Source: Flagellatimonas centrodinii
GTDB taxonomy: Bacteria > Pseudomonadota > Gammaproteobacteria > Nevskiales > Nevskiaceae
Reading direction: 5' to 3'
Assembly: GCF_016918765.2 (NCBI RefSeq)
Contig: NZ_CP092104.1
Coordinates: 496,001 to 560,000 of the forward strand
DNA: 64,000 bases
In this document: piece by piece, positions 1 through 64,000 of the stretch
Layout: every line of letters starts with the position of its first letter
Position numbering within the stretch: the stretch's first letter is position 1
Position numbers and translations under genes: made by a program
The notes under the pieces: model-generated
Databases searched by the model: none
Seen by the model: only the letters and a program-made list of their open reading frames with translations
What the model was told of the DNA's origin: nothing

Positions 1-2
1 AT

Positions 3-410
3 CAGCCCAGGATCTCGCCGGATGCCGGCATACGCCTGTCGGACCGTCTCGATCAGGCCGACCTGGCACTACGCGAAGCCCGCCTGCTCGACGCCGAGGT
101 GGCATACCGGCAGCTCGCCACCGATCATCCACGACTGCCGGAGGTCTGGTTGCGGCTTGGCAATATCTACGTCCGCCAGGATCAACTCGATGCGGCCGTG
201 CACAGCTATCGGCAGGGTCTACAGCGGCATCCCGGCGACGGGCGGCTCTGGTACAACCTGGCGCTGGCCCAATTGCGGCAATCGATAGATACGCTGGAGA
301 CCGCCAGCGCGGTGCTCGCTGTCGATAGCCCGTATCACGTCCGACTGCAGGCCCTGCACCAGCGGCTGCTGCAGCTTGCCGCGCCGGACCACAACGACAC
401 CTCACCATGA
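3..410 (+). CDS. TPR protein, 5' end outside window
   Basis: The frame is open from base 3, so the true start lies to the left. About 135 residues are visible, with TPR-like helix pairs (for example PEVWLRLGNIYVRQDQLDAA, then HPGDGRLWYNLALAQLRQ). The stop overlaps the start of the next gene by 4 bp (ATGA), so the two are probably translated together. The neighbour is a TadE-type pseudopilin, so this is plausibly the TadD-like TPR pilotin/assembly factor of a Tad or Flp pilus locus lying to the left. The family (TPR) is seen directly; the Tad role is inferred from the neighbour only. Confidence 0.75.
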   Translation, partial: QPRISPDAGIRLSDRLDQADLALREARLLDAEVAYRQLATDHPRLPEVWLRLGNIYVRQDQLDAAVHSYRQGLQRHPGDGRLWYNLALAQLRQSIDTLETASAVLAVDSPYHVRLQALHQRLLQLAAPDHNDTSP

Positions 411-1129
411 GGGTGGCACATCAACAGCGCGGTCAGGGCGCGGTGGAATTCATGGTGGTGTTTGTGCTGTTCCTTGCTTTGCTGGGTGGCCTGTTCGAGA
501 TGACCCGCGTCATCCGCTGCAAGCTGTTGCTACGCAGTGCCACGTTTGAAGCCGCCCGAGTCGGAGCCATGCATCATGCTCGGCGCGCGCCCATGGAGGC
601 CGAGCTGGCAAACGGCATGACCGCCTTGCAGACCTTCGGTGCCCGCGGCCCCGAGGGTCTGGTCGCCGCTCAAGCGCGCGCCCGAGCATTGGTGTCAGCC
701 CCGGGCATCGGCATCCGCATCCTGCATCCCACTGCAGCGCTACATACAGCCTTGGCGCGATCACAGTGGATCCATCTTGACGGCGACGACACCTATGCGT
801 GGGCGCAGGTCATTCCCAACGATAACCTGCAGTGGCGACCCCGCGATTCGGTGACCATCGCGGACGGAACCGAGGTACATCTCCAGGATGCCAATCTACT
901 CAAGGTCGCCAGCGTCTGGTGTCACCGCCTGGTGGTGCCGGCACTGGATCGGCTGATTCATGCGGTGGTCACGACCCCTGCGTGGGCCAGCGACAGGCAG
1001 TCACCATGCACCGCCCTCAGTAGCGGGCCGGACCGACCCGACGGCATCGCCGCCGGCTACTACCTCGCTGTCACCGGGACGGCAATCGTGCGCATGCAGA
1101 GCGCAGTGGTTGACGATGACCTTTCGTGA
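407..1129 (+). CDS. TadE-like pilus assembly protein
   Basis: 240 residues. The N-terminus has a short basic stretch, then GQGAVEFMVVFVLFLALLGG, which is the TadE/TadG hallmark: a G-x-(A/x)-V-E-F motif running into a single membrane helix, with the rest of the protein periplasmic. TadE-like proteins are minor pseudopilins of Flp/Tad type IVc pili, processed by a prepilin peptidase. The gene is coupled by a 4-bp overlap to an upstream TPR gene. It appears to be the last gene of its operon, because the next gene (heme O synthase) is convergent 27 bp away. The rest of the locus is outside the window. Confidence 0.75.
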   Translation: MRVAHQQRGQGAVEFMVVFVLFLALLGGLFEMTRVIRCKLLLRSATFEAARVGAMHHARRAPMEAELANGMTALQTFGARGPEGLVAAQARARALVSAPGIGIRILHPTAALHTALARSQWIHLDGDDTYAWAQVIPNDNLQWRPRDSVTIADGTEVHLQDANLLKVASVWCHRLVVPALDRLIHAVVTTPAWASDRQSPCTALSSGPDRPDGIAAGYYLAVTGTAIVRMQSAVVDDDLS

Positions 1130-1156
1130 ACACTGCCCTCTCTGAGGAGCACTGGC

Positions 1157-2047
1157 CTACTGCGGATACGGCAGGTAGTGGTCAACCAGCAGCAGGGTGA
1201 AGATGCCCATCAGATAGACGATGGAGTAGCCGAAGGTTTTCATCGGCAGCCCGGGGCGCGGTGCGAACTTCAGACGGATGGCGTAGGCGAGGAAGATGCA
1301 GCTGAGCACCACGGCGCCGGCCAGATAGAACCAGCCGCTCATGCCGAAGATGAAGGGAAGCACGCTGGAGACGAACAGCAGCACGGTGTAGAGCAGCACC
1401 TGGGTTCGGGTGAACTCGATGCCGTGCGTCACCGGCAGCATGGGCACGTCGGCGTCGGCGTATTCCTTGTGGCGTTCGATGGCCAATGCCCAGAAGTGCG
1501 GCGGCGTCCAGATGAAGATGATGAGGAACAGGATCAGGGCGTGCGGGTCGACGGTACCGGTCACGGCAGCCCATCCGAGCACCGGCGGCGCAGCACCCGC
1601 TGCCCCGCCGATGACGATGTTCTGCGGTGTGGCGCGTTTGAGAAACAGGGTGTAAACGCCGGCGTAGCCGATCAGGGTGAACTGGGTGAGCACGGCGGTC
1701 AGGGAGTTGACCCAGAACCAGAGGATGGCGAAACCGGCCAGCCCAAGTACGGTGGCGAAGGCGATGCTTTCGGTCATGCCGAGGGCGCCGGTGACCAGCG
1801 GCCGGCCGCAGGTACGGGCCATGCGGGCATCGATTTCGCGGTCGATGATCTGGTTGATGGCGGCGGCGGCAGCGGCCTGCAGGCCGATGCCGAGCGTGCC
1901 GAGCAGCAATGCCTGAATCGGTGGCAGGCCGGGCACGGCGAGGAACATGCCGACCACGGCGGTGAACACGATCAGCATCACCACGCGCGGTTTGCAGAGT
2001 TCGTAGTACTCGCGAAACCGGCTCGGCCTGGTAGCACTCGTGGTCAT
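1157..2047 (-). CDS. cyoE: Protoheme IX farnesyltransferase (heme O synthase)
   Basis: 296 residues, normal for the family. It transfers a farnesyl group to heme B to give heme O, the precursor of heme A for the aa3 oxidase encoded nearby. It has the UbiA-superfamily fold with about eight to nine membrane helices. The first Asp-rich motif is [12 protein letters not shown] and a second signature is [11 protein letters not shown]. The start codon ATG at 2047 overlaps the stop of ctaA by 4 bp, so the heme A synthase and heme O synthase genes are co-translated. The protein also fits the name CtaB. Confidence 0.96.
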
Positions 2048-3039
2048 GGCGAGCGCCACAATCGGTGGTTGCCGGCGATCACGGTCTGCAGCAGGACCGC
2101 GGCCCCCAGGTTGTGGGCGGTGGCGAGCCACAGCGGCAGCTGCAACTTGACCACGCAGATGCCGATCACGACCTGGGTCGCGAGCGCGAGCCCGACCGCC
2201 ACGGCGTAGGGCCGCAGTGCGACGCGGCGCCACAGCTGCCAGGCAAACAGCAGCAACATCACCGTGGCGACGATGGCGCCGAGGCGATGCACAAAGTGAA
2301 TGGTGGCGCGGGCGCGGTTGTCGAGAATGCCGAACTCGTAATTGATACCCAGCCCATGCCACAGGGTGAAAGCTTCGCCGACGTCCATCTCCGGCCAGTA
2401 CTGTCCGTGACAGGTGGGGAAGTCGGGGCAGCCCAGCGCGGCGTAGTTGGTGGAGGTCCAGCCGCCGAGGAAGATCTGCAAGGCCAGCACGATCAATGCG
2501 AGTAGGCCGATGCGCCGCAAGCCTGGTGTGACCCGGACACCGCTGGCGACCGCGGGCGGCGACATCACGGCGCGGGTCGACAGCCACAGCCAGAAGAGCA
2601 TCGACAGGGTGGTGAGCCCGCCCAACAGGTGCGCGGTCACCACCAGCGGTTTGAGCTGCCAGGTGACGGTCCACATGCCGAGCATGCCCTGGAAGATCAC
2701 CAGCCCGACCAGTGCCCACGGCAACACGGCTGGCAGCCGGCCGTCGCGCACGCGGGTTCGCATCAGCGCCATGATCACAATCAGCAAGCCCAGGGTCGAG
2801 GCGAGATAGCGGTGGATCATCTCCTTCCAGGCCTTGGCCGCCTCTACCGGGCGCTCGGGAAACCGGGCTTCGGCCCGGGCCACATCGTCAACGTGCTGGG
2901 GGATGGTGACGTGGCCATAGCAGCCGGGCCAGTCCGGGCAGCCGAGCCCGGCGTCGGACAGGCGGACATAGGCACCGAGGACCACCACACACAGGCACAG
3001 CACCGTGGCCAGGGTGGTCAGGCGATAGAACCAGCGCAT
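2044..3039 (-). CDS. ctaA: Heme A synthase (CtaA/COX15)
   Basis: 331 residues with eight predicted membrane helices in two repeated four-helix halves. It oxidises the C8 methyl of heme O to the formyl group of heme A. The first periplasmic loop carries the paired cysteines (C34 and C40, in [10 protein letters not shown]) and a second pair sits near [10 protein letters not shown], as in COX15-type enzymes. Heme-ligand histidines are visible in the EMIHRY and [10 protein letters not shown] segments. The gene lies immediately upstream of cyoE with overlapping codons, in the same leftward group as SURF1 and the SCO-like gene. Confidence 0.96.
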
Positions 3040-3090
3040 GGGAAACCTCGAGTTCGCGGGGGGCGGATTTTACACCGTGGCAGCCGTTGC

Positions 3091-3687
3091 TCAGCCAACC
3101 TGGGACAGGCGGAGCAGCCTTTTGATGTCACGCAGCACCTTCTTCAGGTCGGGATCGGGCGGAAACACCATCATCACGTTGCCGAGCGGATCGACCACGA
3201 AGACGCTGCCGGCGGGCTGCCCGCTGAAATGACTGGCAGCGACATCATCCGGGGACGACGGCGCCAGCAAGTGCATCTGCGGGTTGTCGGCCGCCAACTG
3301 TGCTTTCAGTTCGGGCAAGGCTTCCGGCGCGGTCGCCAACAACAGGCGCTGGACGCGCAGACGCTTTTCGTTGAGCAACAAGCGCATCTGCCGGTAGTCG
3401 TGAACGCGCGTCGCACAGATCTCGTCGCAGGAATCACCCACCGGCATCACCAACGACCATCGGCCGCGGACCAGCGCGTAGCCCTGCGCCGTACCCTCGG
3501 CATCGACCCACGCCAGGGACTCCGGCAGCGCCTGAACCGGCTGCACCAGCGCGCCGTAGTTGGTCCGCCCCTGCGGTTGCCAGTCAGGCCGGACGAAATA
3601 GAGCACCCAGGCCGCGATCAGCGGCGCGGCGAACAGTGCGGCCAGCAGCAGAAACTGCACGCGGCCCTTGAGTACGGCATCACGCAT
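3091..3687 (-). CDS. SCO1-like thioredoxin-fold protein of the cox locus
   Basis: 198 residues. One N-terminal membrane anchor (about residues 10-30) is followed by a periplasmic domain with a C-x3-C motif (GDSCDEICATR) and a C-terminal FVVDPLGNVMMVFPPD segment that resembles the end of SCO/SenC domains. SCO proteins deliver copper to, or reduce, the CuA site of subunit II. This is a diverged member, often annotated only as a transmembrane protein in gammaproteobacterial cox clusters. ATG 3687 overlaps the end of the SURF1 gene by 8 bp. Assignment to the SCO fold rests on the motif and context. Confidence 0.75.
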   Translation of the reverse strand: MRDAVLKGRVQFLLLAALFAAPLIAAWVLYFVRPDWQPQGRTNYGALVQPVQALPESLAWVDAEGTAQGYALVRGRWSLVMPVGDSCDEICATRVHDYRQMRLLLNEKRLRVQRLLLATAPEALPELKAQLAADNPQMHLLAPSSPDDVAASHFSGQPAGSVFVVDPLGNVMMVFPPDPDLKKVLRDIKRLLRLSQVG

Positions 3688-4420
3688 CGGCGGATTCCCG
3701 GAGGTTGAGTCGAATAAAGAAGAAGGTGAGCACCATGGCAAACACGAACCACTGTGCGGCGTAACCAAAGTGCCGGGACGTCGGCACGGCGGCCCCCATG
3801 GCCCATTCCCGCACCAACGGTTGAGTGGCGTCCGGGTCCAGCAACAAGATGCCGTCGGACACTGCTGCACCGGTCAGACAGCGCAGTTGCTCGACGTCGG
3901 GGAACTGCACCACGCTGATCTCGGCAGGCGTGTGCCCGGCCTCGCATGCCCGGGAAGGAAGGATCCATCCGGGTCGCGGCAGCGGCCGCCACAGTCCCGT
4001 CAGCACCTGTTCACCCTCTGGCACCGTCACTGCCGGCAACTGCCGCCGGTCGCCGTCGGCGGGCAACCAGCCACGATTCACCATCAACGTCGCACCATCG
4101 TCGCGCTCCAGCATCGACCACAGATGGTAGCCCGGCTGGCGCTGGTAGGACTGGTTGTCCAGCAACAGTGTCAACTGCGGCCGATAGTGCCCGGTGACCA
4201 CCACCCGAATCGTCGGCTGCAGCTGGGGTTGCAGGGTCGGCACCCACGGTACCGCTACTGTTTCGGTCAGTGCAGCGGCAGCGTCGTCGATGGCCTGCTT
4301 TTCCAGCCCGCGCTGTGCCTGCCAGCCACCCAATGCGAGCAGCAACGCCAGCACCGGCGGGTAGGCACACCAAGCCCAGAGCGGCGGACGAAATCGTCGG
4401 TGCGTTGGCCGGTTGTTCAC
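3680..4420 (-). CDS. SURF1 family cytochrome oxidase assembly protein
   Basis: 246 residues with the SURF1 plan: an N-terminal membrane helix (LLLALGGWQAQRGLEKQ), a periplasmic domain with VTGHYRPQLTLLLDNQ and GYHLWSMLERDDGATLMVNRGW, and a C-terminal helix in HFGYAAQWFVFAMVLTFFFI. SURF1 helps insert heme A into subunit I. The start codon is GTG at 4420, with no ATG upstream in frame before the opposing DUF2909 gene. It heads the SURF1/SCO-like/ctaA/cyoE group, whose genes overlap or nearly touch. Confidence 0.93.
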   Translation of the reverse strand: MNNRPTHRRFRPPLWAWCAYPPVLALLLALGGWQAQRGLEKQAIDDAAAALTETVAVPWVPTLQPQLQPTIRVVVTGHYRPQLTLLLDNQSYQRQPGYHLWSMLERDDGATLMVNRGWLPADGDRRQLPAVTVPEGEQVLTGLWRPLPRPGWILPSRACEAGHTPAEISVVQFPDVEQLRCLTGAAVSDGILLLDPDATQPLVREWAMGAAVPTSRHFGYAAQWFVFAMVLTFFFIRLNLRESADA

Positions 4421-4494
4421 GACCCACCCGGGACGGCTGACGGCAAAGGCGACACAAGCCCTATCATGCGGGTTCGACCGCTCCGGAAGCTCCG

Positions 4495-4704
4495 ATGTTC
4501 GTCAAGCTGATCATCATCCTGCTGCTCGTCGCCATCGTGCTGAGTCTGTTTTCCAGTGCCTTTTTCCTGGTCAAGGACGACAGCAGCCGCCGCCGCACAC
4601 TGACGGGCCTGAAGCTGCGCGTGGCACTGTCGGTGCTGTTGGTGCTGTTCATTCTGCTGTCCTATCACTTCGGCTGGATCCAGCCGCACGGGGTCGGCCG
4701 CTGA
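4495..4704 (+). CDS. DUF2909 twin-transmembrane protein
   Basis: 69 residues: two hydrophobic helices (about residues 3-24 and 42-60) joined by a charged loop LVKDDSSRRRTLTGLKLR. This matches the DUF2909 family, a small inner-membrane protein commonly found between coxC and SURF1 in gammaproteobacterial cytochrome oxidase clusters. Its biochemical role is unknown and assembly of the oxidase is the usual guess. It runs opposite to its neighbours, divergent from SURF1 and convergent with coxC, from which it is separated by a terminator hairpin. Confidence 0.85.
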   Translation: MFVKLIIILLLVAIVLSLFSSAFFLVKDDSSRRRTLTGLKLRVALSVLLVLFILLSYHFGWIQPHGVGR

Positions 4705-4761
4705 GGCCTTCCGACCCACCCGGATGACATCGCTGCGTCGAATCCGCGAAGGTGCCTGACA

Positions 4762-4792
4762 CAGAAAAGGCCCGGTCTCCGGGCCTTTTCTG
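4762..4792. terminator. Bidirectional rho-independent terminator between DUF2909 and coxC
   Basis: A perfect 14-bp inverted repeat (arms 4762-4775 and 4779-4792) with a 3-nt loop. The arms are GC-rich at the centre with an A4/T4 run on either side, so it can stop transcripts from both convergent genes. Confidence 0.9.
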
Positions 4793-4807
4793 CACCGCCA
4801 CCGGCCA

Positions 4808-5686
4808 TCAGAGCCAGTAGACGACGATGAACAGGCCGATCCAGACCACATCCACGAAGTGCCAGTACCAGGCCACCGCTTCGAAGCCGAAGTGACTCTC
4901 TGGCTTGAAGTGACCCTTCATCAGCCGCAGCGTAATGACGAACAGCATGAGGGTGCCCAAGGTCACGTGCATGCCGTGAAACCCGGTCAGCATGAAGAAG
5001 GTCGAGCCGTAGATCCCGGACCCCAGCGTCAGGTTGAGATCGCCGTAGGCATGCATGTATTCCTCGACCTGGAAGAACAGGAAGGCGCAGCCCAACGCCA
5101 CTGTTGCCCACATCCACAGCACTGCTGAGGTGCGATGTGAAGCCTTGAGCGCGTGGTGCGCGAAGGTCAGCGTGACCCCCGAGGTCAGCAGCAAGAGTGT
5201 ATTGATCAGTGGGACATCGAACGCCGGGATGGTTTCGAAGGCGCCGCCGAGGTTGGAAGGGCCGTTGCTCGGCCACACCGCTTCGAAGCCCGGCCACAAC
5301 TGAACGTTGGTCTCGATCTTTTCACCGGCACCCGACAACCAGGGCAACGACAGGTCGCGTGCGTAATAGAGCGCGCCAAAGAAGGCAGCGAAGAACATGA
5401 CTTCGGAGAAGATGAACCACGCCATGCTCCAGCGGTAGGTGCGATCGACCTGCGCGCCGTACATGCCGCTCTCGCTCTCATGGATCACCCCGGCGAACCA
5501 GCGGTAGATCATGAAGATGGAAATGACGATACCGGCAATAGTTGGCGCGGCGCCGAAGCTCTTGCTTTCAAGGTAGCTGGAGACACCGACTACCAGCGAC
5601 ACCAAGCCCACCGTCAGTACGAAGGGCCAGACGCTGGGCGCCGGAACGAAGTAGCGGTCTTTGGGGTTGGCTGCTGCGGTGGCCAT
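4808..5686 (-). CDS. coxC: Cytochrome c oxidase subunit III
   Basis: 292 residues, seven membrane helices, typical of aa3-type subunit III. Recognisable blocks are WPFVLTVG near the start, FIFSEVMFFAAFFGALYY, TSGVTLTFAHHAL, FLTGFHG-type (FFMLTGFHGMHVTLGT) and the C-terminal EAVAWYWHFVDVVWIGLFI. Subunit III stabilises the proton-pumping core and its D-channel uptake. The ATG at 5686 was chosen because a GAGG ribosome site sits 8 bp upstream; an in-frame start eight codons earlier lacks one. It is the last gene of the DUF2244-coxB-coxA-small protein-ctaG-coxC operon. Confidence 0.96.
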   Translation of the reverse strand: MATAAANPKDRYFVPAPSVWPFVLTVGLVSLVVGVSSYLESKSFGAAPTIAGIVISIFMIYRWFAGVIHESESGMYGAQVDRTYRWSMAWFIFSEVMFFAAFFGALYYARDLSLPWLSGAGEKIETNVQLWPGFEAVWPSNGPSNLGGAFETIPAFDVPLINTLLLLTSGVTLTFAHHALKASHRTSAVLWMWATVALGCAFLFFQVEEYMHAYGDLNLTLGSGIYGSTFFMLTGFHGMHVTLGTLMLFVITLRLMKGHFKPESHFGFEAVAWYWHFVDVVWIGLFIVVYWL

Positions 5687-5706
5687 CGGGGTTCCCTCGT
5701 GATGTC

Positions 5707-6270
5707 TCAAAGCTTGGAAGTGGCGACGGCCGCTTGCGCGGGCGCCTCCGTAATATCAAAGAAAGTGTAGGACAGCGTGACGGTATCGACATCTGCCGGC
5801 AGCGCCGGGTCGAGCATGAACCGAACCGGCATGTGCTGCACCTCGCCGCTGGCAAGCGGCTGATTGTTGAAGCAAAAGCATTCGGTCTTGCGCAAATGGC
5901 GGGCCGCGTTCCAGGGCGCCACATTGGGAACCGCCTGGGCCACGACATCGTGCGCTTCGGTGTTCTCGACCAGGAAAGTCACCGTGTAGAGCTGCCCGGG
6001 ATGAACCTCGATCCGCGGCGTGTCTGGCTGAAACCGCCAAGGTTTACCGCCGTTGACGGTGGTGACGAACTCCACGGTCACCACCCGGCTTTCATCAACC
6101 GGGACCGCCGCCAGCACCTCGGAGGCGACCAATTCCATCTTGCCGTTGATGCCCAGCGCGTTGCACAGCGCGTTATACATCGGCGCCAGAGCGAAGCCGA
6201 AACCGAACATCGCCACCACCACCACCACCAGGCGGACGGCGTGGCCACGACGACCGGAAGTCGATGTCAT
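5707..6270 (-). CDS. ctaG: Cytochrome c oxidase assembly protein Cox11/CtaG
   Basis: 187 residues: an N-terminal membrane anchor and a periplasmic copper-binding domain. Cox11 delivers copper to the CuB site of subunit I. The conserved CFCFNNQPL copper motif and the YNALCNALG segment are present, as is the C-terminal SYTFFDI. The ATG at 6270 overlaps the stop of a 37-codon gene by 3 bp, indicating coupled translation. It lies between coxA and coxC as in other gammaproteobacteria. Confidence 0.96.
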   Translation of the reverse strand: MTSTSGRRGHAVRLVVVVVAMFGFGFALAPMYNALCNALGINGKMELVASEVLAAVPVDESRVVTVEFVTTVNGGKPWRFQPDTPRIEVHPGQLYTVTFLVENTEAHDVVAQAVPNVAPWNAARHLRKTECFCFNNQPLASGEVQHMPVRFMLDPALPADVDTVTLSYTFFDITEAPAQAAVATSKL

Positions 6271-6380
6271 CCGTGGGTCACCTTGTAATAGAAGCCGGCA
6301 AAGCAGGCCGCCGCGATCGCCAGATGGACCGCGAACAGCAGCAGGTTACTGCGGGCTTTTCTGCGATGTTCGGTGCTCAT
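6267..6380 (-). CDS. 37-residue cytochrome oxidase small assembly-type protein
   Basis: A short gene, easily missed: ATG 6380 to TGA 6267, 37 residues. A basic N-terminus (EHRRKARSN) is followed by one membrane helix (LLLFAVHLAIAAACFAGFYY) and a short tail KVTHG. Its stop overlaps the ctaG start. Very small single-helix proteins of this kind, with a positively charged start, occur between coxA and ctaG in many gammaproteobacteria and are sometimes labelled cytochrome oxidase small assembly protein. The function is unproven. Support comes from the compact coding fit, the overlap and the membrane-helix composition. Confidence 0.75.
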   Translation of the reverse strand: MSTEHRRKARSNLLLFAVHLAIAAACFAGFYYKVTHG

Positions 6381-6428
6381 GCGATTTCCTGCCCAGCCTC
6401 CGGCCACTGTGGCCGGAGGCGTTGGCGC

Positions 6429-8072
6429 TTAGTGTGCTGCTGCGGGACGAGCAGCGCCGGTCACCGGCTCGCCGTCGTCGCCCACGGTGGGCGGTTCTTC
6501 GAAGGTGTGATACGGCGCCGGCGACGGCACCGTCCACTCCAACCCAGTGGCACCTTCCCAGACGCGATCCGGCAGCTTCTCGCTGGCGCGCTTGCCCCAG
6601 CCGAAGCAGCTGGCCAGCATGTTGAAGATGAAGATGAACTGGGCAAAGAAGAAGACGAACGCCCCCACCGAACTCCAGACGTTAAGGTCGGTGAACTGCA
6701 CCGCATAGTCCGGAACGCGTCGCTGCATGCCGGCGAGGCCGGAAAAATGCTGCGGGAAGAAGGTGACGTTGATGAAGATCGCCGACAGCCAGAAGTGGGT
6801 CTTGCCCCAGAACTCGCTGTACATGTGCCCGGTCCACTTCGGAATCCAGTAGTAAACGGCCGCGATGATCGAGAACACCGCACCCGGCACCAGCACGTAG
6901 TGGAAGTGGGCAACCACGAAGTAGGTGTCGTGGTACTGGAAGTCGACCGGGGTCAGCGCCAACATCAGGCCGGAGAACCCACCGATGGTGAACAGGAACA
7001 CGAACGCCAGGGCAAACAGCATCGGCGTCTCGAAGGTCATCGAGCCCTTCCACATGGTGGCCACCCAGTTGAACACCTTCACCCCGGTGGGCACGGCGAT
7101 CAGCATGGTGGCGAACATGAAGAACAGCTCACCCGAGAGCGGCATGCCGACGGTGAACATGTGGTGCGCCCAGACGATGAACGACAGGAACGCGATCGAG
7201 GCGGTGGCGTACACCATCGAGTCATAGCCGAACAGCCGCTTGCGGGCGAACGTCGGGATGATGGTGCTGACAATGCCAAAGGCCGGCAGAATCATGATGT
7301 ACACCTCGGGGTGCCCGAAGAACCAGAAGATGTGCTGGAACATCACCGGGTCACCGCCGCCCGACGCGGTGAAGAAGCTGGTGGCGAAGTACTTGTCGGT
7401 CAGCAGCATGGTCACGGCACCGGCCAGCACCGGCATCACCGCGATCAGCAGGTAGGCGGTGATCAACCAGGTCCAGACGAACAGCGGCATTTTCAGCAGG
7501 GTCATGCCCGGCGCACGCATGTTGAGGATGGTGACGACCACGTTGATGGCGCCGGTGATGGAGGAGATCCCCATCAGGTGGACGGCAAAGATCAGGAACG
7601 GGAAGGCGTCACCGGTCTGCAGTACCAGCGGCGGATACATGGTCCAGCCGCCAGCGGGCGCACCGCCGGCCAGGAACAGGGTGGACAGCAGCAGCGAAAA
7701 GGCAAACGGCAGAATCCAGAAACCCCAGTTGTTGACCCGCGGCAGCGCCAGGTCGGAGGCGCCGATCATCATCGGCACCATCCAGTTGGCGAGCCCGACA
7801 AAGCCCGGCATGACCCCACCGAAGATCATCACCAGCGCGTGCATCGTCGTCATCTGGTTGAAGAACTCGGGGTGCACGAACTGCAGACCCGGCTGGAACA
7901 ACTCGGCACGAATCACCAGCGACATCAGGCCGCCGATGAAGAACATGGTGAACGCGAAGAACAGATACAGCGTTCCCAGGTCCTTGTGGTTGGTGGTCTT
8001 GATCCACCGCATGATCCCCTTGTCGGGGCCGTGATGGTCGTGATCGTCGTGGTGGGCGTGCGCGTGAGCCAT
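6429..8072 (-). CDS. coxA: Cytochrome c oxidase subunit I
   Basis: 547 residues with twelve membrane helices. It is the catalytic heme a/heme a3-CuB subunit that reduces oxygen and pumps protons. Key motifs are visible: the [14 protein letters not shown] segment with the His-Tyr crosslink, [10 protein letters not shown] with two CuB histidines, and [14 protein letters not shown] with the heme a3 and heme a ligands. The glutamate before HPEVY is absent as in D-channel variants to be checked by alignment. The N-terminus is unusually His/Asp rich ([13 protein letters not shown]). The ATG at 8072 has AGGAG 7 bp upstream; an in-frame TTG two codons earlier was rejected. Confidence 0.97.
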
Positions 8073-8105
8073 GATCAAACTCCTGACAGCAGATTCGGTG
8101 AAACC

Positions 8106-9311
8106 TTAGCGAAGGGCAGCGACATCGGCGGCTTGCGCCAGCCCGCTGTCATTGCCCCAGCTGTTGCGGGTATAGGTAACGACGGCAGCGATGTCGGCGT
8201 CCGACAGTTGCGGGAACGGCGGCATCAGCCCTTTGCCCTTGAGGATCTGGGTGATCTGCCCGGCGGCATCGCCCTGCACGACCGTGCTGCCGACCAGCGA
8301 CGGAAAGTTGGGGGGAATGCCCTGCCCGGAAGCCTGATGACAGGCAACGCAGTTGGCGCCGTACACTTTCTCTCCGGCCGCCATCAACGCGGCCTTGTCC
8401 AGCTCGGCAGGGGCTTCGGTGGCAGCATCGGTCACGGTCTCGGCGGCGGCAGCCACTTCGACCGGCGCGGGCGCCGCGGCTTCGTCAACCGTGGCTGTCT
8501 CGCCGCCACGCTGGCTTTCGAGCCAGGCCGCGTATTCCGCCTCGGACTTGGCTTCGACGACGATCGGCATGAACCCGTGGTCGCGCCCGCAAAGTTCGGC
8601 GCAGACACCGCGGTAGACCCCGGGCTTGTCGATACGCGCCCAAGTCTCGTTGATATACCCCGGGATGGCGTCCTTCTTGACGGCCAGTTCCGACACCCAC
8701 CAAGCGTGGATCACATCATTTGAGGTAATCAGAAACCGTACTTTCTTGCCCACCGGCAGCACCAGGGGGTTGTCGACATCGACGAGGTAGTTTTCCACCG
8801 TGTTGACATCAATCCCGGAACCCAACTGCCGCGCCGCGTTGGATTCGGCAGCGAGCGTAGAAAAGTAGCGGACATCTTCGCCCAGGTATTCGTATTCCCA
8901 CTTCCACTGGTAGCCGGTGACCTTCACGGTAAGGTCGGCGTCGCGCGTGTCTTCCATCCGGATCAAGGTACCGGCGGCGGGAATGGCCACGGCAATGAGG
9001 ATGATGAAGGGCACCGTGGTCCAGATGATTTCGACCGTGGTCGATTCATGGAAGCTGGCGGGTTTGGCGCCCAGCGATTTCCGGTGCTTGACGATGGAGA
9101 TGATCATCACCCCGAACACCAGGATGCCGATGACGGTGCAGACCCAGAACATCATCATGTGAAGGTCATAGACCTCCTGGGCGATTGCGGTTGCACCCGT
9201 CGGCAAATTCCAGCCGCCACTGGTCTCGGTGTAGGCCCAGGCCCCTGCCGCGTGAAACAGCCCGGACGCCAGCACTGCCAGCATGGCCAGAACCTTGTGA
9301 AGCTTCACCAT
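8106..9311 (-). CDS. coxB: Cytochrome c oxidase subunit II with C-terminal cytochrome c domain
   Basis: 401 residues. A signal peptide (to about residue 26) is followed by two membrane helices and the CuA cupredoxin domain, with ligands C237, E239, C241, H245 and M248 in CAELCGRDHGFM. An Ala/Glu/Pro-rich linker (about 275-305) leads to a fused cytochrome c domain with heme motif CVACH (C321, C324, H325) and axial M363 in GLMPPF. The layout is like caa3-type subunit II, so the complex carries its own electron-entry heme. GGAGA lies just upstream of ATG 9311. Confidence 0.96.
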   Translation of the reverse strand: MVKLHKVLAMLAVLASGLFHAAGAWAYTETSGGWNLPTGATAIAQEVYDLHMMMFWVCTVIGILVFGVMIISIVKHRKSLGAKPASFHESTTVEIIWTTVPFIILIAVAIPAAGTLIRMEDTRDADLTVKVTGYQWKWEYEYLGEDVRYFSTLAAESNAARQLGSGIDVNTVENYLVDVDNPLVLPVGKKVRFLITSNDVIHAWWVSELAVKKDAIPGYINETWARIDKPGVYRGVCAELCGRDHGFMPIVVEAKSEAEYAAWLESQRGGETATVDEAAAPAPVEVAAAAETVTDAATEAPAELDKAALMAAGEKVYGANCVACHQASGQGIPPNFPSLVGSTVVQGDAAGQITQILKGKGLMPPFPQLSDADIAAVVTYTRNSWGNDSGLAQAADVAALR

Positions 9312-9330
9312 CGTCTGCTCTCCAAATCAA

Positions 9331-9825
9331 TCAACCTGCGTCCGGGGCATGCGCCCCCGCCAACGTGGGTCGCGATGCTGTCAGGGCCCGCCGCAGCCGC
9401 CCCGCCAGCGCCTCGCGCTCGTCATCCGTCAAACACCGCGCCAATTCAACCCGCTGTGCTGCATAGGCCAGCACCAACCGGTTCGGGGCCAGCCGACTGC
9501 CCCCCTGGATCAGCATCACCCGCGTCCAGTGTCGGGGCAGGCTCATGCGTGCCCGCACGCCGCCCCCCACCATGCCGAATTCCACCACCACCTCTTCGCC
9601 CTGCAGCCGCACGACCTCGCGGTAGCGGTTCCGCCTCAGGCTGACCCACAGGGCCGCCCCCAAGGCCGCCAGCTCAAGCCCGGCAAACGGGACCACCGGC
9701 CAGAACCCGATGACCGCAAAACCGAATGCAATGGTCAAACCCACCACCGATGTCAGGGACATGAACACCGCTGCCTGACCTGGGGTCAGAGAAGCGTTGG
9801 GACCGATCACGAACGTGGTATCCAT
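9331..9825 (-). CDS. DUF2244 membrane protein
   Basis: 164 residues: two membrane helices (about 17-40 and 45-65), then a cytoplasmic domain with RVMLIQGGSRLAPNRLVL, characteristic of DUF2244. Members are often adjacent to cytochrome oxidase genes and their role is unknown. Here it is the first gene of the oxidase operon: its stop is 19 bp from coxB, and a sigma-70-like promoter lies about 35 bp upstream of its ATG. The start at 9825 begins MDTTFVIGPNASL, the usual short N-terminus. Longer upstream extensions would run through the promoter. Confidence 0.85.
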   Translation of the reverse strand: MDTTFVIGPNASLTPGQAAVFMSLTSVVGLTIAFGFAVIGFWPVVPFAGLELAALGAALWVSLRRNRYREVVRLQGEEVVVEFGMVGGGVRARMSLPRHWTRVMLIQGGSRLAPNRLVLAYAAQRVELARCLTDDEREALAGRLRRALTASRPTLAGAHAPDAG

Positions 9826-9859
9826 GTGCCGGGCGACCAGGACAGCGGGAAGGCCGCGA

Positions 9860-9888
9860 ATTGTAGTGCAAGGCGGAGGGGCGGGCAA
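9860..9888 (-). promoter_or_regulatory. Candidate sigma-70 promoter of the oxidase operon
   Basis: On the minus strand, TTGCCC (9888-9883), a 17-bp spacer and TACAAT (9865-9860): four of six and five of six consensus bases. Transcription would start near 9853, giving a leader of about 28 nt before DUF2244. Confidence 0.5.
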
Positions 9889-9972
9889 AGCCGCACAAGC
9901 AAAACCGCACATGCCGCCAAGCGATCCGCGCTCACGTAAACTGGCCGCATCATCTCCGACCCGGACCGCCCC

Positions 9973-10431
9973 ATGCGACTGTTCAGCAAAGACGCCGACG
10001 CGGCACGCCCCACCGGCACCCTGGGGCGGCCCGCAGCCGCCTGGCAGGCTGACGTGGAACCCGAGCGTTGGCAGATCCTGTTCGCCGACGGTACCGAACC
10101 CCCGCACAGCAGCGAGCTGAACCAGGAAAAGCGCGACGGCACCTTCGTCTGCGCCGCCTGCTTCCAGCCCCTGTTCAGCAGCCGTACGAAGTACGAGAGC
10201 GGCACCGGCTGGCCGAGCTTCTTCGAACCGCTGCCGGGCGCGCTCGAAACGCGCGAGGACCGCAAGTTCTTCATGCTCCGCACCGAATATCACTGCGCAC
10301 GCTGTGGCGGCCACCAGGGTCATGTGTTCGACGATGGGCCGGCGCCCACCGGTCAGCGCTACTGCAACAACGGCCTGGCGCTGCGCTTCATCGCCGACGG
10401 CGAGCCGCTGCCGCCCGCGCGCGGGGGCTGA
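9973..10431 (+). CDS. msrB: Peptide-methionine (R)-S-oxide reductase
   Basis: 152 residues, single-domain MsrB. It reduces the R-epimer of methionine sulfoxide in proteins. The zinc-site CxxC pairs are CAAC and CARC, the substrate block is YESGTGWPSFFEP, and the catalytic cysteine lies in QRYCNNGLALRF, where most homologues read RYCINS. There is no signal peptide, so it is cytoplasmic. It is divergent from the cytochrome oxidase operon and convergent with bioD. Confidence 0.95.
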   Translation: MRLFSKDADAARPTGTLGRPAAAWQADVEPERWQILFADGTEPPHSSELNQEKRDGTFVCAACFQPLFSSRTKYESGTGWPSFFEPLPGALETREDRKFFMLRTEYHCARCGGHQGHVFDDGPAPTGQRYCNNGLALRFIADGEPLPPARGG

Positions 10432-10437
10432 CCGGGT

Positions 10438-11151
10438 TCATTCGTCCGCCTCCGCCTCAACCGGGGTCTGGAGGAATGCGTCGAAGCGGTCGCTGTCCAG
10501 CGTCGCCGTGTCAGCGGCCCCGGGCGCCACCACCCCCCAACACGGCACGTCGAGCCGCCGGCCGATGGCGTCGATATTTTCCTGCAACAGCGGCATCGGG
10601 GTCGCCAGCGCGTTGGCAACCCAGCCCACCAATGGCGCGCGCCGGTGAATGGCCTCCGCCGACAGCAATGCGTGATTGATGCACCCGAGCCGCATTCCCA
10701 CCACCAGCAAGACCGGCCACCCTTGTTGGCTGACCCACCCGCCAAAGCTGATGTCCGGATTCAGGGGCACCAGCCAGCCCCCGGCACCCTCCACCACCAC
10801 CAGCTGCGCGCGCGCCGCCAGTGCGGCGTGCGCCTCGGCCAGGCGGGTCAGACGCACGGTCTGGCCCGCCTGCGCTGCCGCCAGGTGCGGCGCGACCGGG
10901 GCGTCGAACCGGTAGGGGCTCATCTCGTCATCGGTCACTTGAACGCTGGCGCTGGCCTGCAGCGCGCGCACGTCAGGGTTGCGGATTCCGTCGGCTTCAG
11001 CCGTCACGCCGCTCGCGACAGGCTTGAAGCCGATCGCTGCAAGTCCTTGATTTTTAGCCATTCTTAGCAGGGAACAGGAGACAACCGTCTTGCCGACGTC
11101 GGTATCGGTCCCGGTCACGACCAGCGTTCGGCAAGGGGGCAGGTCAGGCAT
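10438..11151 (-). CDS. bioD: Dethiobiotin synthetase
   Basis: 237 residues. It carboxylates and closes 7,8-diaminopelargonate to dethiobiotin using ATP and CO2, the penultimate step of biotin synthesis. The P-loop near the start is GTDTDVGKTVVS (about residues 14-25), and VVVEGAGGWLVPL is the second nucleotide/substrate motif. The other biotin genes here, bioF and bioB, lie about 4 kb away on the same strand, separated by two plus-strand envelope genes. The stop is 6 bp from the convergent msrB stop. Confidence 0.94.
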   Translation of the reverse strand: MPDLPPCRTLVVTGTDTDVGKTVVSCSLLRMAKNQGLAAIGFKPVASGVTAEADGIRNPDVRALQASASVQVTDDEMSPYRFDAPVAPHLAAAQAGQTVRLTRLAEAHAALAARAQLVVVEGAGGWLVPLNPDISFGGWVSQQGWPVLLVVGMRLGCINHALLSAEAIHRRAPLVGWVANALATPMPLLQENIDAIGRRLDVPCWGVVAPGAADTATLDSDRFDAFLQTPVEAEADE

Positions 11152-11308
11152 GGTCAGGGCACTGAAAGAGGGTCGACGACGATGACCGGCACAAAGACCG
11201 CCGTCAAATGGTCGTCACATCGCTTGACAAATCAGAGAAATCCGGTGTCTTTACCGCGAATTACGCTCTATACTTCAAGTGTAAAAGCACCCTAAGGGAG
11301 TTGTACCC

Positions 11309-13363
11309 ATGATTGACAGCCGCCTCCTTCTTGGCGCCTTGCTCGGCGCCACCCTGCTCGTCGCCTGCAGTGACGACAATGCCGTCCGCAGCCCCGACCT
11401 GCCGGAGCCCCGGCTGTCCGCAATTGGAGCCGTGACCTGCGATCCAGCAGGTTTGGCGGTTGGCCAGACGGCGACCTGCACCCTCGCCAGCTGCACGGTC
11501 CAGACCATCAGGGCCAACGGCAGCATCGTTACCGACAACAATGCCATCTGCCCCGACGGCGCCACCTTCACCAGCACCGCACCGGTCGTCGCCACCAGCA
11601 CGCCCGATGGCGTCGTGACGGGTGTGTCGCCCGGCACCACCAACATCGTCGCATCGCTCGGTGGTTTTACCTCAAGCACCTCCCTGGTGGTGGATGACGC
11701 CTGCATCGAGAGTCTCAGCATCACGCCGCTGAATGCCCAGCTGGTGGCAGGCCGCTCGTTGCTGTACACCGCCGAGGCCCGCTTCAGCGACAACGACACT
11801 GCCGACGTCACCGCCAACACCGCGTTCGCGAGCAGCGACGCAACGGTCGCCAGCTTCCAGGCCAACCGTGCCATCGCCAATGCCGATGTCGCGGTCGAAA
11901 CCACGGTGACCGTGACCGCCACCTTCCAGGGCACGGCCCAGGCCTGTGGCGCCACCGTCACCGCCAGCACACCATTGACGGTGCGACCGGCGCAGTTGCT
12001 GGCCAATGACGGCCTGTGCATCGAAACCGTCCCGCCGGCCGAAGCCTTTGCCGGTGGCTGCCGCGCCGACCGCGGTGCCTGTGACGACGCCACGCCGATT
12101 GCACTGAACCTTGGCGGCGCCAGCCGCCAGCTGCAGATTCGTGGCCGCTATGACGACGGTCTTGAGTGCGATGTGACGGCCGACACCGCGCTGACCCTCG
12201 ATTCCACCGGCGTTGTCACGCTGAGTCCGGACGCCGTGCTGACCGCCGTTGCCGCCGGCACCACCGGCATCAACGCGGCACTCGACAACCGCACTGCGGA
12301 ACGCGACGTGGTGGTCAGCGTCGACCAGATCCTGGGCGACAGCAGCCTGGCGGTCTCCGCCAAGCTCCGCCCGGGTGGTGACGCGGTGACCTTCAACAAC
12401 GCCCAGCGTTTCGCCTGTGTCGGCGCCAATGACCTGGTCAACGGCCTCGGCACTGGCGTGTTGAGAGGTCAGCTGCCGGTACACGCTTTTGCTGGCACCT
12501 GTGCCGCCAACCGCATCGACCCTGAAACCGGCCGCTGCACGTTGCCGCCGGTGTTCGATGAAGGCGTCAACGTCACCCCGGCGTTCGAGGACCAGCCGCT
12601 CGAGAATAACGTCACCAACCTGATGCCGGCAGACCCCAACGATGCCTTCAACGACGGCATCGTCTGGCGCTCGACCACCGGCTTCTGGAATGGCGAAACC
12701 TGCCAGCAGAGCTCTGCCGGTAGTGCCGACGCGCCGCCGACCGCGCTGGTGGGCGACCTGTTCGTCGAAGGTGAGCGGACTTTGCGGACCAGCAATGGCA
12801 TCCCGCTCGGTGCCGCCGACCAGGCCAACGGGCTCGTCTTCGCCGACGGCGCGCTCGGCCTGGGCTTCAGCTGCATCACGGCGGAGTACAGCAACCCGCA
12901 GCTCGCCAGCAACACCGTGGTTGACGGCATGACCGTCCTGGTGCTGCCGGTGACCAACGACGCCCTGCTGGGGTCATCTTCGGAAAGTGCCCGCCTCTGC
13001 GACGCGCTGGAGCCGGCCTTCTCGAGCCCGGTGCTCGGCGTACTTGAAGGGACGCCGCTGGAAGGCCTGGGCCGGCTGGAGCTGGTCAACACGCTCAATG
13101 CCATCACCGAAGTGGTCAACCCGGTGCTGGATCAGGTGGAAGGCGGACTGCCGCTGGACCCCATCCTCACCACCCTGCTTGATGGCAATCCGGATGCTGG
13201 CATTCCCGGGCTGACCGATCTCACCGGACTGATCGTCGGTGCGCTCGAAAGCCCGGTGGTCGACCCGCTGGACGAACTGGTCTGCCAGATCACCAGTGGC
13301 GTCAGTTCGTTGCTGGACCTGCTGTCCGGCGGCAACGGCGGCGGCGGTCAGGACTGCGAATAA
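11309..13363 (+). CDS. Secreted lipoprotein with bacterial Ig-like (Big2-type) segments
   Basis: 684 residues. The signal peptide ends in a lipobox (LLVAC, Cys20), so it is a lipoprotein. Residues about 30-340 hold Big2-like beta-sandwich segments, recognisable by the recurring pattern GVVTGVSPGTTNIVASLGG and GVVTLSPDAVLTAVAAGTT. The C-terminal half is cysteine-containing and ends in a Gly-rich tail. A ribosome site AAGGGAG lies 8 bp before ATG, and a TATACT hexamer at 11269-11274 could be its -10 box, though no good -35 was found. It is 48 bp upstream of an OmpA-family gene and likely co-transcribed. Surface adhesion or matrix binding is a guess. Confidence 0.7.
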   Translation: MIDSRLLLGALLGATLLVACSDDNAVRSPDLPEPRLSAIGAVTCDPAGLAVGQTATCTLASCTVQTIRANGSIVTDNNAICPDGATFTSTAPVVATSTPDGVVTGVSPGTTNIVASLGGFTSSTSLVVDDACIESLSITPLNAQLVAGRSLLYTAEARFSDNDTADVTANTAFASSDATVASFQANRAIANADVAVETTVTVTATFQGTAQACGATVTASTPLTVRPAQLLANDGLCIETVPPAEAFAGGCRADRGACDDATPIALNLGGASRQLQIRGRYDDGLECDVTADTALTLDSTGVVTLSPDAVLTAVAAGTTGINAALDNRTAERDVVVSVDQILGDSSLAVSAKLRPGGDAVTFNNAQRFACVGANDLVNGLGTGVLRGQLPVHAFAGTCAANRIDPETGRCTLPPVFDEGVNVTPAFEDQPLENNVTNLMPADPNDAFNDGIVWRSTTGFWNGETCQQSSAGSADAPPTALVGDLFVEGERTLRTSNGIPLGAADQANGLVFADGALGLGFSCITAEYSNPQLASNTVVDGMTVLVLPVTNDALLGSSSESARLCDALEPAFSSPVLGVLEGTPLEGLGRLELVNTLNAITEVVNPVLDQVEGGLPLDPILTTLLDGNPDAGIPGLTDLTGLIVGALESPVVDPLDELVCQITSGVSSLLDLLSGGNGGGGQDCE

Positions 13364-13411
13364 TTGCACGTGTCTCATTTATCTACAGACGACAAACCAA
13401 GGGAAACGCAC

Positions 13412-14908
13412 ATGGCCAACATGCGCAGCTGGATCACGCTGGTGCTGGGGATGACACTCGGCACCGCGTTCGCTCAGGAAGTTGAGCGACTGGAACCGGA
13501 CGCCGCGGCGGCGACAGCGGTGGAAGCCCCTGCACCCGTGCCCGAGGTGCTGGACAACCGCTGGTCGCTGGTGCCGATCGTGGGCGGCATCTTCTCCGAC
13601 GAGTCGGACCTCGACAACGGCCTGATGGGTGGCCTGCGGGCCATGCGGCCGCTGACCGACCGCATCACCCTCGATCTTGGGGTCGACTACAGCGTGCTGG
13701 AGACCCGTAATGCGGGCGACTACGAGCGGATCACCGGTCGTATCGGCGGGCTGCTGTTCATCGGCAAACCGTTCTATGACAGCTCGTCGGACTTCCAGCC
13801 CTACCTGGCGGCCGGTGCCCACATTTCCAAGGTCGATTTCATCGGCCAGAGCACGGGGGCCTTCGGACCTTACGGTGGGCTCGGCTTCATGCAGCGGTTT
13901 TCCGACAGCATCTCGGGCATGATCGAGGCCCGCTATCAGCTTGACGACATCCGCGACGACGGCTTCCTTGCCGATCAGACCTACTACACCTACCAGGTGT
14001 TCGCTGGCATGCGGGTGGCACTGGGCGAAAAGCCCCAGCACCCCGACGCCGCCGATGACGACGGTGACGGCGTGCCGAATGGTCTTGACCAGTGCCCCAA
14101 CACGCCCGCTGGCGTACTGGTGGACGCCCGTGGCTGCGCCCTCGACACGGATGGCGACGGTGTGCCGGACTATCTCGACCAGTGCCCCAACACCCCGGCC
14201 GGTGCTGAAGTCGGCCCGGACGGCTGCCCGCTCGACAGCGATGGCGACGGCGTACCCGACGGCCGCGACAAGTGCCCCGGGACCCCTGCAGGCGTCGAAG
14301 TGGATGCCGACGGTTGCCCCGCCACCGATGCCGATGGTGACGGCGTACCCGACTTCCGCGACCTCTGCCCGGATTCCCCGGCAGGCGTGCCGGTCGGTGA
14401 AGACGGTTGCCCGCTCGACAGCGACGGCGACGGCATCCCCGACTATCTGGACGAGTGCCCGAACTCCCCCGCCGGTGCCAAGGTGCTGCCCAACGGCTGC
14501 GCCCTGTCGGGTGACTGCCGCAAGCCGCGCCCCGGTGAAGAAGTGGACGCCAACGGCTGTGCCGTCGACCGCGGCTTCATCCTCAAGGGCGTGAAGTTCG
14601 AGTTCGACTCGGCGATTCTCACCGAGGAAGCCAAGCGGATTCTGGACCGGGTGTCGGAAACGCTGGTGGCCTATCCGGAGATCAACGTCGAGCTGGAAGG
14701 GCATACCGACAACATCGGTACGGCCGCCTACAACCTCGGCCTGTCGGAGCGGCGCGCGATTTCGGTGAAGGAGTATCTCGCCGGCCGTGGCATCGCCCCG
14801 ACCCGCATGGTGCCGGTGGGCTACGGCCTGACCCAGCCGATTGCCGACAACAGCACCGAAGACGGTCGCGAAGACAACCGTCGTGTGGAACTGACGGTTC
14901 GCGATTGA
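13412..14908 (+). CDS. OmpA-family outer membrane protein with thrombospondin type 3 repeats
   Basis: 498 residues. Signal peptide (MANMRSWITLVLGMTLGTAFA), then a beta-barrel-like domain (about 35-215) in which alternating residues and an aromatic YYTYQVFAGMRVAL end strand are visible. Next come five tandem calcium-binding thrombospondin type 3 repeats (about 215-380, D-x-D-G-D-G-V-P-D pattern with paired cysteines). Last is an OmpA peptidoglycan-binding domain with VELEGHTDNIGTAAYNLGLS and the RRVELTV end. ATG 13412 has AAGGGA upstream. The protein probably links outer membrane and cell wall, as OprF-type porins do. Confidence 0.93.
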   Translation: MANMRSWITLVLGMTLGTAFAQEVERLEPDAAAATAVEAPAPVPEVLDNRWSLVPIVGGIFSDESDLDNGLMGGLRAMRPLTDRITLDLGVDYSVLETRNAGDYERITGRIGGLLFIGKPFYDSSSDFQPYLAAGAHISKVDFIGQSTGAFGPYGGLGFMQRFSDSISGMIEARYQLDDIRDDGFLADQTYYTYQVFAGMRVALGEKPQHPDAADDDGDGVPNGLDQCPNTPAGVLVDARGCALDTDGDGVPDYLDQCPNTPAGAEVGPDGCPLDSDGDGVPDGRDKCPGTPAGVEVDADGCPATDADGDGVPDFRDLCPDSPAGVPVGEDGCPLDSDGDGIPDYLDECPNSPAGAKVLPNGCALSGDCRKPRPGEEVDANGCAVDRGFILKGVKFEFDSAILTEEAKRILDRVSETLVAYPEINVELEGHTDNIGTAAYNLGLSERRAISVKEYLAGRGIAPTRMVPVGYGLTQPIADNSTEDGREDNRRVELTVRD

Positions 14909-14926
14909 ACCTCGGCGCGTGATTTC

Positions 14927-14961
14927 AACCCGCCACGTCGAGAGACGTGGCGGGTTTTTTT
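14927..14961 (+). terminator. Rho-independent terminator after the OmpA-family gene
   Basis: A perfect 13-bp stem (14927-14939 with 14944-14956), a 4-nt GAGA loop, then a T run to 14961. It lies 19 bp past the stop codon. Confidence 0.92.
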
Positions 14962-15012
14962 ATGGCGACTTGAGGGCTTCCTGGAACGAACCGCGGTACT
15001 CGGCCCTCGGGA

Positions 15013-16242
15013 TCAGGCTGCCGCCAGCGGCGGAGCGACCTCGCGCAGCGATTGACGAAGCGCTTCGAGCAGGCCGTCCACTTGTGCCGGCGTATGCGCT
15101 GCCGTCAGCGTGATGCGAAGGCGGGCCGTGCCCTCCGGCACCGTCGGCGGCCGGATCGCGGCCACCCAGTAGCCCCGCTCTCGCAACCGCTGGCTCACTG
15201 CCAGGGCGACGCCGTCTTCACCGATCATCAGTGGCTGGATCGGGGTTTCCGAAGGCAGCAGTGGCAACCCCAACGCAGCGGCACCGTGCCGCAAATGCAC
15301 GATCAGATCGTGAAGACGCGAACGCCGCTCCGGTTCGGCACGGATGATCTGCAGGGCTGCCAGCGCCGCAGCTGCCAGCGCCGGCGGTGGCGCCGTGGAG
15401 AACACCCAAGAGCGCGCCCGCTGGATCAGGAACTCGATCACTGCTTCACTGCCCGCAACGAAGCCGCCGGCACTGCCAAGGGCTTTGCCACAGGTCGCCA
15501 CATAGAGGTCGGGCTGCGGGAACCTGCCAGCGGGATCGGTATCCCGAAAATGCTCGGCAGTGCCCTGCCCTGTCGTGCCCAGCACCCCGAAGCCATGGGC
15601 ATCATCGACCAACAGTGCTGCGCCATGCCGTGCGCTCAGGCGGGCCAACGGGGGCAAGGACGCAAGATCACCGTCCATGCTGAAAACGCCATCAGTGACG
15701 ATCAACCGGAGAGCGTCGGTCGCGATCTCGGTGTCCGCCAGAGCGCGCTCGAAGGCCGCCGTTTCACCATGGGGGACCCGGCAATACTGCGCCCCGGACA
15801 AGCGCCCCCCGTCGATCAGCGAGGCGTGATTGAGTTCGTCGGCGACCAGCAGATCGCCACGCCCGAGCAGTGCGCGCAACACTCCGAGGTTGGCGGCCCA
15901 GCCGGAGGTGAACAACAGAACGCGGGGATAGCCGGTGAATTCGGCCAGCGCTTCTTCAAGAGCCTGATGATGACGGTTGTAGCCGCAGACCAGCGGCGAC
16001 GCGGTACTGCCACAACCGTCGTCGAGCGCGGCCTGCGCCGCCTGCCGCAGTCGCGGGTCGGTGGCCAGCCCGAGATAGTCGTTGCTGCAGAAGTTCAGGC
16101 AGCGCTGACCCTCCACCTGCAACTCGACACCGTGACCCCCTTCGACCTGGCGTCGCACGCGGTATCGCTGCTGGGCCTGCAGTGCCGCCAGACGCGGCTG
16201 CAGGCGCGCATCAAGAATTCCGGCCTCAGTGCTGCGCAGCAC
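15013..16242 (-). CDS. bioF: 8-amino-7-oxononanoate synthase
   Basis: About 409 residues. A PLP enzyme condensing pimeloyl-ACP/CoA with alanine to form KAPA, the first ring-assembly step of biotin synthesis. It shows [38 protein letters not shown] and the PLP-lysine block [14 protein letters not shown]. The start is uncertain: GTG at 16242 gives homology beginning at once ([13 protein letters not shown]) and overlaps the end of bioB by 17 bp; longer starts inside bioB are possible but unneeded. It is co-directional with bioB and probably coupled. Confidence 0.94.
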
Positions 16243-17272
16243 AGCGCGCCTGCGCCGGTTCGGCGGCCGCAGGCGGCGCGTGCGTGTGCCCGGCACTCAA
16301 GGCCTCGGGCTGAATGCACAGACGTGCCAGCAGCGCCTCATCGCGGGCATTCTGCGGGTTCTCGGTGGTGAGCAATTTTTCGCCGTAGAACATCGAGTTG
16401 GCACCGGCAAAAAAGCACAGGGCCTGGAGTTCATCGCTCATGTCGGTGCGGCCGGCTGACAACCGAACGTAGGACGCAGGCATCAGCACGCGGGCCACGG
16501 CGATGGTGCGAACGAACTCGATGGGGTGCAGTGCCTCGGCGCCGTCCAGTGGCGTTCCCGGCACCTGCACCAGATTGTTGATCGGCACCGATTCCGGATG
16601 CGGGTCCATCACCGCCAGCTGGCGCAGCAGCTCGGCCCGGTCCTGCGGTGCCTCGCCCATGCCGACGATACCGCCGCAGCACACCTTGACCCCGGCCTCT
16701 CGCACATTGGCGAGGGTATCGAGTCGATCCTCGTAGGTGCGGGTGGTGATGATCTTGCCGTAGAACTCCGGCGAGGTATCGAGGTTGTGGTTGTAGTAGT
16801 CGAGACCCGCGCCCGCCAACCGCTGAGCCTGCGCCGGCTTGAGCATACCCAGGGTGACGCAGGTCTCCAGCCCCAACGCCTTCACTTCGCGGACCATCGC
16901 CTCGACCTTGTCGAGATCCCGGTCCTTGGGCGAGCGCCAGGCCGCGCCCATGCAGAAACGGGTGGCGCCATTGGCCTTGGCATCCCGCGCGGCATCAACC
17001 ACTGCCTGCACCTCCATCAGCGGGTCCTTTTTCAAGCCGGTTTCGTAGCGCACCGACTGCGGACAATAGGCGCAATCCTCGGGGCAGGCGCCGGTCTTGA
17101 TCGACAACAGGGTCGACCGTTGAACCGTATTCGGGTCAAAGTGCGCCCGATGGATCGTCTGCGCCTGGAACAACAGGTCGTTGAACGGCAGGTCGAACAG
17201 GGCCTGGACTTCGTCACGGGTCCAATCGTGGCGCACACGCATGGAGGCGTACCAATGAGGGAATGTCCGCAT
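16226..17272 (-). CDS. bioB: Biotin synthase
   Basis: 348 residues. A radical-SAM enzyme that inserts sulfur into dethiobiotin. The 4Fe-4S cysteines C63, C67 and C70 (CPEDCAYC) and the [2Fe-2S] neighbourhood ([21 protein letters not shown]-like [11 protein letters not shown]) are present. ATG 17272 was taken, but ATG 17242 ([11 protein letters not shown]) matches the usual N-terminus equally well and neither has a strong ribosome site. It is divergent from comF with a 43-bp gap, the arrangement seen in Pseudomonas relatives. Confidence 0.96.
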
Positions 17273-17315
17273 ACGCTAAGCGATTCGCGCCCGTTGTCAA
17301 CCACGGAGCGAGCGC

Positions 17316-18035
17316 ATGCTTGACGACTTGTTCCCGACCACAGGGTGCCGGTTCTGCGCCGCCCCGACTGGCCACTCCCCGGTTTGCTCACCCTGCTGGA
17401 ACGATCTGCCCTGGAACCGTAGTGCCTGCCCCCGGTGTGCGCTGCCAGTGGCCGCCGCAGGCCCCTGCCCCGGTTGCCAGCGGCGGCCACCACCGGCGGA
17501 TCTGGCCTGCGTACCCTTCCTGCTGGCGATGCCGGTCCACCAGGCGCTGCGCGCCCTGAAGTACCGAAGCGCGCTGGCCGAGGCGCGTTGGCTCGGCCAG
17601 GCACTGGCCGGCTACCGGGCCCGGTGGTCCCCTCCCCTGCCGGACCTTTTGATGCCGGTGCCCCTGCACTGGCGGCGACAATGGCGCCGTGGTTACAACC
17701 AGGCAGCGGTGCTGGCAACGGTGCTGGGTCGGACATTGGACATCGGCGTCGACATCCGCACTCTGCGGCGAACGCGGGCCACCGCCGACCAGATCGGCCA
17801 GTCGCCGGCCGCGCGGCGACGTGCGGTGCGCGGCGCCTTCGTCGCTAGCGGCACCCTGCAGGGTCGCCATGTGGCGTTGATCGACGACGTGATGACCACC
17901 GGCGCCACCCTGTTCGAATTGGCGCGCTGCGCCCGTGCGGCCGGTGCCCAACGGGTCGAGCTATGGGCCATCGCCCGCACACCCCTGGCCGCTGACACGC
18001 CCGGCACCCCGACTTCGGCCATCATGTCGTCATGA
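17316..18035 (+). CDS. ComF family protein (double zinc ribbon/phosphoribosyltransferase)
   Basis: 239 residues. The N-terminal zinc ribbon has cysteine pairs CRFC, CSPC, CPRC and CPGC (about residues 11-52). It is followed by a type I phosphoribosyltransferase-like domain with the PRPP-binding loop VALIDDVMTTGAT. ComF proteins act in DNA uptake for natural transformation, and in many proteobacteria their role is unproven. The C-terminus is extended by about 15 residues past the usual end, and its last four bases overlap the DUF819 gene. Confidence 0.9.
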   Translation: MLDDLFPTTGCRFCAAPTGHSPVCSPCWNDLPWNRSACPRCALPVAAAGPCPGCQRRPPPADLACVPFLLAMPVHQALRALKYRSALAEARWLGQALAGYRARWSPPLPDLLMPVPLHWRRQWRRGYNQAAVLATVLGRTLDIGVDIRTLRRTRATADQIGQSPAARRRAVRGAFVASGTLQGRHVALIDDVMTTGATLFELARCARAAGAQRVELWAIARTPLAADTPGTPTSAIMSS

Positions 18036-19264
18036 CAGCCGAACCTCTGATCTCTCATCCCGCCGTCGTGCTCGGCCTGCTGTTCGTGCTGCTGGGCGCC
18101 GTCTTTCACACCACCCAGAGCGCGCACCCGTTCTGGCAGCGCTTCTACCGTTACGTGCCCGCGCTGTTGCTGTGTTACCTGCTGCCAGCACTGTTGAATA
18201 CCTTCGGCATCGTCGATGGCAGTGGCACACCGCTGTATCGAATCGCCATCGACTACCTGCTGCCACCGACCCTCGCACTACTGACGCTGTCAGTAGATTT
18301 GCCGGCGATCCGCCGGCTCGGCCGCAAGGCGATCATCCTGTTCCTCGCTGGCACCTTCGGTGTGGTGATCGGTGGCCCTATCGCCATCCTGGTGTTCCGG
18401 CTGTTCTCTCCGGAAACCGTGGCGGGCGACACCTGGGGCGGCATGGCGACACTCGCCGGCAGCTGGATCGGCGGCGGCGCCAATCAGGCAGCGATGAAGG
18501 AGGTCTTCGATGTTGATGCCAACCTGTTCGGCGCCTTCGTCGCGGTCGACATCATCGTCGCCAACCTGTGGATGGCGGTGTTGCTGTGGATGGCGGCCAA
18601 CCACCGCATGCTCGACCAGCGCCGTGGCGCCGACACCACCGCCATTGATGCCCTGCAGGCCAGCATGGCGGCGTTCCAGAGCGCCCACGCCAGAATCCCC
18701 AGCCTGGCCGACCTGATTCGCATCCTCGCGGTCGGCTTCGGCGCGGCCGGCCTGGCGACGGCCCTGGCCCATCCGCTGGCGGGCCTGTTTGCCGGACAGG
18801 GCTGGGCCGTCAGACTGTCGCTCACATCGGTGTTTTTCTGGACGGTGGTCATCACCACCACCGTCGGCCTGGCACTGTCCTTCACCCCGGCGCGGCGGCT
18901 CGAGGGGGCCGGGGCATCCCGCGTTGGCTCGGCCATGCTCTATGTGCTGATTGCCTGCATCGGTCTGCACATGGACCTCAAGAGCATTTTCACCAACCCC
19001 GGCCTGTTCGGCGTCGGTCTGGTGTGGATGGCAGTGCACGCCAGCGTCCTGCTGTTCACCGCTTATCTGTTGAAGGCACCGACCTTCTTCATCGCAGTCG
19101 GCAGCCAGGCCAACATCGGCGCCGCCGCCAGCGCACCGGTGGTGGCCAGCGCCTTCCATCCCGCACTGGCCCCGGTCGGCGTTCTGCTGGCAGTGCTGGG
19201 CTACGGCCTGGGGACCTATGCCGCCTGGATCTGTGCCCAGCTCATGCGGGTGGCGGCGGGCTAA
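18032..19264 (+). CDS. DUF819 family membrane protein
   Basis: 410 residues with about ten membrane helices. It fits DUF819 (YjcL-like): the N-terminal half contains LSVDLPAIRRLGRKAIILF and the Gly-rich GSWIGGGANQAAMKE, which is a family signature, and the C-terminal half contains LKAPTFFIAVGSQANIGAAA. The fold resembles sodium-coupled or amino-acid exporters, but no substrate is established. ATGA overlap with comF suggests one transcript. Its 3' end overlaps the convergent hydrolase gene by 23 bp, so there is no room for a normal terminator between them. Confidence 0.85.
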   Translation: MTAEPLISHPAVVLGLLFVLLGAVFHTTQSAHPFWQRFYRYVPALLLCYLLPALLNTFGIVDGSGTPLYRIAIDYLLPPTLALLTLSVDLPAIRRLGRKAIILFLAGTFGVVIGGPIAILVFRLFSPETVAGDTWGGMATLAGSWIGGGANQAAMKEVFDVDANLFGAFVAVDIIVANLWMAVLLWMAANHRMLDQRRGADTTAIDALQASMAAFQSAHARIPSLADLIRILAVGFGAAGLATALAHPLAGLFAGQGWAVRLSLTSVFFWTVVITTTVGLALSFTPARRLEGAGASRVGSAMLYVLIACIGLHMDLKSIFTNPGLFGVGLVWMAVHASVLLFTAYLLKAPTFFIAVGSQANIGAAASAPVVASAFHPALAPVGVLLAVLGYGLGTYAAWICAQLMRVAAG

Positions 19265-20054
19265 GCTGACGCTTGAGGAAGGCGATGCCTTCAGCCTCGG
19301 CGCCGCCATCCCAGTAAAACGCTGCGATATGGCCTCGGAACGGGACCATTCTCAGCGACACCGACACCCCGGCGCGGGCGAGCGCCGCCTGCATCTGACG
19401 CGCGTTGTCGGCGCCGACCACCCAGTCCCAGGCGGCATGGTAGAGGTACATTGGCGCGCTCTGTGGCGTCACCTGAAACACCGGCGAGGCGGCATGCCAG
19501 CCCTGGCTATCGGTGGTCAGTCGGGTCCCCATCAGGTCCCGGATCAGCGGGCTGCGCGGATAGCGGGTGAGGTCCGCCGGCAGGCCGCCCGCCACCACCG
19601 CCCGCACCTCGGCGGTTGCGCCCACCAGGGCAGCCAGATGGGCACCGGCTGAATACCCCCAGGCGCCGATTCGCGCGGGGTCAGCCCCGAGGGTATTGGT
19701 CGGGTCGCGCAACCACGCCAGCGCCGCGCGCGCGTCTTCACGCTGGGCCGGCCACTGCGCCTCCGGCGCCAGGCGATAGCCGACCGACACCGACATCAGA
19801 CCCGCCGCCGCCAGCTGCTCGCCCACCGGGTCCATCTGCGCCGGCTCACCCCCGCGCCAACCGCCGCCATGCAACACCAGCACGGTGGGCCAGCCTGCCG
19901 CCGGGGCCTCGCCGGGCGGGCGATGAATCCGCGCCTGCAGCCAGGTCTGGTTGTCGGCGGCGCGAAACTGTCGCTGCTCCACGTCGCCGGCATGGGCGCC
20001 GGTGGCCACCCAGCTCAACACCCCTGCCATCAATAGCTGCCGATATCCCCTCAC
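19242..20054 (-). CDS. Secreted alpha/beta hydrolase (esterase/lipase-like)
   Basis: 270 residues. Signal peptide MRGYRQLLMAGVLSWVATG ending AHA, then an alpha/beta-hydrolase domain with oxyanion motif HGGGWRGG, nucleophile serine in GYSAGAH, and a C-terminal GH histidine (FRGHIAAF). This is the BD-FAE/hormone-sensitive-lipase-like arrangement. The start was placed at GTG 20054 because it overlaps the ubiA stop (GTGA) and makes a perfect signal peptide. The substrate is unknown; short acyl or feruloyl esters are typical. It is co-transcribed with ubiA without obvious functional connection. Confidence 0.85.
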   Translation of the reverse strand: MRGYRQLLMAGVLSWVATGAHAGDVEQRQFRAADNQTWLQARIHRPPGEAPAAGWPTVLVLHGGGWRGGEPAQMDPVGEQLAAAGLMSVSVGYRLAPEAQWPAQREDARAALAWLRDPTNTLGADPARIGAWGYSAGAHLAALVGATAEVRAVVAGGLPADLTRYPRSPLIRDLMGTRLTTDSQGWHAASPVFQVTPQSAPMYLYHAAWDWVVGADNARQMQAALARAGVSVSLRMVPFRGHIAAFYWDGGAEAEGIAFLKRQLSPPPPA

Positions 20055-20929
20055 GCCGCGGTGCTCCCGAATTCCAGTACCAATCCCAGCCAGATGGCCG
20101 CGCCCTGCCAGTGGCTGCGTTTGAAGGCGGCGAAACAGGCCTGCGGATCGCGCCTGCGGGTCTGCCAATGGGCCGCCGCCATCAACCCGAGCGCCACCAC
20201 CAGGCCGCCGAAATAGGCGGGACCGAATCCGGCCGTCCGGCCGACACTGGCGAGCAGCACCAGCGCAAGCAGGTTGAGGGACAGCACCACCGCACGATCG
20301 TGACGCCCGAACCACCGCGCCGACGACCGCACACCGATGCGGGCATCGTCCTCACGGTCGGCCATGGCGTAGTAGGTGTCGTAGGCGATCACCCAGGCCA
20401 CGTTGGCCGCCATCAACAGGGCCACTGGCCACACCGGCACCGTGCCCTGCAACACCGCCCAGGCCATCGGCATGCCCCAGCTGAAGGCCAGCCCCAGCAC
20501 CGCCTGCGGAAGATCGATAACCCGCTTCATCAAGGGATAGACCGCCGCCAGCAATACGGCCGGCACCGACCAGGCCACCGCCAACGGACTGCGCAGGCTC
20601 ATCAACAGGAGCAGCGCGACGAGCGCCAGCAACACGGCGGTGACAACGCCCTGGCGGGCCGTCAGGCGGCCTGCGGCAATCGGCCGGTCCGCGGTGCGAC
20701 GGACGTGCGGGTCGACCTTGCGATCGGCGACATCGTTGATGGCACACCCCGCCGAGCGCATCAGCACGGTGCCGAGGACGAACACCGTCAGCACCGGCCA
20801 CGGCGGCCATCCTTCCGCCGCCCACCACAAGGCCCACAGCGTCGGCCAAAGCAACAGCCAGATGCCGACCGGGCGGTCGAGACGGATGAGCTGAATGTAG
20901 TCGCGCAGCGGAGAGGCAGAGTGGGCCAT
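20051..20929 (-). CDS. ubiA: 4-hydroxybenzoate polyprenyltransferase
   Basis: 292 residues, nine membrane helices. It attaches the octaprenyl-type tail to 4-hydroxybenzoate in ubiquinone synthesis. The two Asp-rich prenyl-diphosphate motifs are NDVADRKVD and YAMADREDDARIG, and the entry block is DYIQLIRLDRPVGIWLLLWP. ATG 20929 was used; an in-frame TTG nine codons upstream lies within the end region of the neighbouring kinase gene. ubiC, which often neighbours ubiA, is not seen in the window. Confidence 0.96.
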   Translation of the reverse strand: MAHSASPLRDYIQLIRLDRPVGIWLLLWPTLWALWWAAEGWPPWPVLTVFVLGTVLMRSAGCAINDVADRKVDPHVRRTADRPIAAGRLTARQGVVTAVLLALVALLLLMSLRSPLAVAWSVPAVLLAAVYPLMKRVIDLPQAVLGLAFSWGMPMAWAVLQGTVPVWPVALLMAANVAWVIAYDTYYAMADREDDARIGVRSSARWFGRHDRAVVLSLNLLALVLLASVGRTAGFGPAYFGGLVVALGLMAAAHWQTRRRDPQACFAAFKRSHWQGAAIWLGLVLEFGSTAA

Positions 20930-20939
20930 GGCCCGCAGT

Positions 20940-22295
20940 TTAGCCTCGTGCGGCAACCTTACGTGGTCGTCGCAGGGGCCCGGTCAGCCGCGCCCGCAGG
21001 CCGCCGAGCGGGCTGTCCTCGAGCGCAAACGTCCAGCCGTACAGCGCCACCAGATCCTGGACGATGGCGAGCCCCAGCCCGCTGCCGGGCTGCTGTTCGT
21101 CCCAGCGCACACCGCGCCGCAGGGCGCCCTCGCGCTGTTCCGGAGGCAGACCGGGGCCGTCATCGTCCACCGTCAGGGTGACCGTGCCCTCACCCGCCTC
21201 GGCCGTCAGACGAATGCGCGAGTGCGCCCACTTGCCGGCATTGTCGAGCAGATTGCCGACCAGCTCCTGCAGATCCTGCGGTTCCATGGCCACCCCGATG
21301 CCCTCGGGCAGACGCGCCTCAAGCACTCGCCCGTTGCCCCCGTGCAAGCCCCGAATGGCGTCCACCAACGGCCGCAGTGTCGCGAGCAGATCGACCCGCC
21401 GATAGCGGCCGCCCGCCGCCCCCCCGGCTGCCGCACGGGCAAGGTGGTGATTGACGGTGGCGTCGATCGCGGCCAAGGACCGCCGCAGGAGGTCGCGATC
21501 CGGCACCGGCTCTGCCGCGGCCATGCGCGAGGTGGCGAGCGGCTGCTTGAGCGCGTGGGCGAGGTTGCCGGCGACGGTCCGCGAGCGGGTCACGACCGCG
21601 GCCTGATGGGCCAGCACTTCATTGAGGGTTTCGGCGAGGCCGACCAGATCCGGCGGCAGCGCCGTGCTCAACGAGGGTCGATCACCGTCACGCACCGCCT
21701 CCAGGTCGTCCCGTATGCTGCGCAGCGGCCGCAAGCCCCAGCGGATCTGCACGGCAAACAACACCAGCAAGAGACTGCCGAGGGTGCCAAGCCCCCACCA
21801 CAGCAATCGATTGAAGGCCGAGACCTCGGCATTGAGCGCTGACTGCGGCTCGGTGACGATCAACTCCAGGGGTTGCGGAACCTGCGCCAACTGCAGCCGC
21901 AGGTAATGACCCCGCAGCGCCTCGCCCATGGGGCCCTGCAAGGTGATCGACCCGCGCACCAAGGGCGTTGCCAGTGGTGGCACCGTCAGCGTGGCGTCCC
22001 ACAGCGAACGCGACGTGGCAATCACCTCGTCCTCGCGCAGCACCTGCCAGTACCAGCCGGAATACACCTGCCCATAGCGCGCCTCGGCCACCGAGCCGCC
22101 TAGCCGCAGATCGCCCGGCGTCGAAGCTTCGATGCGCGCGGCGAGCGTCTCCACCAGGGCTTGCAGGCGCTGGTCATGGGCCACCGCCACCGCGCGCCGA
22201 AAGGCATCCGACAACAGGATGCCGGCGGCCGGCAACGCCACCAAGATGGTCAGGGTTGCGACGATCAGCAGCCGGGTACTGATGGACACCCTCAT
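20940..22295 (-). CDS. Sensor histidine kinase (PhoQ/QseC-like)
   Basis: 451 residues. TM1 is about 8-28, a periplasmic sensor domain about 30-160 and TM2 about 164-184; then come HAMP, dimerisation helix and HATPase. The phospho-accepting H247 is in NLAHALKQPLA. N-box NLLDNAGKWA, G1 DDGPGL and G2 GSGLGLAIV are complete, so the kinase should be active. Its start overlaps the response regulator stop by 4 bp. The AHALKQPLA H-box is the PhoQ-type sequence. The periplasmic ligand is unknown; divalent cations or cationic peptides are reasonable by family. Confidence 0.9.
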   Translation of the reverse strand: MRVSISTRLLIVATLTILVALPAAGILLSDAFRRAVAVAHDQRLQALVETLAARIEASTPGDLRLGGSVAEARYGQVYSGWYWQVLREDEVIATSRSLWDATLTVPPLATPLVRGSITLQGPMGEALRGHYLRLQLAQVPQPLELIVTEPQSALNAEVSAFNRLLWWGLGTLGSLLLVLFAVQIRWGLRPLRSIRDDLEAVRDGDRPSLSTALPPDLVGLAETLNEVLAHQAAVVTRSRTVAGNLAHALKQPLATSRMAAAEPVPDRDLLRRSLAAIDATVNHHLARAAAGGAAGGRYRRVDLLATLRPLVDAIRGLHGGNGRVLEARLPEGIGVAMEPQDLQELVGNLLDNAGKWAHSRIRLTAEAGEGTVTLTVDDDGPGLPPEQREGALRRGVRWDEQQPGSGLGLAIVQDLVALYGWTFALEDSPLGGLRARLTGPLRRPRKVAARG

Positions 22296-22957
22296 GCATT
22301 TGCCCGGTTGATCCTGAAGCCGCGGCCCCTCACCGTTTCGATCAACCCCGCTTTCAGCTTGCGGCGGATGCGGCCGATCAGGACATCCAGCACATTGGAA
22401 TCGGGGTCGCGATCCCGTTCGTAGACGTGCTCGCTGAGCTCGGTCCGGCTGACCACACGGTCGGCCGCCAGGGCCAGATACACCACGAGCTTGTATTCCT
22501 GTGCCGTCAGCGGCACCGGCATGCCGCCTTCACTGACCTCGCCACGACCGGTGTCGAGCACCACATCGCCGAACTGCAACACCACCCGTGACTCGCCACG
22601 GCTGCGGCGGATCAGCGCCTGCAGGCGCAGCACCACTTCCATCGGCTCGAACGGCTTGGACACGAAGTCGTCAGCGCCGGCCGCGAAGCCCGCCGCCTTG
22701 TCAGGCCAGCGGCCGCGCGCGGTGAGAATCAGCACCGGCACCCCGATCGCGGATTCTCGCCATTCCCGCAGCAAGCTCAGGCCATCACGCACCGGCAAGC
22801 CAAGGTCGAGCACCACCGCGTCGTAGCGTTCGGTGCGCACCAGAAAGTCGACCTGATCCCCGCTATGACTCTGGTCGACCGCGAAGCCGGCACGCGACAG
22901 CACCTGCGCAAGCCCTGCGGACAGGGCGCGATCATCCTCGGCGATCAGCACTCTCAC
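22292..22957 (-). CDS. OmpR/PhoP-family response regulator
   Basis: 221 residues. Receiver domain with acidic pocket E7-D8-D9, phosphorylation site D51 (VVLDLGLP) and K101 (SKPFE), followed by a winged-helix trans_reg_C domain with EYKLVVYLALAADRVVSRTELSEHVY. It belongs to the PhoP/QseB subfamily. The GTG start at 22957 overlaps the stop of the PepSY gene by 4 bp and its stop overlaps the kinase start, so the three are one translation unit. The upstream region holds a PhoP-box-like repeat, so autoregulation is likely. Confidence 0.93.
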   Translation of the reverse strand: MRVLIAEDDRALSAGLAQVLSRAGFAVDQSHSGDQVDFLVRTERYDAVVLDLGLPVRDGLSLLREWRESAIGVPVLILTARGRWPDKAAGFAAGADDFVSKPFEPMEVVLRLQALIRRSRGESRVVLQFGDVVLDTGRGEVSEGGMPVPLTAQEYKLVVYLALAADRVVSRTELSEHVYERDRDPDSNVLDVLIGRIRRKLKAGLIETVRGRGFRINRANA

Positions 22958-23283
22958 CGGCGAATCCGGTCCAGGTTGCGCCCTTCGATCTCCAACAGCC
23001 GGCCGCTGCGGGCATCGAATTCGAACTCCACCCGGTCGCCGGTGGGGGCCAGCAGGTCGATCTCATAGACCCATTCGCCGTCGTCCTCATCAAGCTCTAC
23101 CTCAATGATCTCGCCGTGATAGTCCGCCGATATCTGCGCGAGGATTTCCGCCAGGGGCCGGATCTCGCCCCGCCGCACCGCATCGCGCAAGGCGGCACGA
23201 TCCTCATCGTCGTCGGCCTGACCCGGTGGCGACATCAGCAGGATCAGGAGCAACGGCAGCAGGAAGTGGGAATAGCGGCGCAT
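22954..23283 (-). CDS. Secreted PepSY domain protein
   Basis: 109 residues. Signal peptide (MRRYSHFLLPLLLILLMSPP, cleaved near GQA), then one acidic PepSY domain with ARLRDAV-type helix (RAALRDAVRRGEIRPLAEIL) and the strand pair IIEVELDEDDGEWVYEIDLL and ARSGRLLEIEG. PepSY proteins are periplasmic inhibitors or sensors; a PepSY gene at the head of a PhoPQ-like operon is common. It probably acts with the kinase encoded two genes downstream. Inference: a negative regulator or signal carrier for that kinase. Confidence 0.85.
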   Translation of the reverse strand: MRRYSHFLLPLLLILLMSPPGQADDDEDRAALRDAVRRGEIRPLAEILAQISADYHGEIIEVELDEDDGEWVYEIDLLAPTGDRVEFEFDARSGRLLEIEGRNLDRIRR

Positions 23284-23306
23284 GTCGGCGTTATGCGGAT
23301 AACGGC

Positions 23307-23334
23307 GTGAACATTTCATGAACGTGCCGTTCAC
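23307..23334. promoter_or_regulatory. PhoP-box-like repeat in the divergent intergenic region
   Basis: Reading leftward, CGTTCA (23324-23319), 5 bp, TGTTCA (23313-23308): the same 6-5-6 layout as the PhoP box (G/T)GTTTA-N5-(G/T)GTTTA. A third CGTTCA lies in the opposite orientation at 23328-23333. GTGAAC (23307-23312) and GTTCAC (23329-23334) also form an inverted pair. The site is 25-50 bp upstream of the PepSY start and about 90 bp upstream of the BOF gene. Confidence 0.5.
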
Positions 23335-23424
23335 GAAACGCTGAGCGACGGGGGCCCAGGATGCGCCTCAACCGGTGCACCGACGTTTCGGTTCATCGGC
23401 CCGACCTCATTATTGGAGTTTTTC

Positions 23425-23784
23425 ATGAACCGCAAGAATCTCATCGCCGTGACCGCCGCCACCCTGCTTGCCGCACCGCTGGCACAGGCGCAGTACGCCG
23501 GCCCCAACGCCCACCCGACGCTTGAGACCGTCGGCGTGGTCCTCAGCGATGGACACGACGACCAGTCGGTCCGCCTGCAAGGTCGGCTGATCCGCCAGAT
23601 CGACGAGGAAACCTATCGCTTCAGCGATGGCAGCGGCGAAATCGATGTCGAAATCGATGACGACGACTTCCCGCAGGTGCAGGTCAGCGAAACCACCCGG
23701 GTCGAACTGATTGGCGAGATCGACAGCCGTCGCCTGCGTGACCCGGAAATCGACGTGGAGCAGCTGCGCGTCATCACACCCTGA
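23425..23784 (+). CDS. BOF (YgiW/NirD/YdeI-type) periplasmic OB-fold protein
   Basis: 119 residues. Signal peptide (MNRKNLIAVTAATLLAAPLAQA) followed by an acidic OB-fold: SVRLQGRLIRQIDEETYRFS, then GSGEIDVEIDDDDFP and RVELIGEID, which matches the BOF family. E. coli YgiW is encoded opposite qseBC and Pseudomonas CarO is controlled by a two-component pair, so the placement opposite a PhoP/QseB-type system fits a target gene. These proteins are linked to stress, calcium or metal tolerance. ATG 23425 follows a GGAG site; an in-frame TTG four codons earlier was rejected. Confidence 0.9.
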   Translation: MNRKNLIAVTAATLLAAPLAQAQYAGPNAHPTLETVGVVLSDGHDDQSVRLQGRLIRQIDEETYRFSDGSGEIDVEIDDDDFPQVQVSETTRVELIGEIDSRRLRDPEIDVEQLRVITP

Positions 23785-23793
23785 GGCATTGAT

Positions 23794-23830
23794 GCCCCCG
23801 GCACAGCCAGCTCGAGGCTGTGCCGGGGGC
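23794..23830. terminator. Strong hairpin between convergent BOF and acylase-like genes
   Basis: A 15-bp perfect stem (23794-23808 with 23816-23830) and 7-nt loop. No T run follows on either strand, so it is a terminator or 3'-end stabiliser rather than a textbook rho-independent site. Confidence 0.6.
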
Positions 23831-23836
23831 GCACCT

Positions 23837-26800
23837 TCAGTCCGTGCGCTCGCGCTGGATCTCGGCCGCCTGATGGAAGGTGGGTCGATTGATCCAGTGA
23901 ATCGGCGCGATGGGCAGAAAGCCGAAATTGGTGTGTACGACAGCGTCGTGCACCTCCACCGTATCGCCACCGTAAAGCGCAGTGCCATCCCAGCTGGCCA
24001 TCGCTTGAAGGCCACCAAGATCGGCGATCGCCAGATCCAGTGCCTCGACAACCGCCGCGCGGCAGGCCGCAAGATCGCCACTGCCGGCACAGCGAAGCCG
24101 GCGGTACTGGGGCACATCATCGCCGAGCGCCATCCCGAACATCCGCTTCATGTGCTGGAACCAGCCGCTCTGAAATGCCGAGCCGGTGGCACCCGGTGCA
24201 TTCAGCCGCCCTTGCAACGCCGTGCCACCGGCGCTCTCCAGCGCGTCCAGTTGCGCCGTGACCCGCGGCAGCATGCGTTGGTACCAGGCATCCATCAGCA
24301 CGACAGCCGCCCGGTGATCGTAGATCCCATCCATGTCACGGTCTCGCCGCAGGGCGCCGAGCCCCGGGGTGCCGTCGATCCATTGTTGCGAGCCGTCATT
24401 CAGCCAGTCCTGCATCAGTGCCGCAACGGTCTGCTGTGCATCCGTCATCGCCTCGCTGGCCAGCACCCGCAATAGCAGGGGCAGCACGTCCAGCCCCCGG
24501 GTATCGGTGTACGCGGCATCGCCGACGATTTCGATCATGCTGGCGAGATCGTGCTTGCGCCCACTGTCGCGAAACGCCTGCAGCCGTTTGGACAGGTTCA
24601 CAACACGGTGGGTCGGCCCATAGGATCCGTTGCCGTCAGCCGCGTCCCAGCCAAAGGCGCCGGAGTTGTTCCAGTTGGCAAGAAAGCCACTGGGCGGATT
24701 GGTGTCCTGGATGTGGTCGGCCAACGACAGGTACCCCGGCCATTCGAAGTAACCCAGCGCATCCTGTGCCACCGGTCGGTTGCGCGACGGCCAGCTGACC
24801 GCCCCGCTGTTGCCATCCCCGCCGAATGCCGTGAAGAAATCAACCGGCGGGTTCTCGTCGTTCTGCCATTCAAACCGACCGTCACCCCAAACTGGCAGCT
24901 CCGGCATGTGCTGGGGGTGACGCTGCGGATAGAGGCCGGACTGGATATAGGCAATATCGTCCTGGTCGGCGTACAACCAATTGAACGTGGCCGTCATGCT
25001 GTTGAACAGCTTCTTGTAACGGGTGTGATCCATATCGACACCCTGCGTGGTGAGAATGCCGAACGGAATGGCGGTATCGACATCGGCCAGAAAGGTTGAT
25101 CGCTGAGTGGAGACCGCTACAGGCTCGCCATTGACGGTCGCGGTGGCGAACACGGGGCCGTAGTGGGTGCGAATCACGTAGCGCGAGACCGTCTCCGGGG
25201 TCACCCCACCACCGAGGGCGATACTGGCGACCGTCGGCGTCGCCGTCCAGCGATCGACGCGCGTGTAGAACTGCCGGCATTCGCCGCGAAAAAGATAACC
25301 GTCAGCATCTGGAAATCCGTCGCCGTCACCATCGTCTCGCGACGGCGGTGACCCGTCGAGGTTGCACATCTTCGACACGCGGGTATCGGTAAAGTCCGAC
25401 CCGGCCGAAGTCGGCGTCCACGCGAAGTCGAGCCCGCGACCAATCACGATATAGGGCAGGTTCACCGTCGTGACACCGCGGGCGGCGAGGTCATTCGGGG
25501 TGCCTTCGCGGGAGATCACGGCCGCCTCCCACAGCAGCTGTGGGTTGAAGTAGCCGGTCTGCGGCCCCCCCACGAGGATGGGGTGGCCGCTCTCGGTTTC
25601 GTCAGCATTGACGGCCACCCAGTTGGAGGTGGTGCTTGGCACCCCCAGCTGCTCCAACAGGCTTCGCAGGCTGCTGCCGGGGTCCTGCTGGAGCGCCATC
25701 AGGGTCTTGCCCGCGGTCGGACGCAGCGGCACCTGCACCGCGTTCGCGGTCTGCAGTGCATTGCCGGGCAACAGTCCGCCGAGAATCCGCTGAAGGTCGG
25801 TCGCCATTCCGGGCAGGTCGGGCGGCGCGAGCAGCCCGGCGCCCTCCGTGCCGACCAGGGGTTGCCCACGAAAGCTACCCGCGTCCCACAGCGCCACCCC
25901 GTCTGGCAGCGTCAACGGACAACTTTCGCTGAAGAAGCCACTCTGGGTATCGAAAGTATCGGTGGCCGTGTGGTAGCTATCAGCCGCACTGGCGTGCCGC
26001 AAATCGCGCCAGGTCTCGCAGGCTGCCGTCGGCAGCGTCGTCGTGCCGCCACCGATGGCCGGGTCCAGGGCCTGCAGCAGACGGACATTCGACGCTTCAG
26101 CGCCACCCCCCAGGCCCAGTGCCGACTGGATCAGGATGGCGTTGGCAACGATGTCGTTGGCGGTGAACGGTGCCGGCGGAAATTTCGGCAGATCGATACC
26201 GACAGACAGCCCCAGCGTCAGGTACTCGGGCGGAATCTGGGCGGCGTTTGCGCCGGTCAGCGAATCGATGAAGGCGTTCATGCCAGCCACGAACATTTCG
26301 GTGTCCGCCAGGAACCGGGATCCATAGGGCTCGCCGACTTTCTCCACCGCCGACGCCAGCACCTGCGAAATTTCAGCCTCGCTGTAGGCCGAGGCCGAGC
26401 CGAACTCAAGATCCAGGTCGTAGGTGGTGGCGGAAGGACCCAGGTACTCGGATGCCCGCCCGCGGCCGGCGAAACGCAGGACGTCGAACAGCCACAACCG
26501 GTCTGCCGCAGCGGCATAACCGAGCCCGAACTGCGCAGCATCGCGGGTGGCGCCATCGATGTACGGGACGCCCCAGCCGTCGCGGCGGATGGTCACGCTG
26601 GCGCCATCCGGCGCCGTCAGCGTCTCACTGCTCACCGCCTGCTCTGCGGAGAGCTCGATGGGGGCAGCCTTGAAGTAGTTACAGGCGAGATCCGACATCG
26701 CCTGATGCTCGGCCAGCGACGCTGGAGGCGTGCAATCGCCCCGCCGCAGCGGCGACCGGGCATATGCGAGGTTGCCGTACATCTGCAGCTGGTCGGCGTA

Positions 26801-27043
26801 GTGATCGGGATACTGCGTCGCCTCGGCCGGAATGCCGGCGGGCGCTCCGATACCCCCCGCCGCATTCCCGTTGGCACCCGGCGGCATTGCGCTCAGGAAC
26901 ACGTTGCCGGTGGTGGCACCATCACCCGGGGTTGCCGGCGGCGCACCCAGATCGCCGTGCACCGGATCACTGCTGCCGCAGGCCGCCAATCCCCATATCG
27001 CGACGACCCCGAGCCCTCGGGCACATTGCCTAAAATACGCCAT
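23837..27043 (-). CDS. Lipid-anchored penicillin acylase family protein
   Basis: 1068 residues, longer than typical members (about 750-850). Lipobox GLAAC with Cys22 replaces the usual periplasmic signal. The Ntn-hydrolase alpha part includes VTIRRDGWGVPYIDG and FGLGYAAAADRLWLFDVLR. The self-processing junction gives the N-terminal nucleophile Ser473 in TTSNWVAVN, followed by GGPQTGYFNPQLLWEA. The beta chain contains a DGDGDGFPDADGY insertion that looks like a calcium loop. By family it hydrolyses an amide bond (beta-lactam side chain, acyl-homoserine lactone or other acyl amide); the substrate cannot be read from sequence. GGGGAG precedes the ATG. Confidence 0.88.
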   Translation of the reverse strand: MAYFRQCARGLGVVAIWGLAACGSSDPVHGDLGAPPATPGDGATTGNVFLSAMPPGANGNAAGGIGAPAGIPAEATQYPDHYADQLQMYGNLAYARSPLRRGDCTPPASLAEHQAMSDLACNYFKAAPIELSAEQAVSSETLTAPDGASVTIRRDGWGVPYIDGATRDAAQFGLGYAAAADRLWLFDVLRFAGRGRASEYLGPSATTYDLDLEFGSASAYSEAEISQVLASAVEKVGEPYGSRFLADTEMFVAGMNAFIDSLTGANAAQIPPEYLTLGLSVGIDLPKFPPAPFTANDIVANAILIQSALGLGGGAEASNVRLLQALDPAIGGGTTTLPTAACETWRDLRHASAADSYHTATDTFDTQSGFFSESCPLTLPDGVALWDAGSFRGQPLVGTEGAGLLAPPDLPGMATDLQRILGGLLPGNALQTANAVQVPLRPTAGKTLMALQQDPGSSLRSLLEQLGVPSTTSNWVAVNADETESGHPILVGGPQTGYFNPQLLWEAAVISREGTPNDLAARGVTTVNLPYIVIGRGLDFAWTPTSAGSDFTDTRVSKMCNLDGSPPSRDDGDGDGFPDADGYLFRGECRQFYTRVDRWTATPTVASIALGGGVTPETVSRYVIRTHYGPVFATATVNGEPVAVSTQRSTFLADVDTAIPFGILTTQGVDMDHTRYKKLFNSMTATFNWLYADQDDIAYIQSGLYPQRHPQHMPELPVWGDGRFEWQNDENPPVDFFTAFGGDGNSGAVSWPSRNRPVAQDALGYFEWPGYLSLADHIQDTNPPSGFLANWNNSGAFGWDAADGNGSYGPTHRVVNLSKRLQAFRDSGRKHDLASMIEIVGDAAYTDTRGLDVLPLLLRVLASEAMTDAQQTVAALMQDWLNDGSQQWIDGTPGLGALRRDRDMDGIYDHRAAVVLMDAWYQRMLPRVTAQLDALESAGGTALQGRLNAPGATGSAFQSGWFQHMKRMFGMALGDDVPQYRRLRCAGSGDLAACRAAVVEALDLAIADLGGLQAMASWDGTALYGGDTVEVHDAVVHTNFGFLPIAPIHWINRPTFHQAAEIQRERTD

Positions 27044-27126
27044 CCGTGTGTACTCCCCGTTGATCTGAATTAGTTGTCAGTTTTCAGCAGGCTAGCCCAC
27101 ACGCCGCCAACCTACATTAGGAAATC

Positions 27127-27621
27127 ATGCCCTCCGTCGTTCCCTGCGCCGCGCTGGACCCGGCTGACCTGCGACAGTTCGTGGCCTCACTGGGCCTGAC
27201 GCTGCATTGGGTGGACGACAACGCGTCGATTCCCGGCAGCTACTGGGGCGATCCGGAAGCGGGATTGATCGGCAACGGCCTGCACGTGCGGGGAGACACG
27301 CCGGTCCACTCGATGCTGCATGAGCTCGGCCACTGGCGCTGCATGGATCCGGCCCGGCGCGCCACCGTCGATACCGATGCCTGCGGCAGCGACACCGAGG
27401 AAAACGCTGTCTGCTATCTGCAGGCATTGCTGGCCGACACGCTCCCGGGTTACTCCCGCGCCCGCCTGTTTCAGGACATGGATGCCTGGGGCTACCATTT
27501 CATCCTGGGAAGCGCCGAAGCCTGGTTCACCCACGACAGCGACGATGCGCAGCGATATCTACAGGAGCACGGCCTGATCAGCGCGACGGGCGCCCTGACC
27601 GGGTATCCGCGGCTGCGCTGA
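27127..27621 (+). CDS. Predicted small HExxH metallopeptidase-like protein
   Basis: 164 residues, no signal peptide and no membrane helix. H65-E66-L-G-H69 (MLHELGHWRCMD) and E91/E92 in TEENAVCYLQALLAD form a plausible gluzincin-type zinc site, with the glutamate 22-23 residues beyond the second histidine. The rest (PGSYWGDPEAGLIGNGLHVR near the front) matches no family I can name; a protein-level search would be needed. It is divergent from the acylase-like gene and convergent with the repeat lipoprotein. Real coding status is supported by the site, the length and the terminator hairpin after it. Confidence 0.65.
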   Translation: MPSVVPCAALDPADLRQFVASLGLTLHWVDDNASIPGSYWGDPEAGLIGNGLHVRGDTPVHSMLHELGHWRCMDPARRATVDTDACGSDTEENAVCYLQALLADTLPGYSRARLFQDMDAWGYHFILGSAEAWFTHDSDDAQRYLQEHGLISATGALTGYPRLR

Positions 27622-27630
27622 CCGTAACCA

Positions 27631-27656
27631 ACACCGCCCGCGTACGCGGGCGGTGT
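27631..27656. terminator. Hairpin between convergent HExxH and repeat-lipoprotein genes
   Basis: A 12-bp perfect stem (27631-27642 with 27645-27656) with a 2-nt loop, 10 bp past the HExxH stop. It has only a weak T run, so it may serve both strands. Confidence 0.6.
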
Positions 27657-27679
27657 CTCAGTCCGGGGGTCAGCCAGGA

Positions 27680-30157
27680 TCAGGGGGTGGTGCAGATCGG
27701 CAATAACAGGCCGGCGCCCGGCACTGCGCAGAGTGCATCGGTGAGCGCGCCTGCATCCGGTTCCGGCAAACCGCCGCCGTCAGTGCAGATCGGCAGGCCA
27801 TCGACGCCCGGCGTAGCGCAGAACCCAGCGAGCCCGGTGCTGATGCAGTCACTGAGCAATGCGGGGTCAACAATGCCGGCATCGCTTTGGCAGAACTCGC
27901 CGATCGCGCCGGTCACCGGCTCGAACAGGGCCAACAACCCATCGGCGTCGGTCGGCGGGGTGATGCCGCCCTCGCCACAGATCGGCAACTGCCCGGCCCC
28001 CGGCGCATCGCAGAAGGCGTCCAGACCCGTCGCCAGACAGGACGACAAGCCGGTGGAATCCCCTTCAATCAACGGGTCGGCGGTACAGAACATCGCGATA
28101 GCATCGGTGACCGGCGTGAACAGGCCCAGCAGGTCTTCAGGCCCAGTCGGCAGGCCACCACCCTCGCCGCAAACCGGCAACGCATCGGCACCGGGGGCGC
28201 TGCAGAACTGCGCCAGTCCGGTCGCCAGACAGGATGACAATCCGGTGGGGTCTCCCTCGATCAGCGGATCGGCCGTGCAGAAGGTGCCGATGGCTTCGGT
28301 CACCGGCGCCAGCAGGCCGAGAATATCCTCGGGACCGGTCGGCGGGGTGATGCCGCCTTCGTCGCAGATCGGCAACTGGTCGGCACCGGGGGCGCTGCAA
28401 AACTGCGCCAGTCCGGTCGCCAGACAGGCCGTCAGGCCGGTCGGGTCCTCGGCAATCAACGGATCGGCGGTGCAGAAGGTACCGATGGCTTCGGTCACCG
28501 GCGCCAGCAGGTCGAGAATGTCCTCGGGACCGGTCGGCGGGGTGATGCCGCCCTCGTCGCAGATCGGCAACTGATCGGCACCGGGGGCGCTGCAAAACTG
28601 CGCCAGCCCGGTCGCCAGACAGGCCGTCAGGCCGGTCGGGTCCTCGGCAATCAGCGGATCGGCGGTGCAGAAGGTACCGATGGCTTCGGTCACCGGCGCC
28701 AGCAGGCCGAGAATGTCCTCGGGACCGGTCGGCGGGGTGATGCCGCCTTCGTCGCAGATCGGCAACTGGTCGGCACCGGGGGCTGCGCAAAACTGCGCCA
28801 GCCCGGTCGCCAGACAGGCCGTCAGGCCGGTCGGGTCCTCGGCAATCAGCGGATCGGCGGTGCAGAAGGTGCCGATGGCTTCGGTCACCGGCGCCAGCAA
28901 GCCGAGAATATCTTCGGGACCGGTCGGCGGGGTGATGCCGCCTTCGTCGCAGATCGGCAACTGGTCGGCACCGGGGGCTGCGCAAAACTGCGCCAGCCCG
29001 GTCGCCAGACAGGCCGTCAGGCCGGTCGGGTCCTCGGCAATCAACGGATCGGCGGTGCAGAAGGTGCCGATGGCTTCGGTCACTGGCGCCAGCAGGCCGA
29101 GAATGTCCTCGGGACCGGTCGGCGGGGTGATACCGCCCTCGCCACAGATCGGCAGGGCATCGATACCCGGAACCGCGCAGACCTGTGTCAGTACCGTCGC
29201 CAGGCACGCGGTCAGACCGGTCGGATCTTCGGCAATCAGCGGGTCGGCGGTGCAGAACATAGCGAGTGCATCGGTCAACGGCGCCAGCAACGCGAGAACG
29301 TCATCCGGGTCGGGCGGCGTGATGGCGCCATCCTCGCAGATGGGCAGCTGGTCGGCCCCGGGGGCACCGCAGAATTCAGCAAGACCGGTGGCGAGGCAGG
29401 CGGTCAGATCGGTGGGGTCGGCTTCGATCAGCGGGTCGGCCGTGCAGAACATCGCGATGGCATCGGTGATCGGCGCCAACAGCGCCAGCACCTCTTCCGG
29501 ACTTGTGGGCGGTGTGAAGCCCCCCTCGGCGCAGATTGGCAACTGATCAGCCCCAGGTGCGTCGCAGAAGGCGGCCAGGCCTGTCGCGAGACAGTTGGTC
29601 AATTGCGTCGGATCTTCGCCAATCGGCGATTCCGCGGTGCAGAACTCGGCGATCTGCTCGGTCACCGGTTCGAGGAGGGCCAACAGGTCCTCAGGCGTAG
29701 ACGGAACGGCGAAGCCCTCGTCGTCGCATACCGGCGTTTCGTCCGGTGCGGCATCGCAGAAGGCAGCGAGCCCGGTCGCCAGACACGCGGACAGCGGAGT
29801 CGGATCGCCCTCGACGAGGGGGTCCTCGGTGCAGGCCGCCGCGATGGCATCCAGAATCGGCGCCAGCGGATTGGCGACCTCACCGGGTGGTGGCGTCGGC
29901 GTCGGCGTCGGTGTTGGGGTCACCGAGGGCGTGGGCGTGGGCGTCACGGTCGGCGTCGGCGTCACAGTCGGGGACGGCGTTGGCGTCCCGCTTGGCGTCG
30001 GGGTCGGCGTGGCGGTTGGCGTCGGGGTCGGCGTGGCGGTGGGGGTTGGGCTGGGCTGCCCATCACCACCGTTGTTGTTGCTGTTGCAGGCGCTGAGGCT
30101 GGCCGCCAGCAGCAGCCCGAGTGCACCCGCCCAGACCGGTGAACGATGTCGTGCCAT
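27680..30157 (-). CDS. Lipoprotein with Pro/Thr linker and eleven four-cysteine repeats
   Basis: 825 residues. Signal peptide with lipobox SLSAC, then a Thr-Pro linker of about 50 residues, then eleven tandem repeats of about 65 residues and a partial twelfth. A typical unit reads [42 protein letters not shown] and then ADPLI; each unit has four cysteines that could form two disulfides in the oxidising periplasm. Copies 4 to 9 are nearly identical, the outer ones diverged. No family is recognised. ATG 30157 was chosen because GGAGGAG lies 8 bp upstream, better placed than for GTG 30163. Surface adhesion, matrix binding or a toxin-like role are all guesses. Confidence 0.75.
28180..29150. repeat. 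Near-identical 195-bp tandem DNA repeats
   Basis: The segment GGCGGGGTGATGCCGCC begins at 28341, 28536, 28731 and 28926, and with a small change at 29121: exactly 195 bp apart each time. The copies differ at only a few bases, so they are recent duplications or kept alike by gene conversion. They encode the four-cysteine repeats. Confidence 0.9.
29884..30062. repeat. Low-complexity Thr-Pro linker DNA
   Basis: Short 6-, 12- and 18-bp variants of a GGCGTCGGGGTC-like unit encode alternating Thr-Pro residues between the lipobox and the repeat region. Confidence 0.85.
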
Positions 30158-30277
30158 GGTCACTTCTCCTCCAGTGAATCGTGGGCTTTGGGACGACCGC
30201 CCCTGCCTCTATTTGCCACGGTAGCCCACTGGAATGCCGACTGTCACCTCCGACGCGTCAGCCATTACCCCTCGCGC

Positions 30278-31027
30278 CTAGGTCGCCTTGGCCTGGTTGG
30301 CAACCGCTTCGGCGGCCCGCTTGGCCGCCTCGGGATCCCCCAGATAGCGGAACTCCCGAACCCGCAGCGATTCGTCCAGTTCAAACAACAACGGGATGCC
30401 GGTGGGGATGTTGAGTTCCAGGATCTCCGACTCCGACACCCCGTTGAGATACTTGTAGAGGGCCCGCAACGAGTTTCCGTGGGCGGTCACCAGCACGGTC
30501 TTGCCGGCCTTGAGGTCGGGAGCCACCTGGTCGTGCCAATAAGGCAGTACCCGCACCAGGGTGGTAGCCAGTGATTCGGTACCCGGCAACGCGGCCGGAT
30601 CGAGCCCGGCATAGCGTCGGTCATGGACCGGATGTCCGGGATCGGCGGCATCCATCGCCGGCGGCGGCACGTCGTAGGAGCGCCGCCAGATCTTGACCTG
30701 AGCCTCGCCATGCTTGGCGGTGGTTTCAGCCTTGTCGAGGCCCTGCAGTGCACCGTAGTGACGCTCATTCAGGCGCCAGGACTTGAGCATCGGCACCCAC
30801 AGCTGGTCCATGGCGTCCAACGCGGTCCAACAGGTGCGGATGGCGCGCTTGAGTACCGAGGTATGGGCGACGTCGAAGATCAAACCTTCGTCGCGCATCA
30901 GCCGACCGGCGGTGTTCGCCTCGCGGGCGCCCTGCTCGGTGATGTCGACATCGACCCAGCCGGTAAAGCGGTTTTCAAGGTTCCACTGGCTCTGGCCGTG
31001 GCGAAGCAGCACAAGTTTATGCGTCAT
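30278..31027 (-). CDS. gpmA: 2,3-bisphosphoglycerate-dependent phosphoglycerate mutase
   Basis: 249 residues. It interconverts 3- and 2-phosphoglycerate. The phosphohistidine motif is [12 protein letters not shown], with a second histidine at [22 protein letters not shown], and [11 protein letters not shown] are conserved. Full length for the dPGM family; the C-terminal tail ends ANQAKAT. Its start overlaps the stop of the gamma carbonic anhydrase gene by 3-4 bp, so it is the third member of a hydrolase/carbonic anhydrase/gpmA unit. Confidence 0.95.
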
Positions 31028-31578
31028 CCGGACATCTCTTCTGAAACAGTTAATTGCGCCTCATGCCGTTGCTTGAGGCGGACATAATGCAGGGCCGAGT
31101 AACGCAGTTGCGCGCGCTCGGCATCATCAAGCGGACGCACCGGACGCGCCGGACTGCCTCGATGCAGCCAGCCGCCGCGGAGTTGCTTGCCCGGCGGCAC
31201 CATGCTGCCGGCGGCAAGCAGAACCTCGTCCTCGAGTACCGCGCGGTCCATCACGATGGCGCCCATCCCGATCAGGCAGCGATCCCCCACCCTACAGGCG
31301 TGCAGGATAACTCCGTGACCGATGGTGACCTCATCACCAATCTCCAGGGCCACACCGCCCGGGCTGTAAGGGCCATCGTGCGTGACATGCAGACAGCTGT
31401 TGTCCTGCACATTGCTGCGGGCACCGATCCGAATGGCGTTGACATCACCCCGAATCGTCACCAGCGGCCAGACACTGCAGTCGGCGCCCAACACGACATC
31501 GCCGATGACCTGCGCCGACGCGTCCACCCAAGCACCTGCAGACAGGCGCGGCCGCTTCGCCTCGAAGCTGCGAATCAC
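31024..31578 (-). CDS. Gamma carbonic anhydrase family protein (YrdA-like)
   Basis: 184 residues of left-handed beta-helix hexapeptide repeats ([20 protein letters not shown] and similar). The metal histidines lie in CLHVTHDG and [18 protein letters not shown] is a family marker. The GTG start at 31578 overlaps the upstream lipoprotein-hydrolase stop (GTGA). Many members are metal-binding acyltransferase-fold proteins whose carbonic anhydrase activity is unproven. Confidence 0.9.
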
Positions 31579-32474
31579 GGCAGCAGGATGGGCGTGGTCT
31601 GGATCTCCGGCTCGTTGCTGCGCGGGGCATCCTGCGCGCGCCGCTTGATGAACTCGGCGATGGTGTCGAGGACATCCGACTGCCCGCGTAGTGGCGCCGC
31701 CAGGGTCGCGACGATGAACCGGTGGCTCATTTCCGGGTAGATCACCGTTTCCACGGCGCCCCCGGCCTGGGCCACCGCCTTGGCGAGATTGCGGGTGTTC
31801 TTCACCCACACCGCTTCGTCGTCCTCGCCATGCACCAGCAGCAAGGGCGGGTTGCGGCCGTCGGCAAAGAAGATCGGCTGGGATTTCTGGAAGGTCTCCG
31901 GCGGGCCGAACAGGTCGCGCAGATCCGGTGCGGTGATCGGCAGAAAGTCGTAGGGGCCTGCCAGACCGACCATCCCCTTGAGCTGGTCACGCGAGGTTCC
32001 GGCCGCTTCGAGGTAGGTCGGGTTCAGGGCCAGCATAGCGGCGATATGGGCGCCCGCCGAGTGCCCCATGACGAACATCTTCCGGGGGTCGCCACCGAAT
32101 CCATCGATGCGCTGCCGGGCCCAGGCCACCGCCTTGGCGCCGTCTTCGACGAAGGCCGGGAAACGGACCGAGGGATAAAGGCGATAGTCCGCCAGCACCG
32201 CGACGAAGCCGCGAGAGGCAAGCGCCTGCCCGACGAATTTGTAGTCGTCCTTGCTGCCCTCGCTCCAACGGCCGCCATAGAAGAACACCACCACTGGGGC
32301 GCCCTCGGCGCCGTCGGGTGTGTAAATGTCGAGCCGCAGCCCGTTCTCCGGGTCGAAGGGCTGGTTGGTCGCGACGGTATAGCCGCGATCCGGCGTCAGG
32401 GTATTGAGCACGGTGGTCCCGGCGCAGGCGGCCAGGAGCATCGCGGAACAGCAGGCAACCAACAGACGATGCAC
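31575..32474 (-). CDS. Lipid-anchored alpha/beta hydrolase
   Basis: 299 residues. Short signal MHRLLVACCSAMLLAAC ending in a lipobox, then an alpha/beta-hydrolase domain with VVVFFYGGRWSEGSK (oxyanion loop), serine in MGHSAGAH, Asp in LVHGEDDEAVW and His in SHRF. This is the BD-FAE/carboxylesterase-like group. GTG 32474 was chosen because GAGGA stands 8 bp ahead; the GTG at 32507 has no ribosome site and gives an odd arginine-rich start. It is the first gene of the three-gene overlapping unit ending in gpmA. Confidence 0.85.
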   Translation of the reverse strand: MHRLLVACCSAMLLAACAGTTVLNTLTPDRGYTVATNQPFDPENGLRLDIYTPDGAEGAPVVVFFYGGRWSEGSKDDYKFVGQALASRGFVAVLADYRLYPSVRFPAFVEDGAKAVAWARQRIDGFGGDPRKMFVMGHSAGAHIAAMLALNPTYLEAAGTSRDQLKGMVGLAGPYDFLPITAPDLRDLFGPPETFQKSQPIFFADGRNPPLLLVHGEDDEAVWVKNTRNLAKAVAQAGGAVETVIYPEMSHRFIVATLAAPLRGQSDVLDTIAEFIKRRAQDAPRSNEPEIQTTPILLP

Positions 32475-32580
32475 GGCGCAGGTCCTCGAACGTACGAAAA
32501 GTGTCACGGCGTATGGTAGCGCGGGCCTGCCAATTACCGCATGCTTGGGTCACAACAACCTAGGGACAGGAGCTGAACGG

Positions 32581-33150
32581 ATGCTGACCTACATCCTGCT
32601 GGGGATCGCTGGCATCGCGTTGCTGTACGGCATCGTGATCTACAACGGGCTGGTCAACCTCAAGCACAACGTATCGAAAAGCTGGAGCAACATCGACGTC
32701 CTGCTGCGACAGCGGCACGAAGAGCTGCCGAAGCTGGTCGAGACCTGCAAACAGTACATGCAATTCGAGCGCGAGGCGCTGGAACGGGTGATGGCCGCCC
32801 GCACCGGTGCCCATGTGGCGCGGCAGAAAGGCGACGTTGTCGGTGTCGGCAAGAGTGAGGGCATGATGCGCGCGGCGCTGGGCAGCATCCAGGCCACGGT
32901 CGAGGCTTACCCGGAACTCAAGGCCAACCAGTCGATCCAGACGCTGCTGTCACGCGTGACCGCCCTGGAGAATGCCATCTCCGACCGCCGCGAGTTCTAC
33001 AACGAGAGTGTCAACAACAACAATGTCCGGATCGAGCAGTTCCCGGACATTGTCATTGCCCGGCTGCTCGCATTCCGTCCCGCAGAGCTGCTGGAGTTCA
33101 CCGCCGACGAGCTGCAGGACCCCAACTTCAAGGCCCTGTTCAACAGCTGA
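32581..33150 (+). CDS. LemA family protein
   Basis: 189 residues: one N-terminal membrane helix (LLGIAGIALLYGIVIYNGLV) followed by a four-helix LemA domain with NVSKSWSNIDVLLRQRHEELPKLVETC, FYNESVNNNNVRIEQFPD and the C-terminal F-rich end. AGGAG is 8 bp before ATG 32581. LemA proteins are outer-facing, of unclear function; in this window it precedes a GIDE-type protein, the standard pairing in which LemA and an E3-like GIDE protein are co-transcribed. Confidence 0.93.
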   Translation: MLTYILLGIAGIALLYGIVIYNGLVNLKHNVSKSWSNIDVLLRQRHEELPKLVETCKQYMQFEREALERVMAARTGAHVARQKGDVVGVGKSEGMMRAALGSIQATVEAYPELKANQSIQTLLSRVTALENAISDRREFYNESVNNNNVRIEQFPDIVIARLLAFRPAELLEFTADELQDPNFKALFNS

Positions 33151-33167
33151 TCGCCGCGGCCGCGCAC

Positions 33168-34100
33168 ATGCTCTCGACCCTGCAGGCCGAGCTGGCGGCA
33201 GCATCGCCGGCACACTTCTGGATGGTGATCGCGGTCGTCACAGGGCTGGTGCTGCTTGGGGCGGTGCTGGGTTTCGGCCGGCTACGCCATGCCCGCATGA
33301 TGCAGGACCTGCCCACCTCGCGCGTGGCGAGTGCCTCGCAGGGCTATGTCGAACTCAAGGGGCACGCCGGCCTGTTGCCGGGCCCTCCGATCGTGTCGCC
33401 TCTCACGGCCGCCCGCTGCGTGTGGTGGGACTACCGGGTGGAGAAGAAGACACGGACCATTCGTAATGGCCGTAGCCGCAGCGAATGGCGGACCATCGCC
33501 CGCGCCACCTCGGACGAGTTGTTTCTCCTCACCGATCCCAGCGGCGACTGTGTGGTCGATCCACACGCCGCCACCGTGCATCCGAGCCTGCGTCGCCGCT
33601 GGCGGGGACACGGTCGAACGCCTTCGCAGATACCGGAACATTCGCCCTGGCTGTCGTTCGGCGACTATCGCTACTCCGAGCGGTTGATCCGCATCGGCGA
33701 TCCGATCTATGGCACCGGCCTGTTCCGCACTCAGAACGGGATCCAGTCCTTCAGTGAAAACGATGATGTCCGCGACCTGCTGGCCGACTGGAAGCGCGAC
33801 CAGCGCGACCTGCTCCACCGTTTCGATGCTGACGGCGACGGGCAGATCGACCTTGACGAATGGGAGGCCGCCCGTCGGGCAGCGTTGGCCGCGGTGCGAC
33901 AACGACATGTCGAGCAGGCGGTCGCCCCCGATCTCCATGTGTTGTGCCGACCATCGGACCGCCGTCCGTTCGTGCTGTCGACACTGTCGGAGGCGGCGCT
34001 GACCTCACGGACCCGCCGCTGGGCCGCGTTCTGGTTGCTGCTGACCATTGCCGCTTGCGCCCTTCTGGGCACCGCCCTGGAGGCGCGCGGTCTGCTCTGA
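33168..34100 (+). CDS. GIDE-type membrane protein with an EF-hand
   Basis: 310 residues. TM helix about 17-40, then the GIDE-like domain with VELKGHAGLLPGPPIVSPLT and ARCVWWDYRVEK, another segment GDYRYSERLIRIGDPIYGTG, an EF-hand loop at about 220-231 (DADGDGQIDLDE), and a C-terminal membrane helix. GIDE names the E3-ubiquitin-ligase-like domain family found next to lemA in bacteria, where there is no ubiquitin. The EF-hand is an added calcium-sensor-like element. Starts 17 bp after the LemA stop. Confidence 0.8.
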   Translation: MLSTLQAELAAASPAHFWMVIAVVTGLVLLGAVLGFGRLRHARMMQDLPTSRVASASQGYVELKGHAGLLPGPPIVSPLTAARCVWWDYRVEKKTRTIRNGRSRSEWRTIARATSDELFLLTDPSGDCVVDPHAATVHPSLRRRWRGHGRTPSQIPEHSPWLSFGDYRYSERLIRIGDPIYGTGLFRTQNGIQSFSENDDVRDLLADWKRDQRDLLHRFDADGDGQIDLDEWEAARRAALAAVRQRHVEQAVAPDLHVLCRPSDRRPFVLSTLSEAALTSRTRRWAAFWLLLTIAACALLGTALEARGLL

Positions 34101-34156
34101 GTGCAGGGTCGGGCTGGTTGCGGGATCATGGTGTCCCGTTCTCTCACCAGCCGCCG

Positions 34157-36196
34157 ATGACCCTGCCCGCCGATTCCCGCCTGCCGCTTCCCGATTTCGC
34201 CGGTCTCACGCCGGAGGCAGCGTTGACTACCCTGGATGCGGTGTTGGCGGACAACCGCGACCGCCTCAAGACCCTGGAGGCCCTGGAGGCACCCGGCTGG
34301 GATCAGTTGGTGGCACCGCTGGATGCGATGAATGACCGGTTGTCGCGCGCCTGGGGGCCAATCAGCCACCTGTTCGGCGTCAACAGCACACCGGAATGGC
34401 GTCAGGCGTACAACGCTGGCCTGCCCAAGCTGACCGAGTACAGCCTGGAGTTGTCGCAGTCAGCGCCGCTGTACCGGGCCTATCAGGCCCTCGCGGCCGC
34501 GCCCGACTTCAGCCAACAGTCGGCAGCCCGACAGAAAGTGGTGACCGACACGCTACGCGACTTCGCGCATTCCGGCGTCGGCCTGCCCGACGCCGAAAAA
34601 GCCCGCTTCAAGGCGATCTCGATGCGCCTGTCGGAACTGCAATCGCGGTTCGAGGAACAGCTGATGGACGCCATACAGGCATTCGGCCTGCACGTGGACG
34701 ATCTGTCCCGGCTCGACGGAATGAGCGCCACCGCGCGCGCTGCCGCTGAAGCCAAGGCGGCTGATCGGCAACTGGCGGGGGCCTGGCTGACGCTCGACTT
34801 TCCGTCTTTCGATGCCGTTGTGACGCATGTCCATGACCGCGATCTGCGCGAGGCGCTCTACACCGCCTATGTCACCCGCGCCTCCGACCAGGGGCCGCTT
34901 GCCGGCCGCTTCGACAACGGCGCCCTGATGATGGAAATTCTGGCCCTGCGTCAGGAGGAGGCCGCCCTGCTCGGGTTCCCCCATTTCGCCGCGCTGTCGC
35001 TGGCGTCAAAGATGGCCGAGTCCACCGAGGCGGTCGAAACCTTCCTGCGCGACCTGGCGCGCCGTGCCCGCCCGCGCGCCGAGCAGGAGCTGGCCGACCT
35101 CACCGCCTTTGCCCGTGCCCAGGGCGGCCCGGAGGCGCTTGCGCCATGGGACCTGGCCTACTGGAGCGAACGCTATCGCGACGCTTCCCTCGGCCTGTCC
35201 GATGAAGCGCTGAAGCCTTATTTCCCCGCACCGCAGGTGATCCGCGGCATGTTTGATCGCGTTGAATCCCTGTACGACGTGCGCATCGAGGTGATGGACG
35301 AGGTTGCGGTCTGGCATCCCGACGTCACCGTCTACCGCGTGGCACAGCCGGACGGCGACACCATCGGCCTGTTCTACCTCGACCCCTACGCCCGCGAACA
35401 CAAACGCGGCGGGGCCTGGATGGACGAGTGCCTCACCCGCCAGCGCCTGGAGGGACAACTGCAGCTTCCGGTCGCTTATCTGGTCTGTAACTTCACACCC
35501 CCACCACCCGGGCAGCCGGCCCTGCTGACCCACGATGAGGTGCTGACCCTGTTCCACGAATTCGGGCATGGCCTGCATCACCTGTTGACGCGGGTTGATG
35601 ATGCCGGCGTCTCGGGCATTCACGGTGTGGAGTGGGATGCGGTCGAGCTGCCCAGCCAGTTCATGGAAAACTGGTGCTACCACGCGCCCACCCTGCAGGG
35701 TTTTGCCCGCCACTGGCAAACCGGCGAACCGTTGCCGGCGGCGATGATTGACACCCTGCGCGCCTCCCGCACCTGGCAAAGTGGCATGGCGACCCTGCGT
35801 CAGATCGAGTTCTCGCTGTTCGACCTGCAATTGCACGCCAACCCGCCTCCCATCACGACGACGGCCCTGCTGGCCCGGCTGGCCGCGGTCCGCGAGACGG
35901 TGGCGGTGATGAAGGCGCCGGCCTTCAATCGCATGCCCTGGAGCTTCAGCCACATCTTCGCCGGCGGATACGCAGCGGGGTACTACAGCTACAAGTGGGC
36001 CGAGGTGCTGTCATCCGACGCCTTCGCCGCGTTCGAGGAAAGTGAGTTCGCCGTCGACACCGGACACCGCTTCCGCGATGCCATCCTGTCGCAGGGCGGA
36101 TCAGCACCGGCGATGGATCTGTTCGTGGCGTTTCGTGGCCGCAAGCCTGACCTTGATGCCCTCCTCCGACACGAGGGGCTGATCGAGGCTGCCTGA
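34157..36196 (+). CDS. prlC: Oligopeptidase A (M3 metallopeptidase)
   Basis: 679 residues, typical of OpdA/PrlC. The zinc motif is FHEFGHGLHH, with H467 and E468, and the third-ligand glutamate follows in the GVEWDAVELPSQFMENW region. Cytoplasmic, degrades oligopeptides including cleaved signal peptides. ATG 34157 follows a weak site in CAGCCGCCG; longer forms would overlap the GIDE gene. Its C-terminus (LLRHEGL) is normal. Convergence with no neighbour; nfeD follows 78 bp later. Confidence 0.95.
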   Translation: MTLPADSRLPLPDFAGLTPEAALTTLDAVLADNRDRLKTLEALEAPGWDQLVAPLDAMNDRLSRAWGPISHLFGVNSTPEWRQAYNAGLPKLTEYSLELSQSAPLYRAYQALAAAPDFSQQSAARQKVVTDTLRDFAHSGVGLPDAEKARFKAISMRLSELQSRFEEQLMDAIQAFGLHVDDLSRLDGMSATARAAAEAKAADRQLAGAWLTLDFPSFDAVVTHVHDRDLREALYTAYVTRASDQGPLAGRFDNGALMMEILALRQEEAALLGFPHFAALSLASKMAESTEAVETFLRDLARRARPRAEQELADLTAFARAQGGPEALAPWDLAYWSERYRDASLGLSDEALKPYFPAPQVIRGMFDRVESLYDVRIEVMDEVAVWHPDVTVYRVAQPDGDTIGLFYLDPYAREHKRGGAWMDECLTRQRLEGQLQLPVAYLVCNFTPPPPGQPALLTHDEVLTLFHEFGHGLHHLLTRVDDAGVSGIHGVEWDAVELPSQFMENWCYHAPTLQGFARHWQTGEPLPAAMIDTLRASRTWQSGMATLRQIEFSLFDLQLHANPPPITTTALLARLAAVRETVAVMKAPAFNRMPWSFSHIFAGGYAAGYYSYKWAEVLSSDAFAAFEESEFAVDTGHRFRDAILSQGGSAPAMDLFVAFRGRKPDLDALLRHEGLIEAA

Positions 36197-36274
36197 GTCG
36201 GGCCTCCGAGCCCGCGTGTCCCGTCAGGGGGTGCGTCGTTTTCGCGTGCGAGGTGAGGGGGGTAGACTGTTGCC

Positions 36275-37627
36275 ATGCGCCGAGCCTCCGCTCTGACACT
36301 GGCGGCCGCACTGCTGCTGGCGGTCGCCGCCGTGGGCAACGCCGCCCCCGCAAGGGCAGCGGAGCCGGCCTTGTTGTTGTCCGTCTCCGGCCCCATCGGG
36401 CCAGCCACCAGTGGGTACCTGTTGCGCGGCCTGAAGCGGGCGGCAGAAGATCAGGCGCCGCTGGTGATCATCCGCCTCGACACCCCCGGTGGGCTGGACA
36501 GCGCGATGCGTGAAATGATCAAGGGCATCCTCGACGCACCGCAGCCAGTGGTCACCCTGGTCGCCCCAGGCGGCGCACGCGCAGCCAGCGCCGGGACCTA
36601 TCTGCTCTACGCCAGTCATGTCGCCGCAATGGCCCCGGGCACCAATCTCGGCGCTGCCACGCCAGTGCCGGTGGGGGGCAGCCTGCCCTTGCCGGCCGAC
36701 CCGGGCGCTGACGACCCCCCGGACGCTGCCGCGCCCGAGGACGCGATGAACCGAAAGATCGTCAACGACGCGGTTGCCTACATCCGCAGTCTGGCAGCGC
36801 TGCGCGGCCGTAACGCCGACTGGGCCGAGCGCGCGGTGCGCGAGGGCGCCAGTCTCAGCGCAACCGCGGCACTGGAGGCAGGCGTCATTGATCTTCTGGC
36901 GACCGATGTCGGCGCGCTGCTGCGGCGCCTTGACGGCCACGAGATCACCGTGGGCGAGCACCCACGACAACTTGATACCGATGCCCTCCCGGTGGTGGAA
37001 ATGGCCCCGGACTGGCGTGATCGCTTGCTGGCGGTCATCACCAACCCCACCGTCGCCTACGTACTCATGCTGGTGGGCATCTACGGCCTGCTGCTGGAAG
37101 GCTACAACCCCGGAGCGCTGCTACCAGGAGTGCTCGGCGCGATCAGCCTGCTGCTGGCGTTGTTCGCATTCCAGATACTGCCGGTGAACTACGCCGGACT
37201 GGGACTGATTGCGCTCGGGCTGGTGCTGATGGTTGCCGAGATGCTGGCCCCCAGCTTCGGTGTGCTCGGCTTCGGCGGCATCGCCGCCTTCGTGTTCGGC
37301 TCGCTGCTGCTGATGGATACCGAGGTGCCCGGGTACGGCATCGATCCGCTGCTGATCGGCGGTATCGCCGCCGGCGCTGCGCTGCTGATGGCCGGTACGC
37401 TGTACCTGTTGTGGCGCTCGCGCCGGGCCCGACCGACCACCGGGCAGGCGCTGATCCGCGAGCGCGAGGTCCGCGTGCTGTCGTTTGTCGACGGCGACGG
37501 CTGGGGCCAACTGGACGGCGAGCGCTGGCATATCCGCAGCGACGATCCGCTGCAGCCCGGCGATACCGCCCGCGTCGTTCACCGTGATGGCCTGGTCCTC
37601 ACAGTCACCTCAAAACCACCCGCCTAG
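36275..37627 (+). CDS. NfeD-type membrane serine protease
   Basis: 450 residues, the long NfeD form. Signal peptide, then a ClpP-like periplasmic protease domain with nucleophile Ser105 ([11 protein letters not shown]) and Lys161 (MNRKIVND), as in the Pyrococcus PH1510 catalytic dyad. Next come about four membrane helices (about 265-390) and a C-terminal OB-fold (about 400-450). Such proteins cleave stomatin-like partners and, as expected, the next gene is a slipin. Confidence 0.92.
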
Positions 37628-37637
37628 GAGAACTGCC

Positions 37638-38393
37638 ATGTTCACCGCCCTGCTGCCTGTGATCGTGATCGTCTTTGCGATCCTTGTCTCGGCCATCAAG
37701 ATTCTCAAGGAGTACGAACGGGGTGTCGTGCTAACGCTCGGCCGCTATACCGGGACCAAGGGCCCCGGACTGATCATCGTCATCCCGGTACTGCAGCAGA
37801 TTCAGCGGGTCGACCTGCGTACCGTGGTGATGGATGTCCCGCCGCAAGACGTCATTTCCCGCGACAATGTGTCGGTCAACGTCAACGCGGTGGTGTACTT
37901 CCGTGTCGTCGACGCATCGAAGGCCATCCTCCAGGTCGAGCACTACATCGAAGCCATCAGTCAGGTCGCGCAGACCACCCTGCGATCCGTGCTTGGACAG
38001 CACGAACTCGATGACATGCTCACTGGCCGCGAGCAACTCAACCGCGATATTCAGCAGATTCTCGACGAACACACCGATCCCTGGGGCGTAAAAATCACCA
38101 ACGTCGAGATCAAGCATGTCGACCTGCAGGAGTCGATGATCCGGGCCATGGCGCGTCAAGCCGAGGCCGAGCGGACCCGGCGCGCCAAGGTGATCCACGC
38201 CGAGGGTGAAATGCAGGCCTCGGAGAAGTTGCAGCAGGCGGCGGAAATTCTGGCGCGACAGCCGCAGGCCATCCAGTTACGCTATCTGCAAACGCTGATC
38301 GACATCGCCGGCGAGAAGAACTCTACGATTGTCTTCCCGCTGCCGATGGACCTGATCACCCCGCTGCTCGACAAGATCAAACCCACCACTTGA
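37638..38393 (+). CDS. Slipin (stomatin-like SPFH protein)
   Basis: 251 residues: an N-terminal membrane hairpin, SPFH domain ([40 protein letters not shown]), and a coiled-coil tail ([20 protein letters not shown]). ATG 37638 has AGGAG about 8 bp ahead. Slipin-NfeD pairs organise and quality-control the inner membrane, with NfeD cleaving the slipin C-terminus. Its stop lies 5 bp before the xthA start. Confidence 0.94.
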
Positions 38394-38398
38394 CCCCG

Positions 38399-39163
38399 AT
38401 GAAAATCGCCACCTGGAACGTCAACAGCCTTCGGGTGCGATTGCCCCATCTGCTCGATTGGCTCACCGAGGCCCAGCCCGACATCGTCGGACTGCAGGAG
38501 CTCAAGTGCACCGACGAGCAGTTCCCGTTCGAGGCGCTGGCTGAAGCCGGCTACCGGGCGGTGGCCAATGGGCAGAAAACCTACAACGGCGTCGCGCTGC
38601 TGGCCCGCGGTGACATCGAGGATGTCGCCCGCGACATCCCGGGCTTCGACGATGCGCAGCGTCGGGTAATCGCCGGCACCGTCGGCGGCATTCGCATCAT
38701 CAACGCCTATGTGGTCAACGGCCAGGCAGTCGGTTCCGAAAAATACGCCTACAAGCTTCGGTTTCTCGACGCCTTCCGACAGATGTTGGCGGTCGAGATC
38801 TCGGCTCATGAGCACGTCGTGGTCATGGGTGACTTCAACATCGCGCCGACCCCCGACGACACGCACGACCCCCAGCAATGGGAAGGCAACATCCTCTGTT
38901 CCGAGCCGGAGCGGGCCGCATTGTCGGGCTTGCTGGAACTCGGGCTGGCCGACGCCTTCGACCATGCCCCCACGCGCGAGGGGCGCTTCAGCTGGTGGGA
39001 CTACCGCCAGGCGGCATTCCGCCGCGATCTCGGCCTGCGCATCGATCACCTGCTGGTCAGCGCAGCGGTTCGCAGCCGCCTCGCGCACTGGGCGGTGGAC
39101 CGCACCCCGCGCACACTGGAGCGCCCATCCGACCACGCGCCGGTATGGATCGGGTTGCGATGA
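38399..39163 (+). CDS. xthA: Exodeoxyribonuclease III
   Basis: 254 residues. AP endonuclease and 3'-5' exonuclease of base excision repair. EEP-fold motifs: IATWNVNSLRVRLP, IVGLQELKCTDEQFP (metal Glu), VVMGDFNIAP, and RIDHLLVS with SDHAPVWIGL at the end. ATG 38399 was chosen over the TTG at 38390. The gene is 5 bp past the slipin stop and presumably read on the same transcript without functional relation. Confidence 0.95.
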   Translation: MKIATWNVNSLRVRLPHLLDWLTEAQPDIVGLQELKCTDEQFPFEALAEAGYRAVANGQKTYNGVALLARGDIEDVARDIPGFDDAQRRVIAGTVGGIRIINAYVVNGQAVGSEKYAYKLRFLDAFRQMLAVEISAHEHVVVMGDFNIAPTPDDTHDPQQWEGNILCSEPERAALSGLLELGLADAFDHAPTREGRFSWWDYRQAAFRRDLGLRIDHLLVSAAVRSRLAHWAVDRTPRTLERPSDHAPVWIGLR

Positions 39164-39238
39164 GCCGGACGTGAACCGGCGCACATCCGTGTCGACCCCG
39201 GTCCGCATCATGAGCGAACCGGCAGCGAGGGAAACAGC

Positions 39239-40204
39239 ATGAGCAATGCGGCGCGGCGGAATCATTACGACGTCACGAACGCGGTGCACATTGCCGATCC
39301 GCGCGCCGTACAGCAGGCCATTTCGCCTCTACTGCGGGCCTACGATCCGGCCCTCGACCTGCAACCGCTGGCCGATGCCTTTCGCTGGTTTTCCGCACTG
39401 TACGCCGGAACGCTTCCGGGACACGCAGGCTGTGATACCCGCTATCACGACGCGCAGCACTCCCTGGACTGTGGGCTGGCCTGCGCCCGACTGCTCGATG
39501 GCCATCGTCGCGGTGCACCCGTGGCACAACAGCTGCAGCCGCGGCAGGCCCTGCTGACCGTTATCGTGGCGCTATTCCACGACGCCGGCTATGTGCGACG
39601 AAATGAGGATCCGGCACGTAATGGCGCCGAGTACACCCTGACCCACGTCAGCCGCAGCGCCGACTTCCTGCGCACTCTGCTGCCACAACTGGGCTTCGCT
39701 GAAGAGGCCGACCTGGCGGCGCGCATTGTCCACTTCACCGGCTACGAGATTGCGCTGGACGCCATCGATGTCGCGGATCCTCAGCACCGCCTGATGGGGC
39801 ATATCGTCGGCACCGCCGATCTCCTGGCACAGACCGCAGACCGCTGCTATCTGGAGAAATGCCGCGACTATCTGTACCCGGAGTTCGAACAATGCGGGTT
39901 GGCGGGACCTGCCCGCCGCGAAGGTCCGGCGCCGGTATACGACTCGGTGTGGTCACTGCTGCGCAGCTCGATCGACTTCAACCGCCGACTGTGGGAGGAG
40001 CGCCTGGATGGCGCATTCGGCTCGGTCCACCGTTACTTCGAGCAGCACTTCTGCGGCCCGGACCGCTACCGTGCAGCCATACAGGACAATCTCGACCGCA
40101 TTGCCGCAATGATTACCACTGACGATTTCGGCGGCCTCACCCGCCGCCCCCAGGCCATCACCCGCGAGCCGCTACGACGCCTGCTGGCGCGTCCGCCGCG
40201 ATGA
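39239..40204 (+). CDS. HD-domain phosphohydrolase
   Basis: 321 residues. Metal-site pattern: H70 and H74 in YHDAQHSLD, H114-D115 in LFHDAGYVR, and D194 downstream (IVGTADLLAQ). This resembles the cyclic-nucleotide phosphodiesterase-like branch of HD enzymes. The C-terminal part from about 200 is all-helical and unfamiliar. GAGGGAAA precedes ATG 39239. The stop is immediately followed by the stop of a convergent phosphorylase gene, with no base between them. Confidence 0.8.
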   Translation: MSNAARRNHYDVTNAVHIADPRAVQQAISPLLRAYDPALDLQPLADAFRWFSALYAGTLPGHAGCDTRYHDAQHSLDCGLACARLLDGHRRGAPVAQQLQPRQALLTVIVALFHDAGYVRRNEDPARNGAEYTLTHVSRSADFLRTLLPQLGFAEEADLAARIVHFTGYEIALDAIDVADPQHRLMGHIVGTADLLAQTADRCYLEKCRDYLYPEFEQCGLAGPARREGPAPVYDSVWSLLRSSIDFNRRLWEERLDGAFGSVHRYFEQHFCGPDRYRAAIQDNLDRIAAMITTDDFGGLTRRPQAITREPLRRLLARPPR

Positions 40205-41647
40205 TCAGCAGGTCACCGACACCATGCGCTTCGAGCGCTGATCGACATGACGGATGGTCGTCTTCTTGAAATTGAGGTCGACAAACAACTCACACACCCA
40301 CTCGCCACTGCGCCAGCCCATCTTGATGCTGGAATCGTTGGAGTAGTGCAACTCGAAGCGGCCATTGAAGGCCGGATACTGATTGCGAAACTCCATCAAT
40401 TTGAGCAGCCGCCGGACCACCGGCTTCTTCACAGCGTCATCGACATCCTCCAGGCTCAGCCAGTGCCGATTGATGTCACGCAATTCGCCCGTCTCGTCCA
40501 TCAGTTCGATATCGTTGGACAGGGCCAATAACCCCACGTAATAAACCTGCGGGATGCCGGGGGTGAAGAACTGAATGGCACGCGCGGCGATGTAGGCGTC
40601 GTCATTACCGCGCAGTGCGTCGTAGTAGGTGCAGGTGAGCTGATAGATCGCGCCAACGCTGTGAACGTTGGCTGCCGATCGGCGCAGGATGGGGTCTGCC
40701 GAGCGGGTGCTCACATTGTCGACCAATGCCTGGATTTTCTCCGGAGGCAGAACCCCTTCAACATCGGGAATGCAGATGCCGTCATGGGTGTCGAGCACGG
40801 TGATCTGCTGGCGCGGACAGGTACGCAGCCAGTGCTTGAGAAAGACGCTGTTGGCGTCCAGCAGCGAATACAGCACCAACGGCGGCAGCGCGAACGCGTA
40901 GGGTCGCATGTCGCGCTGGGCGATGGCGTACTGGTAGCTCGAGTGATCGTGCACTTCCGGCAGGATCTCGGCACCACACTCGGCAGCGATGCCGTTGGCC
41001 CAGTCGAGAATCTCGTACACATCGGGCTCCACCAGAAAACAGCTGGTGCCGATCTTCTTGGTGGTATAGCCGAAGGCATCCAGACGGAACAGCTTCACGC
41101 CCTTGCCGGCGAGGAAGCGGATGTAATGTTCCATCAGCGCATAGGCGCTCTGGTTGTTGTAGTTGAGGTCGATCTGCTTCTCGGTGAAGGTGCACCACAC
41201 GCGCCCGGTGCTGCCATCGGCGAACCGCACCTCGCGGAACGGCTCCTTCTCCTTGCGGATGTGGATCTTCGCCATGTCGTCGGGCGTGATCTCACCCATC
41301 TGGTCAACATGCACGAAGAGGTCGGCATGCTCGCTCTTGTAGCCGAGCCGAAGGAAGTCCTGGAACTCCTCCGACGCATCGGAAATGTGATTGATGGTGA
41401 GGTCGAGGCAGAGATCGAACTCAGCGGAAATGCGCTCGACGTCCGCCCAGCCGCCGAACGCCGGGTCGACCTCGGTATGCGTCAGCGGTGAAAAGCCGCC
41501 ATCGGCATTCGATGGGTACAGCGGCAGGATATGCACACCGCCAATGGCCTTGCGGAAGTACCCGGTCATCGCGCTGTGCAGATCGCGCAGGTTGGACCCG
41601 ATACGGTTGGGATAGGCAATCAGTTGAATCTGGTTGCGGAGCGCCAT
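40205..41647 (-). CDS. GH13 subfamily 18 sucrose phosphorylase-type enzyme
   Basis: 480 residues, a (beta/alpha)8 enzyme aligned by eye with Bifidobacterium sucrose phosphorylase: nucleophile D190 (FRLDAFGY), acid/base E231 (ILPEVHDH), transition-state D289 (LDTHDG), GGVHILPLYPS, INRHWLSLEDVDD. It splits a glucosyl donor with phosphate to glucose 1-phosphate. The family also includes sucrose-6-phosphate, glucosylglycerol and glucosylglycerate phosphorylases. Loop A here (SAANVHSVGAIYQL) is longer than in sucrose phosphorylase, so the donor is uncertain. No sugar transporter or sucrose synthase is next to it. Confidence 0.9.
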   Translation of the reverse strand: MALRNQIQLIAYPNRIGSNLRDLHSAMTGYFRKAIGGVHILPLYPSNADGGFSPLTHTEVDPAFGGWADVERISAEFDLCLDLTINHISDASEEFQDFLRLGYKSEHADLFVHVDQMGEITPDDMAKIHIRKEKEPFREVRFADGSTGRVWCTFTEKQIDLNYNNQSAYALMEHYIRFLAGKGVKLFRLDAFGYTTKKIGTSCFLVEPDVYEILDWANGIAAECGAEILPEVHDHSSYQYAIAQRDMRPYAFALPPLVLYSLLDANSVFLKHWLRTCPRQQITVLDTHDGICIPDVEGVLPPEKIQALVDNVSTRSADPILRRSAANVHSVGAIYQLTCTYYDALRGNDDAYIAARAIQFFTPGIPQVYYVGLLALSNDIELMDETGELRDINRHWLSLEDVDDAVKKPVVRRLLKLMEFRNQYPAFNGRFELHYSNDSSIKMGWRSGEWVCELFVDLNFKKTTIRHVDQRSKRMVSVTC

Positions 41648-41685
41648 TCGTTGACGACCTTCTTCTGGGCGTGGTCCGAGCCTGA

Positions 41686-41704
41686 CAGCCCCTGCCGGGG
41701 GCTG
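41686..41704. other. Small hairpin between ggt and the phosphorylase gene
   Basis: A 7-bp perfect stem (41686-41692 with 41698-41704) and a 5-nt loop, no T run. It may be an attenuator or mRNA-processing element, or chance. Confidence 0.3.
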
Positions 41705-41715
41705 CAAGCCGCTGT

Positions 41716-44163
<2,448 letters not shown>

Positions 44164-44167
<4 letters not shown>

Positions 44168-44739
44168 GCGGTTGGGACTCCGGCGTCGTCAAAAATGGCG
44201 AGGGCGAAGCATACCTTTCCAGCCTTTTTCTCGCGGTGAAGGGTGAGACCGGGGGGCAATGCCGGCGGCGCCCCTGCCGGCCATTCCAGATACACCCGTG
44301 CCCCGGGCGCCAGACACTTGGGCAGGTCGATCAGGGCACGTTCGAGCGTGTCGCCGCCGTAGGGCGGATCGATGAAGACCACGTGATAGCGATGCCAGGT
44401 CTGCTCGATGAAGTAGAGCGCATCCATGGTGGTGACGTCGGTATTGTCGGCCTTCAGCAGCCGACAGGCATCGCGGATCATGGCCGCCTGCCGGCTCCCC
44501 GTTTCCACGAATGTGACATGCGCCGCACCCCGCGACACCGCCTCCAGCCCCAGCGCGCCCGATCCGGCGAACAGGTCGAGACAACGGGCGCCGTGGATGA
44601 CCGGCGCAAGCCAGTCGAACAAGGTTTGCCGAACCCGGTCCGGCGTCGGCCGCACACCGGCCGCCGCATCAAACTCGATCTGACGCGAGCGATGGGTGCC
44701 GCCGATGATGCGCAGGGTACCGAGAGGTCGTTTGGCCAT
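44164..44739 (-). CDS. rsmD: 16S rRNA (guanine966-N2)-methyltransferase
   Basis: 191 residues. SAM methyltransferase: SAM motif CLDLFAGSGALGLEAVSRG, catalytic DPPY (VVFIDPPYGG). N-terminal GGTHRSRQIEFD and RPTPDRVRQTLFDWL are typical RsmD signatures. ATG 44739 begins MAKRPLGTLRIIGG; upstream in-frame sequence lies over the 3' end of the crotonase gene. First gene of the rsmD-coaD-ferredoxin-ggt string. Confidence 0.95.
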
Positions 44740-44803
44740 GCGCGGATGGTACGCAGGCCCGGGGGCCGTCGGGAAGCCCTGCCGTCGACCGGCCAGCGCC
44801 CGG

Positions 44804-45718
44804 TCACCCTTTGAAGGTCGACAGGCCGACGTCGCCGAAGGGGTCGTCCCGCTCGCGCACCGCCTGCCGGAAACCGGCCTCGGCAGCGCGCTGTTGGAAG
44901 GCATAGCCTTCTGGCGTGTGGCGGGTGATCCCGTCAAACACCGTGCCCAGCACCTGGGTCGTGTGCAATCCCTGCTGCATCACCGACTGATTGAGCAGCA
45001 GCTTCATCATCACCAGCTGGTTCACCGGCATGCGGGCGATACGTGCCAGCAGGACCTCGAAGCGTTCATCCAGCTGGTCGGCGGGCGCCGACTCGATGGC
45101 GAGGCCCCATTCCCGGGCCTCGCGACCCGAGAGGCAATCGCCGGTGAACAGCAGCCGCTTCGCCTTTTCCAGGCCGATCCGATGGAACCACAGCGAGGTG
45201 GTGGGTGAGCCCCAGACCCGCGCCGGCGGGTAGCCGATCTTGGCGTCATCGGCGATCACCAACAGGTCGGAACACAGGGCCATGTCGGTGCCGCCGGCGA
45301 CACAGAAGCCATGCACCTTGCACACCACCGGCTTCTCGCTGTGAAACAGGCTCATGAAGCCCTTCACGTTCCGGCTCATCATGGCGTAGTCGGTCATCGG
45401 GTCCCACTGCGCATCCGGCGCGTGATTGCGCATCTGCACCGCTGGGTCCAGCACCGAGCCGACCGGCCGGTGCGGGCCGGCTTCCCCCACCGACATCGAC
45501 TCGGCGCTGTCGACCAGATCGTAGCCGCCGCAGAAACCACTGCCGTTACCCGCCAGCGCGATGACGTGCACCGCGGGATCGAGGTTGGCACGCTCCACGC
45601 AGGCGGCCAACTCCCGTGGCAGGTCCATGGTGATGCCATTGCCGCGCGCGGGGCGGTTGAGGGTGATGCGGGCGATACGGTCAGTGACCGCGTAGGTCAT
45701 GGTCTGCAATTCGGACAT
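44804..45718 (-). CDS. Crotonase family (enoyl-CoA hydratase/isomerase-like) protein
   Basis: 304 residues, somewhat longer than normal. Crotonase fold: VIALAGNGSGFCGGYDLVDS (first oxyanion region), then an inserted loop before KPVVCKVHGFCVAGGTDMAL (second). The usual catalytic Glu in the region GYPPARVWGSPTT is replaced by other residues, so hydratase activity is uncertain. ATG 45718 lies one base past the preceding stop. It is co-transcribed with the crotonase before it. Substrate unknown. Confidence 0.88.
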   Translation of the reverse strand: MSELQTMTYAVTDRIARITLNRPARGNGITMDLPRELAACVERANLDPAVHVIALAGNGSGFCGGYDLVDSAESMSVGEAGPHRPVGSVLDPAVQMRNHAPDAQWDPMTDYAMMSRNVKGFMSLFHSEKPVVCKVHGFCVAGGTDMALCSDLLVIADDAKIGYPPARVWGSPTTSLWFHRIGLEKAKRLLFTGDCLSGREAREWGLAIESAPADQLDERFEVLLARIARMPVNQLVMMKLLLNQSVMQQGLHTTQVLGTVFDGITRHTPEGYAFQQRAAEAGFRQAVRERDDPFGDVGLSTFKG

Positions 45719-45719
45719 G

Positions 45720-46529
45720 TCAGGCTCCATCGGAGAGATCGGAAAAGCGGCCGTGGCGGCCAATGCCATCGCGGAAGCGGCTGGCGCCCGCCACGGTCTC
45801 CCCCGACTGCAGGGTGGCCATGCCGTGCCTGAACTCGTTGGCGATGGCGGCCGGTTCATCCAGCCCCCATTGCTCATAGGCGCTTTGCCGGTCCCCCCGC
45901 AGACAGGTCTGAGGGAAACCGGCCAGCTCGCCGGCCAGTGCCACCGCCGCAGCCAGCGCCTGCCCGGCCGGCACCACCCGGTTGGCCAGCCCCATCTGCA
46001 GGGCCTCGTCAGCGCCCACCGGGCGGCCGGTGAGAATCAGGTCCATCGCCCGACTCATGCCGATCAGGCGCGGCAACCGCACGGTGCCGCCATCAATCAG
46101 CGGCACACCGAACCGCCGGCAGAACACGCCGAATACGGCGGTCTCGTCGGCCACTCGCAGGTCACACCAGGCCGCCAGCTCCAGCCCTCCCGCAACGCAA
46201 TATCCACTGACGGCGGCGATCACCGGCTTCGACAGCGACAACCGGGTCGGGCCCATGGGGCCGTCGCCATCCGGGGCCAGTCGATTGCGGCGCGCGGCAT
46301 CGCCACTGGCCACGGCCTTGAGATCTGCACCGGCGCAGAAGTGATCGCCCGCCCCGGTGAGGATCGCCACGGCGGCGTCAGTGTCCGCCTCGAAGTCACG
46401 GAAGGCCTGCACCAAGGCTGCGGCGGTCGCACCATCGACCGCGTTTCGGGCCTCGGGTCGATTGAGGCGAATCACCCAGTAGGACGGCGCCCGTTGGATC
46501 TGGACCAGCGCAGCATCAGCGGATGTCAT
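45720..46529 (-). CDS. Enoyl-CoA hydratase
   Basis: 269 residues, a regular crotonase: VAILTGAGDHFCAGADLKAV, KPVIAAVSGYCVAGGLELAA and ETAVFGVFCRRFGVPLIDGG. The segment between carries typical catalytic positions. It is the first gene of the pair, starting 11 bp left of an inverted repeat and facing a PaaX-type regulator. GAGAA precedes the ATG. Likely part of a fatty acid or aromatic/terpenoid degradation module; no acyl-CoA synthetase or dehydrogenase lies in the window. Confidence 0.9.
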   Translation of the reverse strand: MTSADAALVQIQRAPSYWVIRLNRPEARNAVDGATAAALVQAFRDFEADTDAAVAILTGAGDHFCAGADLKAVASGDAARRNRLAPDGDGPMGPTRLSLSKPVIAAVSGYCVAGGLELAAWCDLRVADETAVFGVFCRRFGVPLIDGGTVRLPRLIGMSRAMDLILTGRPVGADEALQMGLANRVVPAGQALAAAVALAGELAGFPQTCLRGDRQSAYEQWGLDEPAAIANEFRHGMATLQSGETVAGASRFRDGIGRHGRFSDLSDGA

Positions 46530-46539
46530 CGGCGTTTCT

Positions 46540-46579
46540 CATTACATGATTTGACGTATTTTATACCTTCAATGTAATG
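46540..46579. promoter_or_regulatory. Inverted repeat, candidate operator shared by both divergent genes
   Basis: CATTACAT (46540-46547) and ATGTAATG (46572-46579) are perfect 8-bp complements with centres 32 bp apart, about three helical turns. The AT-rich region contrasts with the GC-rich surroundings. The right arm overlaps the regulator's -10 box, the left arm lies just before its -35. Confidence 0.55.
46551..46578 (+). promoter_or_regulatory. Candidate promoter of the PaaX-type regulator
   Basis: TTGACG (46551-46556), 16-bp spacer, TGTAAT (46573-46578): five of six consensus bases in each box. The -10 box is inside the right arm of the inverted repeat. Confidence 0.5.
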
Positions 46580-46589
46580 TTTATTGCAA
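46560..46589 (-). promoter_or_regulatory. Candidate promoter of the crotonase pair
   Basis: On the minus strand, TTGCAA (46589-46584), 18-bp spacer, TATAAA (46565-46560). It interleaves with the rightward promoter, so one bound regulator could affect both genes. Confidence 0.45.
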
Positions 46590-46613
46590 TGAACTTTGTT
46601 GCTCACCACCGCA

Positions 46614-47414
46614 ATGAACCCCACGCCCCGTCGCTTGATTCTGGACCTGCTGCTCGCGGCTGAAGGCCGTCCGTTGGCGGCGCGCGACGCCATTGCCGCC
46701 AGCGGTCTGTTCGGCGCCCGCGAGAGCAGCGTGCGGGTGGCTTTGGCGCGGCTGTCGGCCGACGGACTGATCGACAGCACCGATCGCGGCTGGTATCAAC
46801 TCAGTGCCAAGGGCCACGAACTGGCCGATGACGTTGCCACCTGGCGCACCGCTGAGCAGCGCACCCGCGCCTGGCGCGAAGGCCACTACCTGCTGGTCCA
46901 TACCGGTGGCCTCGGCCGGGGTAATCGCAGCGCGCTGCGGCGCCGTCAGCGGGCGCTGGATCTGCTGGGCTTCCGCAGCCAGGCGTCGGACCTGCACCTG
47001 CGACCTGACAACCTGGCCGAGGATCTGCCGTCACTGCGCCGACGTCTGCGCGCGCTCGGGCTTCCAGCCGAAGCCATACTGTGCACGGCCACCGACTTCG
47101 ACCCCACCGATGAGCGACGGATCCGCGCCCTCTGGGACGGCAAGGCGCTCAATCGCACCTATCGCAGCCTGCGCGCCGAACTCGAGGCCTGGCTGAAGCG
47201 CGCCCCCCGCCTGGAGACCGACGTGGCGGCCCGCGAAGCATTCCTGCTCGGTAGCCGCGGTATCCGTCAGGTGGTCTTCGACCCGCGCCTGCCGGCACCG
47301 ATGGTTGATATCGAGGCGCGGCAGGCTTTCGTCGCCAGCGTTCACCGCTTCGACCGTACCGGTCAGCTGATCTGGCGCCACTGGATCGAACAACAGCGAG
47401 AGCTCACGACATGA
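46614..47414 (+). CDS. PaaX-type transcriptional regulator
   Basis: 266 residues. N-terminal winged helix (TPRRLILDLLLA, ESSVRVALARLSADGLI), a middle domain with GWYQLSAKGHELADDVATWR, and a C-terminal regulatory domain as in PaaX. PaaX represses phenylacetate catabolism in response to phenylacetyl-CoA, and this regulator likely responds to an acyl-CoA. ATG 46614 follows the inverted repeat and promoter. It overlaps the start of the desaturase by 4 bp, so they form one unit. Confidence 0.85.
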   Translation: MNPTPRRLILDLLLAAEGRPLAARDAIAASGLFGARESSVRVALARLSADGLIDSTDRGWYQLSAKGHELADDVATWRTAEQRTRAWREGHYLLVHTGGLGRGNRSALRRRQRALDLLGFRSQASDLHLRPDNLAEDLPSLRRRLRALGLPAEAILCTATDFDPTDERRIRALWDGKALNRTYRSLRAELEAWLKRAPRLETDVAAREAFLLGSRGIRQVVFDPRLPAPMVDIEARQAFVASVHRFDRTGQLIWRHWIEQQRELTT

Positions 47415-48394
47415 CCGCTCATACCCCCACGCTGCAGCGGAACCCTTCCAGGGCACGCAGCTTCCTCAGCACCGACGAAATCCGGCGCTTCACCGCGCGT
47501 TCGAACCTGATGGGCGCCTGGGCGCTGCTCAGCACCTGGAGCGTGATTGCACTGTCCTTTGCGGCGTTGGCGTACTGGCCCAACCCGCTGACCTTCCTGC
47601 TGGTGGTGGGCGTGCTCGGCGGGCGGCAACTGGCGCTGGCCATCCTCGGCCACGAAGCGGCCCATCGCACCCTGTTCCGCCATCGTGGTCTCAACGACTG
47701 GGCCGGCGATTGGCTGGCGGCACGGTGGATCTGGAACGATGTGCCGCGCTACCGGATTCATCACATGCGACACCACGCACACACCGGCACCGAGGGCGAC
47801 CCCGACCTCAGCCTGGTGGCGCCCTTCCCGACGACCCGCCGCAGTCTCTGGAAGAAGGTGCTGCGAGATCTCACCGGTGTCACCGGCGTTCGCCGGATCG
47901 CGGCCCAGGTGCTGATCGATATCGGCGTTTTCGAGTACACCGTGGCCGCCAAGGTGACGCCGCGCCCATCGGCCGGCCGCCGTTGGGCCGACTACGCGGC
48001 AGAAGGCGCACGCAACATGGCCGGCGTGGTACTCACCAATGCGCTGATGTTCGCCGTGCTGGCGCTGATCGGCCATGCCTGGCTCTACGCCGCCTGGGGT
48101 GTGGCGTACCTGACCACTTTCAGCCTGTTCATCCGCCTTCGTTCGATCGCCGAGCATGCCTGCATGGCGCGCAGCAGCGATCCCCTGCGCAATACCCGCA
48201 CCACCCGCGCCGGCTGGTTGGCTCGGATGACGGTGGCGCCGTTCAACGTCAACTTCCACCTGGAGCACCATCTGCTCGCGGCCGTGCCCTGGTTCCGCCT
48301 GCCCGCCCTGCATCGGCATATGCGGACACGCCATGGGGTGGCGGCGGCCGATGGCTATCTGGCGGTATTGCGCACCGCCTCGGGACGCGGATGA
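47411..48394 (+). CDS. Fatty acid desaturase
   Basis: 327 residues. Di-iron membrane desaturase with three histidine boxes: HEAAH (81-85), HHMRHHAHTG (117 on) and HLEHH (from 283). The third box is also found in acyl-lipid desaturases and in carotenoid/alkane hydroxylase-like enzymes, so the substrate is open. Four membrane helices. Coupled to the PaaX gene by ATGA overlap. A bidirectional terminator follows 12 bp after the stop. Confidence 0.9.
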   Translation: MTAHTPTLQRNPSRARSFLSTDEIRRFTARSNLMGAWALLSTWSVIALSFAALAYWPNPLTFLLVVGVLGGRQLALAILGHEAAHRTLFRHRGLNDWAGDWLAARWIWNDVPRYRIHHMRHHAHTGTEGDPDLSLVAPFPTTRRSLWKKVLRDLTGVTGVRRIAAQVLIDIGVFEYTVAAKVTPRPSAGRRWADYAAEGARNMAGVVLTNALMFAVLALIGHAWLYAAWGVAYLTTFSLFIRLRSIAEHACMARSSDPLRNTRTTRAGWLARMTVAPFNVNFHLEHHLLAAVPWFRLPALHRHMRTRHGVAAADGYLAVLRTASGRG

Positions 48395-48402
48395 GCCCCC
48401 AC

Positions 48403-48430
48403 AAAAAAACCCCCGCACGCGGGGGTTTTC
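48403..48430. terminator. Bidirectional terminator between desaturase and adk
   Basis: An 11-bp stem (48406-48416 with 48419-48429), 2-nt loop. Reading leftward there is a run of seven T, reading rightward four T. It serves convergent desaturase and adk. Confidence 0.9.
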
Positions 48431-48460
48431 GGGTTGCCATGAACGATGGGGGCGGCGGTG

Positions 48461-49027
48461 TCAGCCGCCGAGCACGCCGATAATGCGTTCGAAGATGGTG
48501 TCCATCGACCCCACACCCTCGACGGTCTGCACCTTGTTCTGGGCTCGGTAGTACGCCAACAGCGGTGAGGTTTCGGCGTTATAGACCTCAATGCGCTTGC
48601 GGATGACGTCTTCCCGGTCGTCGGCGCGCCCTTCGATCTTGGCGCGCTCGAGCAATCGACGGACGATTTCCTCATCGGTCACGTGCAGATGGACTGCATG
48701 GCTGATGCCGGGCTGGCCCAGCTTGGCGAGCATGCCGTCGAGAACTTCTGCCTGCGCCGTATTGCGCGGGAACCCGTCGAGGATGAAGCCCTTCAGGGCA
48801 TCGGCCTGTTGCAGTCGTTCTTCGACGATGCCGATGACGATACTGTTGTCGACCAGCTGCCCTGCATCCATCGCCGCCTTGGCCTGCTTGCCGAGTGTGG
48901 TACCGGCCGCCACCGCCGCGCGCAGCGCATCGCCAGTGGAAATCTTGGGGATACCGTAGCGCGCGACGAGCTTTTCGCCCTGCGTGCCTTTGCCTGAGCC
49001 GGGCGCGCCCAGCAGAACGATCCTCAT
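48461..49027 (-). CDS. adk: Adenylate kinase
   Basis: 188 residues, the short form lacking the zinc-type LID. P-loop GAPGSGKGTQ near the start, GFPRN in the AMP-binding block, and the core LID region REDVIRKRIE. It balances ATP, ADP and AMP. Terminated by the bidirectional hairpin at 48403-48430. The 244-bp gap to ppa separates divergent promoters. Confidence 0.96.
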   Translation of the reverse strand: MRIVLLGAPGSGKGTQGEKLVARYGIPKISTGDALRAAVAAGTTLGKQAKAAMDAGQLVDNSIVIGIVEERLQQADALKGFILDGFPRNTAQAEVLDGMLAKLGQPGISHAVHLHVTDEEIVRRLLERAKIEGRADDREDVIRKRIEVYNAETSPLLAYYRAQNKVQTVEGVGSMDTIFERIIGVLGG

Positions 49028-49162
49028 GAAAGTGTCAACCTCTAAAAATGTGAAAAGAGCCGAACGTGAAGCTTCAGGCCATCATTCCGTGGCGATCGGG
49101 CGCCAGCCCCCCACAAACGGCTGGGAACGGTAACGGTTGGCCGCCGACCGCGTCAATGCGGG

Positions 49163-49192
49163 ATGACGGCGGAACCGCCCTCGGCGTACACT
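49163..49192 (+). promoter_or_regulatory. Candidate promoter of ppa
   Basis: ATGACG (49163-49168), 18-bp spacer, TACACT (49187-49192): four of six consensus bases in each. It is the best match in the 244 bp between adk and ppa; otherwise I see nothing distinctive there. Confidence 0.3.
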
Positions 49193-49271
49193 CCTGCCCC
49201 CTCGTGTCAAGCGCCAGGGCGCCAGCCGCCCGAGGGTGCGACACGTCCAAACCGATCAAATGAGGATCAGC

Positions 49272-49802
49272 ATGGGTATCGAAGCACTGGGTGCGGGCGA
49301 CAAGGCGCCCGAAGAATTCTACGTCGTCATCGAGATTCCGGCCTACGGCCCGCCGGTGAAATATGAAGTCGACAAGGACACCGGCCTGCTGATGGTCGAC
49401 CGCTTCATGAACGTTGCCATGTGCTACCCCGCCAACTACGGCTATGTTCCCAAGACGCTGGGGGGCGATGGCGACCCGGTTGACGTGCTGGTGATGACGC
49501 CGCACCCGGTGGTGGCCGGCAGCATCATCAAATGTCGTGCGGTTGCCGTCCTCGACACCACCGACGAGAAGGGTAGCGACGCCAAGCTGCTCGCGGTGCC
49601 GACCGACAAGGTCAGCAATGGCGCCTACGACCACCTGCATGACCTGGCCGATGTGCCGGAGCGCACCAAGAACGAGATCCAGCACTTCTACGAGCGCTAC
49701 AAGGACCTCGAGAAGGGCAAGTGGGTCAAGGTGGCCGGCTGGCGCGATGCCGCCGCCGCCCGCGCCGAGATCGAAGCCGGGATCAAGGCCTACAAGGGCT
49801 GA
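49272..49802 (+). CDS. ppa: Inorganic pyrophosphatase (soluble, family I)
   Basis: 176 residues, normal for bacterial PPase. Active-site residues in [30 protein letters not shown] (the DGDPVDV signature) and [13 protein letters not shown] 49272 has GAGG 6 bp before it; the ATG at 49260 would put the GAGG inside the gene. A GC-rich hairpin with a T run follows. Confidence 0.95.
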
Positions 49803-49824
49803 GGTAACGGCCAGCGCTCTGACA

Positions 49825-49855
49825 GCGTCGTCTCCTGTGGAGGCGGCGCTTTTTT
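49825..49855 (+). terminator. Rho-independent terminator after ppa
   Basis: An 11-bp stem (49825-49835 with 49839-49849, two G-U pairs), 3-nt loop, then six T. Confidence 0.8.
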
Positions 49856-49963
49856 GTTTGTGTCGCAATTCATGCCGACAGGGCGCCCATCGCCGTGAAC
49901 GCTGTCGTCCCACGGCCCCGCTTGCTAGGCTTCGTCCACAACCTCTCCTGAACAGGACGCGCC

Positions 49964-50314
49964 ATGGAAGCTCTCGACACGGTTGATGCCGGCACCGAAC
50001 CGGAACGCAACACCCTGCTGGTCGCCTATATCCTGCACGCGCTGGGCGCCTTCACCGGTGGCGTCACTGCCATCGCTGGCGTCATCGTCAACCACATCAA
50101 GGTGAACGAAACCGACAGCATCTTCATCCGCAGCCACCACCGCTGGTTGCTACGCACCTTCTGGTTTGGCGTGCTGTGGATGATCATTGCCACCGTGCTG
50201 GCATTCATCGGCATCGGCTTCCTGATCTATCTGGCGGTCGGCATCTGGTACATCTATCGCATCGTCCGCGGCTTCATCAGCTATTCCGAACGCAAAGCGC
50301 TGCCCATGGCATGA
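49964..50314 (+). CDS. Small membrane protein (DUF4870-like)
   Basis: 116 residues. Three membrane helices (about 20-44, 64-86 and 88-107) with short charged loops. The composition and topology resemble the DUF4870 or TM2-like families of small proteins, but I cannot name one. The last codons overlap the next membrane gene by 4 bp. Function unknown. Confidence 0.6.
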   Translation: MEALDTVDAGTEPERNTLLVAYILHALGAFTGGVTAIAGVIVNHIKVNETDSIFIRSHHRWLLRTFWFGVLWMIIATVLAFIGIGFLIYLAVGIWYIYRIVRGFISYSERKALPMA

Positions 50315-50802
50315 CCGACGAGGCCTCGTCCGAGCCGGTCACCTGGGGATACCTCGGCGGCTGCCTGTTGGCCTTGTTGGCCTTTCTCAACCTGGGCCTG
50401 GTGGCGATGCTCCTGACGCCGTTCGCGGTGGTAGCCCATCGCTGGGCGGCCCGCCACAGTGGACCTTGCGCTGCCACACACCACCGGTTTCTGGCGCGCA
50501 CCTGGCTGTGGACGGTGCTGAGCTATGTGCTGCTCTACGGGCTCCTTGCCTGGCCCTTGTGGCAGGCCCTGAACGTCATGGACGTGGCGGCGCAGGCCCA
50601 TGCCGCCGCAGACCCCGGGCGGGAATGGGAAACCGTCATCAGCTCGCTGTTCGCCTACCTGTCGACGTATGACGCCTGGGCCATGGGTGCCGCCCTGATG
50701 ATGGTCGTGCTGCATGGGATGGCGTCCATTCTGATCGCGTCCTGGCTGGCGGTGCGCCTGATCCGTCGCTGGCTGCGCTGGGTTGACCGACGCCCCGCCT
50801 GA
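50311..50802 (+). CDS. Small membrane protein, unknown family
   Basis: 163 residues with four membrane helices (about 17-42, 64-86 and two near 120-150) and a basic C-terminal end (RLIRRWLRWVDRR). Coupled to the previous gene by an ATGA overlap, so the two likely form a two-component membrane complex or share expression. ATG 50311 is the only start consistent with coupling. No family recognised. Confidence 0.55.
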   Translation: MTDEASSEPVTWGYLGGCLLALLAFLNLGLVAMLLTPFAVVAHRWAARHSGPCAATHHRFLARTWLWTVLSYVLLYGLLAWPLWQALNVMDVAAQAHAAADPGREWETVISSLFAYLSTYDAWAMGAALMMVVLHGMASILIASWLAVRLIRRWLRWVDRRPA

Positions 50803-50810
50803 TCACCGCC

Positions 50811-51314
50811 TCAGGCGCGCAGCCAATCCGCTGCACGCGCCGCCAGCTGCCCCAACGGCTGCGTCGCGTCGAGCTTGAGGAACGGCTCTTGCAGCGGGGC
50901 GAACCGTTCGGCCACCTCCGCGGCCAGTGCCGGCGTCCGCTCTGGCGAGGGATGTCCCGTCTGCGCCGCAATGCGCGCCGCGGCCACCGCCACTGGCACA
51001 TCGACCCACAGCTGCCGCAGACGCGCCCCATATCCGGCGGCAATCGCCGCTGCGCGATCGCGATTGGCCAGACTGGCGAAGGTCATGCCGTCGATGAAGA
51101 CACTTTGTCCGCCCTGCAAATGGGCCGCCAGCGCCGCCCACACGGCCTCGTTGGCGGCATCCTTCTCGGCACGACCATCAAAGGGCTCGGGGAACATCGC
51201 CTGACGGATCCGGTCGCGGTCGATCACCGGCCACGGCAGATGCCCGCGAAGTGCATTCAATAGCGTGGACTTTCCCGATCCCGGCAATCCCACCAGCAAC
51301 ACCACCGTGCTCAT
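50811..51314 (-). CDS. P-loop kinase (zeta-toxin/AAA-33-like)
   Basis: 167 residues. Walker A GLPGSGKST (9-17), then IDRDRIRQAM and IDGMTFASLANRD, the AAA_33/zeta-like arrangement. These kinases phosphorylate small substrates such as sugars, UDP-GlcNAc or RNA ends. ATG 51314 overlaps the ROK kinase stop. There is no neighbouring small antitoxin gene. It ends a cassette of aldolase, ROK kinase and this protein, which suggests metabolism rather than toxicity. Confidence 0.8.
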   Translation of the reverse strand: MSTVVLLVGLPGSGKSTLLNALRGHLPWPVIDRDRIRQAMFPEPFDGRAEKDAANEAVWAALAAHLQGGQSVFIDGMTFASLANRDRAAAIAAGYGARLRQLWVDVPVAVAAARIAAQTGHPSPERTPALAAEVAERFAPLQEPFLKLDATQPLGQLAARAADWLRA

Positions 51315-52222
51315 GCCGGCCACAGCCATGCTGCTCCCCGAACACCGGAGCTGTCCCCATGCGCCGGCGCGACCAGTCGCGTATCAATTCGGTCAGAGAA
51401 CACCCATTGATCCCACAGGGCCGGCACATGACGATACAGCCGGGACACCCGCGACAGACCGCCGCCCAGCACGATCACCTCGGGATCGAGTACGTTGATC
51501 AGGCTGGCAAGCGCGCGCGCCAACCGGTCTTCATAGCGCGCCAGGCTGGCATTGCAGGCGGCGTCGCCAGCCTCCGCCGCCTCGACGATCTGCTCGCCGC
51601 TGAGACCGCCACCGTTGACCTGTGCATGATCGCGCGCCAGACCGGGGCCCGACAGATAGGCCTCGATCGAGCCATGCTGCCCGTCCCAGTGGCGCGGGCC
51701 GGGCACTTCGCCCCACTCCGGCCGCGGCCAGGGCAAGGGGTTGTGGCCCCACTCGCCACCGATGGCGTTGGGCCCGGTCCAGGGCCGCCCCTGCCAGGCG
51801 ATTCCGCCGCCGGTGCCGGTGCCGAGAATCACCGCGAACACCAGTCCAGCACCCGCTGCGGCGCCGTCGCAGGCTTCCGACACGGCGAGGCAGTTGGCAT
51901 CGTTGGCCATACGCACCTCGCGCTCCAGTCGCGCCTCCAAATCCTGCTTCAGCGGCTGCCCGTTGAGACACAGCGAGTTGGCATTCTTGATCAGACCGGT
52001 AGCCGGCGACACCGCGCCGGGGTGACCCAGACCCACCGGCAGACCGGAGGCCCCCGCCGTGGCCTCCATTTCGGCCACCAGCGCGATCACGGTCTCGATC
52101 TGTCCGTGGTAAGACTGGTGCGGCGTTGGCCGGCGCGCACGCGCGAGGATGGTGGAGTCCGGCGCCATCAGCACGGCTTCGGTCTTGGTGCCCCCGAGAT
52201 CGATGCCAATACGCAATGTCAT
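51311..52222 (-). CDS. ROK-family sugar kinase lacking the usual zinc cysteines
   Basis: 303 residues. N-terminal ATP motif IGIDLGGTKTEAVL, catalytic Asp108 in MANDANCLAV, and LGTGTGGGI. In fructokinase and N-acetyl-glucosamine kinase relatives, GEWGHNPLPW is followed by a C-x-C-G-x-x-G-C zinc motif; here the equivalent is EVPGPRHWDGQHGSIEAYLS, with H160 kept but all cysteines gone. ATG 52222 overlaps the aldolase stop by 4 bp. The substrate is a hexose or hexosamine by family. Confidence 0.88.
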   Translation of the reverse strand: MTLRIGIDLGGTKTEAVLMAPDSTILARARRPTPHQSYHGQIETVIALVAEMEATAGASGLPVGLGHPGAVSPATGLIKNANSLCLNGQPLKQDLEARLEREVRMANDANCLAVSEACDGAAAGAGLVFAVILGTGTGGGIAWQGRPWTGPNAIGGEWGHNPLPWPRPEWGEVPGPRHWDGQHGSIEAYLSGPGLARDHAQVNGGGLSGEQIVEAAEAGDAACNASLARYEDRLARALASLINVLDPEVIVLGGGLSRVSRLYRHVPALWDQWVFSDRIDTRLVAPAHGDSSGVRGAAWLWPA

Positions 52223-52989
52223 GCGCGCCAACCGGGATCCAACCGGTCCAGCTTTCGCAACAGGCCTGGCCAGGCGAGGCCACCGCCCGCACCGCGGGTC
52301 ACCTGCATGGCCTGCTGCTGCGCGCCGGCGATGATCCGCGGGTCGATCGGGATCAGCTCGCCGCCACCCGCCTGCGCCCTGACCTGAATCGTGCAGGCGG
52401 CCTCGAACAGGTACATGAAGAGGAAGGCATCGGGAATGGTGGCGGCAACCGTCAACAGGCCGTGATTGCGCAGCATGAAGAAATTCTTGGTCCCCAGGTC
52501 GGCGACCAGCCGCGGTTTTTCATCGTCGTTGAGGGCCACCCCCTCATAGTCGTGATAGGCGAGCGACGCCAGTACGAAAATGGACTGCTGTGACAACGGC
52601 AAGACACCACCGCGCTGGGCCGACACGGCGATCCCGTTGAGCGAATGGGTGTGCATCACGCAATGCGCATCCTCCCGCGCCGCATGAATGGCACTGTGGA
52701 TGGTGAACCCGGCCGGGTTCACGTCGTAGGGACTGTCCATCACCTTGCGCCCATCGCGATCGACCTTGACCAGGCTGGAGGCGGTGATCTCGTCGAACAG
52801 CATGCCGTAGGGGTTGATCAAAAAGTGGGCATCGGCCCCCGGAACCTTGGCGGTGAGGTGGGTGAACACCAGATCGGACCACCCGAACAAGGCCACCAGC
52901 CGATACGCTGCTGCGAGGTCCAGTCGCGCCTGCCACTCGTCGGCGGGCACCTGGGATTGCAAGGACGCGGCAGGGCTGGGCGTGGTCAT
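52219..52989 (-). CDS. Class II aldolase/adducin-like protein
   Basis: 256 residues. Zinc histidines H113 and H115 in MHTHSLNG, a third in NHGLLTV, and catalytic E67 in FDEITASSLVKVD, the full class II aldolase set. It would cleave or epimerise a sugar phosphate or aldehyde; the family also holds enzymes with other roles. First gene of the overlapping cassette with the ROK and P-loop kinases. ATG 52989 has only a weak ribosome site. Confidence 0.87.
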   Translation of the reverse strand: MTTPSPAASLQSQVPADEWQARLDLAAAYRLVALFGWSDLVFTHLTAKVPGADAHFLINPYGMLFDEITASSLVKVDRDGRKVMDSPYDVNPAGFTIHSAIHAAREDAHCVMHTHSLNGIAVSAQRGGVLPLSQQSIFVLASLAYHDYEGVALNDDEKPRLVADLGTKNFFMLRNHGLLTVAATIPDAFLFMYLFEAACTIQVRAQAGGGELIPIDPRIIAGAQQQAMQVTRGAGGGLAWPGLLRKLDRLDPGWRA

Positions 52990-53108
52990 GGCAACACTCG
53001 GACACAAGGGGCCCCAGCCTACCGCAGGCCGCCGCGGTTGGCTGAATCGCCCGACCGCCGGGCGCGCGGGCCAATCCGGCGACGCATCCCGGGGCGCAGA
53101 GTGCACAA

Positions 53109-54347
53109 ATGTTCACTGAAATAACCCCCCGCAGCCCGCAGACGCCCGATCTGCTGGACGGCGCGCTCGATGTCGCGGGCGCCGTTGCCACCACCATCAC
53201 CGATACCGTGCAGGCGGTGCACCGCGCCGTTGCCGCGACCCCGTTCCAGTTGCTGGCGGCGCTGCCGGGCCTGCCGGAGATCCGGCGCACGCACGACGAG
53301 ATCGCCGACGGCGTCTACGCGGTGGTGCGTGAATCGACCCGACAGGCCACCCGCGGCGCCCGTTGGCTGGCGCGGCAGCGGCCACCCCCGACACAGGCGC
53401 TCTCGACCCAGCGCGATCTCGCCATCGGCGCCCTCAATGGCGCCTTCGGCAATCACCTGGTCGCACGCGGGAATGGTCTGGCACAGGGCATGGCGTGGGC
53501 CCATCACGACGCACCGCTGGCCACCGACCCGGCCACCCTGCGCGCTGCGCTGCCGCAGGCGAGCGGTCGCGTGGCGGTGTTCATCCATGGTCTGTGTTGC
53601 ACCGAGTCGGTGTGGCAGTTCTACCGCGACGACAACGACGGACTCGACTATCCGCAGCGCCTCCGGGGAGAAGGCTGGACCCCTTTGCTGCTCCGCTACA
53701 ACAGTGGGCTGCGGATTGCCGACAACGGTCAGACGCTCTCGGACCGCCTCACCGAACTCCTGTCTGCCTATCCGGCGCCGATCCAGGAGCTGGCCCTGAT
53801 CGGTCACAGCATGGGCGGTCTGGTGGCGCGCAGCGCCGTGCACAGCGCGACCCGTCAGCAGGCGCCCTGGCTCGCCTGTCTGCGACAGGTGATCTGCCTC
53901 GGCTCGCCGCACCGCGGCGCCCCGCTGGAGAAGGTCGGCTGGGCCGCCACCGCGCTGCTGGGCATGACGCCCTACACCCGCCCGTTCGCCGGGCTGGCGC
54001 GGGCCCGCAGTGCCGGCATCAAGGATCTGCGACACGGCTACGTGGCGCCGGCCGACGGCGCCGACGCTGACCTCGATCATCAATGGGGACCTCCGGCGCA
54101 GGCCTGTGAGCGCCCCGCCCACGTCCGCATCGGGTTCATCGGTAGCGTCCTCGGACCACGCCTCGACAGCGCCCTCGCCTACGTCGTCGGCGACGGCCTG
54201 GTGCGGCTGGACAGTGCGACGGCGCGGCAGCTGGCGGATGCTGATGTCGCGGCGGTCAGCGGCCGTCATCACCTGCGGTTGCTCAACGATCCGCAGGTGT
54301 ACGCCCAGATCCGGGCCTGGCTGCAGCCTCAGGCCGACAACGCATAG
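53109..54347 (+). CDS. PGAP1/lipase-like alpha/beta hydrolase
   Basis: 412 residues. No clear signal peptide. The first ~140 residues are helical and unfamiliar; then VAVFIHGLCCTESVWQFY, serine in IGHSMGGLVARS and a late aspartate/His (VSGRHHLRLLNDP). The GHSMGG motif and the SVWQFYRDD segment suggest a lipase or GPI-inositol-deacylase-like fold. Divergent from the aldolase cassette; its 3' end overlaps the DUF3429 gene by 19 bp. Confidence 0.82.
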   Translation: MFTEITPRSPQTPDLLDGALDVAGAVATTITDTVQAVHRAVAATPFQLLAALPGLPEIRRTHDEIADGVYAVVRESTRQATRGARWLARQRPPPTQALSTQRDLAIGALNGAFGNHLVARGNGLAQGMAWAHHDAPLATDPATLRAALPQASGRVAVFIHGLCCTESVWQFYRDDNDGLDYPQRLRGEGWTPLLLRYNSGLRIADNGQTLSDRLTELLSAYPAPIQELALIGHSMGGLVARSAVHSATRQQAPWLACLRQVICLGSPHRGAPLEKVGWAATALLGMTPYTRPFAGLARARSAGIKDLRHGYVAPADGADADLDHQWGPPAQACERPAHVRIGFIGSVLGPRLDSALAYVVGDGLVRLDSATARQLADADVAAVSGRHHLRLLNDPQVYAQIRAWLQPQADNA

Positions 54348-54763
54348 CGCCAGGCCATCGCCACCAGCACCCCGACGGTGAGCCCGCTACGCAGCGCGAA
54401 GTAGCCGCCGATGGTGTCGAGAACCCGTTCGCGCCAGAAGTCCGCCGCCAGCAACAGCAGAAACACCAGCGCCAACAACGCCAATGCTGGCCCGAACGGT
54501 AGCAGCAGGGCCAACCACGACATCAGCATGAGCACCACCGAGATCAGCAATCCGAGCTGCCCGTTGGGGCCCATCGAGGCCGGTAGGGCAAATCCCCAGA
54601 ACGTGCCCGCCATGAAGCTGGCGATCATTGCGTTGTAGGCCAGCCAGGCCGCATCGATCCATTGCGGCGCAGTCCCGGGGGACAGCGCCAACCAGGCAGG
54701 GCCGACGAAGAATGGCACGAGGCCGGAGTAGCCGAACAGCAACACGATGCGGGGCAGGTCCAT
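54329..54763 (-). CDS. DUF3429 membrane protein
   Basis: 144 residues, five membrane helices. The N-terminus MDLPRIVLLFGYSGLVPFF and FMAGTFWGFALPA are typical of DUF3429; the protein has no assigned function. Its start is 7 bp after the MscS stop, so it is third in the operon of degenerate ATPase-like protein, MscS and DUF3429. Confidence 0.85.
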   Translation of the reverse strand: MDLPRIVLLFGYSGLVPFFVGPAWLALSPGTAPQWIDAAWLAYNAMIASFMAGTFWGFALPASMGPNGQLGLLISVVLMLMSWLALLLPFGPALALLALVFLLLLAADFWRERVLDTIGGYFALRSGLTVGVLVAMAWRYALSA

Positions 54764-54770
54764 GACAACC

Positions 54771-55595
54771 TCAGTCGTCGAGCAACAGGGGGAGCGGATC
54801 GCGGTCGGGCAACAGCCCAGCGGCCGCCAGTTCACGTCGCGCCCGCAGCAGTAGGTCGGTGGCCATCAGCCGCTCGCAGCGCACATCACTGACATACGCC
54901 TTGAGGGTAAATCGGGTCGCCGGCCGCCGCTCGCTGGCGTCCTCGACGATGACCGTGACCGGCCGCGAAAGGGTTACATATGGCGAGCAGGCAGCGGCCT
55001 CGACGCAGATGGCGCGCGCGCGCGCGGCATCGATATCCCCGAACAGGGTCAGGGGCACCGCTACCAGCGCCTGGAGACTGGAGGAGTTGGCGTTGATGAC
55101 CGGCTCGGAGAAGACCCGCGCGTTGAGCACGGTGACTGTGTCGTCGTCGAAGGTCCGTAGGCGGACCGACAGCAGGCCGGTACCGATCACTTCACCGTAC
55201 TGATCACCGATCGACACCATATCGCCCACTGCCAGCGGCCGCTGGAACAGCATCACGACGCCCGCCACCACGCTCTTGAGCACATCCTGGAACGCCAAGC
55301 CGGCCGCCAGGGCGGCCGATGCACCGACGGCCAACAGGGTTTCGCGCGGCAAATCGAGCGCAGCAAACACCACCAGCACCACAGCGATGATCCACGCTAC
55401 CAGCCGGAATACCGGCACGCTGGCCAGCACCCCCATCCGAATGCGCGGGTACTCCTCGGCCACCCAGCGCATCCCCCGGCCGTACAGCGCCACCAACAGC
55501 GGCGTCAACGCCAGGATCGCCACCGCCATCAGTAGGTCACCCCACTCGATGCCGGCAAACAGATCACGCACCTTGTCGTCGACCGCTGTTTCCAT
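54771..55595 (-). CDS. MscS-family mechanosensitive channel
   Basis: 274 residues, three membrane helices and the MscS beta-domain: GASAALAAGLAFQDVLKSVVAG (pore helix), VGDMVSIGDQYGEVIGTGLLSVRL, and TVTVLNARVFSEPVIN. The C-terminal alpha/beta domain follows. It is 5 bp after a membrane-anchored ATPase-like gene. MscS opens under turgor stress to release osmolytes. Confidence 0.92.
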   Translation of the reverse strand: METAVDDKVRDLFAGIEWGDLLMAVAILALTPLLVALYGRGMRWVAEEYPRIRMGVLASVPVFRLVAWIIAVVLVVFAALDLPRETLLAVGASAALAAGLAFQDVLKSVVAGVVMLFQRPLAVGDMVSIGDQYGEVIGTGLLSVRLRTFDDDTVTVLNARVFSEPVINANSSSLQALVAVPLTLFGDIDAARARAICVEAAACSPYVTLSRPVTVIVEDASERRPATRFTLKAYVSDVRCERLMATDLLLRARRELAAAGLLPDRDPLPLLLDD

Positions 55596-55600
55596 CGCGT

Positions 55601-56830
55601 CTACTCCAGTGCCTGCAGGCTGGATAGTTGTCGCGCCAGCCGGGCGGCGCGAAGCCGTGGGGGCATCAGGACGTCATCGACGACGTCGATCAGGCCGCTG
55701 GCCGCCAACCGCGCGGCGTCAGCGACCATGTCGGCCCGGGCGCAGACAAACAGCTCGGCCAGTTCCTCGAGCCGCAATCCGTCGTGGACCATGATCTCGA
55801 TCAGGGCATAGCGCCGCCGCGGCGGCAGCGGCGCCAGCGCCGGCCAGTCGGGCGGCGCTGGCATCGACAGATGGATCTCGCCGCTGTCCTCGTCGAGCCC
55901 GGCGCACGCCAGCCAGTGCTGACAGAGCCGCCCGAGATCCGGGCCGGCCTGCGTCCGCGCTGCACGCACCCAGTCCCGCAGCGGCTCATCGGCAGCCCCC
56001 TTGACCACCCGCGCCGGTCGGCCGTCGCTGGCAGACAGGATCCGCAATCCGCGCTCGCCGGCCGCGTGTCGCGACCACAGCGCTTCGGCAAGGGCAGCGT
56101 CGTCCAGCCCTTCGATCGCGGTCACGGTCGACACCACACTGTCGATTCCGACCCAGCGCACCAGGCGCTGCCAGGCCGGCGCATGGGCACCCAGCCACCA
56201 TCCGACCCTGCCGCGCGTCTGCAAAATCAGTTGCATCAGCGTGATGAAAGCGGCGGCACCACCGGGCGCGCGCAGCATCGCCCGATGCAGGGCGGGTATC
56301 AGGATCAGCCGCGGCGGCCCCTCGTTCAACGCGGCAGTCAGCGCCGACAGCGTCTGCGATGCCGGTTGCAGCCCCAGTGCGGTGGCGATGGCCGCCACGC
56401 CGTCGTTCGGTCCTCGCCAACGCTGAGCGGGATCGACGGTATCGGCCTGCAACCCCGCCGCAGCGGCCTGCTCGCATAGCACCCGTGCGACCTGGGGTAA
56501 CCGGTCGGCACTGAGGCTGGTGGCGACACAGGCCCCTCGCGCGTCATCGCGGGGACGCAAGAATTGCTGCCCCAGATCCCGCCACACCGGCGCCTCGTCG
56601 GGCAACACCTCGGCAAGATCGATGCGCTGGGGGTCGAATCGCGCTGCATAAACCGGGGGCAGTGCCGCCAGCGGGGGACGCTGCGGCGGCGGCGACGACG
56701 ACGGGCTGGAGCGGCCGCGCATATCCTCGTACCACCGGCGCAGGCCGGTCATCACCACGATCGGGTCTCGGAACAACACATGCCCCAGTGTAGCCGTTGC
56801 GACGGCTGACGCCAGTAGAATGCCGGCCAT
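55601..56830 (-). CDS. Membrane-anchored, possibly degenerate ATPase-like protein with C-terminal winged helix
   Basis: 409 residues. An N-terminal helix (MAGILLASAVATATLGHVLF) anchors it; a Pro/Ser-rich linker follows, then a domain with GPPRLILIPALHRAML (Walker-B-like strand) and RVGWWLGAHAPAWQRL (sensor-1-like), but no Walker A lysine is seen. The last ~100 residues look like a winged helix (RRYALIEIMVHDGLRLEELA, SGLIDVVDDVLMPPR). I know no named family. It starts within the yheS start region on the other strand, and is first in the MscS/DUF3429 operon. A gatekeeper or sensor for the channel is a guess. Confidence 0.6.
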   Translation of the reverse strand: MAGILLASAVATATLGHVLFRDPIVVMTGLRRWYEDMRGRSSPSSSPPPQRPPLAALPPVYAARFDPQRIDLAEVLPDEAPVWRDLGQQFLRPRDDARGACVATSLSADRLPQVARVLCEQAAAAGLQADTVDPAQRWRGPNDGVAAIATALGLQPASQTLSALTAALNEGPPRLILIPALHRAMLRAPGGAAAFITLMQLILQTRGRVGWWLGAHAPAWQRLVRWVGIDSVVSTVTAIEGLDDAALAEALWSRHAAGERGLRILSASDGRPARVVKGAADEPLRDWVRAARTQAGPDLGRLCQHWLACAGLDEDSGEIHLSMPAPPDWPALAPLPPRRRYALIEIMVHDGLRLEELAELFVCARADMVADAARLAASGLIDVVDDVLMPPRLRAARLARQLSSLQALE

Positions 56831-58673
56831 GCTCAAACTGTCCAACGTGACGCTGCGCCGCGGCCCTCGCGCGCTGTTCTCCGATCTCAGCCTTGCTGTT
56901 CATCCGGGCCAACGGGTGGGGGTCATCGGCGCCAACGGCGTCGGCAAGAGCAGCCTGTTCGCCGCCATCCTCGGCACGCTCGACTGTGACGGCGGCGACA
57001 TCCACTGGCCGCGCGAACGCAGCCTGACGGCGGTCTCGCAGGAGGTTCCGGCCCGCCCCGAGCCGGCGCTGACCTACGCCCTCGATGGCGACACCGAACT
57101 GCGCGCTCTGGAGGCCCGTCTGACAGCCGCCGAGGCCTCGGGTGACGCCACCACATTGGCACAGGCACATGATCGACTGGCGGCCATCGGTGGCTATGCC
57201 GCTGAGGCACGGTGCGCCCAGTTGTTGCGGGGGCTGGGCTTCAGCCCCGAAATGCAACAGCGGCCGGTGGCGAGCTTTTCCGGCGGTTGGCGCATGCGCC
57301 TGAACCTGGCACGGGCGCTGATGCGGCGAGCCGATCTGCTGCTGCTCGACGAGCCCACCAATCACCTCGACCTCGATGCCACCCTGTGGCTACAGGAAGT
57401 CCTGGCGGGCTATGAAGGCACCTTGCTGCTGATCTCGCACGACCGCGCATTTCTTGACGCGGTTACCACCCACACACTGCACCTGACCGCCGACGGCGGT
57501 GCCCTCTACAACGGCCCCTACAGCGCCTTCGAACGCCAGCGCGCCGAGCGGTTGCAACAACAGGCACAACAGCACGCTCAACAGACCCGAAGCCGTGAGG
57601 AATTGCAGCGATTCGTCGATCGCTTCCGCGCAAAAGCCTCGAAGGCACGCCAAGCGCAATCGCGGCTGAAGGCGCTGGAGCGCATGGAGGCGGTCGCCCC
57701 GGTGTTGCTGTCGAGCCCGTTCAGCTTTCGCTTCCGGGCACCCGAGGCTTTGCCGCATCCTCTGCTGAGCGCCATGCATGCGCAGGCAGGCTATGGCGAA
57801 ACCGCGCTGTTGCGACAGCTCAAGCTGGTGCTCAACCCCGGCGACCGGATCGCCCTGCTCGGGGCCAATGGTGCCGGCAAGTCGACCCTGATCAAGAGCC
57901 TCGCCGGCCAGCAACCGTTCCTCGGTGGCGACATCCGGCGCGCGCCCGACCTTGCCGTCGGCTACTACGCCCAGCACCAGATGGAGCAACTGGACCCGGC
58001 GGCCAGCCCACTGCTGCATCTGCAGCGCCTCGACCGCGACGCAAGCGAGCAGGCGCTGCGGGATTACCTTGGGCAGTTCGCCTTCCACGGCGAGCGCCAA
58101 CTGGAGGCCATCGCCCCGTTTTCGGGCGGCGAAAAGGCACGTCTGGCCCTGTCATTGGTGGTGTATCGGCGTCCGGCCCTGCTGCTGCTGGACGAGCCGA
58201 CCAACCATCTCGACCTGGAGATGCGCGAGGCGCTGGCGATGGCATTGCAGGACTTCCCCGGGGCCGTGGTGCTGATATCCCACGACCGCTACCTGGTCGA
58301 ATCGACCTGCGACACCCTGTGGCGGGTCAGTGACGGTCGCTGCGAGCCCTATGACGGCAGTCTCGATGACTACGCCACGTGGTTACGCGAACAACGTCTA
58401 CAGGGCAGCGCACCATCGCGACCGGCACCCCGCGCCGCCGCCAACGATATCAAGGCCCTGCGCGAGCAACTGCGAAAGCTGGACCGCCAGCTGGAGCGCC
58501 TCAGCAACGAACGCCTCCAGCTCGACGCGGCACTGGCAGATCCGGCGCTCTACGCACCGGAACGCCGCGACGACGTCCGCAAATTGCAAGCGACGCAGGC
58601 CGACCTGCTAACGCGCCTGACCGACGTCGAGCAGCAATGGCTCAGCATATCGGAGCAGCTCGAAGCGGCCTGA
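56820..58673 (+). CDS. yheS: ABC-F ATPase YheS
   Basis: 617 residues, two ABC cassettes without membrane domains. Walker A GANGVGKSS and GANGAGKST; signature FSGGWRMRLNLARALMRR and FSGGEKARLALSLV; the characteristic linker FRAKASKARQAQSRLKALER. This closely follows E. coli YheS. ABC-F proteins act on the ribosome in translation regulation. ATG 56820 or 56829 (MLKLSNVTLRRG) could be the start. Its start overlaps the divergent 409-residue gene by 11 bp. Confidence 0.93.
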   Translation: MPAMLKLSNVTLRRGPRALFSDLSLAVHPGQRVGVIGANGVGKSSLFAAILGTLDCDGGDIHWPRERSLTAVSQEVPARPEPALTYALDGDTELRALEARLTAAEASGDATTLAQAHDRLAAIGGYAAEARCAQLLRGLGFSPEMQQRPVASFSGGWRMRLNLARALMRRADLLLLDEPTNHLDLDATLWLQEVLAGYEGTLLLISHDRAFLDAVTTHTLHLTADGGALYNGPYSAFERQRAERLQQQAQQHAQQTRSREELQRFVDRFRAKASKARQAQSRLKALERMEAVAPVLLSSPFSFRFRAPEALPHPLLSAMHAQAGYGETALLRQLKLVLNPGDRIALLGANGAGKSTLIKSLAGQQPFLGGDIRRAPDLAVGYYAQHQMEQLDPAASPLLHLQRLDRDASEQALRDYLGQFAFHGERQLEAIAPFSGGEKARLALSLVVYRRPALLLLDEPTNHLDLEMREALAMALQDFPGAVVLISHDRYLVESTCDTLWRVSDGRCEPYDGSLDDYATWLREQRLQGSAPSRPAPRAAANDIKALREQLRKLDRQLERLSNERLQLDAALADPALYAPERRDDVRKLQATQADLLTRLTDVEQQWLSISEQLEAA

Positions 58674-58692
58674 ACCTCGGGCCCTCCGAGGT
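58674..58692. terminator. Hairpin between convergent yheS and HTTM gene
   Basis: A 7-bp stem (58674-58680 with 58686-58692), 5-nt loop, no T run. A weak terminator or 3' stabiliser. Confidence 0.4.
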
Positions 58693-58697
58693 ACCGC

Positions 58698-60524
58698 TCA
58701 GAAGCTGGGAGGCAGCGGCGGCGGGGTCTGCCGGTCGGCCTTTTCGCGGTCGACACACTGATGGCTCCAGCCGGTCGCCGGCTTCACCGTCGGCACCTGC
58801 CCCGGCGGTACGGTGAACTCCTGCATCCACACCATGCGGAAACTGAGCAGGCGTTGCCCCTCTGCCGCATCAGCGTTCCACTGGCGACAGAGATATCGGC
58901 CGTAATGGAGCCGGTGCCCGGCATTGCGCTTTTCCCAGATCCGCCAGCGATAGGTATGCCAGCGGATGTTCTCGTGCTGCGACGGTCGGGCGGGCTTGTC
59001 CCATTTCAGTGGCTGACCGGGGCGTAGCACGTCCACCTCGCTGCCATCCTCGAGCCTTCCGGGAAACACCGTCCAGCCGTCTGCCCGCGATGGATAGGGC
59101 GCGAACATGTTCCACAATTGGTCGATGCGCAACAGCCGGAAGACCGGCGTCAGGGTTGCGTAGACGGGCTGACTGGGCACCCGTTCGATGGTGGCCGCAT
59201 TCCAGACCAGCACGAGAAGCAAGAATAACCCGGCCACCTCCTGGGCCCGCTTCCCGACCTCGAAACGCACCGGGCGCAGGGGAAGCAGCCAGCCACTGAC
59301 GGCCCCCAGCGGGCCGCGCGCACGTCCGACGAGGTCGTAGGCCCAGGTCCCGGGCGCCCTCCACAGTCGCCACGCAGCCAGCGGCGCCAGCCACCCGAAC
59401 AGCGCCGACGCCCGCAGCAAGGCGACGAAGGCCTCCCATTTCAGGTGCGCCTGATCGTTGGCGTCAATGACCACCCAGGAGTAGTGGGCTTCCAGCAGCG
59501 GGCCGGCGCGGGCATCGTCCTGGGCCGGCTTCAGCACCAGGCCTCGGGGCAGCACCAGAAAGGTCCGCAACAACAGACACATCTTCAGGCAGAACCCGCA
59601 ATCGCGGTCGTAGAACAGCTGCAACGGCGAGTCACGTACCGCCCGCCGGTCGAGTGCATCCCAGAACCAGCCCCCGAGGAACAGGGTCAGTGAGCTGAGG
59701 CTGACATAGGGGAAATGTCCGATTTCGATGCAGAGAATGAACCCGACATGCATGCCCATCAGCAGCAGCATGACGATGAAACGGTTGACCCGTGATGCCC
59801 AGGGAAGAAAGACGATCAGCGGCCCCAGCCATTCCAGAAAATAGACGAAGTAGCTGAGCGCCTGCATCAGCCCCTGCCGATCGGCCAGCAGCCAGCGCCC
59901 AAACGGCGTGGCATAGCGTTCCAATTCGATGGTGTAGTAGACCGCGAGTCCGCTCGGCCACCAGTCGGCGCCGTTCTTGAGAACGGCACTGAAGAAGTAA
60001 ACCGACATCACCTGCACCAGAACCCCGGCGCTGGCCCATGAGCGGTGCAGATTTGCCGGCGGCGGCGGGACAGTCGACAGTGCGGCGTCGACACTCCAGC
60101 GCGCCCCCAATGGCAAGAACAGGGACCAGAACAGCAGGCAGCAGATCAACAGGTCGCCGCCAATGAGAATCATCGGATTCCGGTTCTGGATCGCAGCCAC
60201 CAACACGAACAGCACGATCACCGCCGCCCGGGTGCGGTAGCCGACCAGCATCGACAGAGCGGCGGTCAGCGCGACACTGAGGCACAAGGCCGCAAACCAC
60301 GGCTGCTCATTGACCAGCAGCAGGTTCAGCCGCCAAAGACTGTCGGTTTCCAGCAAATAGCCGCCGGGCAGCACGCCCCAACCGCTGTGGAAGGCCACCA
60401 GATCGAGACAGAGTCGGCGCAGCAGATCCACACTGATGACCCCGGCAAGGGCCACGCGGAACAGCGCCAGGGTCCGCAGGTCGATACCGAACAGGGCGTC
60501 CAGCCGGGGGGCAGCAGATTTCAC
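58698..60524 (-). CDS. HTTM/vitamin-K carboxylase-like membrane protein fused to a DCC domain
   Basis: 608 residues. The N-terminal two-thirds have about eight membrane helices in the HTTM pattern (LFRVALAGVISVDLLRRL, FHSGWGVLPGGYLL, MSVYFFSAVLKNGADWWPSG). A DCC (DUF393, thiol-disulfide-like) domain starts at LQLFYDRDCGFCLKMC, after which come another membrane stretch and a C-terminal domain. The start is uncertain: GTG 60524 gives MKSAAPRLDALFG, but a TTG at 60575 is also open. Function unknown; HTTM-DCC combinations hint at membrane redox chemistry. Confidence 0.8.
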   Translation of the reverse strand: MKSAAPRLDALFGIDLRTLALFRVALAGVISVDLLRRLCLDLVAFHSGWGVLPGGYLLETDSLWRLNLLLVNEQPWFAALCLSVALTAALSMLVGYRTRAAVIVLFVLVAAIQNRNPMILIGGDLLICCLLFWSLFLPLGARWSVDAALSTVPPPPANLHRSWASAGVLVQVMSVYFFSAVLKNGADWWPSGLAVYYTIELERYATPFGRWLLADRQGLMQALSYFVYFLEWLGPLIVFLPWASRVNRFIVMLLLMGMHVGFILCIEIGHFPYVSLSSLTLFLGGWFWDALDRRAVRDSPLQLFYDRDCGFCLKMCLLLRTFLVLPRGLVLKPAQDDARAGPLLEAHYSWVVIDANDQAHLKWEAFVALLRASALFGWLAPLAAWRLWRAPGTWAYDLVGRARGPLGAVSGWLLPLRPVRFEVGKRAQEVAGLFLLLVLVWNAATIERVPSQPVYATLTPVFRLLRIDQLWNMFAPYPSRADGWTVFPGRLEDGSEVDVLRPGQPLKWDKPARPSQHENIRWHTYRWRIWEKRNAGHRLHYGRYLCRQWNADAAEGQRLLSFRMVWMQEFTVPPGQVPTVKPATGWSHQCVDREKADRQTPPPLPPSF

Positions 60525-60576
60525 GTCGGGTCCGTCATGGCAGGCACCGCGGATGCGCGGCTGACACCAATGCAAA

Positions 60577-60595
60577 GGGGAGCCCTCGGCTCCCC
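60577..60595 (-). terminator. Terminator after the Gly/Thr-repeat gene
   Basis: An 8-bp perfect stem (60577-60584 with 60588-60595), 3-nt loop, followed on the minus strand by TTT. It is 31 bp past that gene's stop. Confidence 0.6.
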
Positions 60596-60626
60596 CTGCA
60601 TCGCTTCACACGCATGACCGCCAGTC

Positions 60627-61394
60627 TTACAGACCCAGGTCACCCATGTGGCCGGTGCCGCCGTCGAGCCAGCGCTGGCGTTCGATGTCGTTTACCCGGT
60701 CCGGTGCGTGGTGCGTCCGCGCGTCGCTGAAGCCCGAGAGCACACCGCCCAACAAGCCACCGGTGGTGGTACCGCCGGTCGGGGTACCGCCCGTCGGGGT
60801 GCCGCCGGCAGTGGTGCCTCCGGTGGTGTCGCCACCCGTGGTCGTGCCGCCTGTGGTATCCCCCCCGGTCGTCTCACCGCCGGTGGGCGTTCCGCCAGTC
60901 GGGGTGCCCCCGGTGGGGGTGCCACCCGTCGGGGTTCCACCGGTCGGCGTACCACCACCCGTGGTATCGCCCGGCGCAACCGGGTCATCATCATCGCTGG
61001 CTTCGTTGGCGACCACACCCACGGTCACCGCTGCAACCACCACGGCCGCCACGGTGCCGGCGGTGCCGAGACCGGCAGCCCCGGCCGCTTCAGCCTGGTT
61101 CAGCTGATAACGGACACCTTGCAAGCTGAGGCCGTTGAGGTAGGCGTCGAATCCACGCCGCGAAGACAGGTCCATCACCAGCAGCGGCGGCGCCAGGCCC
61201 CACTGCGCATTGTAGGAATCCTGGTCAAGCCGCAGACCGTAATGAAAATCGCGGGGGGCTTCGGCCTTGCCGAAGCGCATGTTGAAGTAGGCCGCGATCT
61301 GCGGATCGCGCTCGGCTGCAATGACCGCCACCGACGGCACCACTGCCATGCTGGCGATTGCCGTCATCGCTGCAGCCTTTCTGAGAACGCCCAT
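60627..61394 (-). CDS. Secreted protein with GGTPT repeats
   Basis: 255 residues. Signal peptide (ASMAVVPSVAVIAA), a conserved-looking 80-residue domain (AYFNMRFGKAEAPRDFHYGL, LSLQGVRYQLNQAEAAG), a membrane-like stretch (GTVAAVVVAAVTVGVVAN), and about 70 residues of GGTPT/GGTTT repeats, then a polar tail. Secreted or anchored to the inner membrane. RBS AAGGGG precedes ATG 61394. No family recognised. Confidence 0.65.
   Translation of the reverse strand: MGVLRKAAAMTAIASMAVVPSVAVIAAERDPQIAAYFNMRFGKAEAPRDFHYGLRLDQDSYNAQWGLAPPLLVMDLSSRRGFDAYLNGLSLQGVRYQLNQAEAAGAAGLGTAGTVAAVVVAAVTVGVVANEASDDDDPVAPGDTTGGGTPTGGTPTGGTPTGGTPTGGTPTGGETTGGDTTGGTTTGGDTTGGTTAGGTPTGGTPTGGTTTGGLLGGVLSGFSDARTHHAPDRVNDIERQRWLDGGTGHMGDLGL
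60765..60965. repeat. 15-bp tandem repeats encoding GGTPT
   Basis: About a dozen 15-bp units, imperfectly alike, encode Gly-Gly-Thr-Pro/Thr-Thr. Prone to slippage. Confidence 0.85.
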
Positions 61395-61432
61395 GCCGCT
61401 TCCCCTTAATAATTAATTAACACAGATTCCTG

Positions 61433-61461
61433 ACTTTAGAGCGTAGGCGCCCGCGTCGCAA
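61433..61461 (-). promoter_or_regulatory. Candidate promoter of the GGTPT gene
   Basis: Minus strand TTGCGA (61461-61456), 17-bp spacer, TAAAGT (61438-61433), four of six bases each. An AT-rich TTAATTAATTATTAA stretch follows in the leader. Confidence 0.35.
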
Positions 61462-61464
61462 CCA

Positions 61465-62718
61465 CTAATTGACCGTGGCCTCGCGCAAATAGACCCCGCG
61501 CCCGTCACCGTCCTGGCCGAAACTGTTCCACACCACGCTGACACGCCCGTCATCGGCCAGGGCGACCGCCCCGAACACGGCCGCAAAGTCGGGGTTGCTG
61601 ACGGCAGATAGTCCGATCCGCTGCCCGAGCGCGTTGAATCCGGCGACGGCAACACCATCAAAGCCGCTGCCCGCCAACGCGAAGGACCCAGTGGCATTCA
61701 TCGACAGTGAAATCCGCTCCAGCAGGCCACTGTCAGGCCCGGTGAACTGGCGCTCGCCGCCCACGGCCTGATCGGCATCGGCCCCTTCGTACAAACGACC
61801 GAACACGCCCAGCGGCTGATAGCCGAAGGTGAAGGCCTCCCAACCCACCACGAAACGCCCGTCGCTGCCCATGGCGATGGCGGGGAAATCGGGGGCGGAC
61901 TCGTTCCTCGGTGTGTCGACGCCGGTGTCACCGGAGGTCGCGATCCCCTCGGCATCAAAGCTGCGAACGCGAATACCGCTGGGGTTGCCGGCACTGATCC
62001 ACGACACCACGAAACGACCCTGTGCGTCGATGCCCACATCCGGCGCCCGCACGATGGCTGTCGTGGTCGGCCCAACGACATCCAGCACGCCGGTCCGCGG
62101 TGAGCCGTCGGCACCGTAGATACGCGCCTGGATCATGCGCTGCTCGATATCGTTGCGCCCCAAAAGGATCGCCAGCTGGGTGATCTCACGATTGCTCCAG
62201 ACGACCACGAAGCGCCCGTCGGCATTCATTGCCACCCGCGGTTCCGACTGCGAGTCGAAGTTGGAACTTGACGGACCGATCTGGAACTCGCCACCCAGCC
62301 GGGCACCCGCTGCATCGAAACGCTGACCGTAAATGGTGCCGCCTGGCCCATCCTGCAGCGAACTGCGCCACACCACAACGCTGTTGCCGTTGCCATCGAT
62401 GGCCACAGCGGCGAAGTTCTGACGCCCGGCAGTGGTGGTATTGACGCGGAACTCGGACCCCACCGGCTCGCCATCGGCAAAGCGCCGGGCATAGATCCCG
62501 AAATGATTGCCGTCCTGGCCGAAGCTCTCCCAGACTGCCAGCGCATCCCCCCGGGCATTGCGCGCCACACGGGGCCGCTGTTGATCACCGGCGGTGACGA
62601 CGTTGGCCCTTATCTCGGTGGGCGAAACCGGAACCGGCGCGGGGCCGCCGCCATCGTTGCCGCCGCCGCAGGCCGTCAGCGCGATCCCCAGCATGAGACT
62701 CGATAACACCCGGCTCAT
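61465..62718 (-). CDS. Lipoprotein with beta-propeller-like repeats
   Basis: 417 residues. Lipobox ALTAC. After a Gly/Pro linker come at least six repeats built on patterns like GDALAVWESFGQDGNHFGIY, NSVVVWRSSLQDGPG, GRFVVVWSNRE and GRVSVVWNSFGQDGDG, each about 55-60 residues. They look like blades of a propeller (hypothetical). ATG 62718 has AGAGG 8 bp ahead and overlaps the stop of the esterase gene by 4 bp. Function unknown; surface binding is a guess. Confidence 0.75.
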   Translation of the reverse strand: MSRVLSSLMLGIALTACGGGNDGGGPAPVPVSPTEIRANVVTAGDQQRPRVARNARGDALAVWESFGQDGNHFGIYARRFADGEPVGSEFRVNTTTAGRQNFAAVAIDGNGNSVVVWRSSLQDGPGGTIYGQRFDAAGARLGGEFQIGPSSSNFDSQSEPRVAMNADGRFVVVWSNREITQLAILLGRNDIEQRMIQARIYGADGSPRTGVLDVVGPTTTAIVRAPDVGIDAQGRFVVSWISAGNPSGIRVRSFDAEGIATSGDTGVDTPRNESAPDFPAIAMGSDGRFVVGWEAFTFGYQPLGVFGRLYEGADADQAVGGERQFTGPDSGLLERISLSMNATGSFALAGSGFDGVAVAGFNALGQRIGLSAVSNPDFAAVFGAVALADDGRVSVVWNSFGQDGDGRGVYLREATVN

Positions 62719-63626
62719 CGTGAAAACCTCTTGAAGAATTCCCACATCTCGCGGTTGGCACGAATGTCCTGCGTGGTCAACCCGACGCGAGGAATGAAAT
62801 CGAGCGCCCCGGGCCAGTTATGACCCCCGCCCTGCACGGTGTAGAACGCTACCGCCCCACCACTGCTACAGCCCTCATAGCGGTCGAGCAGCACGGTGGT
62901 TTGATCGATCACCGCATCGGGCAGTGTGGTCCGTGTCGGTGTCGCCGGGCAGCCATTGAGGTTGGCCCAATAGGCGGCGGCATCCGGTGCCGACAGTGCC
63001 ACCGACAACAGGCCGCCGTCGTAGGGCACCTGATCGTCCTCGGTGCCATTGAAGAATGCCATCGGCGTCGGCTGGGAAGGCGCGCACACCCGCTCCAGTG
63101 CCTTGCGCATCGTCGCTGCGACGATGGCCCCGGCGGCAATCTTGTCAGGCCGGTCACACGCCATGCGAACGGTCATGTTGGCGCCCTGCGAGTAACCGGT
63201 CATGTAGATCCGGCTGGCATCGATTCCGTAGCGAGCCACGGCGTCATCAATCACCGCCACCAGATAGTTGACGTCCTCGTCGCCATCAGCCGGCGTATGC
63301 GCCCAGGTCAGCCCCGGCGCTTCCGGCAGGATCAGCCAGATACCCTCGTCACGGGCCAGCTCGGCAATCTCGGTGAGATTGGCCATCGACGCCGCGGTGC
63401 CGACATTGAAGTGCAGCACGATAATGGCCGGCGGATTGGGCTGCGGATTGGCAGGTCGCAGATACCCGACCGTCCGCTGGCTGCCGTCAAATTCAACCGT
63501 GCTGTAAAACGGCCTGACCTGCTCGAACGGCAGAAACGACAGCGCCAGTGCCGGCAGCGGGCAGAGGCCCGCAACCAGCAGCAGCGCCCGGAGCGGGTGG
63601 CGCAATGCCTGCAATAAGGTCGTCAT
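62715..63626 (-). CDS. Secreted PHB-depolymerase/feruloyl-esterase-like hydrolase
   Basis: 303 residues. Signal peptide (LRALLLVAGLCPLPALA), then alpha/beta hydrolase: serine in TGYSQGANMTV, Asp in FNGTEDDQVPY, His in GGGHNWPG. The LpqC/polyhydroxybutyrate-depolymerase-like group (esterase family) hydrolyses ester polymers or acylated sugars; the substrate is unknown. It is coupled by overlapping codons to the propeller-like lipoprotein gene, suggesting joint action at the surface. Confidence 0.88.
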   Translation of the reverse strand: MTTLLQALRHPLRALLLVAGLCPLPALALSFLPFEQVRPFYSTVEFDGSQRTVGYLRPANPQPNPPAIIVLHFNVGTAASMANLTEIAELARDEGIWLILPEAPGLTWAHTPADGDEDVNYLVAVIDDAVARYGIDASRIYMTGYSQGANMTVRMACDRPDKIAAGAIVAATMRKALERVCAPSQPTPMAFFNGTEDDQVPYDGGLLSVALSAPDAAAYWANLNGCPATPTRTTLPDAVIDQTTVLLDRYEGCSSGGAVAFYTVQGGGHNWPGALDFIPRVGLTTQDIRANREMWEFFKRFSR

Positions 63627-63656
63627 GCGCCCAGCATAGCAAACCGGTCAGGGCTG

Positions 63657-64000
63657 TCATCGCCCCTTGATCACCCCGTCAAGGTAGTACCAGCGATCAT
63701 CTTTGCACCTGAATCGACTGCGCTCCACATGCCGGCTTGCCGAACCGCCGCCTACCCGCGAACGGGCAACGAAGTCCACCTCGGCCACGTCCGGTCCGCT
63801 CCGGCGCACGGCCCTCACCGTGAGTCCGAGCCAGGTCACCGTTGCATCCAGTTCGAGGGCTGTGGGCCGCGTCTCGGGGTGCCAGGTTCTCAGCAGATAG
63901 TCGATGTCTCCCAGCACGAAGGCGCTGTAGCGACTGCGCATCAACGCTTCGGCGTCGGGCGCCGGCGCACCCGCATGCCAGCGGCCACAGCAGTTGTCGT
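63657..64000 (-). CDS. YchJ-type (UPF0225) protein, 5' part outside window
   Basis: The open frame continues to base 64000, so the N-terminus is missing. The visible part starts [20 protein letters not shown] and goes on to [20 protein letters not shown]; it matches YchJ, which has an SEC-C-type cysteine motif (the CC seen here) before the MRSRYxAF block. The rest is a small NTF2-like domain ending [14 protein letters not shown]. Probably zinc-binding; function unclear. Confidence 0.85.

Follow-up and report, generated by a model that had tools for sequence, protein, structure and literature searches.

The locus lies in a 64,000-nucleotide stretch of the Flagellatimonas centrodinii genome (the window), where two crotonase genes read leftward and the genes of a PaaX-family regulator and of a desaturase-type membrane protein read rightward, with an inverted repeat placed between the two divergent operons. 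The features are the following:

44804 to 45718, minus strand: ECH2, crotonase 2 (best NCBIfam model PRK08272; ECH_1)
45720 to 46529, minus strand: ECH1, crotonase 1, first gene of the leftward operon (ECH_1)
46540 to 46579, no strand: candidate operator CATTACAT-N24-ATGTAATG (perfect pair and conservation in relatives)
46551 to 46578, plus strand: putative rightward promoter TTGACG-16-TGTAAT (from sequence; under the scan threshold)
46560 to 46589, minus strand: putative leftward promoter TTGCAA-18-TATAAA (from sequence; under the scan threshold)
46614 to 47414, plus strand: PaaX-family transcriptional regulator, 266 aa, ATG at 46614 (PF07848 and PF08223)
47411 to 48394, plus strand: membrane fatty-acid-desaturase-type protein, 327 aa (PF00487)

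The ATG of the desaturase gene overlaps the stop codon of the regulator gene (ATGA), so the two are probably co-transcribed, and ECH2 begins one base past the stop of ECH1. A domain scan of the locus identified the other neighbours as a CTP_transf_like (coaD-type) protein, an adenylate kinase and a pyrophosphatase; no paa oxygenase or ligase genes were found among these scanned neighbours, and a terminator scan of the sequence returned no terminators.

The regulator contains both the N-terminal PaaX domain (PF07848, 32.2 bits against a gathering score of 24.8) and the C-terminal PaaX_C domain (PF08223, 35.9 bits against 22), and its predicted structure (pLDDT 92) displays the PaaX fold along the whole chain. 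The closest structure to the model is that of the E. coli PaaX (8a39, Z 17.1 over 255 residues), followed by the M. tuberculosis Rv0674 (3kfw, Z 16.8 over 233 residues) and by 3l09 (Z 13.3 over 228 residues), which an excerpt of the review PMC9493321 calls a PaaX; the next structure matches with a Z of 11.1 over just 69 residues. Identity with PaaX itself was considered and rejected, as the protein scores 45.7 bits against the 264.55-bit cut-off of TIGR02277, the PaaX equivalog model for the phenylacetate repressor, and the scanned neighbours include no phenylacetate catabolism operon. The regulator is a PaaX-family protein distinct from PaaX.

The protein encoded downstream of the regulator is, judging by its sequence, a member of the membrane fatty acid desaturase family (PF00487, 129.5 bits against a threshold of 29.7), with acyl desaturation as its putative activity. 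Nine histidines of the conserved histidine boxes (H81, H85, H117, H118, H121, H122, H283, H286 and H287) are invariant in an alignment of 14 sequences, and the predicted model resembles AlkB (Z 12.2) more closely than SCD1 (Z 6.9), while its two best matches, with Z of 20.1 and 18.9, are to a chain of the Orf2971/Ycf2-FtsHi complex. Among the nearest solved relatives of ECH1 is 3qka, a chain titled EchA5. In a four-sequence alignment, ECH1 keeps the first Glu of the PaaF pair and has Cys in place of the second, and in ECH2 the pair is replaced by Asp and Pro. Since the Glu pair of PaaF-type hydratases, the catalytic pair of enoyl-CoA hydratase, is incomplete in ECH1 and absent from ECH2, a hydration role of the two proteins appears doubtful, and the "hydration/isomerisation" assigned to them in the initial annotation is not supported.

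The repeat is perfect, with CATTACAT at 46540-46547, ATGTAATG at 46572-46579 and 24 bases between the arms, and its conserved core consists of TTAC (46542-46545) and GTAA (46574-46577) separated by 28 bases. The hexamers previously proposed as interleaved divergent promoters are located where they had been reported, the rightward TTGACG at 46551-46556 followed after 16 bases by TGTAAT at 46573-46578, and the leftward TTGCAA at 46589-46584 followed after 18 bases by TATAAA at 46565-46560. The right arm of the repeat contains the rightward -10 hexamer, and the leftward -10 sits between the arms. Neither hexamer pair, however, reaches the threshold of the promoter scan, which found 0 promoters (shuffle mean 0.1), so both promoters are plausible but unconfirmed.

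Within the window, CATTACAT occurs three times on either strand against 0.49 expected from shuffles, and two of the three are the repeat pair itself. The 3.6 Mb host genome has a single exact copy of the 8-mer pair at its native spacing, and allowing up to three mismatches adds only one match, with three mismatches. A search for the motif elsewhere in the genome with the strict pattern RTTAC-N26-28-GTAAY yielded one further site (L075), at genes that we presume, from our own reading of the ORFs, to be gcvPA and tpx. As the reversed control pattern gave 13 matches, the gcvPA/tpx site is taken as a chance occurrence, and a wider regulon in the host genome based on it was rejected.

The repeat proved to be conserved upstream of related regulators, and the observation that the initial annotation had named as a refutation, a lack of such conservation, was therefore not made; all comparative counts given here and below are uncorrected for phylogeny. 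Among 85 non-redundant upstream regions (114 minus 29 redundant, with none dropped as too short), TTAC-N27-GTAA is found in 52, against 0-3 for other spacers and a shuffle mean of 0.09, and 39 of 57 named regions unlike those that defined the motif likewise carry the site. Of the 29 regions lacking a strict site at N26-28, 14 have one within a single mismatch at N27; for every other spacer between 15 and 41 the corresponding count is 0-1, and shuffles average 0.14. In the remaining 15 of the 85, a strict site at N26-28 and a one-mismatch site at N27 are both missing; seven of these are explained by a site at ECH1, by GTAC half-sites or by a site just beyond the searched stretch, and eight are without explanation. 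Across loci, the site takes positions between about -40 and -100 relative to the regulator start. The site is also found on plasmids, between the regulator and a crotonase in Tsukamurella (N26) and between an isovaleryl-CoA dehydrogenase and the regulator in Rhizobium (N27). Upstream of the regulator-desaturase pair of A. baumannii, no site could be recognised. With the regulator present in 6 of 369 genomes sampled from the host's class, the circuit, as traced by sequence comparison, is taxonomically broad yet patchy. A motif-blind test, in which any perfect 5-base inverted pair was counted in 34 regions, gave 13 at spacers 25 and 27, 11 at 31 and 0-9 elsewhere, and is far less sharp than the motif-based count.

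In the family of the host, the site precedes the first crotonase gene (ECH1) in 20 of the 24 genomes with the regulator and in none of the 26 genomes without it (Fisher p 2e-10, phylogeny ignored). The four regulator-bearing genomes in which the ECH1 site is missing are G001, G013, G071 and G034, the last with a fragment at a contig edge; in G001, which belongs to the genus of the host, ECH1 is inside the regulator's operon, ahead of which there is no clear site. Should the regulator merely repress its own operon, with the crotonases controlled elsewhere, the site would serve autoregulation only, which would agree with the many loci where the regulator's own operon provides the only recognised genes beside the site, and with the self-repression of the E. 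coli PaaX described in the excerpt of PMC9493321. Against this, in three genomes (G017, G006 and G003) where 1.8-3.5 kb separate the regulator from the crotonase, it is the crotonase that keeps the site, and none of the 26 crotonase promoters in genomes devoid of the regulator carries it. Furthermore, the unlinked desaturase genes of four genomes of the genus Solimonas (G008, G019, G027 and G032) each have two overlapping one-mismatch N27 sites, although the unlinked desaturase of G003 has no site. Autoregulation alone is thus quite improbable. Still harder to credit is that the repeat is used by another DNA-binding protein or is a chance AT-rich palindrome: the gcvPA/tpx match demonstrates that chance matches happen and the motif-blind test is weakly peaked, but the spacer specificity across the 85 regions, and the 57 outside the motif definition, and the lack of the site in genomes without the regulator speak against both.

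The "uncommon pairing" of acyl-CoA hydration/isomerisation with lipid desaturation in the initial annotation is not supported, because 45 of 73 non-redundant named loci encode a desaturase no more than 6 kb from the regulator. Among 58 genomes, 26 have both genes, 30 neither, and one each only the desaturase or only the regulator (p 3e-14, phylogeny ignored). In 12 regulator-bearing genomes, the host included, no separate site with at most one mismatch accompanies an AidB-like dehydrogenase (30 of 48 matches examined); in three of the 12 its gene shares an operon with crotonases.

It is highly likely that the PaaX-family regulator binds the repeat and jointly controls the regulator-desaturase and crotonase operons, probably as a repressor released by acyl-CoA. 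The conservation of the repeat, the confinement of the crotonase sites to regulator-bearing genomes and the four unlinked desaturases argue for one regulator acting on both arms, and the shared control that the initial annotation envisaged is therefore strongly supported by comparison, in contrast to its further statements on hydration and an uncommon pairing. The CATTACAT/ATGTAATG operator would comprise two TTAC/GTAA half-sites at a distance of roughly three helical turns. Because the operator extends over both putative promoters, the bound regulator would be expected to block RNA polymerase in the two directions. By analogy with the E. coli PaaX, which the excerpt of PMC9493321 describes as a repressor released by acyl-CoA, the regulator would most likely be freed by an acyl-CoA that the enzymes of the locus produce or use up, and desaturation and acyl-CoA processing would therefore be switched on together. 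An activator, or a dual activator and repressor, might account for the variable position of the site relative to the regulator start and for the weak consensus match of both promoters; it is nevertheless unlikely, as the positions of the arms, one overlapping the rightward putative -10 and the other a short way downstream of the leftward putative start, suit occlusion, and the E. coli homologue represses. The locus would form part of a PaaX-subfamily regulon to which, in other genomes, an AidB/isovaleryl-type acyl-CoA dehydrogenase belongs as well. In relatives, the switch tends to be present only together with the regulator, and this suggests a control circuit that recurs and has so far not been described; no description of this PaaX-subfamily regulon was found in the open-licence full-text literature.

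Several known systems offer partial parallels. DesT of Pseudomonas is a TetR-family, acyl-CoA-sensing repressor of a membrane desaturase and resembles the host regulator in its proposed working, whereas the latter belongs to the PaaX family and has its site also at crotonases. For the TetR-type PaaR of Burkholderia cenocepacia, an extract of PMC2770484 places an inverted-repeat operator within the core promoters of genes for acyl-CoA pathways, but PaaR differs in its protein family and its compact 15-base repeat. The E. coli PaaX, acting on the divergent paaZ and paaABCDEFGHIJK operons, shares family and fold with the host regulator. Its half-site geometry, TGATTC(N27)GAATCA in the excerpt of PMC9493321, with inverted half-sites approximately 27 bases apart, is also found in the window; the sites in E. 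coli K-12 are spaced by N27 at paaA and N28 at paaZ, and that of the window by N28, while the E. coli paaX promoter breaks the spacing rule, its best matches having one mismatch at N31 or two mismatches at N26. The half-sites nevertheless differ, being TTAC/GTAA in the host circuit and ATTC/GAAT in E. coli, as do the targets, a desaturase and crotonases instead of the paa operons. Finally, the M. tuberculosis Rv0674 has a fold like that of the host regulator, at 20% identity in a structural alignment, and the EchA5-titled chain is close to ECH1; Rv0675 (EchA5) is listed with the transcription factor Rv0674 in Table 3 of PMC4928086, and the main text of PMC4191388, which reports the network model behind that link, does not mention Rv0674.

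As a broader and more tentative possibility, the PaaX family could have a second branch that senses acyl-CoA as a sign of lipid state. Through ATTAC-N27-GTAAT operators, both in cis and in trans, this branch would jointly regulate a membrane desaturase, atypical crotonases and an acyl-CoA dehydrogenase of the AidB-like kind. It would extend over the Gamma-, Beta- and Alphaproteobacteria and the Actinomycetota, with Rv0674 as a possible member, and would be the PaaX-fold counterpart of the TetR-type desaturase regulators. The proposed circuit at the locus provides a precise, testable operator and a list of targets for uncharacterised "PaaX family" regulators, perhaps one in M. tuberculosis. It suggests that a family known for aromatic degradation may control lipid desaturation too, and it would join in one circuit desaturases and crotonases that have no assigned substrates.

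The segment 44804-48394 comprises two divergent operons with an inverted repeat between them:

46614-47414, + strand, PaaX-family regulator, rightward operon
47411-48394, + strand, fatty-acid-desaturase-type protein, rightward operon
45720-46529, - strand, crotonase ECH1, leftward operon
44804-45718, - strand, crotonase ECH2, leftward operon
46540-46547 and 46572-46579, inverted repeat arms CATTACAT and ATGTAATG, perfect pair

The ATG of the desaturase overlaps the stop codon of the regulator, the crotonases are separated by a single base, and the cassette is flanked by a coaD-type gene, beside what we take to be an rsmD-like ORF, on one side and by adenylate kinase on the other. The interval from the desaturase to adk contains an A-rich CCCCCGCACGCGGGGG hairpin with TTTT after it (48403-48429) that resembles a two-way terminator; the terminator scan did not report it. 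The 84-base gap between the operons contains the perfect inverted pair claimed in the initial annotation, and at its native spacing the pair is unique in the 3.6 Mb host genome. The hexamers of the divergent promoters likewise proposed there are present at the claimed spacings, but a promoter scan of the gap detected none.

The operator shares the geometry of PaaX sites. In a review (PMC9493321), the site bound by E. coli PaaX is written TGATTC(N27)GAATCA. The E. coli K-12 DNA carries TGATTC-N27-GAATCG before paaA and TGTTTC-N28-GAATCA before paaZ, a range into which the N28 spacer of the window falls, and the best matches before paaX have N31 (one mismatch) and N22, N26 and N35 (two mismatches). 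The predicted structure of the regulator (pLDDT 92) aligns along most of the chain with E. coli PaaX (Z 17.1) and with M. tuberculosis Rv0674 (Z 16.8), whereas unrelated winged-helix proteins match less well (best Z 11.1 over 69 residues). The regulator is not PaaX itself, as it falls short of the NCBI cut-off for PaaX. Its distribution is patchy, with homologues in 35 of 85 genomes of the order (in G014 as fragments only) but in just 6 of 369 drawn evenly across the class (E 1e-15). Public genomes contributed a set of named loci (the best 80 of 122), among them Solimonas, Agitococcus, Pseudomonas aeruginosa PA7, Alcanivorax, Burkholderia and Aquabacterium. Regulators closely related to this proteobacterial one also sit on MAG contigs labelled Pedobacter, Myxococcales and Caldilineales (L093, L106, L119), through either misbinning or transfer.

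The motif was spotted by eye in the initial loci and afterwards tested on a wider set of 114 regions upstream of regulators, reduced to 85 by removal of 29 redundant ones. TTAC-N27-GTAA is found in 52 of the 85, which bears out the conservation upstream of related regulators on which the initial annotation had staked its reading; N26 occurs in 2, N28 in 3 and each remaining spacer between 4 and 59 in 0-2 regions, with a shuffled mean of 0.09 at N27. Among 57 named-locus regions dissimilar to those of the order genomes, the N27, N26 and N28 counts are 39, 1 and 1. Strict sites at N26-28 are lacking in 29 regions, 14 of which match at N27 if one mismatch is allowed (any other spacer from 15 to 41 gives 0-1; shuffles 0.14). 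Of the 15 left, three (L097/G017, G003, G006) carry the site at ECH1 instead, G038 and G048 show GTAC half-sites at a spacing of 27, L134 carries a strict site at -207, the one-mismatch site of L130/G035 reaches the regulator's start, and eight have no defensible site. A motif-blind search for any perfect 5-base inverted pair in 34 regions was less peaked (13 at spacers 25 and 27, 11 at 31, 0-9 elsewhere), so the sharpness resides in the motif and spacer, not in palindromes generally. In 46 aligned sites a C lies nine bases inside the left half-site in 78%, and a G occupies the mirror-image position inside the right half-site in 65%; the window has the C and lacks the G. In three loci of one genus (L068, L069, L070; genus g14, family f3) TTAC/GTAA has given way to GTAC/GTAC or GTAC/GTAA while the spacer is still 27 bases, an example of operator drift in nature. 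Upstream of the regulator in L092, L093, L141 and L057 (G013), two operators overlap head to tail, 37 bases apart, around a common GTAATATTAC-like central palindrome, a possible cooperative double site.

The repeat evidently belongs to the target genes and not to the regulator alone. ECH1 orthologues occur in 50 of the 58 family genomes (E 1e-80). With up to one mismatch, N26-28 and at most 250 bases upstream (129 in G024, where the stretch is short), the site precedes ECH1 in 20 of 24 such genomes with the regulator and in 0 of 26 without it. In the exceptions ECH1 lies inside the regulator's own operon (G001), is located elsewhere (G013, G071) or sits on a contig-edge fragment with the regulator-side site present (G034). 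In G017, G006 and G003 the regulator lies 1.8-3.5 kb from ECH1 and the site is at ECH1. The hydration assigned earlier to the crotonases is not borne out and should not be assumed, because ECH1 retains one of the two Glu of PaaF-type enoyl-CoA hydratases and ECH2 neither. Despite this, full-length ECH2 matches share 79-89% identity; ECH2 is a strongly conserved atypical crotonase.

The desaturase also appears to be part of the same circuit. Among the 58 family genomes, 26 have both a desaturase homologue (E 1e-50, identities down to 36%) and the regulator and 30 neither, with only G006 having the regulator alone and only G011 the desaturase alone; Fisher values for these counts and for those of the ECH1 site ignore phylogeny. 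In four genomes of one genus (G008, G019, G027, G032) the desaturase and the regulator are far apart (at 2.48 and 0.65 Mb of one contig in G027), and each unlinked desaturase is preceded by two overlapping N27 one-mismatch sites with a common central GTAATATTAC, 37 bases apart and head to tail (L253-L256). No site was found upstream of the unlinked desaturase of G003 (L249); the DNA directly before it resembles, by eye, the end of a second regulator gene that has decayed, a possible reason for the missing operator. The window's desaturase has all histidine boxes, and its model is nearer AlkB than SCD1. In Marinobacter mobilis (L134) the regulator is followed by three consecutive desaturase genes, with the strict operator about 200 bases upstream, adjoining ECH2.

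Within 6 kb of the regulator, 73 non-redundant named loci contain a desaturase in 45 cases, an AidB/isovaleryl-type dehydrogenase in 28, ECH1 in 21, ECH2 in 12 and none of these in 7. On a Tsukamurella tyrosinosolvens plasmid (L156) a PaaX-family gene faces a crotonase, an MpaB-type oxygenase and an ECH2-like crotonase across CATTAC-N26-GTAATG, the oxygenase lying between the crotonases, in the place one might expect a desaturase to take. On a Rhizobium plasmid the regulator faces isovaleryl-CoA dehydrogenase with AATTAC-N27-GTAACT in between; this site overlaps the annotated regulator start but is upstream of the position that corresponds by homology to the regulator start in the window. A Sulfitobacter mediterraneus plasmid (L157) carries an ECH2-like crotonase (53% identity) with TetR-type neighbours and no PaaX-family gene, and therefore this control is not universal. 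Upstream of a distant regulator-desaturase pair in Acinetobacter baumannii (L159; 36% and 47% identity) no recognisable operator was found; the 4.1 Mb length of this record, labelled a plasmid, suggests a mislabelled chromosome. M. tuberculosis EchA5 (Rv0675) is paired with the transcription factor Rv0674 in Table 3 of PMC4928086, from an earlier network model. This homologue yields no substrate, since PMC3220763 describes the echA5 null mutant as growing no differently from wild type on the tested carbon sources.

In the most likely mechanism, a PaaX-type repressor would occupy both half-sites, covering the rightward -10 and the leftward initiation region, and would depart on binding an acyl-CoA; E. 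coli PaaX is the basis for inferring the sign and the ligand. The finding of the initial annotation is real, and its core, the proposed control of both arms by one regulator, has stronger support than was claimed there. The circuit falls within a known regulator type, of which it forms a branch with new targets, and does not amount to a new kind of system; its operator, targets and predictions are sharply defined.
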